64,000 nucleotides of DNA, from positions 62,001-126,000 of the forward strand of contig JAIPJY010000004.1 of the NCBI GenBank assembly GCA_021733925.1. Reading direction: 5' to 3'. The first letter of the stretch is position 1; the number at the start of each line of letters is the position of its first letter. A program made the position numbers and the translations under genes. The notes under the pieces were generated by a model, which ran no database searches, had not been told where the DNA came from, and was given only the letters and a program-made list of their open reading frames with translations. Below, piece after piece: positions 1-64,000 of the stretch. This DNA comes from Prosthecobacter sp. (lineage in GTDB: Bacteria; Verrucomicrobiota; Verrucomicrobiia; Verrucomicrobiales; Verrucomicrobiaceae).

Positions 1-1017
1 CTGCAATCCCAGGGCGCTGGAGATGCTGAGTGAAGGGTAGAATCTGGCCGCTGCAGCTTTCACATCCAGTCCGGTGGCCGCCAGTTCCAGCTCGGCCCGA
101 CGCACGTCGGGACGGTTGCGGAGCAATTCGGCCGGCAGTCCGGTGTAGATGTGGGAAAGCATCATGTGATCGAAGCCGTCAGACTTGCGCTTCACGTGCT
201 GGGGGTAACGACCGGCCAGGTAGTTGAGCTTGTTCTCAGTCACGGTGATCTGCTGCTGAATTTGGTAGAGATGGCTTTGGTTCTTGAAAACTTCAGCCTC
301 AAAGCGGCGAACGGCGAGTTCTGTCACACGGGCGTTGGCTTTCTGGAGCTTGACCGCCTCGAGTGCATTCTTTTGAATCTCGATCATGCGCTTCAGGGTG
401 GACAACTGATTGTCAAACGCGACCAGGTCGTAGTAGGTCTCGGCGATTTCAGAGACGATGTTCGTGATCATGAAGTTCCGCCCTTCCTGGGTGCCCAGGT
501 AGCGGAGGACCGCGGCATCACGCTCGTTGCGCAGCTTTCTCCAGATGTCCACTTCCCAGTCAAAGTCGGCAGAGAAGCCGAAGTTGGGCATGTTGGTGGG
601 AATGGGGACTCCCGTCGCGATTTCGTTGGCGACGTTGTCTTCCGCAGCTCCGGCGGCGGTGTGGCGTCCGACTTTATCAATCCCAGCCGTGGTGCCTGCG
701 GTGATGAATGGGAAAATGGCCCCCTTGCGCGCACGCACCTCGCTTTTGGACGCCTCAATCTCCTGCAGCAGGATGTTCAATTCCTGATTGTTGCTCAGCG
801 CGGTGCTGATGAGTGATTTCAGATTTGGATCCTTGAAATACTCCTGCCATCCGATTACGGCGGAGTTCTTGGTGCCTGCCGTATCCGGAAAGTTGGCAGG
901 CAGGGGCGGATCGCTTGATGGCAGAGGGTCACGGCGGAGCACGGACGAGCAGCCCTGCACCGTGACGATCAGACAGACGAAATTAAATGCCAGGAGCTTG
1001 TTCTTCAGTTTTTTCAT
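1..1017 (-). CDS. RND efflux outer-membrane factor (TolC/OprM, NodT-type lipoprotein), 3' end beyond window
   Basis: Outer-membrane channel of a tripartite RND pump. The first 339 codons are present; the C-terminal part lies before base 1. It starts MKKLKNKLLAF, followed by a hydrophobic stretch and the lipobox VQGC near residue 23, so it is a lipoprotein. The body has the coiled-coil style of outer-membrane efflux proteins: a repeat starting SALSNNQELNILLQEIEASK and the family segment GLPAELLRNRPDVRRAELEL. The start at 1017 lies inside the 3' end of the RND pump gene, a 35-base overlap, so translation is probably coupled; an ATG two codons upstream (1023) is also possible. It works with the adaptor and pump encoded just upstream. 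Family assignment is firm; the exact start is less so. Confidence 0.9.
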   Translation of the reverse strand, partial: MKKLKNKLLAFNFVCLIVTVQGCSSVLRRDPLPSSDPPLPANFPDTAGTKNSAVIGWQEYFKDPNLKSLISTALSNNQELNILLQEIEASKSEVRARKGAIFPFITAGTTAGIDKVGRHTAAGAAEDNVANEIATGVPIPTNMPNFGFSADFDWEVDIWRKLRNERDAAVLRYLGTQEGRNFMITNIVSEIAETYYDLVAFDNQLSTLKRMIEIQKNALEAVKLQKANARVTELAVRRFEAEVFKNQSHLYQIQQQITVTENKLNYLAGRYPQHVKRKSDGFDHMMLSHIYTGLPAELLRNRPDVRRAELELAATGLDVKAAAARFYPSLSISSALGLQ

Positions 1018-4000
1018 ATTCATGATGGCCGTGGCCGTACTCTCCAAGTTCACTCAATGGCATATCATCTTCATCTGGAAGAAGTTTCCCACGAGCAGAG
1101 ATCGTACCGAAAATGTAGTATAGTCCAGGGACAACCAGAAGACCGATCACCGTGCCGAGGAACATCCCGCCGGCTGCGGATGCACCGATGGTTTTGTTGG
1201 CAATGGCACCTGCGCCAGAGGCACGCAGCAAGGGGATCATCCCGGCGATGAAAGCGAAAGAGGTCATCAAAATCGGACGGAAACGTACTTTGGCACCTTC
1301 AATGGCCGCTTCAAGAATGGAGAGTCCCTCGCCGTGGCGCTGTGAGGCGAACTCCACAATCAGAATGGCGTTTTTGCCCAGCAAGCCCACGAGCATGATG
1401 ATGCCCACCTGCGCATAAATGTCATTGTCCAACCCCATCGCTTTCAGCATCGCAAAGGAACCCATGACACCCACCGGCAGAGAGAGGATCACGGCCAGAG
1501 GGAGAGTGAAGCTTTCGTACTGACCGACGAGCACCATGTAAACGAACAGGAGCACCACGATGAAAATATACATGGCCTCATTGCCGCGCCCCACTTCATC
1601 AAACGAGAGACCGGCCCAGCCGATGTCAAAGCCACGCGGCAGGGTTTTCTTTGCCACGTCCTGGATCGCCTTGATGGCATCGCCGCTGCTGAAACCTGCG
1701 GCTGGCGCGCCCTGGATGGATGGAGCGGGGTAGGCGTTGTAACGGGTGATTTCATTCAAGCCCAGCTTCGGCTTCAGGCTCATGAAGGCTGAATACGGCA
1801 CCATCTCGCCCTTTTCATTGGCGACATACATGTCCTTGAGATCCTTGGGCAGCCTGCGGTAGTCCGGATGAGCCTGCACATAGAGTTTGAAGAACTGGCC
1901 AAACTTAATGAAGCCCTGTTCATAGGTACTCCCGATCATGACGGAAAGGTTGTCCATCGCCTTGCCAATGGAGACGCCCTTTTGCATGGCCACCTTGTTG
2001 TCGATGACGAGCTCGATCTGGGGATAGTTGGCGCTGAAGAACGTGAAGAGGCCACGGAGCTCTTTGCGCTCCCCCAGAGCCTTCATGAACTCATCATTCA
2101 CCACCTGCAGTTTGTCATAGTCACCCGTGTTGGTCTTGTCCAGCAAGCGGAGTGAGAAACCACCTGCAGCACCGTAACCGGGAACCGCGGGAGGCTCGTA
2201 GAACTCGATTGTGACACCTGAGATGGCTTTGCATTTTTCTTCCAGTTCGGCGATGATCTGAGGGGCTGTCAGTTTGCGCTCCTCCCAGTTATGAAGATTG
2301 ATCAGACAGGTGCCGGCGTTCGAGCCGCGACCCTCGGTCAGCACTTCGTAGCCCGCCAGCGATGACACGGATTCGACACCTTCAATGGTCTTGGCGAGCT
2401 GCTGCAGTTCGGTGGACTTGGCCGAGGTGCGTTCCAAGGTCGATCCCGGGGGCGTCTGCAGAATCGCGTAGATCATTCCCTGATCTTCCGCCGGAATGAA
2501 GCCAGCCGGCAGCTTTTCGTTGATGAAGTAGATCGCCGCGCCCGCCGCAGCCAGCACTCCGAACGTCACGAGCCGCCGGTGGACGATCCGCCTGAGAATG
2601 GCGACATAAAAATCCGTCACCTTTTCAAAGACATGATTGAATGCGGCGAGCAGCAACGCGATCGGCCCGCGCCATTTGCGCTTTTTGTGACCGTCTTCGT
2701 GGTCGTGGCCGTGCTCGGACTTTTTCAAAATCATCGCGCAAAGCACGGGCGTCAGTGTGAGGGCCATGACGCCGGAGAGCACGATGGCCACCGCCATGGT
2801 GATGGAGAACTGCCGGTAAAAGACCCCGACGGGGCCGGTCATGAACGTCACCGGCACGAACACCGCAGTCATCACCAGCGTGATGGCGATAACGGCACCG
2901 GCGATTTCATGCAGCACCATCTGGGTGGCCTTGTAGGGAGAGATGTTTGTGCCATGCATTTTGGCATGCACGGCCTCCACCACCACGATGGCGTTGTCCA
3001 CCACGATGCCGATGGCCAGCACCAGCGCGAAGAGCGTGATGAGGTTGATCGTCACTCCAAACATCTGCATGAGGAAGAAGGCGCCGATCAGCGAGACCGG
3101 CACCGCCAGCGTCGGGATGAGCGTGGAGCGCCAATCACCGAGGAAAACAAACACCACGAGCGCCACCAGAATGAAGGCCTCTATCAGCGTATGCAGCACC
3201 TTCTCAATCGAGGCATCAAGGAAGTTGGCCACATCGTAGCTGATCTTGTAGTCCATCCCTGACGGAAAGGTCTTCTCCTTGATCTCCACCAGCTTCTCCT
3301 TGATCTCCTTGATCACTTCGTTCGCATTGCTGCCATAGCTCTGCTTGATCACGATGGCTGCGGAGGGCAGCCCGTCGAGGTCTGAATAGAGATCGTAGAA
3401 TTCACTGCCCAGCTCCACGGAGGCGACGTCCTTGAGGCGCAGCAGTTCACCGTCTTCCGTGGCTCGCAGGATGACGTTCTCATACTGTTCGACCTCGTTA
3501 TATCGTCCCACGTAAGTGAGCACGTACTCCAGCGCCTGAGAAGTTTTGCTGTCCGCCCGCCCGATTCGCCCTGGAGACCCGATCAGGCTCTGCTCCGAAA
3601 GTGAATGCATCACCGACTCGGTCGAGACGTTGTAGGCTCGCATGCGGTCCGGCTTCAGCCAGATGCGCATTGCGTACTGTCGGGTGCCCAGGATCTTGGC
3701 GGAACCCACACCGCGAATACGGCTCAGCTCGGGAATGAGATAGATGTAGCCGTAGTTGAACAGGAACTGCATGTCCGCATTTTTGTCCGTGCTGAACAGG
3801 TTCACGTACATGAGCATGTTTGGCGTCAGGTTGTTCACGATGACGCCCTCGCGCTGCACCAGCGGGGGGAGACGGCTCATCACCTGATTGACGCGGTTCA
3901 TCACGTTCACCGTCGACTGGTTCGGATCGGTGCCCATGTGGAAGACCACCTGAATGGTTGCCTCCCCTGCGCTCGTGGCGTCGGAGGTCATGTACTTCAT

Positions 4001-4222
4001 GTTGGGCACCCCGAGGATCGAACGTTCCAAGGGAATCAAACAGGACTCTTCCAGAACTTTCGCGCTCGCCCCCGGGTAGTCCAGGGTGACCATGACCGTG
4101 ACCGGCGCCACATCAGGGAACTGGGAGATTGGCAGGGTGATCATCGAGAGCCCCCCGAGGAACAGGATGATCAGAGAAATAACAATGGCCAGGGCCGGCC
4201 GACGCAGAATCTTCGTAAACAT
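983..4222 (-). CDS. RND efflux pump inner-membrane permease (HAE1/AcrB family)
   Basis: Proton-driven drug exporter of the HAE1 family, 1079 residues, the usual full length. The N-terminus (FLGGLSMITLPISQFPDVAP) and the two periplasmic halves match AcrB-type pumps. In TM4 the motif reads GIVVDNAIVVVEA; the second Asp of the AcrB pair D407-D408 is Asn here. In TM10 the relay Lys is kept (GLLGKNAILIVEF). The cytoplasmic loop between TM6 and TM7 is His-rich (HGHDHEDGH) and the C-terminus has GHGHHEYEK, unusual for drug pumps. It lies 16 bases after the adaptor gene and overlaps the channel gene, so the three form one operon. The substrate cannot be read from the sequence. Confidence 0.96.
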   Translation of the reverse strand: MFTKILRRPALAIVISLIILFLGGLSMITLPISQFPDVAPVTVMVTLDYPGASAKVLEESCLIPLERSILGVPNMKYMTSDATSAGEATIQVVFHMGTDPNQSTVNVMNRVNQVMSRLPPLVQREGVIVNNLTPNMLMYVNLFSTDKNADMQFLFNYGYIYLIPELSRIRGVGSAKILGTRQYAMRIWLKPDRMRAYNVSTESVMHSLSEQSLIGSPGRIGRADSKTSQALEYVLTYVGRYNEVEQYENVILRATEDGELLRLKDVASVELGSEFYDLYSDLDGLPSAAIVIKQSYGSNANEVIKEIKEKLVEIKEKTFPSGMDYKISYDVANFLDASIEKVLHTLIEAFILVALVVFVFLGDWRSTLIPTLAVPVSLIGAFFLMQMFGVTINLITLFALVLAIGIVVDNAIVVVEAVHAKMHGTNISPYKATQMVLHEIAGAVIAITLVMTAVFVPVTFMTGPVGVFYRQFSITMAVAIVLSGVMALTLTPVLCAMILKKSEHGHDHEDGHKKRKWRGPIALLLAAFNHVFEKVTDFYVAILRRIVHRRLVTFGVLAAAGAAIYFINEKLPAGFIPAEDQGMIYAILQTPPGSTLERTSAKSTELQQLAKTIEGVESVSSLAGYEVLTEGRGSNAGTCLINLHNWEERKLTAPQIIAELEEKCKAISGVTIEFYEPPAVPGYGAAGGFSLRLLDKTNTGDYDKLQVVNDEFMKALGERKELRGLFTFFSANYPQIELVIDNKVAMQKGVSIGKAMDNLSVMIGSTYEQGFIKFGQFFKLYVQAHPDYRRLPKDLKDMYVANEKGEMVPYSAFMSLKPKLGLNEITRYNAYPAPSIQGAPAAGFSSGDAIKAIQDVAKKTLPRGFDIGWAGLSFDEVGRGNEAMYIFIVVLLFVYMVLVGQYESFTLPLAVILSLPVGVMGSFAMLKAMGLDNDIYAQVGIIMLVGLLGKNAILIVEFASQRHGEGLSILEAAIEGAKVRFRPILMTSFAFIAGMIPLLRASGAGAIANKTIGASAAGGMFLGTVIGLLVVPGLYYIFGTISARGKLLPDEDDMPLSELGEYGHGHHEYEKTEEQAPGI

Positions 4223-4238
4223 TGGTCAAATCGTTTAA

Positions 4239-5351
4239 TTATTCAGCGTGCAGTTTCATATCCTTGAAAGCCTCTTCGGGCTTCTTGAAAACATACACTG
4301 CTTTCTCGCCGCTTTTGGCCTGGCGCATACCTTCGAGAACGATCCTATCCTTGTCAGTCAAACCGTCGCTGACGATGAAAACATCCTCCAATTCCTCGCT
4401 GATATGGATGCGCTGTTGAACCAGGATGTCATCCTTTCCCACGATAAACACATAGTGATGGTCCAGGATCTCAAACGTCGCCTTCTGTGGAACCAGCAGC
4501 GCATCCTTGATCATTTTGTTCATGCGAATGTTGCCAGTCTCGCCATGTCTCAGCAGGCGGTCCGGATTCTGAAAATCCGCACGGAAGGGGATGGTGCCGG
4601 TTTGGTTGTTAAACTCCGCCTCGATGACGTTGACTCTGCCTGGCTGGCTGAAAATCTTGCCGTTGGCCATCACCAATTCGACCTTCTTTCTCTCATCCGG
4701 CTGCTCTTCGGACATGTAATCCAGATACTCTGCCTCAGGGACGTTGAAATAGACCCACATCTCGCTGTTGTCAGACAGGGTCGTCAGCAAATCACCCTCA
4801 TCCACCAGGCTGCCATTCCGCAGGTGCAGGCGGTCCATCAGCCCTGGAAAAGGCGCATTGATGTTGGTGAAGCCGAGGTGCGCCTGCGCGAGGTTCACCA
4901 CAGCCACTTTTTGTTCCCATTTGGCCTTGGAAATGGCCAGCTCTTTGTCAGACACCACCTTGCTGTCCGTCAATCTCTTGGTGTTTTCGTATTCGACCTT
5001 GGCAACCTGGGCCTCGGCCTCTGCGCTGGTCAGCTCTGCCTGGTAAACCAGGGGCAGGATCTTGAACATCGGATCGCCTTCCTTGACGAGCTGGCCTTCC
5101 TTCACAAAGACGGATTGCAGATAGCCACGCTCCACCGCACGGAGCTCAATGTTACGGCAGGAACGAATCTGACACACATATTCGCGCGTGACGAGCGTAT
5201 CCCGCTTGATGGGGTTGGTCAGAATCATCTGAGCCTTCTCTTCGTGCTCTTCGTGCTCAGCCTCCTCATGGTGGCAGGCGCTAAAAAGCAGGCTGGCCGC
5301 CAAGCCGGCGTAAATGAGGGATTTTCGAGAAGCGTTATGCAGTAATTCCAT
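4239..5351 (-). CDS. RND efflux periplasmic adaptor (membrane fusion) lipoprotein
   Basis: Periplasmic adaptor that bridges the RND pump and the outer-membrane channel, 370 residues. The N-terminus has a signal peptide with lipobox FSAC near residues 23-26. It is followed directly by a His/Glu-rich segment (HHEEAEHEEHEEK) that could bind metal. The core has the lipoyl half-motifs (VFVKEGQLVKEGDPMFKI and NAPFPGLMDRLHLRNGSLV), the alpha-hairpin between them, and beta-barrel segments such as PFRADFQNPDRLLRHGETG. It is the first gene of the operon; its ATG at 5351 is preceded by a 316-base gap. No strong Shine-Dalgarno sequence is visible. Confidence 0.94.
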   Translation of the reverse strand: MELLHNASRKSLIYAGLAASLLFSACHHEEAEHEEHEEKAQMILTNPIKRDTLVTREYVCQIRSCRNIELRAVERGYLQSVFVKEGQLVKEGDPMFKILPLVYQAELTSAEAEAQVAKVEYENTKRLTDSKVVSDKELAISKAKWEQKVAVVNLAQAHLGFTNINAPFPGLMDRLHLRNGSLVDEGDLLTTLSDNSEMWVYFNVPEAEYLDYMSEEQPDERKKVELVMANGKIFSQPGRVNVIEAEFNNQTGTIPFRADFQNPDRLLRHGETGNIRMNKMIKDALLVPQKATFEILDHHYVFIVGKDDILVQQRIHISEELEDVFIVSDGLTDKDRIVLEGMRQAKSGEKAVYVFKKPEEAFKDMKLHAE

Positions 5352-5667
5352 TCTTGCCCATACGAAGCCATAGACTTCGGCCTATTCATATACCCTCTAC
5401 AGGGGGTTTTTACCCCCACCCCCGACACCAGTGCCGGGGTTAATTTGAAAGGTCGAGCGCCACATGGGAGTGTAAATTCCACCCTATTCTCAGTGCTTTT
5501 AAATTAAGATATTTGCTGCGTAAAATCCGTTTAGCGAGGGACGGTCGTGCAAAAACTTCAAAAGCGGCAGCTTCTCAACGCAGGATACTTTTGGTCCAGT
5601 TGTGGCTGGAGCGGACATTCCGGTCAGGGCGTGTTCACCATCAAGATCATGGCTTGTTTTTTGCGCT
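5352..5667. other. Intergenic region upstream of the RND operon
   Basis: No gene is supported in these 316 bases. The stretch 5392-5426 has short runs of C and G (ctacaggggg and tacccccacccc) that could form an imperfect hairpin. It must hold the efflux-operon promoter and may hold operators for the LacI-type regulator encoded at its far end. No clear palindromic operator could be picked out by eye. Confidence 0.5.
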
Positions 5668-6684
5668 CTATGCAGGGGAATTAGCCTCTGTTCGAGCCGT
5701 CCTCCACAAGCCCTCAGTCATCACAATCCTGGGCGATTCGGGGATGCCGCGCTCATTCTGCTGGTACTGTGTGACGAGCAGATCCACCGCCGCAGCGCCG
5801 AGGACAATTGCCTGCTGGTCGATGCCGGGCACTTCGGGCATGTCCGCGCGCCAGCCGAGCGAGACGTGGTCCGGCCTGCGGGATGGTGGCAGGGAGGCGA
5901 GCCAGTCTTTCACGACATGGCCAGCGTCGATGACGACGTCGGGTTTGGCCGTGCGCAGCCATTGCAGGAAATCATTGCGGCTGAGTGACTTGCGGAGCGC
6001 CAGCAGCTCACCCGGTCTGGCCAGCGGGTGATGGGCCAGAAAACTGGCGGACCACGCGCGGAACATGCGCTCATTGATGGTGCTGCCGCAGTAAAAGCCG
6101 ATGCGCTTATAGCGCTGCTTCTTCAGCATGCGCAGTGCGGTCATCATGCCGAGGAAGTGGTGGTGATGGACGCGGTGCAGCTGGGGCCGCGCATAGCCCA
6201 GGCCGATGACCACGCTGCTGAACTTTTCCCACGCCATGGAGACATGACCGCGGCTGCGTGAGACCAGAGGCGAGAGGATGAAACCGGGGATGCCGCGTGC
6301 TTCGAGGATGTCTGACAGCCGACGTGCCGTCATTCCCCGGGCGGCGAGATGAAATTCCTCGAGCTGAAAGCCGAGTTTCGCGGCCTGCTGATGCGCGCCC
6401 AGCACGAGCTGCTGCGACCACGAGGAGCGCTCGATTTCCTGGGAACTGCGTTCGGCCCAGACAAAGGCCAGCGTGAGAGGAGCGGCGACACGGCGAGTGC
6501 GGCGCATGTGCGTCATGAGCTTTGCGATTTCGGGATCGGGCTGGTAACCGAGCTCGTTGGCGGTTTGGACGATTTTCGCTCTGAGGGAAGCCTCCACATG
6601 CTTCCCGCCGCGCAGGGCGCGAGAGACCGTCATTTTGGAAATGCCAAGCCTGAGGGCGATGTCGTTCAACGAAGGGCGTGCCAT
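5668..6684 (-). CDS. LacI-family transcriptional regulator
   Basis: DNA-binding regulator of 338 residues, the usual LacI length. The N-terminal helix-turn-helix is classical (SLNDIALRLGISKMTVSRAL, residues 5-24) with the hinge segment ANELGYQPDPEIAKLM. The rest is a periplasmic-binding-protein-like effector domain ending VMTEGLWRTARTEANSPA. The GYQPDPEIAKLMTHMR form of the hinge is common in LacI-type proteins of Verrucomicrobia, where the ligand is usually a sugar. It is encoded upstream of the efflux operon on the same strand, so it may control that operon, but no operator was identified. The ligand is unknown. Confidence 0.9.
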   Translation of the reverse strand: MARPSLNDIALRLGISKMTVSRALRGGKHVEASLRAKIVQTANELGYQPDPEIAKLMTHMRRTRRVAAPLTLAFVWAERSSQEIERSSWSQQLVLGAHQQAAKLGFQLEEFHLAARGMTARRLSDILEARGIPGFILSPLVSRSRGHVSMAWEKFSSVVIGLGYARPQLHRVHHHHFLGMMTALRMLKKQRYKRIGFYCGSTINERMFRAWSASFLAHHPLARPGELLALRKSLSRNDFLQWLRTAKPDVVIDAGHVVKDWLASLPPSRRPDHVSLGWRADMPEVPGIDQQAIVLGAAAVDLLVTQYQQNERGIPESPRIVMTEGLWRTARTEANSPA

Positions 6685-7036
6685 GCCGCACTCTACACAG
6701 ACTCGCTCTTTGAATCCAATGTCGGTGTTGTGGAAGCACCTGAACTCAAGGCGGCCAGATTGTGGAACGGGGAGTGAGTGTTGGGAGTATTTGAGAGCCG
6801 TTTGCGCGAAGTGAGCTTCCCAGATTCCGGCTAAAGCCGGTACTACAATACGTGCGCTGGCTGATTTCAGACCTGGGGTGATGCGGGGCTTCTGGAACGG
6901 GCCACGATCCCGAAATACGTACTCAGAGGAGCTGCTGAGATGTTATTCGGGAGGAAGGATCATGCCGTTTCACTGACAATCCCGAATAAAAAACGGACAC
7001 CGAGTCCCGCCCAAACGTATCACCCGCGACATCACC
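6685..7036. other. Intergenic region with a CTAC-footed hairpin
   Basis: No coding region is supported here. It holds the divergent promoters of the LacI-type gene (minus) and the cupin gene (plus). At 6827-6840 lies the palindrome CCGGCTaaAGCCGG, followed by CTAC at 6843-6846. The same palindrome and flank recur almost exactly at 19302-19321, which marks it as a dispersed repeat rather than a local operator. Confidence 0.6.
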
Positions 7037-7447
7037 ATGGACATCCAACGAAACGGCACCCAACCCTCCGGCAAAGGCCCTGCCGACTGGTTTACTGGCA
7101 CAGTGCGCATCGACCCGCTTTTTCAGGCAGGTTCACCCACACGCGTCGCTGGTGCCAGTGTCACCTTTGAGCCCGGGGCCCGAACCGCCTGGCACACGCA
7201 TCCGCTGGGACAGACCTTGATCGTTACTGCGGGTTGTGGTCGAGTACAGCGTCTGGGCGGGCCCATGGCAGAAATTTTTCCGGGGGATGTCGTGTGGTTT
7301 CCGCCCGGAGAAAAGCACTGGCACGGGGCCTCACCCACCACTGCGATGACTCACATCGCCATCCAGGAAAGTCTCGATGGCAAGGTCGTGGACTGGCTGG
7401 AGCAGGTCACCGACGAGCAATATCAATCCTCTCAACCTACCTCATAA
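7037..7447 (+). CDS. Small cupin protein of the hydroxynitrile-lyase (GtHNL-like) type
   Basis: Single-domain cupin of 136 residues. It strongly resembles the manganese cupin hydroxynitrile lyase described from Granulicella tundricola: the N-terminus ([20 protein letters not shown]), the motif [17 protein letters not shown] and the second motif [17 protein letters not shown]. The ligands known in that family are all present at matching positions: His53, His55, Gln59 and His94; His106, implicated in catalysis there, is also kept. The family cleaves or forms cyanohydrins in vitro; the natural substrate is uncertain and related cupins are annotated only as carboxymuconolactone- or quercetinase-like. 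The alcohol dehydrogenase starts 11 bases downstream, so the two are probably co-transcribed. Confidence 0.9.
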
Positions 7448-7458
7448 ATCCCCATTAT

Positions 7459-8517
7459 ATGCCCAACGCCAAAGCTTACTCCGCCTCCAGCGCGACTTCC
7501 CCGCTCGCCTTCACCAGCATTCCGCGCCGCGAGCCCACGGAGCGTGATGTGGAAATCGAAATTCTCTACTGCGGCATCTGCCACTCGGACTTGCATCAGG
7601 TGCGCAATGAATGGAGCGCCATTCCAACAGTCTATCCTTGCGTGCCGGGCCATGAGATTGTCGGGCGTGTGACCCATGTGGGCGCGGCGGTGAAGAAGCA
7701 CAAACGGGGCGACATTGTGGGTGTGGGCTGTCTGGTGGACTCGGATCAAACCTGCCCGCAGTGTGAGGCGAATTTGGAGCAATTCTGCCCGCACGCCGCC
7801 TTCACGTACAACTCGCCTGACAAACACGGCACCGCGCCGGTGACTTATGGCGGTTACTCCACCAGCATCGTGGTGGATGAGCACTTTGTGCTGAGTGTTC
7901 CTGGGAATCTCAGTCTCGCGGGCGTGGCTCCCCTGCTCTGCGCTGGCATCACGACATATTCACCCATGCGCCGCTGGGGTGATCTGAAGGGCAAGAAGGT
8001 CGGCGTCATCGGGCTTGGTGGTCTTGGTCACATGGGAGTGAAGTTTTCCCATGCCTTCGGTGCGCACACGGCGGTGCTCACCACCTCGCCGAATAAGACG
8101 GAGTCGGCTCTCAGCCTTGGCGCTGATGAAGTGATTGTCTCCAGTGATGCCAATGAGATGCAGAAGCACGCGGGCAGCTTTGACTTCATCCTCGACACGG
8201 TCTCGGCGGAGCATGACATCAATGCGTATCTCAACCTGCTGAAAATCGATGGCACGCTGACGCTGGTGGGTGCGCCGGACAAGCCGCTGCCAGTTTCTGC
8301 TTTTGGTCTCATCTTTGGCCGGAAGAGACTGGCGGGTTCATTGATCGGCGGTATTGCAGAAACGCAGGAGATGCTCGATTTCTGCGGCACGCATGACATC
8401 ACTTCCGAGGTGGAGGTGATCCCGATTCAGCAGGTCAATGAAGCGTATGAGCGGCTGCTGAAGAGTGATGTGAAGTATCGGTTCTCCATTGATATGGCAT
8501 CGCTGAAGTCGGCCTGA
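7459..8517 (+). CDS. Zinc-dependent NADP alcohol/aldehyde reductase (YahK/CAD-like)
   Basis: Medium-chain dehydrogenase of 352 residues. The catalytic zinc motif is GICHSDLHQ plus GHE (PGHEIVGRV), and the nucleotide-binding motif is GLGGLGHMGVKF. The YahK/cinnamyl-alcohol-dehydrogenase subgroup is indicated by FTYNSPDK and YGGYST. The structural zinc loop reads CLVDSDQTCPQCEANLEQFC: the first of the four structural cysteines is Asp where YahK has Cys. The start is placed at ATG 7459, because the same frame extends upstream only through the cupin gene. It probably reduces aldehydes to alcohols. It follows the cupin gene directly, which would fit removal of an aldehyde released from a cyanohydrin (inference). 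Confidence 0.92.
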   Translation: MPNAKAYSASSATSPLAFTSIPRREPTERDVEIEILYCGICHSDLHQVRNEWSAIPTVYPCVPGHEIVGRVTHVGAAVKKHKRGDIVGVGCLVDSDQTCPQCEANLEQFCPHAAFTYNSPDKHGTAPVTYGGYSTSIVVDEHFVLSVPGNLSLAGVAPLLCAGITTYSPMRRWGDLKGKKVGVIGLGGLGHMGVKFSHAFGAHTAVLTTSPNKTESALSLGADEVIVSSDANEMQKHAGSFDFILDTVSAEHDINAYLNLLKIDGTLTLVGAPDKPLPVSAFGLIFGRKRLAGSLIGGIAETQEMLDFCGTHDITSEVEVIPIQQVNEAYERLLKSDVKYRFSIDMASLKSA

Positions 8518-9420
8518 TGTGGGCGGCTGGCGGGGTGGGATTTGAGCGTGAGTTTAGGAGCGCTGTCTGATTATGGAGGCCATGCGCGGCGGGGCTCTTT
8601 GCAGGCGCTGCTGGTGGGCGCAGGGAGATGGCGGCGTGCTGGATTTGCTTTCCGGATTTGATGCCGGGTACCAGGGTAGCCTCGCCAAGGCTCGGCAACC
8701 CTTCTTTGATGCGCAGCCCCTTTGGGGCTGGTGGGTGGCGGAGCTATAGTGATTTCAAACTGATTTCTGAAAAGCATGCGGGGCGACACTCGGCGGAGGC
8801 TTGAGGACAAGCCTCCCTACCTCGCTCCGGGCATGCGGCGGGGCTTTTTGCAGGCGCTGCTGGTGGGCATTGGGTGCGGCGAAGTCTTGGGTTTGCTTTC
8901 CGGATTTGATGCCGGGTACCAGGGTAGCCTCGCCAAGGCTCGGCAACCCTTCGCTTTGATGCGCAGCCCCTTTGGGGCTGGTGGGTGGCGGAGCCAGAGC
9001 GATTTCAAAACTGATTTCTGAAAAGCCTGCGGGGCGACACTCGACGGAGGCTTGAGGACAAGCCTCCCTACCTAACGCCGGCATGCCCGGTGCGAGTCAG
9101 GGCGCTTGTTCCGCCAAGCGCCGTCGAACGTCGTCATGCGCAGCTTTCGAGTATCTCGGTGTGTGCGTGCGGTGACTGGCTGGCGAAGGAGCACCAGCTC
9201 CTGCGTTCGCATATTCCAGGAATGCGTAGGCTGACCGGCCTGCGAAAGCGGTAGCTGCGCTCGTTCCTCGCTACGCAACCGCAGTCCATATGGGGGCGTC
9301 GTTGGCTCGATTCGGAAAGGAGTTTTGGAAATCGCTATCTAAGGAGGAGCGAAATGTTGGAGTGATACGTCACTTGAACAAGGAGGTTGAAGGACAGTGG
9401 ACGATGCGCTGAGAGACGTG
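8518..9420. repeat. Repeat-rich intergenic region: two tandem copies of an about 240-bp element
   Basis: No credible gene lies in these 900 bases. A unit of about 240 bases occurs twice, at about 8584-8820 and 8834-9071, nearly identical. Each copy contains the core ttgcaggcgctgctggtggg, a GTAG-containing stretch (ccagggtagcctcgccaagg), a GCCCC/GGGGC hairpin, the tail ctgatttctgaaaagc, and the hairpin GGAGGCTTG/CAAGCCTCC followed by CTAC (8795-8820 and 9046-9071). The core recurs at 13376 and 26085. Further hairpins follow, such as GGCGCTTG/CAAGCGCC at 9101-9122. Short open frames through the repeat exist on both strands but have no support as genes. Confidence 0.85.
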
Positions 9421-10794
9421 CTACAAGCCCAGAATCGCATCCATGATTTGCTGGCTGAGTTCGGAGACGGCTTTGCCGTCGGTGTAGTGATTGAGCATGA
9501 GGGCGTAGCAGAATTCTTCGCCGGATTTGGTTTTGGCGTAGCCGGTGAAGGTGCGGATGCCGGACATGGCGCCGCCTTTCCAGGTGAGGCCGTCTTTGGA
9601 GAGGAGGGAGGCTTTGTAGGCGGTGCCTTGGGGGCCTTTGGCGGCGAAGTATTGCAGGCGGGCGAGATCGAGCGGGCGGATGAAATCGGCGCGGGCGAGG
9701 CCGCAGCCGTCTTCCATGCGAAGGCCGATGAATTCGAGTCCGCGGGACTTCCAGTGTTCGCGGATGACGTCTGCGGGGGGCTTGCCTGCCTTCACGCCGA
9801 GCATGCGGAAGACGCATTCGGTTTCGTGATTGTCGGAGGTGGCGTGGATACTGGTGATAATGTCGAGCAGCGGTGGGGAGTCGTGTTTGAGCAACGAGTG
9901 GGTGGCGGGAGTGGTGCTGGTTTTGTCTCCTACCTGAATGCCTGAGGCCATGAGAATGGCACGGAAATGATGTGCGGCAAAACGTGCGGGGTCTGGGACG
10001 GCGCCTTTGGCCTGAAATTTTGCGGCGCCCAGCGGGACGGTGCCGCGAAGGTGGATCGCGGTGGTGCTCTCGCCGCCGTGAATGACGACGCCATCGCCGG
10101 AATCGGCGGGGCCGGTGGTGACGTCGTTTTTCCAGGCGGCGTCGGGGACTTCGAGATTGATGCCGAGGAGCTCGGCAGCAGAGCCCACCTCAGGGCCGGC
10201 GCGGAAGACGACGATGTAGCGGTTGTGATTGAGGTTCAGTCCTGAGATGCCGCTGCCGTAGCCGTTGCCGATGTCTCCCCAGTTCCAGAAGTCGTTGTAG
10301 AGACTGCCGCTGAAAAAGCTGGAGTCAGCGCGAATGCCCCCGGTGATGCGGGTGAGGCCGCGCTGTTTCAAATCGGCGGCCCAGGCTTTGAGATCGTCGA
10401 GTTTGAGCATGGGATCACCACCGCCGATGATGATGAGATCGCCCTGAATGATGCCGTCCTTGAGCGGTGAGGTCGATTTGAGTTCGGTGGTGAAATGAAA
10501 GTCCGGGCCAAGGATTTCCAGCGCGGTGGCGGTGGTGAGGGTTTTGAGGCTGGAGGCGGGAATGAAAGCGGTGGTGGCGCTGACATCCTTCACGACTTCG
10601 CCTTTGCTGTTGAGGATACAGAGGCCGATGGAGGCGCCTGCGAGTGAGGGATTCTCGTGGGCTTGATGCAGGATCGTGGTGATCGCATCAGGCGGGGGCG
10701 GCTTGACTTCGGGAGGGACTGGAGTGCCGTAGCGAATCCACAGCAAAGCGGCCAAGGCCGAGGCCATGAGGAGAATGACGGTGTTTTTCAGCAT
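9421..10794 (-). CDS. dacB: D-alanyl-D-alanine carboxypeptidase/endopeptidase (PBP4, peptidase S13)
   Basis: Peptidoglycan hydrolase of the DacB/PBP4 family that acts in the periplasm on D-Ala-D-Ala cross-links or stem peptides, 457 residues. An N-terminal hydrophobic anchor follows the chosen ATG (MLKNTVILLMASALAALLW). Motif 1 is SSLK (about residues 81-84, in FIPASSLKTLTTA). Motif 2 is SDN (ATSDNHETECVFRML). The KTG box is replaced by KGG in LTWKGGAMSGIRTFTGY. The insert domain typical of S13 enzymes is present (GSGISGLNLNHN). The start at 10794 is preferred over the upstream ATG at 10827 because the anchor follows at once. It stands alone on the minus strand. Confidence 0.9.
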   Translation of the reverse strand: MLKNTVILLMASALAALLWIRYGTPVPPEVKPPPPDAITTILHQAHENPSLAGASIGLCILNSKGEVVKDVSATTAFIPASSLKTLTTATALEILGPDFHFTTELKSTSPLKDGIIQGDLIIIGGGDPMLKLDDLKAWAADLKQRGLTRITGGIRADSSFFSGSLYNDFWNWGDIGNGYGSGISGLNLNHNRYIVVFRAGPEVGSAAELLGINLEVPDAAWKNDVTTGPADSGDGVVIHGGESTTAIHLRGTVPLGAAKFQAKGAVPDPARFAAHHFRAILMASGIQVGDKTSTTPATHSLLKHDSPPLLDIITSIHATSDNHETECVFRMLGVKAGKPPADVIREHWKSRGLEFIGLRMEDGCGLARADFIRPLDLARLQYFAAKGPQGTAYKASLLSKDGLTWKGGAMSGIRTFTGYAKTKSGEEFCYALMLNHYTDGKAVSELSQQIMDAILGL

Positions 10795-10923
10795 GGTCGA
10801 GTGTAGCCTGAAACGGGCCGGGTCCAAGCGAGGTGCTAAGAAATGGAGCCGGAGAAAGGCGGCGGTTTGTTTCGAGCCTGTTCTTCACTTGCCGGATCAT
10901 TTGAGGTGACTAACTTGGCCGCC

Positions 10924-11481
10924 ATGTTTGAACTGGCCCCTGAAAAATGGACGATGCAGGGAATCCTGTGGGGGTTTTTTGTTTTTGGAGGGCTGATTGC
11001 AGGCGCCGGGCTGATATGGACCGCGAGCACGGCCTGGTTTCTTTACAGCTCTGAAAAAACCACGGGCGTGATTGTGGATGTGGTCGGCATTCTGAGCACG
11101 CGGAGCCCGAGTGAATCGCCGCAGGCGAAGCAGGTGATCAGCTATTACCCGGTGGTGGAGTTTCGTGATGCGCGGGGAAGCTTGCACAAGTCCCAATCAT
11201 CGCGGGCGGCGCGGTCCGATCATTTTAAGCGTGGTGATGAGGTTGGCGTTTATTACGATGCCCAAGATCCCGCACAGATGTTCATCGAAAACACGTGGAT
11301 GCTGTGGTTTTCCCCGGGGGTGATTCTGGGCAGCGGACTGATCTGGATGCTCGCTGTGGGTGGCATGATGATGTTAAACAAACGATTTGAGGTGGGCTTT
11401 GCCCAAGACAAGGCGCGGTTTTACAGCCAAGTGGCGGCCGCAGATCCAGCGAAACCCGACAACGATTCTTCCAACCGATGA
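10924..11481 (+). CDS. DUF3592 membrane protein
   Basis: Membrane protein of 185 residues with two predicted transmembrane segments (GILWGFFVFGGLIAGAGLIW and a second near residues 135-160, GVILGSGLIWMLAVGGMMML). The soluble segment between them has the DUF3592 pattern: YYPVVEFRDARG, the stretch HFKRGDEVGVYYDAQDPAQM, and an Asn-Thr-Trp just before the second segment. The function of DUF3592 proteins is unknown. An earlier in-frame ATG (10843) would add 27 residues with no hydrophobic signal, so 10924 is chosen. The stop overlaps the next start by four bases (ATGA), so it is translationally coupled to the VOC gene. Confidence 0.8.
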   Translation: MFELAPEKWTMQGILWGFFVFGGLIAGAGLIWTASTAWFLYSSEKTTGVIVDVVGILSTRSPSESPQAKQVISYYPVVEFRDARGSLHKSQSSRAARSDHFKRGDEVGVYYDAQDPAQMFIENTWMLWFSPGVILGSGLIWMLAVGGMMMLNKRFEVGFAQDKARFYSQVAAADPAKPDNDSSNR

Positions 11482-11825
11482 AACCTGAAAAAGTGAAGTT
11501 CATGCTGATGGCGGCCGACATGAAGCGGGCGGTGGCGTTTTACCGAGATGTGATCGGCCTGGAGGAGATCTTTGTGAGTGATTTCTGGACGGAGCTGCGG
11601 TTTGGGGATGCGATCATCGCGCTGCATGGCGGGCATGACGGCTCGCGGAATCCGACGGGATTGAGCTTTCAGTATGAGGATGTGCTGGTGATGGCGGAGA
11701 AGATCGCGGGAGCGGGGGCGAAGATATTGCAGTCGCCGCAGCAGCGGGAGGGGGAGCCGATTTTGCTGGGGGTCTTCAGGGATGCGGAGGGGAACGAGGT
11801 GTTTATGACGCAGTATGTGGGTTAG
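11478..11825 (+). CDS. VOC-family (glyoxalase/dioxygenase superfamily) protein
   Basis: Small vicinal-oxygen-chelate protein of 115 residues, one beta-alpha-beta-beta-beta pair set. It opens KVKFMLMAADMKRAVAFYRD, the standard VOC first strand and helix, and ends with the usual PILLGVFRDAEGNEVFMTQ. Glu and His positions compatible with a metal site are visible, but the substrate cannot be told from sequence. It overlaps the DUF3592 gene by four bases. A GACGAAT repeat array starts immediately after its stop codon. Confidence 0.85.
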   Translation: MKPEKVKFMLMAADMKRAVAFYRDVIGLEEIFVSDFWTELRFGDAIIALHGGHDGSRNPTGLSFQYEDVLVMAEKIAGAGAKILQSPQQREGEPILLGVFRDAEGNEVFMTQYVG

Positions 11826-11867
11826 AAAATGACGAATGACGAATGACGAATGTCGAATGATATGAGG
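11826..11867. repeat. GACGAAT 7-mer repeat array, solo copy
   Basis: Tandem array of the 7-mer GACGAAT, with one GTCGAAT variant, beginning one base after the VOC stop and ending gaatgatatgagg. The order and the end (gaatgat.tgagg) match the array at 42213-42253 next to the S23-type gene. Here no S23 gene is present. It lies between the VOC gene and thiH. Confidence 0.8.
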
Positions 11868-11945
11868 TGTCTGGGAAGAGTTTCGGGCATTCATCTTTGT
11901 TCCCAGCGTTGCACCCGGCGTCTGGCGTATTATATCAACGTCCAG

Positions 11946-13076
11946 ATGCACACCCCTTTCATTCCCACGCTTGATGCCCTCCCGGCGCGTAAATCGCCGC
12001 TGATGGAGAGGTTTGCGGGGTTGCTGGAGGCGAAGGGGCCGGCGCAGATCGAGGCGATGGCGAGGGAGTCGCGGATGATCACGCGGCGAAATTTTGGGAG
12101 GACGATGCGGCTGTTTGCGCCGCTGTATGTTTCCAATGAGTGCGTGAACAACTGCAGCTACTGCGGATTTTCGCGTGATAACAATGCGATCCTGCGGGTG
12201 ACGCTGACGGTGGAGCAGGTGGTGACGGAGGCGAAGCATCTGGTGGCGCAGGGGTTTCGGAACATCCTGCTGGTGGCGGGGGAGCATCCCAAATTCGTGA
12301 GCGATGGCTACCTGGAGGAGTGCATCCGGGCGATTCGTGAGTTTGTGCCGACGATTGGCATCGAGGTCGGGCCGATGGAAGACCCGGAGTATGAACGCAT
12401 GGTCAAAGCGGGGGCGGAGGGGCTGGTGGTGTATCAGGAGACGTATGACCGTGAGATTTACAAGGACATGCACACGGCGGGGCCGAAGAAGGATTTTGAC
12501 TGGCGGCTGGCGTGCCCAGAGCGTGGGTATGCGGGTGGGTTTCGCCGCATCGGCATTGGGGCGTTGTTTGGTCTGAGCGACTGGCGGCTGGAGGCGCTGC
12601 GACTGGCGGCGCATCTGGAGCATCTGTACAAGCACTGCTGGAAGTCGAGTTTCACGGTGGCGTTTCCGAGGCTGCGGCCGGCGGCGGGTGGATTTACCCC
12701 GATGACGGATTTCCCGGACTGGGCGCTGGTGCAGACGATTTGTGCTTTCCGAATCACGTTTCCTGAGGTGGGGATTATTTTAAGCACGCGTGAATCTGCG
12801 CCGCTGCGGGATGCGCTGGCACCGCTGGGCATCACGGTGATGAGCGCGGGGAGCCACACAGAGCCGGGCGGCTATACGGGGGCTGGGAATGATGACCTGC
12901 ACCTGACGGTGCGTGGGAAGCGTGTGGAGGTGGCTGAGAAGGCGGAGACGAATCGTGCCGAGGGGCAGTTTGGCATCGCGGATCAGAGGTCACCGCAAAG
13001 CGTGGCGGAGATGCTGCGGCTGCAGGGGCTTGACCCGGTGTGGAAGGACTGGGATGCTTCGATCCTGGCTGCGTGA
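11946..13076 (+). CDS. thiH: 2-iminoacetate synthase ThiH (radical SAM)
   Basis: Radical S-adenosylmethionine enzyme that cleaves tyrosine to 2-iminoacetate (dehydroglycine) for the thiazole moiety of thiamine. The protein has 376 residues, matching ThiH. The iron-sulfur motif CVNNCSYC (Cys66, Cys70, Cys73, CxxxCxxC) follows LYVSNE. Other family segments are NILLVAGEHPKFVS, VYQETYDREIY and the C-terminal FSRDN/TEPGGYTGAGNDDLHLT type blocks. The ATG at 11946 is chosen because upstream codons cover a repeat and non-conserved sequence. It is followed after 15 bases by thiS, which supports the assignment. No thiG lies beside it, so thiazole synthase must be encoded elsewhere. Confidence 0.93.
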   Translation: MHTPFIPTLDALPARKSPLMERFAGLLEAKGPAQIEAMARESRMITRRNFGRTMRLFAPLYVSNECVNNCSYCGFSRDNNAILRVTLTVEQVVTEAKHLVAQGFRNILLVAGEHPKFVSDGYLEECIRAIREFVPTIGIEVGPMEDPEYERMVKAGAEGLVVYQETYDREIYKDMHTAGPKKDFDWRLACPERGYAGGFRRIGIGALFGLSDWRLEALRLAAHLEHLYKHCWKSSFTVAFPRLRPAAGGFTPMTDFPDWALVQTICAFRITFPEVGIILSTRESAPLRDALAPLGITVMSAGSHTEPGGYTGAGNDDLHLTVRGKRVEVAEKAETNRAEGQFGIADQRSPQSVAEMLRLQGLDPVWKDWDASILAA

Positions 13077-13091
13077 ACCCCGAATTTTGTC

Positions 13092-13292
13092 ATGAAGATT
13101 ACTTTGAACGGAGAGAAGCGTGAGATGGCAGGGCCGCTGACGGTGCGGGAGCTGCTGGAGATTATTGGACTTGGTGGCAAGCCGGTGGTGGTGGAGCAGA
13201 ATCAGATCGCGCTGCTGCCGAGGGAGATTGATGGGGCGGAGGTGAGTGAGGGGGATGTGATCGAGGTGGTGCAGATCACGGCGGGGGGCTAG
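13092..13292 (+). CDS. thiS: Thiamine biosynthesis sulfur carrier protein ThiS
   Basis: Ubiquitin-fold sulfur carrier of 66 residues that, as a C-terminal thiocarboxylate, donates sulfur for thiazole formation. It has the typical start MKITLNGEKREM, the segment PVVVEQNQIALLPREIDG and the diagnostic C-terminal GG (QITAGG). Length and ending are exact for ThiS. It follows thiH closely on the same strand. Confidence 0.94.
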   Translation: MKITLNGEKREMAGPLTVRELLEIIGLGGKPVVVEQNQIALLPREIDGAEVSEGDVIEVVQITAGG

Positions 13293-13739
13293 GTGGAGGC
13301 AGAATGACTAATCTCGAAGCCGGAATGCCGAATGGCGGAGGGCTGGCATTCGGTGGTCATTCGTGCGCTTGGCAGATGCGCGGCGGGACTCCTTGCAGAC
13401 GCTGCTGGTGAGCACGGGGTGCGGCGGAGTGCTGGGTTTGCTTCCCGTTTTTGTGGTGATAAACCCAGGGAAGCACTCGCTAAAGCTAGGCATCCCTGGG
13501 CTGAAAGACGAAAGGCCGTTGGCCTTCAAGTCCGTCTGGATCGAAGTTCGTAGTGATGAATATCAGGAAGTGTGAAAACGTGGCCAGCGTGTCAGGTCTA
13601 TTGAGAGAGTCGGGGCAGGCTTCGCGCTTGATTCAACAGTGGCAGTGAAGGGCGAACGTGGAACTCTTGGAGCACTGGGGTGTGGCGGAGCGCTGGGATC
13701 GAGGACGAGTTCGAGTAGGTGGACGAGAACGATTTTGAA
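13293..13739. repeat. Intergenic region with a third copy of the GC-rich dispersed repeat
   Basis: No gene is supported. At about 13376-13445 it carries the element core (ccttgcagacgctgctggtg ... gctgggtttgcttcc) that also occurs at 8584, 8834 and 26085. Its right half differs: a CCCAGGG/CCCTGGG inverted repeat at about 13467-13501. A degenerate relative of the GACGAAT array (gaatgccgaatggcgg) lies at about 13322-13337. Short open frames here look like repeat read-through. Confidence 0.7.
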
Positions 13740-15140
13740 CTAGCGGGAGACGCCGGAATAACCGTGGCCGCTGGAGCAGAGGCGGAAGAGGTGGTTGCAG
13801 ACTTCGTGGGCGGAGAGGATGCCGGTGCGGGGGAGTGAGTCGAAGTCGCCGATGAGGACGGGCCAGTCGGCGCGGTCTTCGGGGATGCGGCCGTGGGAGC
13901 CTTTGACGAGGGAGGCGTCGAGGGGGATGACATCCATGAGCATGCGCTGGCCGAGGGCTTTCTTGGCGAGCTTGCCGGCGATCTTGAGCTTGGGCCACTT
14001 GATGGTGGGATCGAGGAAGAGTTCGGCGGGGTCGTAGCCGCATTTGCGGTGGATGTCCACGCAGCGGGCGAAGTCGGGGGCTTTGCGGTCGTCCTGCCAG
14101 TAGTAGTAGGTGAACCAGCTTTTGGCGTCGGCGACGGCGATGAGGTCGCCGCTGCGTTCGTGGTCGAGGCCGAAGAGATGTTTTTCCATTTTGCCGAGGA
14201 CCTGGGCGACTCCGGGGGTGGCTTCGAGGGTGGCGCGCACGGTGGCGAGGAGGCTGGGATCGTTGAGGTAGATGTGGGCGATCTGGTGGTCGGCGATGGC
14301 GAAGGCTTTGGAGCCGCCGAGGTCGAGGGTTTCGCGGCCGAGTTCGTCTTTGATGTTGAGCCAGCCTTTCTCGCGGAAGACGCGGTTTAAGTGGACGGGC
14401 TGTTCGACGTTGGTGATGCCGTATTCGGAGAGGAGGACGACCTTGATGTTTCGCGTTTCGTAGAAGCGGATGAGATCACCGACGACGTTGTCGATCTGGC
14501 GGAGGTCGAAACGGATTTTGTCCATGTCGATGCCGACGCGCTGGAGGTTGTAGTCGAGATGGGGGAGGTAAACGAGGGAGAGGCCGGGCCAGTGCTTTTC
14601 TTCGATCCACTTGGCGCTTTCGGCGATCCAGATGGAGGATTTGATGTCGGAGCCGGGGCCCCAGAAGTGGCGGAAGGGAAAGGGGCCGAGGTCTTTTTTG
14701 ATGCGGTCCCGCAGGGGCATCGGGTGCGTGTGGATGTCGAAGACCTTGCGGCCATCGGCAGGGTAAAGTGGGCGCGGGGTGATAGAGATGTCCGCGGTGG
14801 AGTACATGTTGAACCACCAGAAGAGCTTGGCGCAGGTGAACTGGGGATCGACGCGGCGAAGGGCTTCCCAGAGTTTTTCGCCCTGCATGAGCTGCTCGGG
14901 CTGTTTCCAAAAGCGGTGCTCGGCGTAGTCGCGGTCGTACCAGCCATTGGCGACGACGCCGTGATCGCGGGCGAGTCTGCCGGTGAGGTAGGTGGCCTGA
15001 GCCGTGCAGGTGACGGCGGGCAGGACGGGCTCGATGAGGGTGGAGCGATTGCGCTCGATGAAGGCACGGATGGCCGGGGTGTGCTCGCCGATGAGCCGGG
15101 TGGTGAGGCCGACGACGTTGAGGATGGCGGTGCGCTGCAT
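13740..15140 (-). CDS. Alkaline-phosphatase-superfamily phosphodiesterase/nucleotide pyrophosphatase
   Basis: Metal-dependent hydrolase of the type I phosphodiesterase/nucleotide pyrophosphatase group, 466 residues. The nucleophile region is VLPAVTCTAQATYLTG, with Thr44 the likely nucleophile. The pattern DHGVVANGWYDRDYAEHRFW, the metal segment LVYLPHLDYNLQRVGID, and LLSEYGI and IADHQIAHIYL give the other ligand positions of the family. There is no signal peptide, so it is probably cytoplasmic. The substrate is not known. It lies alone in the minus-strand block, with the DUF3307 gene about 85 bases upstream. Confidence 0.87.
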   Translation of the reverse strand: MQRTAILNVVGLTTRLIGEHTPAIRAFIERNRSTLIEPVLPAVTCTAQATYLTGRLARDHGVVANGWYDRDYAEHRFWKQPEQLMQGEKLWEALRRVDPQFTCAKLFWWFNMYSTADISITPRPLYPADGRKVFDIHTHPMPLRDRIKKDLGPFPFRHFWGPGSDIKSSIWIAESAKWIEEKHWPGLSLVYLPHLDYNLQRVGIDMDKIRFDLRQIDNVVGDLIRFYETRNIKVVLLSEYGITNVEQPVHLNRVFREKGWLNIKDELGRETLDLGGSKAFAIADHQIAHIYLNDPSLLATVRATLEATPGVAQVLGKMEKHLFGLDHERSGDLIAVADAKSWFTYYYWQDDRKAPDFARCVDIHRKCGYDPAELFLDPTIKWPKLKIAGKLAKKALGQRMLMDVIPLDASLVKGSHGRIPEDRADWPVLIGDFDSLPRTGILSAHEVCNHLFRLCSSGHGYSGVSR

Positions 15141-15225
15141 GAGGGTCGCAGTTACAAGTTTAAGGTTTCAAGTTTCAAGTTGTATCGCCGCGCAGGGATA
15201 ACTTGGAACCTTTAACTTTAAACTT

Positions 15226-15630
15226 TTAACTTCCGTGGATCATCGCCGCGACGACGTAGGCGATTTTGCAGATGCAGTGGAGGGACTGGTCCTGAACGAA
15301 GGTGGTTTTGTTTTCGCACTTGGCCAGATCGATGAGCCAGTGCAGGACGAACTCGATGATGCAGAGGATGAAGCAGCCGGTGATGGCCCAGACTGCGGCC
15401 GCATGGAGCAGGCAATGGGCGGACATGCACCAAGGCCAGATCTGCACCGGGCGGGTGGGATCATTCCTGAGGATCAGGAGATGCCGGTTTTTGCAGCTTG
15501 AAAGGAACTCCCCCTGGAGCGGGTAATCCATCAGCGCATGGCCGGCGAGCAGGAGGAAAATGACCTGGATGGCATCCAGCCAAGTGTGCGGAGGAAATGG
15601 CAGCAGGCCAGACATGCGGAAGTTTTCCAT
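15226..15630 (-). CDS. DUF3307-like integral membrane protein
   Basis: Membrane protein of about 134 residues with three or four hydrophobic segments. The family-like features are AGHALMDYPLQGEFL near the N-terminus, the central MSAHCLLHAAAVWA with paired His, and EFVLHWLIDLAKCE near the C-terminus. That arrangement of His/Asp in membrane segments fits DUF3307. Several starts are possible: a GTG at 15654, ATG at 15630 and ATG at 15615; 15630 is a compromise. The function is unknown. Confidence 0.7.
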   Translation of the reverse strand: MENFRMSGLLPFPPHTWLDAIQVIFLLLAGHALMDYPLQGEFLSSCKNRHLLILRNDPTRPVQIWPWCMSAHCLLHAAAVWAITGCFILCIIEFVLHWLIDLAKCENKTTFVQDQSLHCICKIAYVVAAMIHGS

Positions 15631-15696
15631 CGTGAAGAGAGGACTGCAACGCACGAATCATTCATGCGCCAAACAATCCCGCCTCACTGTCATGAC

Positions 15697-16152
15697 TTAG
15701 GCGCTGTAGAAGGCGGCAATCTTCTCATTCACCGCGCGGAGACGATGGGAAATGGTGCGGCCGACACCGATGAGCAGCCAGGCGGCGGCACGCGGGTATT
15801 CGTTGATGTAGCTTTCGAGGGTCTCCCCGTCGATGCGCCAGACCTGGGAAAATTCGACAGCGGTGACGCTGGCGCTGGCGACATTGGGGTCGAGCAGGTT
15901 GATTTCCCCGATGGTTTCGCCTTTCTGAATGGAACCGAGGAGTACTTTGTGGCCGCCGCGCATGGCGGTGGCGTGGAACTTGCCGGAGACGACGAAAAAC
16001 AGGCTGTTCTGCTGCTGACCTTCTTCGATCAAATGCTGGCCTGGCTGCACGGGGAGGAATTCGCCGTAGCCGCTGAGAATGTCGCGATCTTCGTCGCCCA
16101 GAGGTTCGAGGATGCCTTGGGCCGGGAGTTTGGGAGACGAGAGGGAGCTCAT
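15697..16152 (-). CDS. Cyclic-nucleotide-binding domain protein without DNA-binding domain
   Basis: Protein of 151 residues that consists almost entirely of one cNMP-binding domain of the Crp/PKA type. The domain is recognised by LIEEGQQQNSLFFVVSGKFHA, the phosphate-binding-cassette position GETIGEINLLDPNVASASVTA (Glu kept, the usual Arg replaced by Ser/Val) and VWRID. No helix-turn-helix follows, unlike Crp. It may bind a nucleotide and partner another protein, or be a structural relic. The 41-base gap to the DUF3307 gene allows co-transcription. Confidence 0.85.
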   Translation of the reverse strand: MSSLSSPKLPAQGILEPLGDEDRDILSGYGEFLPVQPGQHLIEEGQQQNSLFFVVSGKFHATAMRGGHKVLLGSIQKGETIGEINLLDPNVASASVTAVEFSQVWRIDGETLESYINEYPRAAAWLLIGVGRTISHRLRAVNEKIAAFYSA

Positions 16153-16431
16153 GAGGATCAGTTAGGGTGAATTAAGCAGTCTTTTTTAAGCGGAGAAGCC
16201 CGGAATGGCAAGCCCGGCGAACAAGAAGGCAGCGAAACTCCTGACTGACTCAAAAAAACCGCGAGTTGATGCAGCATTTGCCGTGCTTAGGCATTTTTTG
16301 TCGATAGCCAGTTATTTGTATCTGCGTAGTATGTACGTTCTAAATTTTGCTGGATTTCCGAGGGCACCGGTTCAAAATCGCCACCCTCGCTTCAACGAGC
16401 CAACCTCCCACCAGCTAACCCGACCCTATCC

Positions 16432-16914
16432 ATGTCTGACTCCTCCTCCTCCAAATGCTGCGGCAGCCTCAGTTACGATTTCGCACATCTTCTGCTCCGC
16501 CTTTGGGTTGGCATGCGTCTTTTCATGGCGGGCCTCGACAAGTTTCGCTGGGGCAACGGCCCGACAGTGAGCTTCGGCCTCGACAATTATCCGAAGAAAA
16601 CCGGCCCACTGGCCAAGCTGATGACGGACAACAGCTTCATGCCTGCCTGGGCATGCGATGCATTTGCCGCCAGCATTGGCTACATTCTTGTCCCGGTGGG
16701 CATCTGGGTTGCGATTGGCATCTGCACTGAGTTTGGTCTGCTGGCCGCCGGCCTGGTGTTCCTTTCCCTGGGTCTGGGACTTGCCGCGCTGCCGGATGAC
16801 ACGGAAGTCGTCAGCAACATTGGTCTTTCCATTCTGATCGTGGCAGCCGCCCTCGTGACCTCGAAGGCGAAAACCTTCTCCATCGACGGTTTCCTTGCCC
16901 GCAAGAAGGCATAA
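16432..16914 (+). CDS. DoxX-family membrane protein
   Basis: Integral membrane protein of 160 residues with four hydrophobic helices. It shows the DoxX opening HLLLRLWVGMRLFMAGLDKF, then a loop before AFAASIGYILVPVGIWVAIG and two further helices. DoxX-like proteins are linked to quinone or thiosulfate redox chemistry in some organisms, but most are unassigned. It is the first gene of a plus-strand group with the Tat oxidoreductase at 16966. Confidence 0.85.
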   Translation: MSDSSSSKCCGSLSYDFAHLLLRLWVGMRLFMAGLDKFRWGNGPTVSFGLDNYPKKTGPLAKLMTDNSFMPAWACDAFAASIGYILVPVGIWVAIGICTEFGLLAAGLVFLSLGLGLAALPDDTEVVSNIGLSILIVAAALVTSKAKTFSIDGFLARKKA

Positions 16915-16965
16915 CCACGACATCACGTCGGCTTTGGCAGTGAACCCACTCGCCCGAATGCACCT

Positions 16966-18429
16966 ATGAATTCCCAGCCTCTCCCCTCCTCTCCAGCGCC
17001 GCTGTCCCGTTTCATGGACCGCCGCGGCTTCCTCCGCACCAGTGCTCTGACGAGCAGCGGAATCTACCTCGCCACCAGCAAGAACGCAGTCGCGCAGGCA
17101 ACTGAAAAAGGCCGCACGATCAAGTGCGCGCTCGTCGGCTGCGGTGCTCAGGGCAATGCCCTGCGCGTGGCCTCCAAAGACGTGCCCGGCATCCAGTGGG
17201 TGGCGATGTGCGACATCTGGAAATACTCCATCGCCAAGACCCGTGGCGGATTCCTGGGTGAAAACAAGTTTCAGGTCGAAGGCGACATCAAGATCTACGA
17301 AGACATCAACGAGATGCTCGACAAGGAGCCGTCGATTGAGGCGGTCTTCATCGCCACGCCTGACTTCATGCATGCGCCGTATTCGCGCCTCTGCCTGGAA
17401 AAGGGGAAGAACGTGTATTGCGAAAAGATGATGAGCAACACGATCGAGGGAGCACGCGACATGGTGCGCGCCGGCAAGGCGAACCCTGGGATCTTCCAGA
17501 TCGGGCATCAGCGCCATTCGAACCCGCGCTATCTCAACCTGCGCGACAACGTGATCAAGCCCGGCAAGATGCTGGGCCGCATCACCCACGCCTACGCGCA
17601 GTGGAATCGTGGTGTGTCCGGCAGCGCCCCACAGGGAGCGGTGAAGGGCTATGAGATTTCTCAGGAAGTGCTGACGAAGAACGGGTACGGCAACCTTGAG
17701 GAGTTCCGCAACTGGCGCTTCTTCGCGAAGTATGGCGGCGGCCCGCTCTCCGATCTCGGGGCGCATCAGATCGACATGTTCAACTGGATGTATGAGTCCA
17801 CGCCGGTCTCGGTGATCGCCTCCGGCGGAGTGGACTACTTCGACGGCTCCGCGCCAGACCGGCCGAAGTTCGAACTGCCGGACAACATGATGTGCATTTA
17901 TGAGTTCAACACGGCTGCTGGAGCCCTGCGGGCCTACTATCAGGTGCTGACCACGACAGGCTCCCAAGGAGCATATGAAAAGCACATGGGCATTGGCGGC
18001 ACAGCGATCATCTCCGAACTCGACACGAATGGCAACCAGCTCTACGCCGAACCCGGTCAGGACTGGGAAGCTTTTGCGCGGGGGGAGAATCCTCCGATCA
18101 TGAAGGCGGCGGACAAGGCCAAGACCAAGTTCTGGGAGCATCCGCGCGACTGGGAAAAGCCGAAGCCGCCGTCCTACGGGGCAGTCAGCGTGGCAGACGT
18201 GCGCGAGAGCAAGGCGCTTTCCCAATGGGAACTGGCCAGAAAACTCAAGGTCAAACCGCATACGCCGCATATCGCGAACTTCATCGAAGCGGTGCAGACG
18301 AAGAATCCTGCGCACCTTACCTGCAATGTCGAAGCCGCATTCAGATCCTGCGTGACTGTGCTCAAGGCTTATGAGGCCAAGGCGGCAGGTGGCAAATACA
18401 TCTTCAAGCCCGAAGACTTCCAGGCCTGA
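16966..18429 (+). CDS. Gfo/Idh/MocA-family oxidoreductase with Tat signal
   Basis: NAD(P)-dependent sugar or polyol dehydrogenase-like protein of 487 residues. A twin-arginine signal is near the start (MDRRGFLRTSALTSSG), so it is exported folded. The Rossmann motif is ALVGCGAQGNALRVA. The substrate-site segment of the family, EKMMSNTIEGARDMVRAGKA, has the Glu-Lys pair (CEKMM). The C-terminal half matches GFO_IDH_MocA_C (GGGPLSDLGAHQIDMFNWM). Many paralogues of this secreted type occur in Planctomycetes and Verrucomicrobia; substrates are mostly unknown. It lies in line with the discoidin-type lipoprotein 47 bases downstream, which suggests a joint role in carbohydrate handling at the cell surface. 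Confidence 0.92.
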   Translation: MNSQPLPSSPAPLSRFMDRRGFLRTSALTSSGIYLATSKNAVAQATEKGRTIKCALVGCGAQGNALRVASKDVPGIQWVAMCDIWKYSIAKTRGGFLGENKFQVEGDIKIYEDINEMLDKEPSIEAVFIATPDFMHAPYSRLCLEKGKNVYCEKMMSNTIEGARDMVRAGKANPGIFQIGHQRHSNPRYLNLRDNVIKPGKMLGRITHAYAQWNRGVSGSAPQGAVKGYEISQEVLTKNGYGNLEEFRNWRFFAKYGGGPLSDLGAHQIDMFNWMYESTPVSVIASGGVDYFDGSAPDRPKFELPDNMMCIYEFNTAAGALRAYYQVLTTTGSQGAYEKHMGIGGTAIISELDTNGNQLYAEPGQDWEAFARGENPPIMKAADKAKTKFWEHPRDWEKPKPPSYGAVSVADVRESKALSQWELARKLKVKPHTPHIANFIEAVQTKNPAHLTCNVEAAFRSCVTVLKAYEAKAAGGKYIFKPEDFQA

Positions 18430-18476
18430 TCTGCCGAGGAAACAGAACACTCACATAACATCCAGCCAAATTCCCC

Positions 18477-19199
18477 ATGAAAAACACCCTCCACATCCTC
18501 ACGGGCCTTGCGCTCGTCCTCACGCTTGCCTCCTGCGGCAAGAAAGAAGAAACGAAAGCCGGCGCGGCAGCAGACGCCGCCCCCGCAGTGCCTGCTGGTG
18601 ACCTTGTCGAGATCGCACTCGAGTTCCCGAAGCCCATGTTCATCGGTACGCCGGTGCCTGCTGAGCTGCCGAACCTTGAGAAGGCCGACCCTAGCAAGGT
18701 GATCAAGTCCATCATGGTCCCGAAAGGCACCACCAACCTTGCCAAAGGCAAGACGGTCACCAGTTCTGACACTGCGCCGATCATTGGTGAACTCAGCCTG
18801 GTGACCGACGGCGACGCCGATGGTGCTGACGGCTCTTTTGTCGAGCTCATGCCCGGCAAGCAGTGGGTGCAGATCGACCTCGGTGCCGAGGCGAACGTGT
18901 ACAAGATCGCCATGTGGCACTACCACAAGCAGGCGCAGGCCTACATCGACGTGGAAGTGCAGGTTTCCAACGATCCTGAGTTCAAGAAAGATGTCACCAC
19001 CCTGTTCAACTCCGACCACGACGACTCCTCCGAGATGGGCAAGGGCGGCGATCCAGCCTACGTGGAAACCAACCATGGCCGCGTCATTGACGCCAAGGGC
19101 ATCAAGGCCCGCTATGTGCGCCTGTGGAGCAATGGCAACACCAGCAACGACATGAACCACTACTGTGAAGTTCAGGTCTATGGCACGCCTGCCAAGTAA
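18477..19199 (+). CDS. Lipoprotein with discoidin-like (F5/8 type C) carbohydrate-binding domain
   Basis: Exported lipoprotein of 240 residues. The signal peptide ends in a lipobox (LTLASC, Cys about residue 20). After an Ala/Lys-rich linker the domain from about residue 75 has the discoidin pattern: NLAKGKTVTSSDTAP, the stretch LMPGKQWVQIDLGAEANVYK, and ARYVRLWSNGNTSNDMNHYCEVQVYG. Such domains bind sugars on exported proteins. It follows the Tat oxidoreductase and is closed by a strong terminator. Confidence 0.85.
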   Translation: MKNTLHILTGLALVLTLASCGKKEETKAGAAADAAPAVPAGDLVEIALEFPKPMFIGTPVPAELPNLEKADPSKVIKSIMVPKGTTNLAKGKTVTSSDTAPIIGELSLVTDGDADGADGSFVELMPGKQWVQIDLGAEANVYKIAMWHYHKQAQAYIDVEVQVSNDPEFKKDVTTLFNSDHDDSSEMGKGGDPAYVETNHGRVIDAKGIKARYVRLWSNGNTSNDMNHYCEVQVYGTPAK

Positions 19200-19226
19200 G
19201 GACTGAGAGAGTTGATTGAATTAGAA

Positions 19227-19259
19227 CCGCCGTGCAGGACTCCTGCACGGCGGTTTTTT
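19227..19259 (+). terminator. Rho-independent terminator after the discoidin lipoprotein gene
   Basis: A 13-bp perfect inverted repeat, ccgccgtgcagga/tcctgcacggcgg, around a one-base centre, followed by six T. It lies 27 bases after the stop at 19199. The complement has no T-run of the same quality, so it mainly serves the plus strand. Confidence 0.93.
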
Positions 19260-19301
19260 GTATTCGCGGGGCTGGCTGGAGGTGCGGAGCTTATTCCAGA
19301 A

Positions 19302-19321
19302 CCGGCTAAAGCCGGGACTAC
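19302..19321. repeat. CTAC-footed palindrome (REP-like)
   Basis: CCGGCTaaAGCCGG followed by gaCTAC. It is almost identical, flanks included, to 6827-6846. It sits between the terminator and the 3' end of the DUF1232 gene. Confidence 0.65.
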
Positions 19322-19338
19322 AATACGGACGCTGGGTA

Positions 19339-19710
19339 TCAGACGTCCACGACCTTGCCGGCCTTGGCCTGGGCGGCCTGCCACTCCTTGTAACGCTCCA
19401 GTTCGCGTTCCACGAGCTTCAAACAGAAGGCGACTATGGTGGCATCGTCGAGGAAGCCGACGCCGACGATGACGTCGGGGATGACATCTGCGGGGTTGAG
19501 GACGTAGAGCAGAGCCAGTGACACTGCACTGATGGCCCAATAGGGGATTTCGCGGTAGCTTCCCTTCCAGTAGTCCTTCACCATGCTGAGCATGATTTTC
19601 GCCTGCTCGAATACCTTCTTCAGCTTGGGAAGCTTGTTCTCAATCTCCTGGGCGCGCTGGTTGACCTTGGCTATGTCCAGATCGTGGTCGCCATTCGGAG
19701 GAGTGCTCAT
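19339..19710 (-). CDS. DUF1232 (YkvA-type) membrane protein
   Basis: Small protein of 123 residues with an N-terminal charged helical part (QRAQEIENKLPKLKKVFEQA) and the DUF1232 block: REIPYWAISAVSLALLYVLN, then PADVIPDVIVGVGFLDDATI. The NPxDxIPD motif is diagnostic. The family's function is unknown; some members affect membrane or envelope traits. It faces mtnB divergently. Confidence 0.9.
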   Translation of the reverse strand: MSTPPNGDHDLDIAKVNQRAQEIENKLPKLKKVFEQAKIMLSMVKDYWKGSYREIPYWAISAVSLALLYVLNPADVIPDVIVGVGFLDDATIVAFCLKLVERELERYKEWQAAQAKAGKVVDV

Positions 19711-19830
19711 GGGGAAAAGTAAGCAACGGCATTTGTGAAGTCCAGCATGGAGTCAATACGGGCCTGATGTGGAGATTCTGCCACATCGCCACGATTGACT
19801 TCCCTGGCATGGGCCGAATCATCCCGAGCC

Positions 19831-20493
19831 ATGCCTCTTGAAGACGCCCCACCGCCAGCCACCGGCCAGATCGATTTTTTGATCCGTGAACTCATCGAGT
19901 GCGGGCGGGATTTTCACCATCGCGGCTGGTCGCTGGGAACGAGCAGCAATTACAGCGTGGTGATTGAGCGCGAGCCGCTGACGCTGCTGATGACTGGGAG
20001 TGGTTTCGACAAAGGGAGGCTGCAGCCGGACCAGTTTGTCATGGTGGATGAATACGCGCAGTCGTTGGACGAGGCTTTTCCCAAGCCGTCCGCCGAGGCG
20101 CTGCTGCATACGGTGCTGGCAAAACATGGGGCGGGTGCGGTGCTGCACACCCATTCGGTGGCGGCCACGGTCTTGAGCGAACACTTCTTGAAGGACGGGG
20201 GGCTGCGGATTGCCGGATATGAAATGCTGAAAGGGCTTGCTGGAATTACGACGCACGAGTCTGAAGCCTGGATCGAGATTTACCCCAACACGCAGGACAT
20301 TGCATCGCTGGCAACGGTGATCGATGCACGGCTGAAGGCCCCTGTGAGTCCGCTGCAGCATGGTTTCCTGATGGCGGGCCACGGTCTTTACACCTGGGGG
20401 GAGAGCATTGCCGCTGCATGTCGGCAGGTCGAAGTGCTGGAGTTTCTTTTCGAAGTCGTCACGCAGAAGCGTTTGCTCTTTGGTTCGTTTTGA
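19831..20493 (+). CDS. mtnB: Methylthioribulose-1-phosphate dehydratase
   Basis: Class II aldolase-like zinc enzyme of methionine salvage, 220 residues from the chosen ATG. It dehydrates 5-methylthioribulose-1-phosphate to 2,3-diketo-5-methylthiopentyl-1-phosphate. Key segments are FHHRGWSLGTSSNYSVV, LMTGSGFDKGRL, PSAEALLHTVLA, VLHTHSVAATVLS (zinc-binding His-x-His) and GHGLYTWGESIAAACRQVEV. An upstream TTG (19795) would add 12 residues without support. It is the first gene of the mtnB-D-C-A operon; the stop abuts the mtnD ribosome-binding site. Confidence 0.95.
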   Translation: MPLEDAPPPATGQIDFLIRELIECGRDFHHRGWSLGTSSNYSVVIEREPLTLLMTGSGFDKGRLQPDQFVMVDEYAQSLDEAFPKPSAEALLHTVLAKHGAGAVLHTHSVAATVLSEHFLKDGGLRIAGYEMLKGLAGITTHESEAWIEIYPNTQDIASLATVIDARLKAPVSPLQHGFLMAGHGLYTWGESIAAACRQVEVLEFLFEVVTQKRLLFGSF

Positions 20494-20507
20494 GGAGCAC
20501 TCCTCTT

Positions 20508-21101
20508 ATGGCCTACCTACGCATTCCAGCCGCAGACCGCGTCATCGACGATGCGGACAGCATCCGCAGCTTTCTCCTGCCGCACGGCATTCATTACGAC
20601 CGCTGGCAGGTGGCGGGGAGAATCGACCGCGATGCCTCGCAGGAGGAGATCCTGGCAGCGTATGCCCCTGAAGTTGAGGAGCTGATGCAAAGCGGCGGCT
20701 ACATCACTGCGGATGTGGTGAATGTGACACCCACAGCGCCCAACCTGCAGGAGATGCTGAACAAGTTCAATCAGGAGCACCGCCATGCGGAGGATGAGGT
20801 GCGCTTCATCGTCAAAGGGCATGGCATCTTTTTCATCCACCCGGAAAACGGGGATCCGGTGTTTTCCATTGAGCTTGAGGAGGGCGACTTCATCAATGTG
20901 CCAGCGGGGACGAAGCACTGGTTCGACTTGTGTGCTGACCGCACCATTCGTGCGATCCGCCTTTTCCGCGAAAAGGCCGGCTGGACGCCGCTCTACACTG
21001 GAGATGCGATTGCCAGCGGGTATCAGCCGCTGTGCTTTGGGCCGAATCCCATGGCCGCGAAAGGCATCAAGATCGAGCAGGCTGTTTCCATCGCCGCATG
21101 A
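20508..21101 (+). CDS. mtnD: Acireductone dioxygenase
   Basis: Cupin dioxygenase (197 residues) that converts acireductone to the 2-keto precursor of methionine and formate with Fe, or to other products with Ni. The metal site is in FNQEHRHAEDEVRFIVKG, where the two His and the Glu are ligands, and the fourth His in VPAGTKHWFDL. The N-terminal MAYLRIPAADRVIDDADSIR is typical of bacterial ARD. GAGGAG lies 11 bases upstream of the ATG and overlaps the mtnB stop, a good Shine-Dalgarno site. It overlaps mtnC by four bases. Confidence 0.96.
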   Translation: MAYLRIPAADRVIDDADSIRSFLLPHGIHYDRWQVAGRIDRDASQEEILAAYAPEVEELMQSGGYITADVVNVTPTAPNLQEMLNKFNQEHRHAEDEVRFIVKGHGIFFIHPENGDPVFSIELEEGDFINVPAGTKHWFDLCADRTIRAIRLFREKAGWTPLYTGDAIASGYQPLCFGPNPMAAKGIKIEQAVSIAA

Positions 21102-21784
21102 TCACGTTTGGAGGCAAAGTGATCCTGCTGGACATCGAGGGCACCGTCTCGCCACTGGCGTTTGTGCATGACGTGATGTTTCCGTATGCGCGACAGCATG
21201 CGGGTGTACACCTTGCCAAGCATTGGGGGACGGCGGTGATAGCCCAACTCGCCCGCGATGCAGGTGTGCCATCGTTTGCCTCTCCGGCGGAAGCCGAGGC
21301 TGTGGTGCATCGGCTGATGGACGAAGACGCCAAAGTGACTGGATTGAAGCAGCTTCAGGGCATGATCTGGGAAGAGGGATTTCGGAATGGTGAGCTGCGC
21401 AGCCGAATCTTTGATGATGTGCCGATTGCGCTGGCGAGCTGGTGCCGCCAGGGGATCGAAATTCGAATTTATTCCTCCGGCAGCGTACACGCACAGAAGC
21501 TGTTCTTTGCGCACACGAAGCGAGGTGATCTCACTCCGCACTTCTCGGGCTACTACGACACCACGACCGGTTCCAAACGCGAAAGCGCCAGCTACACGGC
21601 CATCGCGGCGGATTGCGGCCTGCCAGCAGATCAGATTCTCTTTGTGAGTGATCTCGTGGAGGAATTGAATGCGGCGCGAAATGCAGGCATGTTCACGGCA
21701 CTGGCGGTCCGGCCTGGAAACAAACCGGCCCCGCCACACGATCATCCTGCCATCACCTCTTTCTCCGAAATTGCCCTCCTATGA
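21098..21784 (+). CDS. mtnC: Enolase-phosphatase E1 (2,3-diketo-5-methylthiopentyl-1-phosphate enolase/phosphatase)
   Basis: HAD-superfamily bifunctional enzyme of 228 residues that enolises and dephosphorylates the MtnB product to acireductone. HAD motif I is LLDIEGTVSPLAFVHDVMFP, in which DIEGT is the diagnostic MtnC form; motif II is IYSSGSVHAQKLFF; the final motif is LFVSDLVEELNAARNAGM. The start at 21098 overlaps the mtnD stop (ATGA), and the stop overlaps the mtnA start (ATGA). The chain matches the usual length. The order mtnD-mtnC fits its role between MtnB and MtnD. Confidence 0.96.
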   Translation: MITFGGKVILLDIEGTVSPLAFVHDVMFPYARQHAGVHLAKHWGTAVIAQLARDAGVPSFASPAEAEAVVHRLMDEDAKVTGLKQLQGMIWEEGFRNGELRSRIFDDVPIALASWCRQGIEIRIYSSGSVHAQKLFFAHTKRGDLTPHFSGYYDTTTGSKRESASYTAIAADCGLPADQILFVSDLVEELNAARNAGMFTALAVRPGNKPAPPHDHPAITSFSEIALL

Positions 21785-22875
21785 ACATTCACGGACAGCC
21801 GCACCGCTCCATTGAAGCTGATCACAGCAGGCAAAGTGCCCGCATCATTGATCAAACTTTTTTGCCGCATCATGTGGAGTGGCGTGAGCTACGGACGATG
21901 GAAGATGCGGCTGAGGCCATCCAAGTCATGCGTGTGCGTGGTGCGCCGCTGATTGGTGCGACGGCTGCGTTTGGCTTGTTCTTTGCGCTGCGGGAGGATG
22001 CCTCTGATGCAGCGCTGCAGCGGGCCTATGAAGTTCTGCATGCGACGCGCCCCACGGCGATCAATCTGCGCTGGGCGCTGGACCGGGTGAGGCGTGTGGT
22101 GGCGCCGCTTGAGGTGGAACAGCGTGCTGCCGCCGCGTGGGAAGAAGCACTGGCGATTTGCGAGCAGGATGTGGAGACGAATCATGCCATTGGGCGGCAT
22201 GGGCTGGAATTGTTCAGGGCCATTCAGGCGAAGAAGGCAGATCCTGCAGCGACGCTGAATGTGATGACGCACTGCAATGCGGGCTGGCTGGCGACGGTGG
22301 ACTGGGGCACGGCCATCTCGCCGATCTATCAGGCGCATGATGCAGGCATGAAGGTGCATGTGTGGGTGAGTGAGACGCGGCCGCGCGGCCAGGGGGCATC
22401 GCTGACGGCTTTTGAACTCAAGGAGCATGGCGTGCCGTACACTTTGATTGTCGATAACAATGCCGGGCATCTGCTGCAGCGCGGGATGGTGGATGTGGTG
22501 ATCGTGGGCACGGACCGCGTCACAGCGCATGGCGATGTGGCGAACAAGATCGGCACGTATCTCAAGGCGCTGGCGGCCAAGGCGCATGACGTGCCCTTTT
22601 ACGTGGCCACGCCGGTGAGCACCATCGACTGGACGATTGCGGACGGCATTCGAGACATCCCCATCGAGCAGCGCAGTGCGCGCGAGGTGACGCACATGCC
22701 TGGCTTGAATGAAGCGGGGGTGCGTGAAGAAGTGCTGATCACCCCGGAGGGAACTCAGGCACGAAACGATGGATTTGATGTGACGCCTGGAGGCCTTGTC
22801 ACAGCGCTGGTGACGGAGCATGGGGCAGTCGCGGCGACAGCGGAAGCGCTGGAGCGGCTGCGGGTTTTGATTTGA
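21781..22875 (+). CDS. mtnA: Methylthioribose-1-phosphate isomerase
   Basis: Isomerase of 364 residues that converts methylthioribose-1-phosphate to methylthioribulose-1-phosphate. The eIF2B-alpha-like fold is recognised by VRGAPLIGATAAFGL, MTHCNAGWLATVDWGTAISP (catalytic Cys), SETRPRGQGASLTAFEL, and DNNAGHLLQRGMVDVVIVGTDRV (catalytic Asp). It has the standard length and overlaps mtnC by four bases. The pathway gene set here begins at methylthioribose-1-phosphate; neither MtnP nor MtnN/MtnK is encoded in the window. Confidence 0.96.
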   Translation: MNIHGQPHRSIEADHSRQSARIIDQTFLPHHVEWRELRTMEDAAEAIQVMRVRGAPLIGATAAFGLFFALREDASDAALQRAYEVLHATRPTAINLRWALDRVRRVVAPLEVEQRAAAAWEEALAICEQDVETNHAIGRHGLELFRAIQAKKADPAATLNVMTHCNAGWLATVDWGTAISPIYQAHDAGMKVHVWVSETRPRGQGASLTAFELKEHGVPYTLIVDNNAGHLLQRGMVDVVIVGTDRVTAHGDVANKIGTYLKALAAKAHDVPFYVATPVSTIDWTIADGIRDIPIEQRSAREVTHMPGLNEAGVREEVLITPEGTQARNDGFDVTPGGLVTALVTEHGAVAATAEALERLRVLI

Positions 22876-22979
22876 GGATGGCAGAGCTCAGGAGGTGAGA
22901 CAGCAGCACCGGGCAGGATGCCCCCTCTCACGTGGGGGGGGGATTTGTGAGCTTTGTGCGAGGGTGGTTGCGCTGGGCT

Positions 22980-23004
22980 CATCTCGGCGGAGCGAGATGG
23001 CTAC
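22980..23004. repeat. CTAC-footed hairpin (REP-like)
   Basis: Stem CATCTCG/CGAGATG with a 6-base loop, followed by gCTAC. It lies in the 221-base spacer between mtnA and the VWA gene and could also act in termination, though no T-run follows. Confidence 0.55.
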
Positions 23005-23096
23005 TGTACTGCACTTTTTTTGGCGTTTTAGACGGCAATCGGTGTCGGAGTTGCGAATACTTTCAGTTACTCACATCAAATTTAGCAGAACACTTT

Positions 23097-25499
23097 ATGA
23101 ATCGTTGCCTTGCAAGTGTGTTGACGGGATGGGCATTGCTCATCGGATCCTCGGAAGTGCTGGCACAAAAACCTGCTGCTGCGGGCTCGCGCGCGATCAT
23201 CGTCTTTGATGCCTCTGGCAGCATGTACGGCGAGGTGCCGGGCGGGGTGAAGATCGACATCGCGAAGAAGGTGGTGAGTGACATTGTCGGCTCGATTGAT
23301 CCGGCGATGGAGCTGGGCCTGATGGCCTATGGGCACCGGAAGAAAGGTGACTGAGAGGACATCGAACTGCTGGTGCCGCCGCAGCCGGGCAGTTCGGCAG
23401 CCATCTTGAAAGCGGTGTCTGCTTTGGAACCGAAAGGCAAGACGCCGCTCACGGCGGCGGTGATTCAGGCGGCCAAGTATTTGAAATTTGAGGAGGCGAA
23501 GGTGTCCGTGATCCTGGTCAGCGATGGTGTGGAGACCTGTCACAATGATCCCTGCATGGCCGCAGAGGAACTGGAGAGGCTGGGCATTGATTTCACCTGC
23601 CATGTGATCGGTTTCGATCTCAAACCGGGCGAGTCTTCCGGTCTCGAGTGTCTGGCCAAAAAAACCGGGGGCATGTACCTCGCGGCCAAGGACGCCGCAT
23701 CGCTGAAGTCTTCGCTGGAAGCCGCCATGAAACAGGTGGCGAAGCCGGTGACTACGCTGGTCATCGAAGCCAAAAAATCTTCCGGTGGCGCTCTGATCGA
23801 AGGGGCTACGTTTCAGGTGTTTGCGGAAGGTGGCGGTGAAAACGCCATCGCGACGGGCAACGGCGGACGCTGGAGCACCGAGCTGCCCAAAGCGGGCAAA
23901 TTCACCATCAGCGCCAAGTTGAACGGCAAAGTCGTCGAAGTCGAAGCGACGGTGAAAGAAGGCGACACGGTGACGAAGGAAGTGGTGTTCGCAGAAACCG
24001 GCATCAAGGCCATCGCTTACGCCAAGGAAGGCGGCGAGGCGTTCGAAAGAAATGTGACGTGGGATCTTTTCGGCCCTGCGGATGCGGAAGGGCATCGCGA
24101 AACCATCGCCACCAGCTATGAGGCCCAACCTTTCCTCAAGGTGGCGGCTGGCAAGTACCTGCTGAAGGCCACACGCGGCGAAGCCAGCGCGAGCGTGGAA
24201 GTGACCGTGAAGGAAGGAGCACCGCTGGAAGTGAAGGTCGTCCTCGGCAGCGGCAACCTCAAACTCAGCGCCATCAGCGCGGAGGGACAGGCCGCCATCA
24301 CCAAAGACATCAGCTGGGACATTTTCTCCCCACCCGATGCCGAGGGACAGCGCAAGAAGCTGGGCTTCAGCTACGATGCCCAGCCCAAGCTGACCCTGCC
24401 CTCCGGCCCGTGTCTTGTGGTGGCCACTTACGGCAATGCCAAGGGACAAAAGGAAGTGGAGGTCAAAGCGGGTGAGACGCAGGATGTTGTTGTTCTGCTT
24501 GGCAGCGGCAAATTGAAGCTTTCTGTCATCATGGAAGAAGGTGGCAAACCGGTGGCGGATGGCGTGTCCTGGGATGTCTTTGGCGAAGCCGATGCGGAGG
24601 GGAACCGGCCGAAAGCCGCCTACAGCTACGATGCGCAGCCCACGCTGGCACTGCCGGCAGGCAAGTACGCGGTGGAAGTGGTGGTGGGCAATGCGAAGGG
24701 CAAGGTGATGGTGGAGATCAAGGCCGGAGCCACCCTGGAAAAGGTGGTGTCGCTTGGGGCCGGCAAGATCAAACTCTCTGCCCTCGCCACGGAAGGAGCG
24801 GAAGCGATTTCCAAAGATGTGACGTGGGAGGTTTTTGGTGCCGCCGATGCCGAAGGCAACCGGGAAAAGGCTGGTTACAGCTATGATGCCGTGCCCACAC
24901 TCAGCCTGCCTGCGGGGAAATACCTGGTGCAGCTCGAATGGGGCAGTGCCAAGGGGAAAAAGGAAATCGAAGTCACCGCTGGCAAGCTCACAGAAATCCC
25001 GATCATCATCAATGCTGGCTCACTGGCCCTAAGCGCCATCATGGCAGAAGGTGCCGACGCTGCGCCTGAAGGCCTCAATTGGGATGTGTTTGGCGAAGCC
25101 AATGCGGAAGGAGAACGCCCCAAGGCCAGCTACAGCTACGATGCGCAGCCAAAATTTCACCTTACCGCAGGCAAATACCTCATCGTGGCGACACGTGGTG
25201 CGGCTGCGGCTCAGATGGAAGTGGAAGTGCAGGCGGGCAAGATGGCCACCAAGGCTCTGACTTTGAATGCCGGAACCTTGAAAGTCAGTTCCAGCACGCC
25301 TGGCAGTTGGGAGATTTTTGGCCCGAAGGATGGCGAAGGGAATCGAAAAAAACTGACCTACTCGTATGATGCGGATTCCAAGTTCTTCATCCCTGCAGGC
25401 ACAGTGCTGGTGGTGCGCAGCGAGGGCGACAAAAAGGCCGAAAAGGAAGTTGAAATCAAAGCGAATGTCCTGAGTGAGCTTAATCTTGATGCTAAATAA
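23097..25499 (+). CDS. Secreted VWA-domain protein with six about 85-residue repeats, interrupted by an in-frame TGA
   Basis: One frame runs from the ATG at 23097 to the TAA at 25499, about 800 codons, broken only by TGA at 23352-23354 (codon 86). The signal peptide ends near EVLAQ. The VWA domain has the MIDAS motif DASGSM and later VSVILVSDGVETCHNDPC. The stop lies in LMAYGHRKKGD(TGA)EDIELL, where homologues known to me have Cys (GHR.KGDC.DIE). From about residue 310 six repeats carry the signature W-D/E-x-F-x3-D/N-x-EG followed by YSYDAQP and AGKYLV. A restart after the TGA would lack the signal and MIDAS. Nonsense mutation, base error or recoding as selenocysteine are all possible. Confidence 0.78.
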
Positions 25500-25572
25500 T
25501 AATCTTATTACCCTCTATTGCTTATTACGGCTTGTAAAAAGCTTCATAGCATAGACGCTTTAGTCCCAAACT

Positions 25573-25935
25573 ATGAAACTCACCCCACTTATTCTGATCG
25601 GGCTGCTTGCTGGCAGCATCACCTCCTGCGAGAAAACCCCGGAGAGCACCAAGGCCGCCGAGGACACGAAAAAGGCCACAGAAGCGGTCAAAGAAGCCAT
25701 CGATTCCAATGCCGACGCTGCCGCCAAGGCATTGGAAGCTGAAAAAGAGGCTGCTGCAAAGAAGGCAACTGAGATGAAGGAAGCTGCTGAGAAGAAAGCC
25801 GCTGAACTCAAGGAAGCTGCAGAAAAGAAAGCTGCTGAAGCGGCCAAGGCCATCGAAGAAGCTGCCGCAAAGGCGAAGGCAGCGCTGACTCCTGCTCCTG
25901 CAGCTCCGCCGGAAGCGCCTGCGGTGCCGAAATGA
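25573..25935 (+). CDS. Small Ala/Lys/Glu-rich lipoprotein with coiled coil
   Basis: Lipoprotein of 120 residues. The signal peptide MKLTPLILIGLLAGSITSC ends with Cys at about residue 19. The rest is a repetitive helix of the pattern KEAAEKKAAE with about 30% Ala, then a Pro/Ala-rich tail (APAAPPEAPAVPK). No enzyme domain is visible. It could be a surface spacer or a periplasmic rod, possibly linked to the VWA protein that precedes it. A strong terminator follows 35 bases after the stop. The repetitive composition makes homology unreliable. Confidence 0.8.
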   Translation: MKLTPLILIGLLAGSITSCEKTPESTKAAEDTKKATEAVKEAIDSNADAAAKALEAEKEAAAKKATEMKEAAEKKAAELKEAAEKKAAEAAKAIEEAAAKAKAALTPAPAAPPEAPAVPK

Positions 25936-25969
25936 TTAACTGATCTCACTTCATTGTGAATCACGCGAG

Positions 25970-26002
25970 AGCGTCAGGGGATTTCCCCTGACGCTCTTTT
26001 TT
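25970..26002 (+). terminator. Rho-independent terminator after the lipoprotein gene
   Basis: Inverted repeat agcgtcagggg/cccctgacgct (11 bp, loop attt) followed after one C by six T. It closes the lipoprotein transcript. Confidence 0.93.
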
Positions 26003-26013
26003 GTGTCGGGATT

Positions 26014-26033
26014 GGGGGGGGGGGGGGGGGGGG
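26014..26033 (+). repeat. Homopolymer of 20 G
   Basis: An uninterrupted run of 20 G just after the terminator. Its exact length in the genome is uncertain, because such runs are error-prone. No phase-variable gene reads through it. Confidence 0.85.
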
Positions 26034-26059
26034 AGTTCAGAGCCGTGATCGCGGCTTAG

Positions 26060-26183
26060 GAGGCGCTGGAAGCGTGTGGCGAGGCTTATTGAAGACGCTG
26101 CTGGTGGGCGTGGGGTGTGGAGAGATTGCTGGCTTTGCTTTCCGAGCGGGGACCGGATTCCGTGGGTTGGCACCCACGGCTAC
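26060..26183. repeat. Fourth copy of the GC-rich dispersed repeat, ending in a CTAC-footed hairpin
   Basis: The core gaagacgctgctggtgggcg at 26091-26110 and ggctttgctttccgag match the elements at 8584, 8834 and 13376. At 26160-26179 follows the hairpin CCGTGGGT/ACCCACGG with CTAC at 26180-26183. No gene is supported in the spacer 25936-26243; frames across the repeat are not conserved outside the core. Confidence 0.7.
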
Positions 26184-26243
26184 GATTGTGCCAGCGCTCC
26201 GCGCTTCAAAGCCTGTGGCACTGATTTTCGATACCGCCCAAGA

Positions 26244-27677
26244 TCACACGGCCTGCGGGACTTCAAAGCCTGAGCGATACTCACGTGTGAGCAAGGCAAG
26301 GGCTTCGGGGGTCGCGGTGTCGCCGATGAAGGTTTCTTTGGTGCTGTCGATTTCCAGCATGGGCCCCATCTTTATGTCGAGCTTGGAGGCATCGAGTTCG
26401 TTTTTGATGAGGTGCTCATGGAAGTCGGCGATCACGTCGTTCCACGGCTGGAAGTCTTTTACGGCGGCTTCGGCCTGCTCACGGTTGTATTTTTGGCCGA
26501 GGCGGAAGGAGTTGTTGGCAAGATGGCACCAGGCGCTGGAGAAGTGAATTTTCTCCACTTCGGCTTTGAGGTCTTCCTGCTTACGGCTGCGAATGGAGGC
26601 GATGAAGTTGGCCGCATGAGATTTGCCGCCATCGCCTTTGAAGATGTGGAGTTTCTTGCCTTTGGCATCGAAGGCGGTGCCGCCGCCACGGCTGCCGGTG
26701 TAGTAGCCGCCTTCGCATTCAATGATGAGGAAAGCACCGGTGCGGCGGCGCAGATACACATCCGGGGCCTTGATGCCCTTCTGCCGAGGCAGGTTGTGGA
26801 AATCGACGATGACGGGAATGGTGCCGGTGTCCATGTAGGCGAAGTGGGTGTTTGGCGATTCGCCGGCGTCATCCCAGGCGAAACGGCCACCGCCAGCGAT
26901 GACACGCTTGGGCAGCGGCACCTTGTCGCGGAAGACGACGTTGCGCAGGTCATCGAGGATGTGAGGGCCCCAGTTGCCCATCTCGCCGTTGCCGGTGTTC
27001 CAGTTCCAATGCCAGTCGTAGTGGAATTTTTCGCGGTAGATGGGTTCATCCTTCGCAGGGCCGAGCCAGAGATCGTAGTCCACCGTTGTGGGCGGAGTGA
27101 GGGGCTGCGCGAGTTTGCCGATGGAGGCACGCATGCTGTAGTGATTGCAGCGCACGTATTTGATTTTTCCCATGGATCCTTCATCAAGGAAGGTTTTGAT
27201 TTCATCCTGCAGCGGATCGCTGCGCTGCTGCGTGCCACCCTGCACGATGCGATTGTACTTGCGCGCGGCTTCGACGAGTTTGCGGCCTTCCCAGATGTTG
27301 TGAGAGACGGGTTTCTCCACATACACGTCCTTGCCTGCCTGCATGGCCCAGATGGAGGCGAGGACATGCCAGTGATTGCCGGTGGAGACGACGACGGCGT
27401 CGATGGTCTTGTCCTCCATGACCTTGCGCAGGTCCTGAGTGGTCTTGGCGTTTGGGTAAACTTTCTTGGCCCGGTCCAAGGCAGCCGTGTCGGGATCACA
27501 GAGATAGGCGATCTCAACTCCGGGGACTTTGGCCATGCGGCTTGCATTGCCCATGCCCTGGCCGCCGAGGCCGATGGAGGCGATGCGGATGGTGTCATTC
27601 GCGCCGAGCACGCGACTGGCTGACAGAGCGGTGAAGGCGAGGGCGGACTGGGAGATGAAGGAACGGCGTGAAGTCAT
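26244..27677 (-). CDS. Gfo/Idh/MocA-family oxidoreductase with Tat signal
   Basis: NAD(P)-dependent oxidoreductase-like protein of 477 residues from the ATG at 27677. It has a Tat signal (MTSRRSFISQSALAFTALSA), the Rossmann motif IASIGLGGQGMGNASRMA, the family Lys in GKDVYVEKPVSHNIWEGRKLVEAARK (EKP), and a C-terminal domain with GTQQRSDP and MGNWGPHILDDLRN. It is a paralogue, not a duplicate, of the one at 16966. An upstream ATG at 27713 would put 12 residues before the twin Arg and is less likely. The substrate is unknown. Confidence 0.92.
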   Translation of the reverse strand: MTSRRSFISQSALAFTALSASRVLGANDTIRIASIGLGGQGMGNASRMAKVPGVEIAYLCDPDTAALDRAKKVYPNAKTTQDLRKVMEDKTIDAVVVSTGNHWHVLASIWAMQAGKDVYVEKPVSHNIWEGRKLVEAARKYNRIVQGGTQQRSDPLQDEIKTFLDEGSMGKIKYVRCNHYSMRASIGKLAQPLTPPTTVDYDLWLGPAKDEPIYREKFHYDWHWNWNTGNGEMGNWGPHILDDLRNVVFRDKVPLPKRVIAGGGRFAWDDAGESPNTHFAYMDTGTIPVIVDFHNLPRQKGIKAPDVYLRRRTGAFLIIECEGGYYTGSRGGGTAFDAKGKKLHIFKGDGGKSHAANFIASIRSRKQEDLKAEVEKIHFSSAWCHLANNSFRLGQKYNREQAEAAVKDFQPWNDVIADFHEHLIKNELDASKLDIKMGPMLEIDSTKETFIGDTATPEALALLTREYRSGFEVPQAV

Positions 27678-27807
27678 GGCTGGATTGGGGTTGGAAGGTG
27701 TCTGTTGTCTCAAAACACGGTTTTGAAGGCAAGTCCTTCTTTTTGCTTCGTATCACGCCGAGGAGGCGGCTCTTGGCATGGATGGCATTTTGAGCTATGT
27801 TTTTGGC

Positions 27808-28023
27808 ATGTCTATTCAGCAACTTCTCATCTCTGAGCTGTCGCAACAGCCCGAGCCTTTGCTGCGTGAGGTATGGCATTACCTCACCTTCCTCAAATCC
27901 AAGGCGGTTGCGGAGGATCAATCTCTGCCAAGCACGCGTCCAGGCTTCGGCTCAGTGCCTGGTATCAAGATCGCCGATGACTTTGACGCGCCGCTGGCTG
28001 ACTTTGCAGAATATCGCCCATGA
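27808..28023 (+). CDS. Antitoxin-like DUF2281 protein of a VapBC-type module
   Basis: Small protein of 71 residues (MSIQQLLISELSQQPEPLLR) with the helical start and short acidic tail (DDFDAPLADFAEYRP) typical of DUF2281 antitoxins paired with PIN toxins. The stop overlaps the start of the PIN gene by four bases (ATGA). The pairing with a PIN protein is the main support. Confidence 0.82.
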   Translation: MSIQQLLISELSQQPEPLLREVWHYLTFLKSKAVAEDQSLPSTRPGFGSVPGIKIADDFDAPLADFAEYRP

Positions 28024-28406
28024 AGGCTCTTCTCGACACCCACGCGTTGCTTTGGTTTCTAGCAGGTTCCAACAAGCTGGGGACGGCCGCACTGGGGGTT
28101 ATCCAAAATCCTGCGAATACGTTGTTTGTCAGTCCTGCCAGCCTTTGGGAAATCAGCATCAAGGACTCACTGGGCAAGCTCACTCTGCCTCAACCCTTCG
28201 CCCAGCTTTTTCCTGCCAGTTTGGATGCTTCTGGCATTTTAATTCTTCCTATTTTAATGCCTCATCTGCATGCGCATCGTAGTTTACCATTCCATCATCA
28301 CGATCCCTTTGATCGCCTGATCATTTCCCAAGCTTTGACGGAGGATCTCACGCTGGTTTCCTGTGATGGAGAGTTTTCAGCCTACGGGGTAAAGTTGCTT
28401 TGGTGA
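28020..28406 (+). CDS. VapC-like PIN-domain toxin
   Basis: Ribonuclease-type PIN protein of 128 residues. Acidic active-site residues are visible: Asp6 (LLDTHALLWFL), Glu about 44 (SLWEISIKD), Asp about 99 (HDPFDRLIISQAL) and Asp about 114 (SCDGEFSAYG). The sequence HHHDPFDRLI is characteristic of this VapC subgroup. It is translationally coupled to the antitoxin-like gene upstream. It probably cleaves RNA when its partner is degraded; the target is unknown. Confidence 0.92.
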   Translation: MKALLDTHALLWFLAGSNKLGTAALGVIQNPANTLFVSPASLWEISIKDSLGKLTLPQPFAQLFPASLDASGILILPILMPHLHAHRSLPFHHHDPFDRLIISQALTEDLTLVSCDGEFSAYGVKLLW

Positions 28407-28491
28407 TGATAGAATGTTGGCACGTTTGAGATGCTCTTTGCGAGTAGTCGCATAAGCTCTTTCGTCCTACCGTACCCGGCTTTGACCTGGC

Positions 28492-28914
28492 TCAAGCGTT
28501 GGTGCCATCGCGTTCGGCGGCGTTGGTCTCGCTGATCTGGGTGTTGAGGGTACAGAAGTCGTAGATGACGCCGACGAGAAAGAGGCCGCCGGTGCAGAGG
28601 TAGATGAGGCCGCTGAGCCATTTGCCCATGTAGAAACGATGGATGCCGAAGACGCCGAGAAAGGTGAGCAGTATCCAGGTGATGGAGTATTCGAGATGGC
28701 CTTGAGCGAAGCGGCGATCGGCATCGCGATCCATGCCGGGGATGAGGAAGAGGTCCACGATCCAGCCGATGAGGAAGAGGCCGCCGGTGAAGAACCAGAG
28801 GATGCCGGTCTTCGGTTTGCCGAAGTAAAAGCGATGGGCGCCGGTGAAGCCGAAGATCCAAAGAAGGTAGCCGACCAGTTTATTGTGAGTGGAAGGAAGA
28901 GGGATGTTGTTCAT
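28492..28914 (-). CDS. Tandem TM2-domain membrane protein
   Basis: Membrane protein of 140 residues with two TM2 domains, GFTGAHRFYFGKPKTGILWF and GVFGIHRFYMGKWLSGLIYL, each with the GxHRFY motif and a second helix ending in a D (VDLFLIP; IYDFCTL). TM2 proteins have unknown bacterial function. ATG at 28914 is chosen; the frame stays open upstream to 28977. Confidence 0.85.
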   Translation of the reverse strand: MNNIPLPSTHNKLVGYLLWIFGFTGAHRFYFGKPKTGILWFFTGGLFLIGWIVDLFLIPGMDRDADRRFAQGHLEYSITWILLTFLGVFGIHRFYMGKWLSGLIYLCTGGLFLVGVIYDFCTLNTQISETNAAERDGTNA

Positions 28915-29031
28915 AGCCGTGTGTATCATCATGCGTTGTGAGTATCGTGCGATTCCAAGTTTTGGCCGTTTTCGCAATCGGTGGCTGAAGGCTGGACAAA
29001 CGGAGGATGGGGCGGCTAAGCTCGATTTACT

Positions 29032-29373
29032 ATGAACACCGCTGATCTTGTCTTTGTGGGTTTCAATCGTCGTGTGGCTGCACTGGAGCGCCAGACAGGG
29101 GAGCTGGTGTGGGAATGGAAAGCGCCCAATGGCTTGTCTTATGTGAGTCTGCTGCTGGATGGTGACATGCTGATCGCCTCGGTGAACGGGTATATGTATG
29201 GGCTGGATGCGGCGACGGGAAACGAGCGATGGTACAATGAGATGAAGGGGTTTGGCACGGGTGTGGCGGCGCTGGTTTCTGCGAATGGGATGAACAGCAA
29301 TCCGGTGGGTACGGCTGCGGCGGAAGAGGAAGCGACGCTGGCGAGTCAGTCTGCTGCGCCGGTCAGCACCTAG
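29032..29373 (+). CDS. Short PQQ/BamB-like beta-propeller repeat protein
   Basis: Protein of 113 residues with about two PQQ-type blades (AALERQTGELVWEWKAP and MYGLDAATGNERWYNEMKG), far too short for a complete eight-blade propeller. There is no signal peptide. A low-complexity tail (AAAEEEATLASQSAAPVST) follows. It may be the remnant of a larger propeller protein or an independent small protein. Confidence 0.6.
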   Translation: MNTADLVFVGFNRRVAALERQTGELVWEWKAPNGLSYVSLLLDGDMLIASVNGYMYGLDAATGNERWYNEMKGFGTGVAALVSANGMNSNPVGTAAAEEEATLASQSAAPVST

Positions 29374-29409
29374 ACGAAGAGGCGATGCGGGTGCATCTTG
29401 AGCCGCTGC

Positions 29410-30081
29410 TCATTTTTTTGCCTTGGGCTTTATTTCAATGTCGAACTCGTCCGAAGCGGCTTTCGTGCGCAGCATGTCGCGTTTCATTTCGAGAATCCTA
29501 TCTTCGACGGCCTGCATGTGCTGGTCATCTTCGATAAAGATACGTTCCTTGTTCTGCTTGTACCATTCCTGCCATTGCGCAATGGCCACACGCCGCTGCT
29601 CAGGGTCTTGCGTGAGTTTTTCTTCCGATATTCCAAACGACTGCTTTGCAGCTTTGGGAAGAATTTGGCAGATGATGCCTTCAAGCACCGTCCGTGATGC
29701 AGGCGGATAGCGGTCGAGGTTTTCAAGCAGAGACATGCAGGCAGGCAGCGTGTATCTCCGACCGATGCCATTGGCCCATTTCGTGTGGGGCTGGTCCAAC
29801 AGAACGCCTGCAGCAAAGAGTTCTGGGTCGCCGGATTTGGCAAATGATCCTGCATAACTTACCAAGTCCTTCCGTATCGACGGCGTAATGGCCAGACTGC
29901 TGCTGGCAAGCTCATCGGTGTATTGATAAAGCTTCCTCTCGTCAAACTTCCCGGTAACGATCATCTCGCGTGCCGCAAAAAATTTGCTGCGGATCTTATA
30001 CTTTTGAAACTCGGTGCCATAAAGCCAGTAACCGAGCACCAGCAGAGCAACTGCGACAAAAACTTTGAGAAGGAGTTTCAT
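29410..30081 (-). CDS. Hypothetical membrane-anchored protein
   Basis: Protein of 223 residues with one N-terminal transmembrane segment (MKLLLKVFVAVALLVLGYWL) and a mostly helical soluble part. The C-terminus is Lys-rich (IEIKPKAKK). It has no recognised domain. It ends 36 bases past the 3' end of the PQQ gene in convergent orientation and lies downstream of pnp. Confidence 0.7.
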   Translation of the reverse strand: MKLLLKVFVAVALLVLGYWLYGTEFQKYKIRSKFFAAREMIVTGKFDERKLYQYTDELASSSLAITPSIRKDLVSYAGSFAKSGDPELFAAGVLLDQPHTKWANGIGRRYTLPACMSLLENLDRYPPASRTVLEGIICQILPKAAKQSFGISEEKLTQDPEQRRVAIAQWQEWYKQNKERIFIEDDQHMQAVEDRILEMKRDMLRTKAASDEFDIEIKPKAKK

Positions 30082-30134
30082 GGAATTATTTTTGGATCCC
30101 CGCGACGCTGAGCCAAATCGCAGCGCCTGGCCAC

Positions 30135-30163
30135 AAAAAAAGAGGCCGCTTTGCAGCGGCCTC
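30135..30163 (-). terminator. Rho-independent terminator of pnp
   Basis: On the minus strand, stem gaggccgct/agcggcctc with a 4-base loop followed by seven T (plus strand 30135-30141 is all A). It lies 30 bases after the pnp stop. Confidence 0.92.
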
Positions 30164-30192
30164 TTCGTGGTTTTGAGTGTTGAAGGTGGGGC

Positions 30193-32343
30193 TTAGCCCA
30201 GGTCTTCGGCAGGTGCGGCGTCGCCGGCGGCGGCAGCAGCGTCCTTGTCTTTCATGGCGGCCTTGCGGCTCATCTTGATGCGGCCCTTGTCGTCGATGCC
30301 AATGCACTTGGCGGAGACGATGTCGCCGGTCTTGACGACGTCTTCGGTGCGGTTGACGCGGAAGTCGGCGAGTTCGCTGATGTGGATGAGGCCGTCTTTC
30401 TTGCCACCGAGGTTCATGAAGGCACCGAAGTTTGTGGTGCTGACGACTTTACCTGTGTAGATCTTGCCGACTTCGATTTCCTGGGAGGTGCCGCTGATCA
30501 TTTCGACTGCGCGCTCGAGGCTTTCCTTGCGGGAAGCATAGATGTAGACGGTGCCGTCGTCTTCGATGCTGATTTCAGCGCCGGACTCGGCCTGGATGGC
30601 CTTGATGTTCTTGCCGCCAGGACCGATGAGCTCACCGATCTTGTCTGGGTTGATCTTGACGATCTCGATGCGAGGAGCATATGGGCTGAGGGGCTTCACT
30701 TCAGCAATGGCCTGAGCCATGGCGAAGAGGACCTGGGTGCGGCCTTCCTTGGCCTTGACGATGGCTTCTTCGAGGATGCTCAGAGGGAGACCGGCAAGCT
30801 TGAGGTCAAGCTGGTAGCCGGTGACGCCTTCGGAGGTACCGCAGAGTTTGAAGTCCATGTCGCCGAAGTGGTCTTCGCTGCCGATGATGTCGAGCATCGT
30901 GAGGTAGCGTGTCATGGTGTCGCCTTCGAACTCAGAGACGAGACCGACGCTGATACCACCGACGGGGCGCGTGAGAGGAACGCCTGCATCAAGGAGGGCC
31001 ATGACGCCGGAGCAAACGGAGGCCATGGAGGTGGAGCCGTTGGACTCCATGACTTCGCTGCTCACGCGGATGGCGTAAGGGAAGACTTCCTTGGCTGGAA
31101 TGACTGGCTCGATGGAGCGCTCTGCGAGGGCACCGTGGCCGATTTCACGACGGTTCTGACCACCGAAGCGGCCGGTTTCACCGACGGAGAACGGAGGGAA
31201 GTTGTAATGAAGGATGAAGCGCTTGGATTCCGGGCCACCTGCGTAGGTGTCCATTTCCTGAGCTTCGTCAGCTGGAGCGAGGGTGGCGATGGAGAGAGCC
31301 ATCGTTTCGCCACGGGTGAAGCTGGCGGAACCATGCGTGCGGGGAAGCACGGAGGCTTCGCCGGAAAGCTGGCGGAGCTGGTCGATGCCACGGCCATCGC
31401 AACGGCTCTTCTTGTCGAGGATGGAGATGCGGAAGGCTTTCTTCTGGAGGTAGTCGAAGGCCTGGCTGACTTCGAAGCCGGTGGCTTCTGGGAACTTGGC
31501 CTTGATGGCTTCAGCGACTTCGTCCTTGAGAGCGCCGACGGCTTTGCCACGGGCAACCTTGGATGGGGTGTAGAGAGCGCCTTCGATGCGATCGCCAGCA
31601 ACTGCGTAGGCGATTTCGAGGAGTTCGTCTTTCACTAGCATGAGAGGAACTTCGCGCTTGGCCTTACCGGCGAGCTTGGTGAGTTCTTCCTGAGCAACGA
31701 CGATTTTGGCGACTTCGGTTTGTGCGAAGTAGAGGGCTTTGACGAATTCCGCTTCTGGGATTTCGTTGGCTGCGCCTTCGATCATGACGACTTCGGTCTT
31801 GTTACCGACGTACACGAGGTCGAGGTCGCTTTCGAGGCGCTGGCTCTGGGTCGGGTTCACGACGAACTCACCATTGATGCGGCCAATACGGACGGCACCG
31901 ACGGGGCCTGCGAACGGGATGTCCGAGACGCAAAGAGCGGCGGAGGCACCGTTCATGGCGCAGATGTCCGGATCGTTCTCGCCGTCAGCGCTGAGCAGGA
32001 TGGCGACGACCTGGGTGTCGTAGTAGTAGCCTTTCGGGAACAACGGACGCAGAGGGCGGTCCGTCATGCGGCAGGTGAGGATTTCCTTTTCCGTAGGGCG
32101 GCCTTCGCGCTTGAAGTAACCGCCAGGGAAGCGGCCTGCAGCGGAGGCTTTTTCCTTGTACTCAACGGAGAGGGGGAAGAAGTCCTGGCCTTCTTTGACT
32201 TTCGTCGCGGAGACAGCGGTGACAAGGATGATGGTGTCGCCGAGACGCACGGTAACAGCGCCGTCAGCAAGCTTGGCAAATTTGCCGGTTTCGATTTCGA
32301 GGGTACCAGCACCGAGCTGGATTTTTTGTGTATGAATGGCCAT
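30193..32343 (-). CDS. pnp: Polyribonucleotide nucleotidyltransferase (PNPase)
   Basis: Phosphorolytic 3'-5' exoribonuclease of 716 residues. Two RNase PH cores are seen; the first contains ILVTAVSATKVKEGQDFFPL and AAGRFPGGYFKREGRPTEKE, the second ends in DHFGDMDFKLCGTSEGVTG. They are joined by an all-helical linker. A KH domain (IGPGGKNIKAIQAESGAEIS) and an S1 domain (YTGKVVSTTNFGAFMNLGGK) complete the chain. The start at 32343 gives MAIHTQKIQLGAGTLEIETG; the 49 codons before it run through a terminator-like spacer and are not part of the protein. Order rpsO-pnp is the classic arrangement. Confidence 0.97.
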   Translation of the reverse strand: MAIHTQKIQLGAGTLEIETGKFAKLADGAVTVRLGDTIILVTAVSATKVKEGQDFFPLSVEYKEKASAAGRFPGGYFKREGRPTEKEILTCRMTDRPLRPLFPKGYYYDTQVVAILLSADGENDPDICAMNGASAALCVSDIPFAGPVGAVRIGRINGEFVVNPTQSQRLESDLDLVYVGNKTEVVMIEGAANEIPEAEFVKALYFAQTEVAKIVVAQEELTKLAGKAKREVPLMLVKDELLEIAYAVAGDRIEGALYTPSKVARGKAVGALKDEVAEAIKAKFPEATGFEVSQAFDYLQKKAFRISILDKKSRCDGRGIDQLRQLSGEASVLPRTHGSASFTRGETMALSIATLAPADEAQEMDTYAGGPESKRFILHYNFPPFSVGETGRFGGQNRREIGHGALAERSIEPVIPAKEVFPYAIRVSSEVMESNGSTSMASVCSGVMALLDAGVPLTRPVGGISVGLVSEFEGDTMTRYLTMLDIIGSEDHFGDMDFKLCGTSEGVTGYQLDLKLAGLPLSILEEAIVKAKEGRTQVLFAMAQAIAEVKPLSPYAPRIEIVKINPDKIGELIGPGGKNIKAIQAESGAEISIEDDGTVYIYASRKESLERAVEMISGTSQEIEVGKIYTGKVVSTTNFGAFMNLGGKKDGLIHISELADFRVNRTEDVVKTGDIVSAKCIGIDDKGRIKMSRKAAMKDKDAAAAAGDAAPAEDLG

Positions 32344-32473
32344 AGGTTGGCTTGTGTTGTTTGTTTGGTTTGGGTGAAAAAGATTCCAGGCTTCAGCCCG
32401 GCAGCGCTGCGCCAGGGCGCAGCATGCAGCATGAACATCGGCTGTGCCGACATGCGTGATAAGGCCTGAAACA

Positions 32474-32503
32474 GAAAAGGGGCGATGCACGTGGCATCAC
32501 CCC
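32474..32503 (-). terminator. Hairpin between rpsO and pnp (terminator or processing site)
   Basis: On the minus strand, stem ggggtgatgc/gcatcgcccc (one G-U pair) with a five-base loop, then four T, 14 bases after the rpsO stop. In enterobacteria the same place holds a terminator and an RNase III site that lets PNPase control its own mRNA; that role here is inference. Confidence 0.8.
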
Positions 32504-32516
32504 TCGTAAAATTCTG

Positions 32517-32777
32517 CTAGCGGCGGAGACCGAGGCTCTTGAGGAGATTCAAGTAGCGCTCGTTGGCGGTCAGCTTGAGGTAGTCAAGAAGCTTGCGACG
32601 ACGTGCGACCATCTGAAGCAGGCCGCGACGTGTGGAGTGATCTTTCTGATGCGTGGCGAGGTGCTGCGTCAGGTCATTGATTCGCTTCGTCAAGAGGGCC
32701 ACCTGAACATCGGAGCTGCCGGTGTCTTTTTCGTGGATCTTGAAGGAGGTGAAATCGGTGGTGGTTGCTTCGCTCAT
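32517..32777 (-). CDS. rpsO: 30S ribosomal protein S15
   Basis: Ribosomal protein of 86 residues that binds 16S rRNA. It contains the family signature [20 protein letters not shown] and [20 protein letters not shown], ending [10 protein letters not shown]. It lies upstream of pnp on the same strand, the conserved order. Confidence 0.97.
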
Positions 32778-32888
32778 GGTTCGTTTGAATGGCCGGACAA
32801 CTTGTCAGGCGGTGTGTGTTCTAGGATGTGGGGCCGCGAAGGAACCATAAAGACCCTTTTTGGCAAGAGGAAGTTTCATAGCTTGTGA

Positions 32889-34133
<1,245 letters not shown>

Positions 34134-34140
34134 TTTGATT

Positions 34141-34347
34141 ATGATTCCAAAATCGAACACCGTGCTGACAGAGGAACCACTTTTGTCGGTGCGGTGTTCG
34201 AGGATGGAGAATGAGGAGCTTGCGCTGCCAATGACCTTTGAGGAGCGGAAGGCTGACAGGAAAAAGCTTGATCAGTTGCATCCGGGGAATCGGTTTCGAC
34301 TGATGTTTGGGCAGCCTTTGCTGCCGCGAGAGCCTGTGAGTGAGTGA
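34141..34347 (+). CDS. Small hypothetical protein
   Basis: Possible 68-residue charged protein (ELALPMTFEERKADRKKLDQ) beginning 7 bases after leuB. There is no domain, signal or known family. It may be real and co-transcribed with leuB, but codon evidence is thin. Confidence 0.35.
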   Translation: MIPKSNTVLTEEPLLSVRCSRMENEELALPMTFEERKADRKKLDQLHPGNRFRLMFGQPLLPREPVSE

Positions 34348-34512
34348 AGCGGCTCGTCAGGCTGATACAATAGGATTTATCCTCCCAACATTGGTATGTG
34401 GGCATGCCGCGCCGGAGTGGCTTCGCTGTTTTGTCGAATGTGGGATTTTCGCTCTTCTGGGGTAATGCGCGAGCGCTGATCGACGGACAGGAGTGTCCAT
34501 CGTACTTATGAC

Positions 34513-34710
34513 TTAGGCAGCGGCGCTTGAGGAATGCCGCCGCCGGGACTTCATTCGCACCAAGAATTCATTCACGTCAAAATCTGCCACGAATTCGCCT
34601 CGTTCGATCTGATCAAGCCCCAGTCGGATCTCTTTGCGCAGAGAATCGAGCTTGATGCAATCAAGCTCGTGTTGAGGAAGGAGCGAAGTGGATGACTGGG
34701 ACGAAGTCAT
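34513..34710 (-). CDS. Antitoxin-like small protein (ParD-type), orphan
   Basis: Protein of 65 residues with the segment SLRKEIRLGLDQIERGEFVA, followed by DFDVNEFLVRMKSRRR, a pattern common in ParD-type and related antitoxins (LRxxIxxGxxxIExGxxxxD). No toxin gene lies beside it. It starts 13 bases after the D-2-hydroxyacid dehydrogenase stop, so it may ride on that transcript. Confidence 0.6.
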   Translation of the reverse strand: MTSSQSSTSLLPQHELDCIKLDSLRKEIRLGLDQIERGEFVADFDVNEFLVRMKSRRRHSSSAAA

Positions 34711-34723
34711 TTGATTGGGTGAT

Positions 34724-35680
34724 TTACCCGTTGACCACATTCACCGGCTTGCCTGCGAGGAAGGCTTGGAGGTTGGCGGCGGTGATGTCGATGAGACGGG
34801 CGCGGGATTCGCGGCTGGCCCAGGCGACGTGGGGGGTGATGAGGCAGTTTTTGGCGGTGAGGAGCGGGTTGTCGGCTTTGGCGGGTTCGACGGAGAGGAC
34901 GTCGAGTGCGGCGCCGGCGATGCGGCCTTCGTTGAGGGCTTTGGCGAGGGCGGGTTCATCGACGAGGGGGCCGCGGCCGGTGTTGATGATCATGGCCTCG
35001 GGTTTCATGAGGTCGAGGGTGCGTTCGCCGACGAGGTGCTTGGTGGCATCGGTCAGGGGGCAGTGGAGGCTGATGACGTCGCATTGGCGGAAGATGTCAT
35101 CGATCTCGGCGGCTTCGACACCGGCGGGTGGTGGCTCTTTCCAAGTGCGCTTGGAGGCGAGGACTTTCATGCCGAAGGCGACGGCGATGCGCGCGACGGC
35201 GCTGCCGATTTCCCCGTAGCCGATGATGCCGAGGGTGCGGCCGGAGAGTTCGATGATGGGGTGATCGTAGTAGCAGAAGTCGGGGCATTTTACCCAGCCG
35301 CCTTCTTCCACGCTTTTTGCTGCATGGCCGACGTGGTTCGTCATCTCCAGCATGAGGGCGATCACATGCTGCGCGACGGCGGGGGTGCTGTAGCCGGGGA
35401 CATTGGTGACCACGATGCAGCGTTCTTTGGCTGCGACGACATCGACGATATTGAAGCCGGTGGCGGTGACGCCTATGTATTTTAGATCTGGCAATGCCGC
35501 GATGATTTCGCGTGTGAGAGGGGCTTTGTTGGTGATGACGATCTCCGCTCCAGAGCAACGGGCGACGGTTTGATCGAGCGGCGTGCGCGCATGCACCTCA
35601 CAGGCGGCGATGGCTTCGAGGGGCTGCCAGGAGAGGTCGCCAGGATTGGCGGTGTGGGCGTCGAGGAGAACGATTTTCAT
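34724..35680 (-). CDS. D-2-hydroxyacid dehydrogenase (hydroxypyruvate/glycerate dehydrogenase-like)
   Basis: NAD(P)-dependent reductase of 318 residues that interconverts 2-oxo acids and D-2-hydroxy acids. Nucleotide motif: LGIIGYGEIGSAVARIA. Catalytic residues: Arg in NTGRGPLVDEPAL, Glu in LDVLSVEPAKADNP, His in LITPHVAWASRESR. The N-terminal domain reads KYIGVTATGFNIVDVVAAKE, and LEMTNHVGHAAKSVEEGGWV follows. Overall this resembles glycerate/hydroxypyruvate reductases, but the exact substrate is not certain. Confidence 0.92.
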   Translation of the reverse strand: MKIVLLDAHTANPGDLSWQPLEAIAACEVHARTPLDQTVARCSGAEIVITNKAPLTREIIAALPDLKYIGVTATGFNIVDVVAAKERCIVVTNVPGYSTPAVAQHVIALMLEMTNHVGHAAKSVEEGGWVKCPDFCYYDHPIIELSGRTLGIIGYGEIGSAVARIAVAFGMKVLASKRTWKEPPPAGVEAAEIDDIFRQCDVISLHCPLTDATKHLVGERTLDLMKPEAMIINTGRGPLVDEPALAKALNEGRIAGAALDVLSVEPAKADNPLLTAKNCLITPHVAWASRESRARLIDITAANLQAFLAGKPVNVVNG

Positions 35681-35720
35681 GTGAGCTTGATCCTATGCCG
35701 ACGATTTGGCGGTGCTCCAC

Positions 35721-38228
35721 TCAAATTCGCCGCAGGAGGACTCCGCCCAGCAGCATGCCCAGAGCAGTCCACGCGAACCAGTGGCCGACGGGCTGCAACT
35801 GCTTGGCTGGAAGCAAGCCGGCGGTGATCGTGGCGGTGTCGTATTTGGCGAGGGAGGCGAGGCTTTCCGGCGTCTTGCCATTGAGGCGGTATTCGGCGGG
35901 ATAGGGTGAGTGGTAGTGTTTTACTTCCAGCTTGTCGTGATCGCGATCATGCATGCGCAGACTGAGGTGTTTGCGGGTGCCGATGGGGATGCGGGCCTCG
36001 TAGCGGCCGAGACCTGTTTCGCGAATTGTGACGTCCTGGGTGTTGCCGTTTTCATCGAGTGATTGGGCATTCCAATGAATGCCGGAGACGGGAGCGCCAT
36101 CGTCACCACGGCGCTCGATTTTCATGATCCAAGCGCCATCACGGATTTCGCCGCGAGACTCCATGCCTTCGACATCTGCCTTGCGAAGTGCTCCGCGCAG
36201 GACTTGGGCCCAGAAGCGACCGCAACCGTCCCAAGCCAGCCATTCGCCGCCCCAGATTTCGGTGAGATCGCCGGTGTAGGCGAGGCCGATACCGAGGCCG
36301 AAGCGGCCGACGGCGAGGAGGGGATCGCCATTCTCTGCGCCGAGGAGAACTTGAGCGGCGGGTTTGGCCTCGGTCATGACGTAGCCGAGCACGACGGGGA
36401 GGCCTTCGGCTTCGTAGCCTGCGAGCATGGGATGCTCGGTGATGCCGATGTGGGTGAAGACGCCTTCCTGCACGGCGCTCTTCGAGGCTTGTGTTGTTTC
36501 TTTGGTGAAAATTTGCGGCAGCGTCGCGGGATCGTTGCTCTCGTAGTAACGCCCCTTCCCTGCTTCGGCAATTTGCTGGAGGAGTTCACGTGCGGCGCCA
36601 TCACCAAGACCGACGGTGGAAACGGTCATGCCGCTGTCCACCATCTGCTGAACGAGGCCCATGTGGTCGGCATCCTGCGTCTGGCCATCGGTGAGGCAGA
36701 TCATGTGTTTTACTTTGGCGGTGGTGCGTTCCAGCATGTCCTTGGCCGCCACCATGCCGGTGTACATGAAGGTGCCGCCGCCGTCGGCGATGGAATCGAT
36801 GGCAGCCTGGATGGTGCCCTGCTGAGAAGCCGGAGTCATCTCACAAATGATTTGGGCATCGCCATCGAAGGCTACTACGGCGATCTGATCCTGAGGGCCG
36901 AGGAGTTCGGCAGCGCTCTTCGCCGCCTGACGCGCCATTTGTATCGGCAGGCCGGACATGGAGCCGCTTTTGTCGATGACCAATGCCATGGCGAGAGAGG
37001 GTTTTTCTTTTTCTTTTTCGAAGCGTGAGACGAGCGGCAGCACCTCCTCGACGGGGGATTTGTAGTAGCCACCGAGGCCGAAGCTGTTCTCGCTGCCGGT
37101 CATGACCAGACCGCCGCCGAAGTCGGATACGTAACTGCGCAGCAGGTTCATCTGGCGCGGGGTCATGTCGGTGGCGGACATGTTTGCCAGCACGATGGCG
37201 TCAAAGGACAGCATGTCCTCCATGCCCTCCGGCAGGCCGCGTTTGCCGCGCAGATCGACATCGAAGTCCTGCTCTTTCAGTGCGCGAATGAAGGGACGCA
37301 TTTTTTTCTCGTCCTGATGAATGACGAGGATGCGCGGCTTTCCGCGTACTGTGATCGTCGTCGTCGCTTGGTTGTTGATTGGGAAGTGATCGCGCTCGGG
37401 GATGATCTCGGCGCTCCAGACGCTTGGGCCGGGAGTGGTCATTTCGGTGTCGAACCAGACTCTGGCATCTTCGCCGGGTTTGAGTGCCACGGTTTTTTCC
37501 TGCACGGCGACGCCTTTGTTCAGGAGTCGCACCCGGGAATTCATGGGCTGATTTGCGATCACGCGGGCGGTGAGGCGCAGGACTTCGCCATGGAAGGCGA
37601 AGGGGGAGGTGCTTTCCAGAGTGACTAGTGCGGCTTCGGGTTCGCTCAGGGTTTTGAGGGAGGCGAAGCGGACATCCACGCCTTCGTGCTTTAGTTGTTC
37701 CAGAGATGTTTCCACGCCGCTTTCTGTGTCGATGCCATCGCTGAAAACGATGAGGCGTTTTGCTTTGCCAGCCGGGAAAGCGAGACGGGCGGCGAGCAAG
37801 GAATCGCTGAGGCGGGTGTGGGAACGGAAGGCATCGTCTGCGACGCCTTTGGTCCAGTCGTCGAGCATCTTGGTGAAGTCCGGGAGGTTCTTGTCGCGCA
37901 GGCCATTGGCCATGGCGAACAGGGAATGGGTGTCTTGTGGGCGGAGTGCTTTCACACCTGCCTCGATTTGTTTGAGCGCGTCCTTGGCGGATTCAAGATC
38001 GATGGATTGCGAGACGTCCACAAGGAAGACGACGTGTGCTTCGTCCGTCTCCTCGCCTGCGTATGGCTGGCATAGGGCGAGAGCGAGGAGTATGACACCG
38101 AGGACGCGGAGAGCGAATGAGATGATCTTCAGGCCTGAGGGGCGGTCTACCAAGGAACGCCAGTAGCCATAGCCTGCGCCGAGGAGAAGGAGGAGCCAGA
38201 GGAGAGGGGTGAAGGTGGTGAAGCTCAT
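35721..38228 (-). CDS. Double-VWA membrane protein with glutamine-amidotransferase-like middle domain
   Basis: Membrane protein of 835 residues and last gene of the MoxR operon. Two N-terminal transmembrane segments lie within residues 1-60 (LLWLLLLLGAGYGYW and ALRVLGVILLALALC), and one at the C-terminus (WFAWTALGMLLGGVLLRRI). A first VWA-like domain begins VVFLVDVSQSIDLESAKDAL; its MIDAS is DVSQS. A middle part (RILVIHQDEKKMRPFIRALK ... GGGLVMTGSENSFGLGGYY) resembles a class I glutamine amidotransferase fold. A second VWA domain has an intact MIDAS, DKSGSM, in SLAMALVIDKSGSMSGLPIQ. Similar proteins occur with BatA-like VWA proteins. It may assemble metal-dependent complexes with the operon's other products (inference). 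Confidence 0.9.
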   Translation of the reverse strand: MSFTTFTPLLWLLLLLGAGYGYWRSLVDRPSGLKIISFALRVLGVILLALALCQPYAGEETDEAHVVFLVDVSQSIDLESAKDALKQIEAGVKALRPQDTHSLFAMANGLRDKNLPDFTKMLDDWTKGVADDAFRSHTRLSDSLLAARLAFPAGKAKRLIVFSDGIDTESGVETSLEQLKHEGVDVRFASLKTLSEPEAALVTLESTSPFAFHGEVLRLTARVIANQPMNSRVRLLNKGVAVQEKTVALKPGEDARVWFDTEMTTPGPSVWSAEIIPERDHFPINNQATTTITVRGKPRILVIHQDEKKMRPFIRALKEQDFDVDLRGKRGLPEGMEDMLSFDAIVLANMSATDMTPRQMNLLRSYVSDFGGGLVMTGSENSFGLGGYYKSPVEEVLPLVSRFEKEKEKPSLAMALVIDKSGSMSGLPIQMARQAAKSAAELLGPQDQIAVVAFDGDAQIICEMTPASQQGTIQAAIDSIADGGGTFMYTGMVAAKDMLERTTAKVKHMICLTDGQTQDADHMGLVQQMVDSGMTVSTVGLGDGAARELLQQIAEAGKGRYYESNDPATLPQIFTKETTQASKSAVQEGVFTHIGITEHPMLAGYEAEGLPVVLGYVMTEAKPAAQVLLGAENGDPLLAVGRFGLGIGLAYTGDLTEIWGGEWLAWDGCGRFWAQVLRGALRKADVEGMESRGEIRDGAWIMKIERRGDDGAPVSGIHWNAQSLDENGNTQDVTIRETGLGRYEARIPIGTRKHLSLRMHDRDHDKLEVKHYHSPYPAEYRLNGKTPESLASLAKYDTATITAGLLPAKQLQPVGHWFAWTALGMLLGGVLLRRI

Positions 38229-38361
38229 GGCTTGCGCACCCCCATCATGTAGAGATGACCCGAGGCAAAATGATGGATCGAGGTTGGACCGATAGCTATC
38301 TTCGGATAGCGCGGTGCAGGCGGGGATGTCGTGCGGAATTCCGATTCTGCGGCGGTGCTGA

Positions 38362-38385
38362 CTCGGTATCGGAATACCGAGCTAC
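38362..38385. repeat. CTAC-footed hairpin (REP-like) in operon gap
   Basis: Stem CTCGGTAT/ATACCGAG with loop cgga, followed by CTAC. A second small hairpin, GCTATC/GATAGC, lies about 70 bases upstream. The 169-base gap 38229-38397 inside the operon has no gene. Confidence 0.6.
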
Positions 38386-38397
38386 ATTGCCTTCGGG

Positions 38398-38640
38398 CTA
38401 GCCGGTCACGCCACTCACTAGGTGAGCCGAAAGGGAAATGGTGCCCGGCTTGTCGTGAGGATTCAATGAGTGCCTGCTTCTGAACTCGGCGTAGAGTTTC
38501 GCGTTCTCTGGATGGTTCCGCTCCATCTGGGAGAGAAATTCCAGATAGGTAAGCTTGCGCTGATTCAAGCGCACTTTGCGGAGAGCGTCCGGACCAGTGA
38601 CCATGAGGTGGATTGTGCCCTGTTCCGGGTTGTATGTCAA
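38398..38640 (-). CDS. Small hypothetical protein in the MoxR/VWA operon
   Basis: Protein of 80 residues, predicted mixed alpha/beta (LTYLEFLSQMERNHPENAKL). No family is recognised. It begins 9 bases after the BatA-like gene stop, and the double-VWA gene follows after a 169-base gap that contains a repeat. Operon position supports it being real. Confidence 0.55.
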   Translation of the reverse strand: MTYNPEQGTIHLMVTGPDALRKVRLNQRKLTYLEFLSQMERNHPENAKLYAEFRSRHSLNPHDKPGTISLSAHLVSGVTG

Positions 38641-38649
38641 ACTCGCTGC

Positions 38650-40359
38650 TCATCCCACCTTCCTCCTGTCGTAAAGGATAGATTCGCCGACGAGAACACC
38701 GAGGGCGAGGACTAGGAGCCAGTAGCTGGGGGCTTCGCCGCTGGCGATGGGTTTGACGCTTTCTTTGAGGGTGTCGTTTTTCAGGAGGCTCTCTTCCGGC
38801 GAAACGAGAGAGGCGGCGAAGGTCCATTCGCCGGTTTGGTGAAATCCGGTGGTTAACAGAGGGCCGTAGGGCGTTGGGTCGGCGCGACCGGGCACGCGGG
38901 CGCTTGATCCCGTTGGCAAGGTGGCGGGGGGCATGTCCTCGCGATTGGTGAGATGCGCGGCGGCGTTGTGGATAAGCACGGGAAACCAGGCGCTGAGATA
39001 GAACTGTGCAGCGAGGGGATCGAGATTTACGACGCAGACGGTTTGGGCACCCTGACGCATGAGGTAGATCAAGGGAGGGCCGGATTCGTCAGCGACGAGC
39101 ACGACAGCGCCGGTGGGGGCGGTGAACTGGCGGGCACCAGCGAAGGTCATCGTTTCGGCATCCAGGTAGCGCAGGAGGGGATGGTCTTTTGCGAGGACCT
39201 TGGGGACTGGAGCGGCGATTTCATCGCCGACTTTTGACCACACGGATGATTCGCCGGTGGGTTGAAACACGACGGTGCTGATGTCGGCAGGCACTTTGCC
39301 TTTGCTGAGCATGAGTTGGGCGGACTTGGTGTCTTCAGCGAGAGCTAGCATCTGATCGCTACGCTCAAAGGCGCTGACGGCATTTTGGAAGAAGAAGGGA
39401 TCGTCTGCGAGAACGCCGACGGGGACGGGCTGGCGGGGTGGGACGTAGAGGAAGGCGGTGTTGTCGCTTTCAAGGGCGTCTTCCAGACCCAGAGTGGCTG
39501 TCCAGGATCCTGAGGGCGCATCGTCCAGGGTGAGGGTGACGACCGGATTTTCTCCGGGAAGCAAAGTCACGGGGATGATCTTCACCAGCTTGTTGGAATC
39601 GACATGCATGAGAGTGATGTCGGTTTTCACGGGTTCGGTGAAGGAGGAGACGGGCAGGATGAAGAGGCCGAGACGTGCTGGGCCACCGGGCACGCTGCGC
39701 AGATCGGCACGGGCGATGCCGATGTTTTTTGCGGCATCGGTGATGCGCAGCACTTCGACGTTCGGAAGGCGGTCAGGGGCATCGAGGCAGCCGTCTGTGA
39801 TGAGCAGGACGCGGGTGTCCTTCATCCATTCGTCGCCGGGTTGGAGAGCACGCAGGGCTTCGACGCGGGATGGAAGTTCCGTGGGCTGGATGGAGTTTAC
39901 AGCTTCCAACAGGGCTTTGCGATGACGCGTTGGATGCTCAAGCATGCGGGTGACTTCCGCAAAGGAGGCGACGGCTGCGCGCTGGGTGCCGTTCATGCCG
40001 GCGATGAGATCACGCGCACGCTGTTTGGCTTTTTCGAGGCGGGTGGTGGTGCCGTCCTTGGCGGACATGGAGGCGGAGTGATCGACGACGATGAGGAGGT
40101 CTTTGCGCTCGTCCCCGGCGACGTCCGGCTCTGCCAACGCAAAGGCGATGGCGGCGAAGGCGAGGGCCATGAGGAGGAGGGAGAAGACATCGCGCAGGCG
40201 CTTGAACAGGGCGGAGGCTTTCTTCTCGGTGAATATTTTCTGCCAGAGGAAGAAGGCGGTGACGGGCTTTTTACGCGGGCGGACTTTGAGGAAATAGATG
40301 GCCGCGAGCGGTGCCAGAGCCGCCAAGGTCCAGAGGAATGCGGGGGCGAGGAAACTCAT
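38650..40359 (-). CDS. BatA-like VWA membrane protein
   Basis: Membrane protein of 569 residues. The N-terminal BatA domain has the motif PAFLWTLAALAPLAAIYFLK, then FLWQKIFTEKKASALFKRLR before the second transmembrane segment. A VWA domain with MIDAS DHSASM (LLIVVDHSASMSAKDGTTTR) follows. The middle is Pro/Ser-rich, and a C-terminal transmembrane helix (YWLLVLALGVLVGESILYD) ends the chain. The gene overlaps the DUF58 stop by four bases. Proteins of this type work with MoxR and DUF58 partners in Bat-like systems. Confidence 0.9.
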   Translation of the reverse strand: MSFLAPAFLWTLAALAPLAAIYFLKVRPRKKPVTAFFLWQKIFTEKKASALFKRLRDVFSLLLMALAFAAIAFALAEPDVAGDERKDLLIVVDHSASMSAKDGTTTRLEKAKQRARDLIAGMNGTQRAAVASFAEVTRMLEHPTRHRKALLEAVNSIQPTELPSRVEALRALQPGDEWMKDTRVLLITDGCLDAPDRLPNVEVLRITDAAKNIGIARADLRSVPGGPARLGLFILPVSSFTEPVKTDITLMHVDSNKLVKIIPVTLLPGENPVVTLTLDDAPSGSWTATLGLEDALESDNTAFLYVPPRQPVPVGVLADDPFFFQNAVSAFERSDQMLALAEDTKSAQLMLSKGKVPADISTVVFQPTGESSVWSKVGDEIAAPVPKVLAKDHPLLRYLDAETMTFAGARQFTAPTGAVVLVADESGPPLIYLMRQGAQTVCVVNLDPLAAQFYLSAWFPVLIHNAAAHLTNREDMPPATLPTGSSARVPGRADPTPYGPLLTTGFHQTGEWTFAASLVSPEESLLKNDTLKESVKPIASGEAPSYWLLVLALGVLVGESILYDRRKVG

Positions 40360-41222
40360 GTGACGAGGCCTCCGCGACGCAGCAGATCTGTGATGACGGA
40401 CTCAAACGACACGTCGGTGTTGGTGGAGAGGAAGCCGAGGCCGCGTTTGGCGCAGGTCTGCTTCAGGCCGAGATTCCATTCGGCCATGGCGTCTTCGTAG
40501 AGTTTTGCTTCGCGGGGGGAGATGGTCACGCGTTCGCTTTTTCCGGTCTCGACGCATTCGAGGGTGACGTCCCCTTTCCACTCACAGCGGAGGTCGTTGT
40601 CGTCGAGGGTTTGCAGGCAGAAGACTTCGTGCTTGTGCCATTGCAGACGGCTGAGTCCTTCTTCGAAGCCGCCGGGGAGGAGGAAATCGGAGATGACGCA
40701 GATGAGGCCTTTGCGGCGGTGGCGTGCCTCAAACTCGCGGGCGCAGGCGCTGAGATCGGTGTTGCCGCCAAAGGTGGTTGCGGCCTCCAATGAGCGCAGA
40801 AATGGGATGACCTGATTGCGGCCGCGTGAGGGCTCGATCAGCGGCTGCAAGCGATCTGCCAGACCGTAAACGGCGAGGCGGTCGAGGGTGTTGAGGGCGA
40901 TGTATCCCAGGGCTGCGGCGAGTTGCTTTGCATACTCGTGCTTGGAAGCCATGGAGGGGCTGCAATCGATGAGGAGGTAGATGGTGGCGTCTTCCTCCAG
41001 TTCGAAGAGCTTGATGAGCAGCGACTCGAACTTGGCGTAAACGAGCCAGTCGATGCTGCGGTAGTCGTCGCCGAGTGAGTACTGCGCATAATCGGCAAAG
41101 GTGATGCCGGAGCCTTTTTTCGTGCTGCGACGATCCGACTGCAACGAGCCGCCCAGGATCTTGCGCGCGAGCAAGTAGAGCGATTCGAGGCGGCGGATGA
41201 AGGCTGGATCGGTGAGCGTCAT
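40356..41222 (-). CDS. DUF58 domain protein (BatB/MoxR-associated)
   Basis: Soluble DUF58 protein of 288 residues. The conserved block has SGITFADYAQYSLGDDYRSI followed by DW, and the VWA-like part LLIDCSPSMASKHEYAKQLA has the MIDAS-like DCSPSM. It sits between moxR and the BatA-like gene and overlaps both by four bases, the conserved order for this module. Confidence 0.93.
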   Translation of the reverse strand: MTLTDPAFIRRLESLYLLARKILGGSLQSDRRSTKKGSGITFADYAQYSLGDDYRSIDWLVYAKFESLLIKLFELEEDATIYLLIDCSPSMASKHEYAKQLAAALGYIALNTLDRLAVYGLADRLQPLIEPSRGRNQVIPFLRSLEAATTFGGNTDLSACAREFEARHRRKGLICVISDFLLPGGFEEGLSRLQWHKHEVFCLQTLDDNDLRCEWKGDVTLECVETGKSERVTISPREAKLYEDAMAEWNLGLKQTCAKRGLGFLSTNTDVSFESVITDLLRRGGLVT

Positions 41223-42199
41223 GCCTTCACCTTTTCGATCACATCGGCGATGACTTCGTCGGTCTTCACGCCTTCGGCTTCGCCTTCGAACGAAAGCAGA
41301 ATGCGATGACGCAGAGCGGGAGTGGCGGCTTTGGCGATGTCCTCACGAGCGACGTGGTAGCGGCCATCGAGAAGAGCACGCACGCGAGCGGCGGCGAGGA
41401 TGGTCTGTGCACCGCGAGGAGAGGAGCCGTGGCGGACGTATTTTTTGACGCGTTCCGTGGCGTTGACATCGGTGGGGTGGGTAGCGCGGACAATCTTGAC
41501 GAGGTAGTCCTGCACGCTGGCCTCCACTGGGACTTCGCGCACGACCTGTCCCATTTGCAGGATGTCTTCACCGGTGGCGACGGCGTTGATCTCTGGGGAT
41601 GATTTGCCGCCGGTGCGGTTGAGGATTTCGATGAAGTCACCGTGGCTGGGAACGGGGACGTAGAGCTTGAAGAAGAAGCGGTCGAGCTGGGCTTCGGGGA
41701 GCGGGTAGGTGCCGTCCTGCTCGATGGGGTTTTGCGTGGCGAGGACAAAGAAGGGCGAGCCGAGATTGTGCGAGGTGCCGGCGACGGTGACGCGCTTTTC
41801 CTGCATGGTTTCGAGGAGCGCGGACTGCGTTTTGGGAGTGGCGCGGTTGATTTCATCGGCGAGCAGCACGTTGCAGAAGACGGGGCCCTGCTGGAACTCG
41901 AAGACTTTCTGGCCGCCACGTTCGACGAGGATCTGCGTGCCGACGATGTCGGCTGGGAGAAGGTCGGGCGTGAACTGGATGCGCTGGAATTTGAGGTGCA
42001 GAGCCTTGGCAAGCGTGTTTACCAATGCGGTTTTGCCGAGGCCGGGAACGCCTTCGAGCAGGACGTGACCGCCGCAGATGACGGCGCTGAGCACCTGCTC
42101 AATGATGTCCTGCTGCCCGACGATGAATTTGGAGACTTCGGCTCTGAGTTTTTCGAACGTTTCCTTGAAGTGAACAACGGCAACGGGAGTTTCGGGCAT
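41219..42199 (-). CDS. MoxR-family AAA+ ATPase
   Basis: AAA+ ATPase of 326 residues. Walker A: LLEGVPGLGKTALVNTLAKA. Walker B: NVLLADEINRATPKTQSALL. Sensor 1: FFVLATQNPIEQDGTYPLPE. C-terminal lid: RHGSSPRGAQTILAAARVRA. MoxR proteins act as chaperones for metal insertion or complex maturation, usually with VWA partners, as here. The ATG at 42199 lies just past the inverted-repeat cassette that carries the S23-type gene. Confidence 0.95.
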   Translation of the reverse strand: MPETPVAVVHFKETFEKLRAEVSKFIVGQQDIIEQVLSAVICGGHVLLEGVPGLGKTALVNTLAKALHLKFQRIQFTPDLLPADIVGTQILVERGGQKVFEFQQGPVFCNVLLADEINRATPKTQSALLETMQEKRVTVAGTSHNLGSPFFVLATQNPIEQDGTYPLPEAQLDRFFFKLYVPVPSHGDFIEILNRTGGKSSPEINAVATGEDILQMGQVVREVPVEASVQDYLVKIVRATHPTDVNATERVKKYVRHGSSPRGAQTILAAARVRALLDGRYHVAREDIAKAATPALRHRILLSFEGEAEGVKTDEVIADVIEKVKA

Positions 42200-42212
42200 G
42201 AGAGTGGAGGGA

Positions 42213-42725
42213 AAATGTCGAATGACGAATGCAGAATGACGAATGATCTGAGGAGAGATGCTTTCTGGCGTTTACTTTTGAGTGGCTTTGAGATTTTCTT
42301 TGGCGGAACGGCGTATACGGGAAAAGATGAGGTGGAGTTCGTCGGCTTCACGCCAGAGGAGAATGGCCGACTCTCGCAGTTCAGGGCAGGCTTTGACCAA
42401 CATGCGAATGAAGAATTTACATTCACGCGCCTCTTTGCGGCAGGTACCGATGATGTTGATAAAATCTTTTTTAGAAACGGCATCGTCAGCCTCAACATAG
42501 TTGGCACCGACGCTGGTTCCACAGCCCGTGAGCTGATCAACCAGTCGATTCGTCCGCGAGCTCATCGGCACTTGTTTCAAAAAGTCGATGATTGCCTCTC
42601 CATATCTAGCTGTCCGTTCTTCCAAATCATAAACACCCGCATATGGCGACGCGACGCCTTCACGAACCACCCTCTGGCTGCTCGCATCATCCTCCCACGG
42701 CGCACTGATCATACCATTCGTCATT
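42213..42725. mobile_element. Candidate small cassette: S23-type gene bracketed by inverted GACGAAT repeats
   Basis: The plus strand has AATGACGAATG at 42221-42231 and again at 42235-42245, and its exact reverse complement CATTCGTCATT at 42715-42725. These face each other across the four-helix-bundle gene. The 3' end of the upstream coiled-coil gene (stop 42721-42723) lies within the right repeat, and moxR starts 13 bases beyond the left one. The interval has no transposase. Inserted origin is an inference from the arrangement and the recurrence of the repeat at 11826 and about 32946. Confidence 0.55.
42272..42724 (-). CDS. Four-helix-bundle protein (S23/23S rRNA intervening-sequence type)
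   Basis: Protein of 150 residues. After about 30 poorly conserved residues it shows the S23 family core: YDLEERTARYGEAIIDFLKQ, then GCGTSVGANYVEADDAVSKK and IGTCRKEARECKFFIRMLVK. These proteins form four-helix bundles; related ones (bAvd) accompany diversity-generating retroelements, but most are unassigned. Its first codons (ATGACGAATGG, giving MTNG) come from the GACGAAT repeat, so the true start may be further inside. It interrupts an operon whose other members are functionally linked. Confidence 0.88.
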   Translation of the reverse strand: MTNGMISAPWEDDASSQRVVREGVASPYAGVYDLEERTARYGEAIIDFLKQVPMSSRTNRLVDQLTGCGTSVGANYVEADDAVSKKDFINIIGTCRKEARECKFFIRMLVKACPELRESAILLWREADELHLIFSRIRRSAKENLKATQK

Positions 42726-44388
42726 GGTCGTTTTTAACCTGCTGGATGCCTTTGAAGTATTCTTTGACGCCTTCTTTGACTTCGGCGGGCACGTCTTCGC
42801 GCTGGATGAAACTTTCAACCTGACGCTGGAAGGCTTTTTCCTGCAGGGTGGCGGTGCGGGTGGCGCGGCCGCTGCCGCTGTCGGCGGATTCGATGCTGGT
42901 GTTGCTGGGGCCGCTGCCTTTCTGGCCGGTGAGCTGGTCACGGTTGCCGTTGTCCTGCGTGGCATCGCTTTCAGCACGACGGCTTTCGACGGTGCCGGAG
43001 CCGGCCTTTTTGCCGCCGGGTTTGGTGCCCAGGCACTGGCTGAGGCTCTGGCCTTCCTTGTTGCACATGAAGCCCTGGCACTTGCCCGCGCACTGGCTGA
43101 GCGATTGCAGTTTCTTCATCATGTCGCGCTTGGCGGATGACTGGCACATGCTCTGAGAAAGTTTTTGAAGAGCTTGATTGGCCTGGTTTTGGCAGGCCTT
43201 ACACTCACTGGGATTTTGATTTGGATTCTGCTGCTGTTGCTGGAGCTGCTGTTCCAGATTTTGCACGGACTGTTCCAGCGCGGTCATCTGCTGATCCATG
43301 CTCTGCTGTCCCTGACTGCCCTGCTGGCCTTGGGACTGCTGCTGGTTTTGGCCGCTTTGCTGGGCGTTCTGGTTCTGGCTGGACTGCGACTGATTGCCTT
43401 TGCCTTGATTGCCCTGCTGGCCGGTGCGCTGCTGGAAGTTACGCGCGGCGGCGGCCATGCGCTGGGAGGCGGACTTGAGCTTGGCGAGTTCTTTTTGTGC
43501 TTCGTCGGGTTTGCGGACGTCGGCCTGGAGCTTCATCTGGCGCAGCTGCTCGGCGGCCTGGCGGTAATTTTGTTCTTCGAGAGATTTGGAGATGGGCTTG
43601 AGCTCGGCGGTCTGCTTCATTTCCTGAGCGGCTTTGGCGAGAAGCTGCTCGGTGTCGCGCTGGCTGAGCTTTTGTGCGGCCTCGGTGATCTTGCGCTCAA
43701 GTTCGGCGTACTGGCGCATCGCCTCTTTGCGGTCTTTGGTCTCGCGCAGTTCTTTGACCCATTGCCGCCATTCGTCGGGATGCAGGAGTTCCTTTTCCTC
43801 ATCGGTGGCGGTTTTGAGCAGTTCCTCGACCTCCTTTTCGAGCTCCTTGTTGATTTCGTCGCTCTTGTTCAGGGTCTCTGTTTCCAGTGCGATGCGTTCG
43901 AGGACGATGGGGGAGTCTTTTTTGAAACCCATGACGAAGCAGGCCATCAGCAGCACGCCGGCGATGGTGAGCATGCGCCGCGGCCACTGCACCGGAATGC
44001 TGCGAGGTGAGAGCGTCTGCACGCGGACGGCGGTGGCCTCTGCCTGAAGGGCGATGAACTCTCCCTCGCGATGCTCGTCATTGAAACCCAGGTGCGAGCT
44101 GATGGCGTCTTTCAAATCGAAGTGGTCATCGGCGATGCGCGCGGCTTTGCGCTGAGAGGCACGGCCGAACAGCCAAGCCGCGAGCGCCATGACGGGCAAG
44201 GCGACCCCCGCAGCGATGTAACCGCTCGCCGGCACGGCGTACCCGCGCAGGACCCAAACCAGGCACCACATGCAAAGTGCGGAGCCGATGATGAGGAGAG
44301 AGACGCAGAATGCCCGGACGAGCCAGGCGAGATCTAGACGTGCTTTCACAGCTGACAGAAACGCGAGGATTCGATCGTGAGCGGGCAT
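42721..44388 (-). CDS. Membrane protein with Gln-rich, Cys-rich coiled coil (DUF4175-like)
   Basis: Protein of 555 residues. Three transmembrane segments lie in the first 200 residues (AWLVRAFCVSLLIIGSALCM, SGYIAAGVALPVMALAAWLF and MLTIAGVLLMACFVMGFKKD). A long coiled coil (EINKELEKEVEELLKTATDE) follows, then a region made largely of Gln, Asn and Ser. Next comes a Cys cluster with about eight Cys (CKACQNQ, SMCQSS, QCAGKCQGFMCNKEG, SQCLGTK) and a Gly/Ser-rich tail. The last codons KNDQ-stop run into the GACGAAT repeat. The arrangement recalls DUF4175-type proteins beside MoxR modules. ATG at 44388 is preferred to 44496 because the helix starts soon after it. Confidence 0.8.
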   Translation of the reverse strand: MPAHDRILAFLSAVKARLDLAWLVRAFCVSLLIIGSALCMWCLVWVLRGYAVPASGYIAAGVALPVMALAAWLFGRASQRKAARIADDHFDLKDAISSHLGFNDEHREGEFIALQAEATAVRVQTLSPRSIPVQWPRRMLTIAGVLLMACFVMGFKKDSPIVLERIALETETLNKSDEINKELEKEVEELLKTATDEEKELLHPDEWRQWVKELRETKDRKEAMRQYAELERKITEAAQKLSQRDTEQLLAKAAQEMKQTAELKPISKSLEEQNYRQAAEQLRQMKLQADVRKPDEAQKELAKLKSASQRMAAAARNFQQRTGQQGNQGKGNQSQSSQNQNAQQSGQNQQQSQGQQGSQGQQSMDQQMTALEQSVQNLEQQLQQQQQNPNQNPSECKACQNQANQALQKLSQSMCQSSAKRDMMKKLQSLSQCAGKCQGFMCNKEGQSLSQCLGTKPGGKKAGSGTVESRRAESDATQDNGNRDQLTGQKGSGPSNTSIESADSGSGRATRTATLQEKAFQRQVESFIQREDVPAEVKEGVKEYFKGIQQVKNDQ

Positions 44389-44449
44389 GGTGTGCGGAAT
44401 TGCTGAGTTTTTACCAGAGAGAGACGTTTGGGACAAGACATTGCTTGGG

Positions 44450-47400
44450 TTACTTGGAGAGACGCGTGAGGGCGGCCTCGACAGTTTTTTTAACACCGGG
44501 ACCCAAGCGCTTCTCGTCGAGCGATTTAAGGACTTGCAGAGCTTCGGGCTTTTTGCCGGTGCGTTCGAGGATTTCGGCCTGCTTCACGGCATACCCGGCG
44601 GCGAGACCGTAGTCCTTCTCGTTTTCTTTGCGGGCCTGCTCAAAGGCCAGCGCATACAGGGGAGCGGCGGCGTCGTTTTTGCCGTTCGCGGCCAGCAGAT
44701 CGGCGGACTCGCTGGCGGTGCGGCCCATGCGGGGCAGTGCGGTGGCGATTTGTGCCGCCACGGGAGCGAACTCGTCAGGTTTGAAGACCGTGCCCTTTTG
44801 GACGATTTCGTTGATGAGATTGGGAATGCCCGGACCGGTGGCGGGATACTTTGCGGCACACCATTCATCCCTGGCCACGGCGGCGACAAGCTGGGCGCGC
44901 TGCTCCGGAGTGAGGCGCATCTTTTTCTGAGTGCCCGCGAACTGGCGAATGCAGGTCCAGATCTCCCAGCGTTCCTGCACGTGCTTTTTGAGATCGCGAC
45001 GGTCCTCCTCTTTCAAGCCTTTGCGCCATGATTCGAAGACGGCAGGCTCGTTGAGAATGAGATGGATCAGCCATTTCTGAGTCACGCAATCGGCGACATG
45101 CATGTCGCGCAGATCGGCGGGTGTTTTGGCAATGACATAGTCCAGGAAAGGCAAGACGGGGCGGACGTCCGGGGTGCGTCCGGCCTCGGACTCACGGGAC
45201 CAGTACCAGCCACCGACCCAGGTCGGCCCCCAGCCGGTTTCCTTGACGGCGGAGCGCTGGTAGTAGCTCTGGCTGTAGCGGGCGGCGAGAGCGCGGTCAT
45301 AGGCGGCGATGTTTGGCTGCACGTCACCATGCGCGGCCTTCCAGCCGAGTGAGAACTGCAGCGGCTTGAGCCGACGCCAGTGTTCCCAGGTTTCGTCGAT
45401 GGCAGCGAGCGCTTCGATGTCGGTCTTGGCGGCGACTTCATCGACAGCATCGCGGATCAGGTCTGCGGCGTCATAGAACTGGCTGATGATCTCGACGCAG
45501 TCTTTGCGCATCTCTGCATCGGTGAATTTGGTTTCCTTGAATCGTTTCGCGAGGTCTTTGAAGCGTTCTTCGCGGTTCTTGAAGCCTGGAATGGAGGCCT
45601 GATCGGGCTTGATGGGATCTTTGATGTAGGAGAGGTAGATCTCTCCCAGAAAAGCCAGGCCGGGGTCGTCACAGGCAGCTTTGAAGGCGGGCAGGTTTTC
45701 GATGATCTCCCTGCACCACAGCAGTTCTCTTTGGGGATCCTTCAAGAAGGTGCGCCAATTGGATTTGAAATGCTCTGCGGCGAGCTGCGGCTGACCGCCG
45801 AGCATGAGACTGACGATGCCGGATTGCTCGTTGCTAAGAGTGTTGTGATGCTGACGCAGCATCGTGCGCATCCAGTCATCGTTGCCTGCACGGGCGGTCA
45901 TGCGCAGCATGCTGTTGATGGCCCAGTCGTAGGGCTCGTATTTGCTGAGTCCGCCATTGGCGAGACGGGCCAGCCATGCATCCCAGTGTTCCTGAGCGGC
46001 GGCCTGCCACGCGGCATCGACCGGCAGGTGGTTGAAGGCACGGATGATCCAGCCGTATTGGAAACCGTGGATGCAGTGCTTTTGCTTCATGGATTCAAGC
46101 GCGGCGGCAGCGCCGAGTTTTGCGCATTCCGGGTCGATGTCGTCATGCGCCCAGTAGGAGAGAAAGTGGACGAGGGCCTGACGAACCCGCGCATTGGCCT
46201 TGTCTGAACGCAACAAGACGCGGTGGTGCTCCCACACGGGCTGCATGCCTCCCAGTTCTTGGATGGCTTTCTGAGTGGCGGCATTCTGCCGGGACTGAGC
46301 GTCCGTGCCGAGGAAGAACCGGCCTGCGAAATCGAACTCCCGGCCCAAGGCCGCCTGCGGATGGGTCGCGGGCATCCTGGCTGCATACTTCATGGCGGGC
46401 ACGCGCAGGCTCTGAGGCAGCTTGAAATAGAAATCATAGAAGGCCAGTGGCAGAAGTGTGTGGGGAGTGTCCTGCATGACCTCCGCCGTGCGCTTGAGCA
46501 TGGCGTCGATGCCTCGGCCCATGGCTGCACCGCCGCCGTTGTTGCGCCAGATTTCGAGCAATGCCTGGCCATAGCCGCTGTTGGCCGCCCAGCCGTCTGA
46601 AGACAGGTTGCCGGTGGTGTCCTCATGGCAGAGGCGCATGACAAAAGCCATCGTTTCCGGCTTGGGCCAGTCTTTCTTGAGTTCATCCAGAACATTGGAA
46701 CGGCGGAACCAGCCATTGCCCCCCATGTAGTTATCCCATGAGGTGTTGTGGGCTTTGGCCTCCATCATGTCACAGGCATGGAGAAAAAGTTTTTCAGCCT
46801 TTTCGAGGTCGCCTGGGATGAGGGATTTCAGCATCGCTTTGAGCTTGTCTGAGTAGCTGCTGGCGTCTGCATGAACATCCTCGGTGCGCACAGCGGCAAG
46901 CCAGCGGTCAACTTCGTCCATTGCCTTCCTGCGTTCGACGCCGAGGAGCGGATCGAGCACTTTCACCAAGGCGGGATCAGCACCGGCGGGCTGGTTGAGG
47001 GCGGGGATCTGCACTTTGATGAGCGCCATCATGGCGGGACCACTTTTTTCCGGAAGCTTGGCCACATCAGCCGCGCGCCGTTTCAGCAGCGCGGAAAGCG
47101 GACCGCCGGGGGCATCCTGCAGCAGTGCCTCACACAGCTCCATGCCGAAGGTGCGCTGCTTCAGCGCCGCCAGTCGGGAACGCAGTCCCAGCATGGTGTC
47201 ACGGTTCTCACGCACCTTTTTGATGAACTCCACCTGCAGGCAGCTTGGATCTTCCGGCAGGACCATCTTCTCCGCCGTCTCCATCCAGCCGAGCGCCCCG
47301 AGTGCGGCAAAGGCATGCTCGGATGACTTCATGACTGCGGCCATGCTGGAGGTGGTCCTGCGCGACCAGTTGGGATGTTCCGTGGCACCGACGAGAGAGG

Positions 47401-50400
47401 CCATTTGCAGACCTGCGCCAAAAGTCGCCGGCGTGCGCATGAGATTGTTGATGACCCGCAGCAAGGTGTAAGCGGAGGGATTGCTCATGGAACCGCCGCC
47501 GCCGTAATAGGCATTGATCGTGCTCTTCATGGCCTTATCCCAGGTGGTCTGATTGCTGCCGAGGGTCCCGGCAATAAGACGTGTCAGGAAGGTTGCCAGT
47601 CCAGACTCAGGGCTCATCTGCTGGCGCAAGGCGAGATAGTGGGTCACGGCATACCCCTCACTGAATCCGCTGTTTAGCTTCAAGCTCGAAGCGATTATCT
47701 CATCCAATGGCAGGCCTTCGATCCCGCGCTCTACCCAGCGGTCGATGAGCCACACCAGATTTTGATCACCTGCGTAGCTCGCACTGCTGCGTCCGCTGAG
47801 CGCGGTGAGGAAGGTTTTGGCATTTTGAGCGAATGCATCGGGCGAGCAGGACCAGACGTTCAACTGCGCGCGCAGAATGCTCTGCTGCGTGCTGTCCTGA
47901 GCTGCGGCGGCCAATGGCATGATCTCCTGCTCGGCTCGCTCCAATTGATTCTCCTTCCAGGCCTTCCAGATGAGAAACTCCGCCGGTGAGGGCGCCCAGA
48001 GGCCGGTCACCTCTTGAGAATAATGAAACCGACGCGTCGCAGCAGACCCGCGCTGCGAGCGTGCGGCAGCTTTGGCCGCCTCCAGCAACTGGCGGGCAGT
48101 GGTGGCCAGCTCATCGTTTTTTTGCCCGTCCTGGATCACCAGACAAGCAAATCTGCGAAAGCCTTCCTCCGCCAGCACGGGATGCCTCATCAGGGCCTGG
48201 CATAGCTGGTCATGCACTTCACGGCGCCTTTTTGCCTCGGGAGAAGTGGCAGGCAGGTAGAGATCATCACCATCCCTCTGAGCTGCACCCGGCCGGACAT
48301 ACATATTTGCCAGCCTGGGTTGCGACCGATACGTTTGATTCGCGATCACAGCGGGCAGATCGATCATCCATTCCAGGCCTCTCACGCCTGATCCCGAAGG
48401 TGCGGATTGCAGCATCCCTGCCAGCGCGGAGAAAATGCTCATCCGTGCCTCAAACGGCATCGCATCATCCTCGCGCAGCAGTTCGGCGATCTGATTTCCC
48501 ACGTTGCTCTGCTGGTAGGCGGAGAGCGGCACATCCGCCATCATCTTCACCGCACGCGCCGGATCAGCCGAAGCAGTCAGCGAGCACAAGTGCAGACGCG
48601 CCTCAAAATGCTTCGGGTTCATTTCCACCACTTTTTCAAGAGCCTTGATGGCTTTGGTTCTTTGGTCGATGAGCATCAGCAACTGCGCCTGCTCGTATAA
48701 TTTCGTCACCGTGGGATTCTCTCCGGGGTCAAAGACTGCCTGGATTTTTTCTGGGATGCCCGACCTGCCTGCAAGGCGCATGATCTCTCTGGCCCGGCTG
48801 GCTGCGTAGCTTTGATTACCGCTGCCGGCCATCGTCAGAACACGACGCAACTGAGTGACAGCCTCCTTCACGATGGCATCCTCATCTTTGCCTGCGACCA
48901 GCGTCTGCAGCTTTTTTGTATCAATGCTGGAACTGCTGACATAGCTGGAAGTGCGACGAGTCACTGAGGGCGCCATCATGGCGATGCGCGCCCACTGTTC
49001 TGCCTCTTCACTCATGTGCAGTGTCTTCATGGTGGCGACGAGCTCGTCCTTCTGCTCCACAGTCACGCGTGTGCTGCGCAGGCGGCGCAGGGCCATCTGC
49101 GCGGGCTCCAGCAGCGGGCTGCCCGCCTGCGGCTTCAGCTTCATCACGGCATGCGCCAACGCGGCGTCAAAAGCCGGGCGGACAGTGGACGGAATGTTCA
49201 TGCTGGAGGCGCGAATGAGGAGTTCCGCCGCACGATCGTACTCGTCCTCAATGCTGAACCATGAGGCCGCGAGCAGCAGGTCGTCCATGGAAGGATTCGG
49301 TGCAGAGATGAGCTGGGTGACTTCACGCGCCACGCGCTCACGGTAGCCGACCTTGTAATACAGCAGGGCACGCAAGGCCGGAGATTTCACGTTATCAATG
49401 AAGGGCTTTACTCCGACGTACTGCTCCAGCTCCGGCTCCAGCTTGTCGTTGTCATTCGGATTGTAGATGTCCTTGCGCCCGAAGTAGAGCACCAGAGTGC
49501 TGGGCAGCGTGGTGCCACCGGGAAACGGCAGGCGAGTGATCATTTCGCCAGAGGTGGCCTGAGAGCGGCTGTTGAACTGCGTGGTGAATTTCAACCACGA
49601 TTGACGTGTGGGCTCATGCTCCGACCAGAGCCGCACCTCGCGCTCCAGAAGGGCGACAAATTCCTTCCAGGCCTTCTGGGTGCGACAGGCGTTGGCCGCA
49701 TTGGGCATGCCAGTGCTGTAAACCTGGGCCTGCGTGTCCGGATCGGTCTGGTCGAGTTGACGCAAGAAAAGGGTGAGCATGCGCCTGCTCAGCGGCTCAG
49801 GCAGCGAATAAGATGGATCTCTTTCCTGCATGCTCTGACCACCGCCGATCATGAATCCCAAATAGAACCTCCCCGCGAAGGACTTACGCATCTCATCCGG
49901 CGACATTTTTTCCAGCGCGTCCACCGCCTCGGTGAGCAATGGCACGCCTTTTTCACTGTCTGACTTCACTGCATGTCTGGCGGCCTGAAAGGCAAGATCG
50001 GGGTATTTGGATTTAAAATGATCAAACGCACGTGCTGCGATTTCAAAAGAGACGTTTTGACCATTGCCGATGGCCAAGGCCAGCAACACGTCATCATTTG
50101 GATATTTTTCCAGAGCATCCGCGCTTTCTTGAATGCGAAAGTACTGGTCAATGTCGAGCGCATCGAGGTATTGAGCTCCAGGGATTCCCGCGCTTGTGGC
50201 CTCAGCAATCCAGGCTGCCTTTTTCTGCGCCACCTCCCCTTTCATGAGGGTGACTGCATGTGCCACCGACATCGAGTGGAGGACTTCCAGGCTGGAGGGA
50301 ATCATCACAGCCCTGCTGGCATTCTGCGCTGAGAAGCGCATCGAGTTCGAACGATAGTTGTAGGCCTGGTAGCTGCCGCCTCCTATCAGTCGAGCCAAGT

Positions 50401-53269
50401 CAACATAGCCCTCGGGCGTGCGCTTCTTCATCTCTTCCAGGTAATCGATCCTGGTGCTGACGATTTTTGCAGCAGCCGTGACGGAAGGCAGATCCTGGGA
50501 ATGTCCCATGAGCTGGATGAACATGGAAATAGCGGCATCAGTCCTGCCCTCCTCTTCAAGTGCGACCGCCTGGAGATATCCCAGCCGATAGTCCTGAGGA
50601 AAGCGACGAAGCAGCGGCTCCAGGAAACTGATGACCCGCTTCCAGTCCTGCAGCGCAGTCATGCTTTTCGCCAGAGTGAGGGCGTCATCGGCATCCATCT
50701 GTGCGCCGCCAGCGAGTTCGTAGAGCATGCGGTAGCCGGTGTTTGCATCGCCGTATTCGATTTCAATCGAGGCGATCATCTGCTGCACGCGTCCGCCTTT
50801 GGAACGGCCGGCGAGGCGCTGCAGCTCTTCGATGGCGCGCTTCCACTGCCCCATGTCCAGGTCCATGCGAGCGATCTGCATGGCCAGACTGGCATCATCG
50901 GGACGCAGACGCATGGCCTCACGCAACGCACGCTCCTGCTCCGTGGTGCTGCCAGCCACACGATAGATCTCCGAAAGGGCCAGCCACGGAGCGGCATCGG
51001 CACGATTGGTGCGCTGACGTTCGAGGAATTTTTCGGTGAGCGCCTTCAACTGCCCGCGATCGCTGGCCAAGCGAGCCAGGGTGCCGACCCAGCGCATTTT
51101 GGCATCTGGCTTGTCCTCTTTCTCAAACAGAGAGAGGTAGACCCGTTCAGCGTCAGTCATCTGACCTTGTTCGATGTAGGCGGAGGCCAGTGAGTCCGCC
51201 ACCGCCTCATCGTCTTCAAACTTGCGCACGGCCGCCTGCAGTACCTTTAAAGCCTCGCGGCCTTTGCCATTGAGCTGCATCAGCCTGGCTTCGCGCAGCC
51301 AGGGAGAGGCTGAGCCGGGAGAAAGGGTCTTCCATTCCGCCACCCACTTCAGTGCCTGATCTGGTTTTCCCGAACGCTCTGTCAGGTCCACGAGACGCTG
51401 AATGTTGGTGGAATTTCTACCCAGAGGCATGGCGATGAGTTTTTCCGCCTCCTCCGTGGCACGCAGCCAGTCCTGGCGGGATTCCATCAGCTTGATCAGC
51501 CGCGTCTGAGCCGCCAAGGCATGCTCCGCCGGGATCTCGCGCAAAGCTTTCTCCGCGCCAAGGTGGTCCTGTTTCTCTTCGAGCAGTGTGGCGAGCAGAA
51601 TGCGCTCCTGCACGGTCGGGGTGCTTTTTTGCAAAGAGGCCAAGGTTTCAGCCAACTTTGACTCATCTGCCTTCAGACATGCAACGGCCTGCCTCAGGGC
51701 ATCGTCCAAATGACTGACGTCTGACGTGGCCTGCACCCGTGCGAGAGCCCAAGGAATGGCCTCACCGGGTTTCTTGGAGCTGATGGCTGAATTGATCAGC
51801 AGGCCGAGGAAACGCTCATCTTTTGCAAACTCCGCCTGACGCGCCTGCAAGACTTCCAAAGCTGTCTGCGACTCAAGGCGAGTCATCAGTGCCTGGCCCA
51901 CGGCCATGACCTGAGACAGATCGCCGTTTTTTGCCAGATCACGCCAGATCACCAGAGCTGCGTCACGCTTGCCACTGCGATGGAGATAATGGGCCTGAGC
52001 TTCTTTTGCCGCATTGCTCTCAGGATAGGCAGCGACCATGCGCTCGTAGGCCAGGGTGGCATCGTCACCACGCTCCCAGCTTTCGTAGAGCCGCGCCACG
52101 CGGAGGTGGTCAAACTCTGCGGTGTCTTTCGCCGCCAGATACTTTTCCAAAGTGGCCTTAGAGGCTGCTTTGTCCTTTGCCCGTTCTTGCAGTGTTGCCA
52201 AGCGGATCAGGAGTTCGCGATCATCGGGTGACTGCTCCAGCAGGACGTTTGTTTGTGCGATGGCTTCTTTGAACTGCTCAAAGCGGGCGAGCAGATCAAG
52301 ATAGCTCTCACGCAGTTCCCGCTGGCCCGGTGTTTTTTGCAGCAGCGTTGCGTAGATGGCGAGAGCTTTGTCTTTTTCACCCAGCTCCGCGAGGACACGC
52401 GCGCGCTGCCGCTCCAGCGCCGTGCGCTGAGGATGGGCGGACTGCAGCTTTTCAAGCTCCTTCACCAGCCCGCTCAGATTCTCGTCACGACGAAACATCG
52501 CTTCGATTTGCGCCAGGACTTCGCCTTCGATCCAGGTGCCCTGGCCGGTGTCCGCCAGGGTTGAGGCCAGCAGGGCCAGAGCGGCTTCTTTTTTGGTGGC
52601 GCGCAGCTGGATCTCTGCCAAACGCAGCTGACGCACTGTCCTGGCATAGGCGTCTTTGGTTCTGGCAATCAACGCCAGCATCTGCGTTTCAGCCTCGGCA
52701 AACAGGCCTTCGTCGAGTTGCAGTTCAACCACTTCCTCCAACAGATCTTCGTCATCCGCGTTCGCCTTCACCAGATCCCGCCAGGCCTGCAAGGCAGCTT
52801 CCGGTTTGCCGGTGCGCAGCAGCCAGCGTCCGCGCATCTGGCCGATCTCACGGCCCAGTTCTGCATCCGCGCCGCCCTTTTCTGCTTCGGTGAGCGATTT
52901 CAGGGCAGACTCGAAATTCATCATCCGCGCCTCCAGTTTGGCGCGTTGCATCCAAGCCTGAGCGTTTGTCCCATCGCGCTCCAGGGCCGCTGTGTAGGCT
53001 TTCAAGGCTTCGGCCTCGTTGCCACGCTGGTCGTGAAAAATCGCCAGCACGAGCAGATCGGCGGTGGTGCTGGTGCGCTGGCTCAAAAAGTCCGAGAGTG
53101 AGTCCGCCGTGCCGGTTTCCATCCAAGCCGAGTAGAACCTGTCATAGACAAGACCGGCTTGAGGCCGCTTGAGAAGCATCTGGTGGTATTTATCCGCCTC
53201 GGCACCCGGCGGCACGGTCTGTCCGAAACATGCCATGGCCGAGACGAGGAAAATAAACCGGATTTTCAT
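44450..53269 (-). CDS. Giant secreted TPR-repeat protein (2,939 residues)
   Basis: Single open frame of 2,939 codons, by far the largest gene here. A signal peptide (MKIRFIFLVSAMACFGQT) starts it. From about residue 50 to beyond 900 it is dense with tetratricopeptide-like helix pairs (AEALKAYTAALERDGTNAQA; QKTPGQRELRESYLDLLARF). A further TPR set occurs near residue 1,550 (AIKALEKVVEMNPKHFEARL). The C-terminal half is helical and not assigned to a family. It ends with GLAAGYAVKQAEILERTGKK and TPR-like segments. It is the first gene of the MoxR/VWA operon, 61 bases ahead of the coiled-coil gene. A role as an extracytoplasmic scaffold is inference. Confidence 0.88.
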   Translation of the reverse strand: MKIRFIFLVSAMACFGQTVPPGAEADKYHQMLLKRPQAGLVYDRFYSAWMETGTADSLSDFLSQRTSTTADLLVLAIFHDQRGNEAEALKAYTAALERDGTNAQAWMQRAKLEARMMNFESALKSLTEAEKGGADAELGREIGQMRGRWLLRTGKPEAALQAWRDLVKANADDEDLLEEVVELQLDEGLFAEAETQMLALIARTKDAYARTVRQLRLAEIQLRATKKEAALALLASTLADTGQGTWIEGEVLAQIEAMFRRDENLSGLVKELEKLQSAHPQRTALERQRARVLAELGEKDKALAIYATLLQKTPGQRELRESYLDLLARFEQFKEAIAQTNVLLEQSPDDRELLIRLATLQERAKDKAASKATLEKYLAAKDTAEFDHLRVARLYESWERGDDATLAYERMVAAYPESNAAKEAQAHYLHRSGKRDAALVIWRDLAKNGDLSQVMAVGQALMTRLESQTALEVLQARQAEFAKDERFLGLLINSAISSKKPGEAIPWALARVQATSDVSHLDDALRQAVACLKADESKLAETLASLQKSTPTVQERILLATLLEEKQDHLGAEKALREIPAEHALAAQTRLIKLMESRQDWLRATEEAEKLIAMPLGRNSTNIQRLVDLTERSGKPDQALKWVAEWKTLSPGSASPWLREARLMQLNGKGREALKVLQAAVRKFEDDEAVADSLASAYIEQGQMTDAERVYLSLFEKEDKPDAKMRWVGTLARLASDRGQLKALTEKFLERQRTNRADAAPWLALSEIYRVAGSTTEQERALREAMRLRPDDASLAMQIARMDLDMGQWKRAIEELQRLAGRSKGGRVQQMIASIEIEYGDANTGYRMLYELAGGAQMDADDALTLAKSMTALQDWKRVISFLEPLLRRFPQDYRLGYLQAVALEEEGRTDAAISMFIQLMGHSQDLPSVTAAAKIVSTRIDYLEEMKKRTPEGYVDLARLIGGGSYQAYNYRSNSMRFSAQNASRAVMIPSSLEVLHSMSVAHAVTLMKGEVAQKKAAWIAEATSAGIPGAQYLDALDIDQYFRIQESADALEKYPNDDVLLALAIGNGQNVSFEIAARAFDHFKSKYPDLAFQAARHAVKSDSEKGVPLLTEAVDALEKMSPDEMRKSFAGRFYLGFMIGGGQSMQERDPSYSLPEPLSRRMLTLFLRQLDQTDPDTQAQVYSTGMPNAANACRTQKAWKEFVALLEREVRLWSEHEPTRQSWLKFTTQFNSRSQATSGEMITRLPFPGGTTLPSTLVLYFGRKDIYNPNDNDKLEPELEQYVGVKPFIDNVKSPALRALLYYKVGYRERVAREVTQLISAPNPSMDDLLLAASWFSIEDEYDRAAELLIRASSMNIPSTVRPAFDAALAHAVMKLKPQAGSPLLEPAQMALRRLRSTRVTVEQKDELVATMKTLHMSEEAEQWARIAMMAPSVTRRTSSYVSSSSIDTKKLQTLVAGKDEDAIVKEAVTQLRRVLTMAGSGNQSYAASRAREIMRLAGRSGIPEKIQAVFDPGENPTVTKLYEQAQLLMLIDQRTKAIKALEKVVEMNPKHFEARLHLCSLTASADPARAVKMMADVPLSAYQQSNVGNQIAELLREDDAMPFEARMSIFSALAGMLQSAPSGSGVRGLEWMIDLPAVIANQTYRSQPRLANMYVRPGAAQRDGDDLYLPATSPEAKRRREVHDQLCQALMRHPVLAEEGFRRFACLVIQDGQKNDELATTARQLLEAAKAAARSQRGSAATRRFHYSQEVTGLWAPSPAEFLIWKAWKENQLERAEQEIMPLAAAAQDSTQQSILRAQLNVWSCSPDAFAQNAKTFLTALSGRSSASYAGDQNLVWLIDRWVERGIEGLPLDEIIASSLKLNSGFSEGYAVTHYLALRQQMSPESGLATFLTRLIAGTLGSNQTTWDKAMKSTINAYYGGGGSMSNPSAYTLLRVINNLMRTPATFGAGLQMASLVGATEHPNWSRRTTSSMAAVMKSSEHAFAALGALGWMETAEKMVLPEDPSCLQVEFIKKVRENRDTMLGLRSRLAALKQRTFGMELCEALLQDAPGGPLSALLKRRAADVAKLPEKSGPAMMALIKVQIPALNQPAGADPALVKVLDPLLGVERRKAMDEVDRWLAAVRTEDVHADASSYSDKLKAMLKSLIPGDLEKAEKLFLHACDMMEAKAHNTSWDNYMGGNGWFRRSNVLDELKKDWPKPETMAFVMRLCHEDTTGNLSSDGWAANSGYGQALLEIWRNNGGGAAMGRGIDAMLKRTAEVMQDTPHTLLPLAFYDFYFKLPQSLRVPAMKYAARMPATHPQAALGREFDFAGRFFLGTDAQSRQNAATQKAIQELGGMQPVWEHHRVLLRSDKANARVRQALVHFLSYWAHDDIDPECAKLGAAAALESMKQKHCIHGFQYGWIIRAFNHLPVDAAWQAAAQEHWDAWLARLANGGLSKYEPYDWAINSMLRMTARAGNDDWMRTMLRQHHNTLSNEQSGIVSLMLGGQPQLAAEHFKSNWRTFLKDPQRELLWCREIIENLPAFKAACDDPGLAFLGEIYLSYIKDPIKPDQASIPGFKNREERFKDLAKRFKETKFTDAEMRKDCVEIISQFYDAADLIRDAVDEVAAKTDIEALAAIDETWEHWRRLKPLQFSLGWKAAHGDVQPNIAAYDRALAARYSQSYYQRSAVKETGWGPTWVGGWYWSRESEAGRTPDVRPVLPFLDYVIAKTPADLRDMHVADCVTQKWLIHLILNEPAVFESWRKGLKEEDRRDLKKHVQERWEIWTCIRQFAGTQKKMRLTPEQRAQLVAAVARDEWCAAKYPATGPGIPNLINEIVQKGTVFKPDEFAPVAAQIATALPRMGRTASESADLLAANGKNDAAAPLYALAFEQARKENEKDYGLAAGYAVKQAEILERTGKKPEALQVLKSLDEKRLGPGVKKTVEAALTRLSK

Positions 53270-53401
53270 AAAAGGAATTTACCACCCCTTTTACCAAATT
53301 CCCTACGCCAACGACAAGACAGAACCGCGACCCGTCGAGATTGATGCAAGACAGGCCGTGCATTCCGCGCATACTCGACCTTCCCAACCTCATCTGCCGT
53401 C

Positions 53402-54202
53402 ATGCGTCCCCTTCTCATCTCCCTGCTTTCCATCGCCTGCCTGTTTGCCGTCGCCGCTCCAAAAGAGGAGGTGAAACCGCTCAAGGTTCTCATGATCACC
53501 GGCGGCTGCTGCCACGACTACGAAAATCAGAAACTCATCCTCAGCGAGGGTCTCAGCGCGCGGGCGAATGTTGAGTTCACCATCGTTCATGAAGAGGGGC
53601 CGGAAGGTAAAAAGGACAAAAGCCACAAGATCTCGATCTATGAAAAGGACAACTGGGCCGAAGGCTATGACGTGGTCCTGCACAACGAATGCTTTGGAGC
53701 GATTGAAGACGTGGCCTTTGTGGAACGCATCGCGAAGGCTCACCACGATGGCGTTCCGGCAGTGATGCTGCACTGCTCCACCCACAGCTACCGAGCAGCC
53801 AAGACTGATGAATGGCGCAAGTGCGTGGGCCAGACCTCGATGAGCCACGAGAAGAACCGCGATTTGAATGTGAAGAACATCGCCGAGGGCCACCCGGTCA
53901 TGAAAGGCTTCCCGGCGGAATGGCTCGACGCCAAGGATGAACTGTATAAAAACGAAAAACTCTGGGAGCACTTCGTCCCACTGGCCAAAGCCTATGGCGA
54001 GGACACGAAGATGGACCACAACGTCATCTGGGTGAACGAATACGGCAAAGCCAAGGTCTTCGGCACCACGCTGGGCCATGGCAATGAAACGATGCAGTCC
54101 CCTGTCTACCTCGACCTCGTTGCGCGTGGCCTGCTCTGGGCCTGCGGCAAGCTGGACGCAGAGGGCAAACCGCTGCCGGGCTACGAAGCGAAACAGAAGT
54201 AG
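53402..54202 (+). CDS. ThuA-domain secreted protein
   Basis: Protein of 266 residues with a signal peptide (MRPLLISLLSIACLFAVAAP) and a ThuA domain of the glutamine-amidotransferase-like fold. Key segments are LKVLMITGGCCHDYENQKLI, YDVVLHNECFGAIED, VPAVMLHCSTHSYRA and a C-terminal PVYLDLVARGLLWACGKLDA. ThuA-like proteins are linked to trehalose or other sugar use and are abundant in Planctomycetes and Verrucomicrobia. It is divergent from the giant TPR gene and convergent with the histidine kinase, whose 3' end is 5 bases away. Confidence 0.92.
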   Translation: MRPLLISLLSIACLFAVAAPKEEVKPLKVLMITGGCCHDYENQKLILSEGLSARANVEFTIVHEEGPEGKKDKSHKISIYEKDNWAEGYDVVLHNECFGAIEDVAFVERIAKAHHDGVPAVMLHCSTHSYRAAKTDEWRKCVGQTSMSHEKNRDLNVKNIAEGHPVMKGFPAEWLDAKDELYKNEKLWEHFVPLAKAYGEDTKMDHNVIWVNEYGKAKVFGTTLGHGNETMQSPVYLDLVARGLLWACGKLDAEGKPLPGYEAKQK

Positions 54203-54207
54203 CTGAG

Positions 54208-57200
54208 CTAGGCCTGCAATACCTGGGCCAGGGTCTTCAACAGGGTTTCGGCGGAGTATGGCTTCGAGATGAAGTGTTTCACGCCGGCTGCCATCGCCTT
54301 GGCCACCATGTCTTTGACGCCCAACCCGCTGGCCGCGATGATGCGCACCTGCGGATTCATGCGCATGAGCACCTGGATGGTTGCCAGACCATCCATGACG
54401 GGCATCATCATGTCGGTAAGCACCACGGCTATTTCTCCCTGATGGGTGGTAAACAAGGTCGAGGCCTCGACACCATCAGCCGCCTCCAGTACACGGTAGC
54501 CAAAGGTTTCCAGCGTCTGACTGATGATCTGCCGTACGGTGTCTTCATCATCGACGACGAGCACCAGTTCGCCGTTGCCACGTGGCAGCGCTGACTCAAC
54601 AGGAGTGGCGAGTTGCACGTCTGCTGAATCATTCGCTGGCAGATAAAGCTGGAATTTCGTACCTTCCCCCATCTCGCTGTGCACCCGCAGGAAGCCGTGA
54701 TGACCTTTGATGATGGCGAGCGTGGTGGACAACCCCAGGCCGGTGCCTTTGCCGAGTTCCTTCGTCGTAAAAAACGGCTCGAATATGCGCTCCAACACTT
54801 CCGGAGGCATGCCGGTGCCGCTGTCCTCCACCGCGATCAACACATGTCGTCCGGGCTTTGCCTCGGGGCTCAGCTCGCCGCAGTGTGCGTCCAGGACCAC
54901 GTTGCTGGCAGAGAGCTTCAGCATACCGCCGCCGGGCATGGCATCACGTGCATTGACGCAGAGATTGAGCAAAACCTGATGCAGTTGCGTTGGATCGCCC
55001 TGCACGCCCCACAAATCCTTCGGGATTTTGCTGCGCACCTGGATGTTTTTCAGAAAAGTCTCGTTGGCGATTTTTTCGATCTCCTTGAGCAAGCGGCCCA
55101 CATCCACCGCCAGCTGCCGCCCTTCCACACCGCGAGCAAACGAAAGCACCTGCTGCACCATGTCTGCTCCGCGTCTGGCACTGTTTTCGATCGTGGAGAA
55201 AATGTTCAGCCGTCGTTCATTGGTTTCCTGCAGTTTGAGGAGTTCAATGGACATCATGATGGGGGTGAGCACGTTGTTGAGATCGTGCGCGATGCCGCCG
55301 GCCAGCGTGCCGATGCTCTCCATGCGCTGCGAACGCAGCAACTGGGCCTCGACCTGCTTGCTCTCGGTGATGTCCTCCGCCGTGCCGACGATGCGCAGCA
55401 CGGTGCCGTGTGAATCGCGGACGGGAAAGGCGCGGTCATGGATCCACCGCAGGGTGCCGTCAGCACGCTGAATGCGGTACCGTTCGTCATACTCACCGCG
55501 TGTCCGCTTGGCGACAGTCGCCTGCTCAATGCGCTCCCGGTCATCGGGATGCACCAAGCTCAGCCAGCTGCGCGGATCGGCATACAGGCTGGCGCAGGTG
55601 CGGTGCCAGATTTTCTCATAGGCCGGACTGACGTAGATCATTTCGCTGCCGCTGGGGTCCGTCATCCAGAACACCTCCTCGATGGTTTCTGCAAACTGAC
55701 GGAACCGCTTCTCGCTCTCGCGCAGGGAGGTCTCGGCCTGCCTGCGTTCCACGCCTTCGAGCGCCAGCGAGACGAGATTGGACATTGCCAGGGCGAAGGT
55801 CTTCTCATCCGCCGTCCACTCCCGCAAGGTGCGGATGTGCTCAAGACAGAGCACCCCGGTGCGGAATCCACCCACTATGATGGGAACGTCGAGCATGGAC
55901 CGGATGCCATGAGGACGCAGATAGTCCTCCACGAATTCAAGGGTGCTGGGGTTCTGGAAGGCGTCATCTGCAATGATCATCTCCTGTTCAACGAGAGCGT
56001 TAAAATAAGCCGGATGGGTGGTGGCTGAAAGCTCCATGCCCGACGTGTGCCGCCCCTCTTCCCACTCAAACAAATCCACACATTTGATGGTAGAGCGGTC
56101 ACTGTTGTAGCGCCAGATGCTGACGCGGGAGACGTTCAGGGTCTGGGCGGCACCCTCGGCGATTTTTCGCAGCAGCAGCAGGGCATCCTCACCTTCCCCC
56201 GCCCAATGGCGCGTCAGTTCGATCAAGGTCTTGCGCTGCTTGATTAACCGTTTGTCCGCCTCGCGCAGTTCCACCTCACGCTGGCTGATGTCGAGGGCAA
56301 AACCGATGTCTATGGCGAGTTCGTCAAGCAAGGCCATCTCATCTGCATCAAAGAACTCCGCGGCATCAGCATACAGGTTGAAGACTCCGATGGTTTTGCC
56401 TCCCGATTTCAACGGCAGAGAAGCCATCGAGAGATAATTTCTGCACAAGGCCTGGGCGCGCCAGCTGACGGCTTCCGGATCACGCTCAATGTCATTGCAA
56501 ATCGAGTGTTCGCCGGACTCCAGAGCACGTGCAGTCATGGCGCAGCCAAGGCCGGGCTGTGTCCCGCTGATGATGGCCTCGATCATGCGCAAAGTTTCTT
56601 CCGTGGCACCCACATGCGCGGCGGTTTGCAGCCTGCCCGTTGCGGCGTCCAGCAGACCGATCCACGCCATTCCAAACAGTCCTTTTTCAACCGCTATCCG
56701 GCAGGCAGAGGTCAGCATGGCCTCTGCGCCCTTCTCGCGCACGATGGTCTCATTGATGCCGCTCAACATGGCATAAAGCCGGTTGAGCTGCTGGATGCGC
56801 TGATCCGCTTTTTTGCGGTCGGTGATGTCCTGCATCTGGGAGACAAAAAACGCGGGTTCCCCTTGTTTGTCATCCACCATCGAAACCGTGAGAAGCACCC
56901 ACACCACAGCGCCGGACTGATGGAGATAGCGCTTTTCCATCTGAAATGTTTTGATCTCGTGCCGGAGCATTTTCTGCACATAGGCGAGATCGAGATCGAG
57001 GTCGTCCGCGTGGGTGATGTCCTGAAAGTTGAGGGCAAGCAGTTCAGACTCGGTGTAGCCGACGATGTCACACAGCAGCCGGTTGACACGCAGGAAGCGT
57101 CCGTCAGGTGCGACGAGCGCCTTGCCGATGGGGGCATTTTCGAAGGCTGCGGCGAAGGTGGCTTCGCTTTCACGAAGCGCCTCCTCTGACCGTTTGCGTT

Positions 57201-59175
57201 CGGTGATGTCCTGCACGGTGCCAAAACAGCAGGCGGATTTACCCTGATCATCAAAGCGGATCTCCACTTTCACCAAGACGTGAGCGATCTGCCCGTCAGC
57301 ACGCTGCGCACGGTATTCAAATGGCGCAATGGTGGCACCGGCCTGCGCGTTGATCAGCTGCGCCAGATAGGCGTCATGGCGTGAACGGTCATCCGGGTGA
57401 ACCATTTCCAGCACCCGTTCGTAAGTGAGAACGACGGACTGCGGCTGGAGCCCAAAGATCCGGTAGAGTTCGTCGGACCATTTGATGCTGCCGTCCGCCA
57501 CCGTGTATTCCCAGCTGCCAATGTGGCTGATCGCTTGAGCACGCCCAAGGTCGGCACTCAACTGGGACAGGGCAGCCGCCGTCTGTTTGCGACCGGTGAT
57601 GTCGACGAGCGTGGTGACCACATGCGGTTCACCTTGGAATTCGATGGTTTCCATGCTGGCAATGACATGGAGTATTTCGCCATCACGGGCCCGCAAGGCG
57701 AGTTCCATGTCGTGGATGGAACGTTTTTCATCCAGAGTCTTGCGGAGCAACGCGGCCACGACCTCATCAACCACAGCCAGATCAATCATGGAACGATCCA
57801 CCGCTTCATCGCGCGTCCACCTCAGGAGGCTGGAGAATGCGTCATTGACCTCCACGATTTTTTGATCACGCATGCGAACAATGGTCAACGCGACAGTACT
57901 GCTGCGAAATGCCTTGATCAGACGCGTTTCCCCTTCACGAAGCAACTCCATGGCCTGCTTGCGTGCCGTGATGTCTTCGGTGAACATGATGATGCCGCCA
58001 ATCGAATCATCGGCCTGACGCCATGGCTGGATCTCCCAGCGAATCCAGTCCGTCCTGCCATCCTTCCGCAGAAATGCTTCTTCATCGCATTTTGCTACTT
58101 CGCCAGTCAGACATCGCTGATGGATTTCCAACCAGTGTGGCGGAGATTCAGGAAAGATCTCGTAGTGGCTGCGCCCGACAATGGACTGAGTGCCGAGGCG
58201 GTAATCCGTCATCCAGCGCTGACTGACCACGAGATACTTCATGTCACGATCCAGCATGGCGATGGCCGCCGGACTGTGCTGAGTGTACAGCCGCAACTGC
58301 TCCTCACGTTCCCGTAAAGTCCGGGTGCGCTTTCTCATCTGTCCGGCTAAAACCCAATTCCAGCCGACGAGCAGCGCCAGCAGTGCCGCCCCCCCAAGGG
58401 CGCCGTAGCCGAGATAACGCAGATATCGGGTGCTGCCCACTTTCTGCCCAAACCATTTCTTTTCGATCCGGGCAAACTCCGCTTTTCCCACATCGGCGAA
58501 CCCCTTCTCAATCAGCTGCAACAGGCTGGCATTCCCTTTGCGAACTGCACGATGAAACTCCCCGATGCTGATCGGCTCCGTCATTCTGAACTCTGTCTCC
58601 AAGCCCTGCTTGTGAAGGAAGTAAAGAGCCGGGGGCTTGTCCACGACAAAGACATTCACCTTACGCTCATTGGCGGCGGTGATGATGGCCTCATAGTTTT
58701 TGAACAACAGCAACGGCCCAATACGACTGGCCTGAAGATGCTGCACAATGGCATCTCCCGCTTTGACCGCTACAGGGAACCCCTTCAGCGAAGCCACGTC
58801 GGTGATGCCTGAAATCGTCGTGCGAAAAAAGATGGGGACTTGGAGAGTGGCGTAAGGCCGCGAAAAATCCAGATATGCAGCGCGTTCTGCGGTGTCAAAA
58901 AGCGTGTCAATGACATCAAATTCACCAGCTTTCATCCGCTCCACGGCCTCACCCCAGTCCATGCCGTGAACCTCGGCGGTGACCCCCGTTTGTTTTTCCC
59001 AGGCTTGCCATTGATCGATGATGATGCCCTGCAAGATCCCGTCACTGTCTCTGAAAACATAGGGTGGATAGTTGTCATCCATCACCACGCTGATCTTGCG
59101 CGGTGGCGCAGGCTGCTGCCCTGAGGCGGCCGAACCAATGCAGGCGAGCAAAAAGCAGGTGATGAGTCCGCGCAT
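54208..59175 (-). CDS. Hybrid histidine kinase with periplasmic solute-binding, PAS and GAF sensors, and receiver
   Basis: Two-component hybrid kinase, about 1,655 residues from ATG 59175. Order: signal peptide (MRGLITCFLLACIGSAASG); SBP_bac_3 domain (KISVVMDDNYPPYVFRDSDG); a transmembrane helix (YGALGGAALLALLVGWNWVL); four PAS modules (e.g. SPAAIAMLDRDMKYLVVSQR); a GAF (FGMAWIGLLDAATGRLQTAA); a second GAF (LNVSRVSIWRYNSD); a PAS (VFWMTDPSGSEMIYVSPAYE); HisKA with the phosphorylated His in GTLAGGIAHDLNNVLTPIMM; HATPase ([30 protein letters not shown]); receiver with Asp in VVLTDMMMPVMDG. The frame is open 55 codons upstream to 59340. It is the most complete of three paralogues; the ligand is unknown. 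Confidence 0.94.
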   Translation of the reverse strand: MRGLITCFLLACIGSAASGQQPAPPRKISVVMDDNYPPYVFRDSDGILQGIIIDQWQAWEKQTGVTAEVHGMDWGEAVERMKAGEFDVIDTLFDTAERAAYLDFSRPYATLQVPIFFRTTISGITDVASLKGFPVAVKAGDAIVQHLQASRIGPLLLFKNYEAIITAANERKVNVFVVDKPPALYFLHKQGLETEFRMTEPISIGEFHRAVRKGNASLLQLIEKGFADVGKAEFARIEKKWFGQKVGSTRYLRYLGYGALGGAALLALLVGWNWVLAGQMRKRTRTLREREEQLRLYTQHSPAAIAMLDRDMKYLVVSQRWMTDYRLGTQSIVGRSHYEIFPESPPHWLEIHQRCLTGEVAKCDEEAFLRKDGRTDWIRWEIQPWRQADDSIGGIIMFTEDITARKQAMELLREGETRLIKAFRSSTVALTIVRMRDQKIVEVNDAFSSLLRWTRDEAVDRSMIDLAVVDEVVAALLRKTLDEKRSIHDMELALRARDGEILHVIASMETIEFQGEPHVVTTLVDITGRKQTAAALSQLSADLGRAQAISHIGSWEYTVADGSIKWSDELYRIFGLQPQSVVLTYERVLEMVHPDDRSRHDAYLAQLINAQAGATIAPFEYRAQRADGQIAHVLVKVEIRFDDQGKSACCFGTVQDITERKRSEEALRESEATFAAAFENAPIGKALVAPDGRFLRVNRLLCDIVGYTESELLALNFQDITHADDLDLDLAYVQKMLRHEIKTFQMEKRYLHQSGAVVWVLLTVSMVDDKQGEPAFFVSQMQDITDRKKADQRIQQLNRLYAMLSGINETIVREKGAEAMLTSACRIAVEKGLFGMAWIGLLDAATGRLQTAAHVGATEETLRMIEAIISGTQPGLGCAMTARALESGEHSICNDIERDPEAVSWRAQALCRNYLSMASLPLKSGGKTIGVFNLYADAAEFFDADEMALLDELAIDIGFALDISQREVELREADKRLIKQRKTLIELTRHWAGEGEDALLLLRKIAEGAAQTLNVSRVSIWRYNSDRSTIKCVDLFEWEEGRHTSGMELSATTHPAYFNALVEQEMIIADDAFQNPSTLEFVEDYLRPHGIRSMLDVPIIVGGFRTGVLCLEHIRTLREWTADEKTFALAMSNLVSLALEGVERRQAETSLRESEKRFRQFAETIEEVFWMTDPSGSEMIYVSPAYEKIWHRTCASLYADPRSWLSLVHPDDRERIEQATVAKRTRGEYDERYRIQRADGTLRWIHDRAFPVRDSHGTVLRIVGTAEDITESKQVEAQLLRSQRMESIGTLAGGIAHDLNNVLTPIMMSIELLKLQETNERRLNIFSTIENSARRGADMVQQVLSFARGVEGRQLAVDVGRLLKEIEKIANETFLKNIQVRSKIPKDLWGVQGDPTQLHQVLLNLCVNARDAMPGGGMLKLSASNVVLDAHCGELSPEAKPGRHVLIAVEDSGTGMPPEVLERIFEPFFTTKELGKGTGLGLSTTLAIIKGHHGFLRVHSEMGEGTKFQLYLPANDSADVQLATPVESALPRGNGELVLVVDDEDTVRQIISQTLETFGYRVLEAADGVEASTLFTTHQGEIAVVLTDMMMPVMDGLATIQVLMRMNPQVRIIAASGLGVKDMVAKAMAAGVKHFISKPYSAETLLKTLAQVLQA

Positions 59176-59475
59176 ACGGAACAAAGCGTCTTTGGCAGAG
59201 AGGATTCTCTTGATACCAAAACAGCTCCACCGCCAGCCACTCGATGTCTCAGAGAAATTGCGTCCAGAGGTCAGGCTCTTCGCTTGTTCTATCGCACAAG
59301 CCTCATCTGGAATGGCTGCAGTTAAGGACGGTTCCAACATGCTGCACCTATGTCAGGACGTGTAAGAGTTCATGATGTACAAATTACCTCATCAAATCCA
59401 TAGAGTCTAACGCTTTGAGCATCAAAGCGATGGAGATATCAGGCATTCTTTTACTGAAATGAACGAAAGGTTCCT

Positions 59476-62400
59476 TCATGCGGTGAGTTGAACACGCAGC
59501 ACCGCATCCAGCGTCTTGAGCAGGGTTTCGGCCGTGTAGGGCTTGGGGATGAAAATTTTAACGCCTGCATGGGCGGCTTTTTCCTCCATGCCAGCAGCAT
59601 TCATTCCACTGGCAGCAACGATGCAGATTTCTGGATTCATCCGCATCAGCACCTGAATCGTCGCCGGCCCGTCCATGACCGGCATCATCATGTCGGTGAG
59701 AACTAATGAGACTTCAGAGCGATGTTTGGAATAAAGGGAGACTGCCTCGGCACCATCCGCAGCCAGCAAAACACGGTATCCGAATGTTTCCAGGGTCTGC
59801 TTGGTGATCTGCTGTACGGCGGCTTCATCATCGACCACCAGAACCAGTTCACCGCTGCCACGTGGCAGTTCTCCTGGCACAGGCGCTTCAATTTCTGCGT
59901 GTTCGGACTTATGCGCCGGTAAGTAGACGTGGAACGTGGTGCCTTTGCCCACTTCACTCTCCACGCGCAGGAAGCCATGATGGCTTGTGACGATGGCCAG
60001 GACCGAGGACAGGCCAAGACCGGTGCCTTTCCCCAGTTCTTTCGTGGTGAAAAAAGGTTCGAAAATGCGGTCAATCACCTCTGGCGGCATGCCAGTGCCA
60101 TTGTCTTCCACTTGAATGTGGAGGTACTGCCCGGGTTTCGCACCGGCAATCATTGACGCGCATTGTCCATCCATGACGAGGTTCACGGCGGACAGATTCA
60201 ACCGACCGCCGTTGGGCATGGCATCGCGTGCATTCACACACAGGTTGAGCAGCACCTGGTGGATCTGGGTGGGATCCCCCTGCACGACCCACAAGGGGGC
60301 GGGAATTCGACAGCGAACCTGGATGCTTTTCAAAAAGGTCTCGTTGGTGATCTTTTCGACTTCTTTGAGCAGGTGCCCGACCTGCACCGCCAGCTGCCGC
60401 CCTTCCACGCCTCTGGCAAACGAGAGGACTTGCTTCACCAGATCCGCCCCACGTTTGGCACTGCATTCGATGGTGGTGAGAATGTCGTGCTTTTGCGCGC
60501 TCCGCTCCTGCAGCTTTAAGAGCTCAATGGACATCATGATGGGGGCCAGCACGTTGTTGAGATCGTGCGCGATCCCGCCCGCCAATGTGCCGATGCTTTC
60601 CATGCGCTGCGAACGTAAAAACTGCTGCTCCAGTTTTTTGCGCTCGGTGATGTCGGTGTTGATGGAGAGGATGGACTGGGGGCGGCCCTGGGCATCTTTG
60701 ATCAGGGTCCATCGCGATTCTACAATCACCAACCGCCCTGCATTGTCATACTGCTGCATTTCTCCAGCCCACTCTCCCTGCGTCATGACGGCTTTCATCA
60801 CGGCAAGAAACTGCACCGGATCACGGTTGAGCAGATCCTTCAGGGAATGATCGAGCACTTCGCCGGCCTGCCAGCCATAAAGACGCTCTGCGCTGCGGTT
60901 CCAATAAAGGATGCTGTGGTCTTCCGGCCCACACACGATGATGGCGTCGCGAGCCTTGTCCAAAAGGGAGGCCTGCTCGCGAATTTTATCTTCGGCCATC
61001 TTGCGCCGGGTGATGTCACGCATGATGCACTGCAGACGGCCATCGGGAAGAATGGTTGAGCCCGCTTCAGCGGGAAACTGGGATCCGTCTTTCCGGCGGC
61101 ACAACCATTCACTCCGCGCCACTTCGCCTTCACTCAACTGTGCCATTTCAGGCAAAATTCGCACCATTTCACCGGATGCAACGATATCGACAAAACCCAT
61201 CTGTCTCAGGTCCTCACGAGTATAGCCCAGCATCTGGCAGACTGCGGCGTTGGCTTCGAGCAGACGCCCAGCCGTGTTCGAAACCAGGATGCCATCAGAG
61301 GCTGATTCAATGAGAGTGCGGAATTCGGCCTCACTCGCCCGCAGGGCCAGTTCGGCCTGCTTCCGAGTGGTGATGTCTTCGGAGAAGATGATGATGCCGC
61401 CGATCGTGCCGTCAGCCTGGTGCCATGGCCGGATTTCCCAGCGGATCCAGTCGATGGAATGATCCGCACGAACGAATTTTTCATCCTCATTTTTTTCGAC
61501 GGCACCTGCCATGCAACGCCGGTGGATATCAATCCAATGAGACGGCACTTCGGGAAAGATGTCATAATGGCTGCGCCCGATGAGTGACTGTTCACCCAAG
61601 CGGTAGTCATTCATCCAGCGCAGACTGACCACGAGGTATTTCATGTCACGATCCAGCATGGCGATAGCCGCCGGACTGTGTTTAACGCAGAGGCGCAGCT
61701 GCTCCTCCCTCTCCTGCAGTGCGCGCGTGCGTATCCTGACCTGGCCTGCCAGCATCCAATTCAATCCAAGAAGCAGCGTCACCAATGAGACAGCGGCCAA
61801 GGCGGCGTATCCCAGGCTGCGCAAATAGGGGTGTCCGTCAAGAGTCTGGCCGAACCATTTTTTCTCGATCCAGGAAAGCTCCTTCACGCCCACATCTTCA
61901 AAGCCTTTTTCAACCAGTTGGAGGAGCTTCGTGCTGCCTTTGCGAACCGCACGGTGGAACTCCCCGATGCTGACGGGTTCGGACATTCTGAACTCAGACT
62001 CCATGCCGAGTTTCTGCAGGAAGTATTGAGCCGGCGGCTTGTCCATGACGAAGACATTCACCTTGCGCTCATTGGCCGCGGTGATGATGGCCTCGTAGTT
62101 GTTGTACAACAACATGGGGGTGATTTCATTTTCCTGCAGCAGCTTGACCACTGTGTCTCCCAGCTTGGCCGCGACTGGAAATCCCCGCAGAGAAGCCAGG
62201 TTGTTAATGCCAGAGATGGAGGAACGGAAAAAGATGGAGACTTCGATGGTGGTGTACTGCTTCCCAAAATCCAGTTAAGCAGTGCGCTCCGGTGTTTTAA
62301 ACATCGCGTCGATGACATCAAACTCACCTTCTTTCATCCGGCGCACGGCATCGTTCCAGTCCATGCCATGGATTTCGGCGGTGACTCCCGTTCGTTTTTC

Positions 62401-62700
62401 CCAAACACGCCATTGATCGATGATGATCCCCTGAAGCCTGCCCTCATTGTCCCTGAAAACATAAGGAGGAAAATTGTCATCCGTCACCACGGTGATGGTA
62501 TGGGGAGGGGCGGTTTCCTGCCCCGAAACATCCAGGGAGACGAGAAGGAAAGACAAAAGCAGGAGAATGAAACTTCTGCGGCGGCTTCCAGCCTCAGCCG
62601 GCCCTGATGCACGGGGAAAAATAAATCGTCGAAGCAGTGAAGCCAGCCCCGTGCCCGGAGTCATAGTGCAAGCGGGAATGTTGACAGAATATTCAGTCAT
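59476..62700 (-). pseudogene. Hybrid histidine kinase, paralogue 2, interrupted by an in-frame TAA in the solute-binding domain
   Basis: Same architecture as the kinase at 54208: secretion signal region (SFILLLLSFLLVSLDVSGQE), SBP_bac_3 domain, transmembrane helix, PAS modules, HisKA (GTLAGGIAHDLNNVLAPIMM), HATPase and a receiver (DMMMPVMDG). One frame runs from about 62700 to 59476, broken by TAA at 62275-62277. In the neighbour the sequence at that point is ERAAYLDFS; here it is ERTA(stop)LDFG, so a Tyr codon TAC has become TAA. Residues on both sides stay aligned. A later ATG (62151) would give a protein without signal or complete sensor domain. It is a decaying gene or carries a base error. 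Confidence 0.85.
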
Positions 62701-62768
62701 GCTTCAAGCCGTGTTCGAACGTGGAGGCACCGCCATGCTGGGCATGCATTGAATTTCGATTCATCTGC

Positions 62769-64000
62769 TTAATGGGAGGGGGCGTGCTGCATGTTCAGCA
62801 CTGTGTGAAGCATTCTCAGCAAAGTTTCCACCGTGTAAGGCTTGGGGATGAAGTCTGTGACGCCCGCGCTCGTGGCCTTGGCCACCATGTCTTTTACGCT
62901 CAGGCCGCTGGCGGCGATGATGCGCACCTTTGGATTTATGCGCATGAGCACCTGGATGGTCGCCGGGCCGTCCATCACCGGCATCATCATGTCAGTAAGC
63001 ACCACCGCGATTTTCTCTTTGTGGGTGGCATACAAGGTGGAGGCCTCGACACCGTCAGCTGCCGGCAGCACACGATAGCCAAACGATTCCAGGGTCTGAC
63101 CAGTGATGTGCCGGACGGGTTCCTCGTCATCAATGAGGAGCACGAGTTCGCCATTGCCACGTGGCATCTCGGTTTGCACTGGGGCCGGCATACCCACGCT
63201 TTCCAATATCTGCGCAGGCAGATACATCTGAAACTTGGAACCCTTGCCGATTTCACTGGAAGCACGAATAAAACCTTGATGACTTTTAATGATGGCAAGT
63301 GCGGAAGACAATCCCAGCCCGGTACCTTTGCCCAGCTCCTTGGTGGTGAAAAACGGTTCGAAAATGCGGTCCATCACCTCCGGCGGCATGCCTGTGCCGG
63401 TGTCTTCCAGCTCGATGAGGAGATACGGTCCGGGCTTTGACCCGGGAATCATCGTCGCACATTGCTCATCAAGGAGATGATTGCTGGCGCTGAGGTTTAA
63501 AGTGCCGCCGTTGGGCATGGCATCACGTGCGTTGACACACAAATTGAGCAGCATCTGGTGAATCTGCGTGGGATCTCCTTGAACGATCCACAGATTTGTC
63601 GGGATGTCACTGCTGACGCGGATGTTCTTGGGGAAGGTTTCAAAGGCAATCTTTTCAATGCCATTGAGAAGATGACCAGCCTGCACCTCTACGCGCTGCC
63701 CCTCGACACCCCGCGAAAAGGAGAGCACCTGACGGACCATGTCCGCCCCGCGCCTTGCGCTGTTTTCGATGGTGGCCAGCACGCCCATCCGCATTGCATC
63801 CTGCTCGTGGAGTTTCAGCAGTTCGATGGACATCATGATGGGGGTCAGCGCATTGTTGAGATCATGAGCGATGCCGCCTGCGAGTGTGCCGAGGCTCTCC
63901 ATGCGCTGGGCGCGCAGCAGCTGTTCTTCGACCTTCTTGCGCTCGGTGATGTCAGTGTTGATCACCAGAATGCTGCGCGGCTGGCCTGCGGCATCACGCA
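62769..64000 (-). CDS. Hybrid histidine kinase, paralogue 3, 5' part beyond window
   Basis: C-terminal 410 or so residues of a third hybrid kinase. Visible are the end of a PAS module (RSILVINTDITERKKVEEQL), HisKA with GTLAGGIAHDLNNALTPIMM, the HATPase motifs [27 protein letters not shown] and [13 protein letters not shown], and a receiver with Asp in VVLTDMMMPVMDGPATIQVL. The frame is open to base 64000, so the gene starts outside. It is close to the two kinases downstream in sequence and order and was probably produced by tandem duplication. Confidence 0.93.
   Translation of the reverse strand, partial: RDAAGQPRSILVINTDITERKKVEEQLLRAQRMESLGTLAGGIAHDLNNALTPIMMSIELLKLHEQDAMRMGVLATIENSARRGADMVRQVLSFSRGVEGQRVEVQAGHLLNGIEKIAFETFPKNIRVSSDIPTNLWIVQGDPTQIHQMLLNLCVNARDAMPNGGTLNLSASNHLLDEQCATMIPGSKPGPYLLIELEDTGTGMPPEVMDRIFEPFFTTKELGKGTGLGLSSALAIIKSHQGFIRASSEIGKGSKFQMYLPAQILESVGMPAPVQTEMPRGNGELVLLIDDEEPVRHITGQTLESFGYRVLPAADGVEASTLYATHKEKIAVVLTDMMMPVMDGPATIQVLMRINPKVRIIAASGLSVKDMVAKATSAGVTDFIPKPYTVETLLRMLHTVLNMQHAPSH

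Follow-up and report, generated by a model that had tools for sequence, protein, structure and literature searches.

Why should a gene for a small four-helix-bundle protein, framed by short inverted repeats, lie inside a MoxR operon of Prosthecobacter sp.? We analysed the whole 64,000-nucleotide stretch of contig that carries this gene (the window) and compared its gene and repeat with those of the source genome, its relatives and other bacteria. The reading that we favour, with a probability of roughly 60%, is that inverted heptamer arrays and the S23 gene between them make up a cassette of one gene, inserted at a junction of the MoxR operon, similar in kind to the intervening sequences of 23S rRNA, with the array recognised by the S23 protein. 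Coordinates of the features are given in Table 1.

The S23-type identity of the gene is borne out by both family profiles, whose scores lie above the cut-offs for S23/IVP membership (33.8 bits for PF05635 and 24 bits for TIGR02436). Its MoxR neighbour is likewise borne out by matches to AAA_3 and AAA_lid_2. A Pfam search with the upstream host gene returned no match, and the VWA, coiled-coil and DUF58 names of the other operon genes are presumed from reading the sequences by eye. The operon is adjoined by a frame of 2939 aa (44450-53269 of the window) that looks rich in repeats by eye. We coined the label EERT subfamily in this analysis for the subfamily of the window S23 gene.

Table 1. Features of the S23 locus and of a second heptamer array in the window.
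Feature	Coordinates	Strand	Basis and remarks
S23 / four-helix-bundle gene	42272..42724	-	150 aa; PF05635 37.6 bits, TIGR02436 56 bits; PDB 2rld E=1.5e-8
Heptamer array, S23 3' side, four units + AATG, read inward	42214..42245	+	Sequence, repeat and pattern search
Inverted heptamer copy, S23 5' side	42715..42725	-	Holds upstream gene stop and S23 start
moxR, next gene of host operon	41219..42199	-	AAA_3 212.5 bits, AAA_lid_2 66.2 bits
Coiled-coil host gene upstream of S23	42721..44496	-	ORF; coiled-coil judged by eye
Heptamer array without adjoining S23 gene	11828..11859	+	Pattern search

The original prediction described exact inverted copies of one repeat on the two sides of the gene, and these are present: AATGACGAATG occurs at 42221-42231 and 42235-42245 on the forward strand and at 42715-42725 on the reverse strand. 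The gene boundaries that it placed in the right-hand repeat are there as well, with the TGA of the upstream gene (42721-44496, reverse strand) overlapping the S23 ATG (42724, reverse strand). The two forward copies close a longer array, at 42214-42245, whose units are AATGTCG, AATGACG, AATGCAG and AATGACG, followed by AATG. The two arms are unequal, since the exact 11-mer occurs once in the right arm and twice in the left. We scored such arms with a flank test, in which 350 nt from one side of a gene are locally aligned with the reverse complement of the other side and a score of 30 is the cut. The window pair scores 25, below the cut, and the orthologous cassette of the congener G011 is intact and scores 47 (L226 and L214 were left out of this scoring). 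Terminal inverted repeats, a trait of MITEs, are present in the cassette, weak in the window and clear in G011 and in orthologs of the L006 type.

The heptamer is not confined to this gene. With at most one mismatch the motif occurs 10 times in the window, against 1.17 copies expected from shuffles (0 of 100 shuffles reach 10). The second array of Table 1 lies directly after one gene and before another, which we read as thiazole-synthesis-like; single one-mismatch copies are found at 13324 and 32954. Across the whole genome, with up to two mismatches, there are 30 forward and 43 reverse matches (73), against 0 for a reversed control pattern. Thirty of the 73 were fetched and represent 23 distinct sites, one of which is an S23 cassette; the other 22 have no S23 gene alongside. 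The possibility, raised with the original prediction, that the repeats are unrelated to S23 genes genome-wide is to this extent partly true. An impression that the solo arrays are mostly palindromic was ruled out by the count of inverted partners within 260 bp, which exist at 6 of the 22 sites. Array counts in genomes with and without EERT S23 genes (medians 53 and 21) do not differ significantly (p=0.097). Two other repeats were noticed. One has a CCCAGGG core, at about 13380-13560 of the window, and by eye appears to recur by the left heptamer arm in three relatives (L230, L231 and L232); the other is a multi-copy family (L030:960-1060) with many matches in five congeners.

The source assembly holds nine S23 genes, seven of which reach 30 in the flank test (one of them, L001, scores higher in direct orientation); the window gene scores 25 and another 20. 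In several phyla, tandem 7-bp repeats often form an inverted pair of arrays around an S23 gene. A scan of GTDB with three EERT-type proteins of the source genome gave at least 520 relatives. Among the best 80 of these, 76 had enough flank, and inverted scores of 30 or more were obtained for 71 of the 76, against 9 of 76 in direct orientation and 27 of 1550 control placements inside the same loci. The corresponding inverted and direct counts are 51/65 and 11/65 for the S23 loci of the genus and order, 9/12 and 2/12 for cyanobacterial plasmids (from 12 of the 24 matching plasmid records), and 17/29 and 6/29 for the phylum sample, where one control placement per locus gave 1/29. When the test was placed at random in loci that had been retrieved for other genes, 23/840 and 3/240 placements reached the cut. 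Direct similarity exceeds inverted similarity at 4/76 GTDB EERT, 8/65 genus/order and 4/12 plasmid loci. These counts include orthologous or duplicate loci (L051 is the same locus as L250; L056, L057 and L059 are orthologs, as are L137 and L169) and leave out loci with short flanks (4 of the 80 GTDB EERT loci; L049, L055 and L060 of L040-L068; L221, L223; L260; L306). The GTDB loci come mostly from metagenome-assembled genomes, and single phylum labels may be wrong. On the cyanobacterial plasmids, S23 lies between cas6 and cas4 in two cases and between two ribonucleotide reductase genes in one (L275, L278, L276).

The arms are periodic, with a self-identity at lag 7 of 0.55, 0.55 and 0.78, other lags except 14 giving mostly 0.2 to 0.35. 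Their median length is 39 nt, or 5.6 heptamers. For 32 of the 65 genus/order loci, the left flank has its best partner in the right flank of its own locus, and for 48 of 65 this right flank ranks within the top three. Not all arms show a strict inward bias towards purine or G (97/125 and 91/125).

The sequence of the repeat follows the protein. Within the EERT subfamily the heptamer differs between loci and is common to both arms of one locus. Three CNAANNN units stand on both flanks of 34 of the 76 GTDB EERT loci, as against 0 of 1594 control placements and 1 of 101 other S23 loci (1/60, 0/12 and 0/29). Two units are found at 66 of the 76 and at 7 of the 77 loci from the genus/order set and the plasmids, of which five are EERT; the strict three-unit form is absent in all five EERT loci of the genus/order set. 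Other S23 subfamilies are framed by other units, for example (by eye) AAGTTTC, GGTTGGC, GGGAGAC, AACATTG and TTATGAT, and because each subfamily has another heptamer, a search for the exact heptamer around them was negative. Protein identity and arm similarity are correlated over non-orthologous pairs, both for 42 genus/order loci (rho 0.279, with 0 of 500 permutations as high) and for 65 GTDB EERT loci (rho 0.202, 1 of 500 permutations), a few EERT reading frames that are probably wrong (pairs below 0.3 identity) adding noise. Different S23 subfamilies have different heptamers, and within a subfamily the heptamer is conserved across phyla. The original prediction offered the four-helix-bundle protein as cargo or as part of the mobility of the cassette. 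The tracking of the S23 subfamily by the repeat makes the protein look like more than a chance passenger, yet one site has an SMI1/KNR4 gene between the same arms.

We examined two further gene families in the same set of related genomes. Genes of the GxxExxY family (PF13366; L330-L359) have inverted flanks scoring 30 or more in 17 of 24 cases and direct ones in 8 of 24, and their arms have an average period of 9 (self-identity 0.41 at lag 9 and 0.28 at lag 7). ParE genes gave 0 of 24 with 350-nt flanks and again with 700-nt flanks; six of 30 loci in each family were dropped for short flanks. An inverted-array layout is therefore not general to small accessory genes, and the period differs between protein families, being 7 for S23 and 9 for GxxExxY.

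These comparisons bear on the main non-adaptive rival to our reading, in which arrays grow by polymerase slippage and hairpin template switching keeps the arms alike by quasi-palindrome correction, with S23 passive and no recognition. Such correction proceeds by replication template switching within a hairpin. Variant heptamers common to the two arms of a locus fit this account, as does the abundance of lone arrays without S23, and slippage at 7-nt repeats has already been proposed (PMC4679880). It leaves unexplained why arms are so frequent at S23 genes when control placements (27/1550) and ParE genes (0/24) rarely or never have them, why repeat and S23 subfamily match across phyla, and why the period is 9 at GxxExxY genes. 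We consider it unlikely. Recognition of its own heptamer array by the S23 protein, as the cassette reading proposes, is the more probable case.

We compared orthologous junctions between relatives to see where the cassette is present. The junction of the window is filled in the source genome and in G011, and the cassette is absent in seven relatives. One of the seven (G001) retains one arm only, another (G002) has a remnant, and by eye the remaining five (G018, G017, G037, G023 and G020) have neither S23 nor an arm. Empty sites were what the original prediction proposed to look for. A repeat-free S23 gene, which would have told against it, did not turn up at this junction, where S23 occurs in two genomes only. 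Filled and empty alleles encode different C-terminal tails of the upstream protein. At a second junction, between moxR and the presumed DUF58 gene, 12 of the 20 fetched regions were comparable. Three hold S23 with paired arms, and one (G003) has the same arms around an SMI1/KNR4 gene. Three more hold the left arm with other small frames, and one has an SMI1/KNR4 gene with another array on one side. In two the genes are directly joined, and two lack a recognisable DUF58 start.

The original prediction of a non-autonomous mobile cassette divides into two parts. That the cassette is a discrete unit is well supported, because its inverted arms are paired, it is present or absent between congeners, and the same layout surrounds most S23 genes examined. 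As to movement, the cassette contains no transposase gene, filled and empty alleles at three sites showed no target-site duplication, their flanks being too diverged for a clear reading, and an all-against-all BLASTN of the fetched S23 loci, as distinct from whole genomes, yielded no recognisable recent cassette-only copy, the high-identity pairs extending into the flanks. Equal-scoring copies in G015 were rejected as a clean cassette copy, being a partly duplicated region. Viral carriage was also rejected: 38 pattern matches in viral contigs gave no confirmed relative. A tree of EERT proteins (75 rows and few columns, with five rows containing stops left out: L117, L121, L130, L146 and L157) requires six changes for Verrucomicrobiota, at least two of them forced by well-supported branches. 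Some transfer of EERT genes between phyla is likely; the few changes that the tree needs do not amount to evidence of frequent transfer. It is plausible that the cassette is non-autonomous and mobile, and we infer that it has moved.

A second rival ascribes movement to another protein. If the arms were ends for a trans-acting transposase or recombinase, S23 would be cargo, exchangeable for other small genes, as the SMI1/KNR4 gene within the same arms in G003 suggests. Gene-less short palindromes, counted above as arrays with a close inverted partner, agree with such ends, and one gene-less palindrome is present in the source genome and in G001 and absent from G002, G020, G012 and G011. Against this account, 0 of 21 Y1_Tnp loci of the source genome are tightly flanked by heptamers, with arrays farther off in two. 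In the gene-centred flank test 5 of 19 Y1-transposase loci reach 30, with palindromes of other types, and L069-L072 and L079 have inverted repeats that are not heptamer arrays. We therefore rejected mobilisation by RAYT as the main idea for the S23 cassette, action in trans being possible. A cargo role also leaves the subfamily-specific repeat unexplained, and we regard this explanation as fairly unlikely. A third rival supposes an immobile cassette whose arrays serve as operator or mRNA sites for the autoregulation of S23 expression. The arrays do immediately adjoin both ends of the gene, and TAACTGA heptamers just upstream of start codons have been proposed as post-transcriptional sites (PMC4679880). 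Presence and absence at orthologous junctions and the existence of arrays far from S23 genes both speak against it, and we think it very improbable.

Returning to the one-gene cassette that resembles an intervening sequence, intact copies are predicted to fold into a terminal stem. The RNA fold z is -8.42 for one intact cassette, -3.10 for the G011 ortholog of the window cassette and -0.42 for the window cassette. Nine cassettes, taken from the second junction or very similar to those there, retain a 42-pair stem in 87.7% of its cells. Covariation among the nine is weak: its score is 0.083, a value that 7 of 500 shuffles attain, and the number of pairs changed on both sides is 6, which 85 of 500 shuffles reach.

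How the S23 protein might act can be sketched from its relatives. PDB 2rld, an S23 relative, has five chains, and a five-bundle structure of Xcc0516 appears by title in the reference list of PMC10053308. The S23 protein, as a ring of five bundles, would read its own array, either as folded RNA or single-stranded DNA in the long stem or as DNA ends. The cassette would behave as the 23S rRNA intervening sequences that encode S23 do, with a stem and an S23 frame in the loop. A double-strand RNase may cut it out of the host transcript, and it could in this way be tolerated in operons. It would spread rarely, through host or trans-acting enzymes, and leave behind single arrays and short palindromes.

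A wider reading, which we hold tentatively and at less than even odds, would make these loci examples of minimal elements with a single gene, whose small protein product reads the inverted tandem arrays around that gene. The period would be set by the protein family (9 for the nuclease-like GxxExxY and 7 for S23, perhaps with one heptamer for each subunit of a five-membered ring, given arms of about that length). The rRNA intervening sequences would then be one niche of such elements and some intergenic heptamers their debris. From the parallel 9-bp layout around GxxExxY genes, the principle seems to extend beyond one family. S23/IVP genes are widespread (93 of 145 genomes of the phylum sample at E <= 1e-10), and the similar packaging of S23 relatives in several bacterial groups points to a kind of minimal DNA cassette that has drawn little notice. 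Should subfamily-specific heptamers be the general rule around S23 genes, it becomes testable what S23 does and where at least some intergenic heptamers come from.

Several known systems share parts of this picture. Like REP/BIME elements with RAYT and like MITEs, the repeats are short, inverted and intergenic, with many copies. As described in PMC3733652, one end of a REP/RAYT palindrome carries a conserved tag, GTAG or CGTC; unlike in those systems, the inverted flanks of some RAYT-like genes in the source genome are palindromes of other kinds and contain no heptamer arrays. A target-site duplication, a trait of MITEs, was not found at the sites compared, where the flanks are too diverged for a clear reading. 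The Avd protein of diversity-generating retroelements belongs to a homologous four-helix-bundle family (PMC10053308). Intergenic tandem units of 7 bp have been reported too: Beggiatoaceae and cyanobacteria have TAACTGA, Xanthomonas GGGAATC and Nostoc GGGGA(C/T)T. Such units often directly precede a start codon or, in Xanthomonas, form convergent inverted pairs (PMC4679880, PMC4692102). The text of these two papers has no mention of S23, four helix or intervening, and the arrays here differ from theirs in pairing around a gene family.

The parallel on which our reading draws is that of the 23S rRNA intervening sequences. As described in PMC4990558, these carry an S23 frame within terminal inverted repeats that form a long stem, are excised by RNase III, and have a sporadic distribution and suspected mobility, their origin and function being called unclear. 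The S23 cassettes share the frame between terminal inverted repeats capable of a long stem, the sporadic occurrence and the suspicion of mobility; RNase III excision is a feature of the rRNA case, and for the cassettes it is the potential for a stem that was computed. They differ in lying at protein-operon junctions (the window gene, between a protein gene and moxR, is thus outside the 23S rRNA location) and in having arrays on both sides, inverted and with a unit that is specific to the S23 subfamily. Our literature search, which left most subscription journals outside, found one link between S23 genes and heptamer arrays, in Coxiella. There, tandem heptamers whose number varies between strains stand just before the S23 start of the intervening sequence, no sign of S23 being made in vivo is reported, and the authors consider the RNA more important than the protein (PMC4990558). 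These heptamers favour the reading of the cassette as akin to an intervening sequence, and the Coxiella case ties heptamers, S23 and stem together in an independently found rRNA setting.
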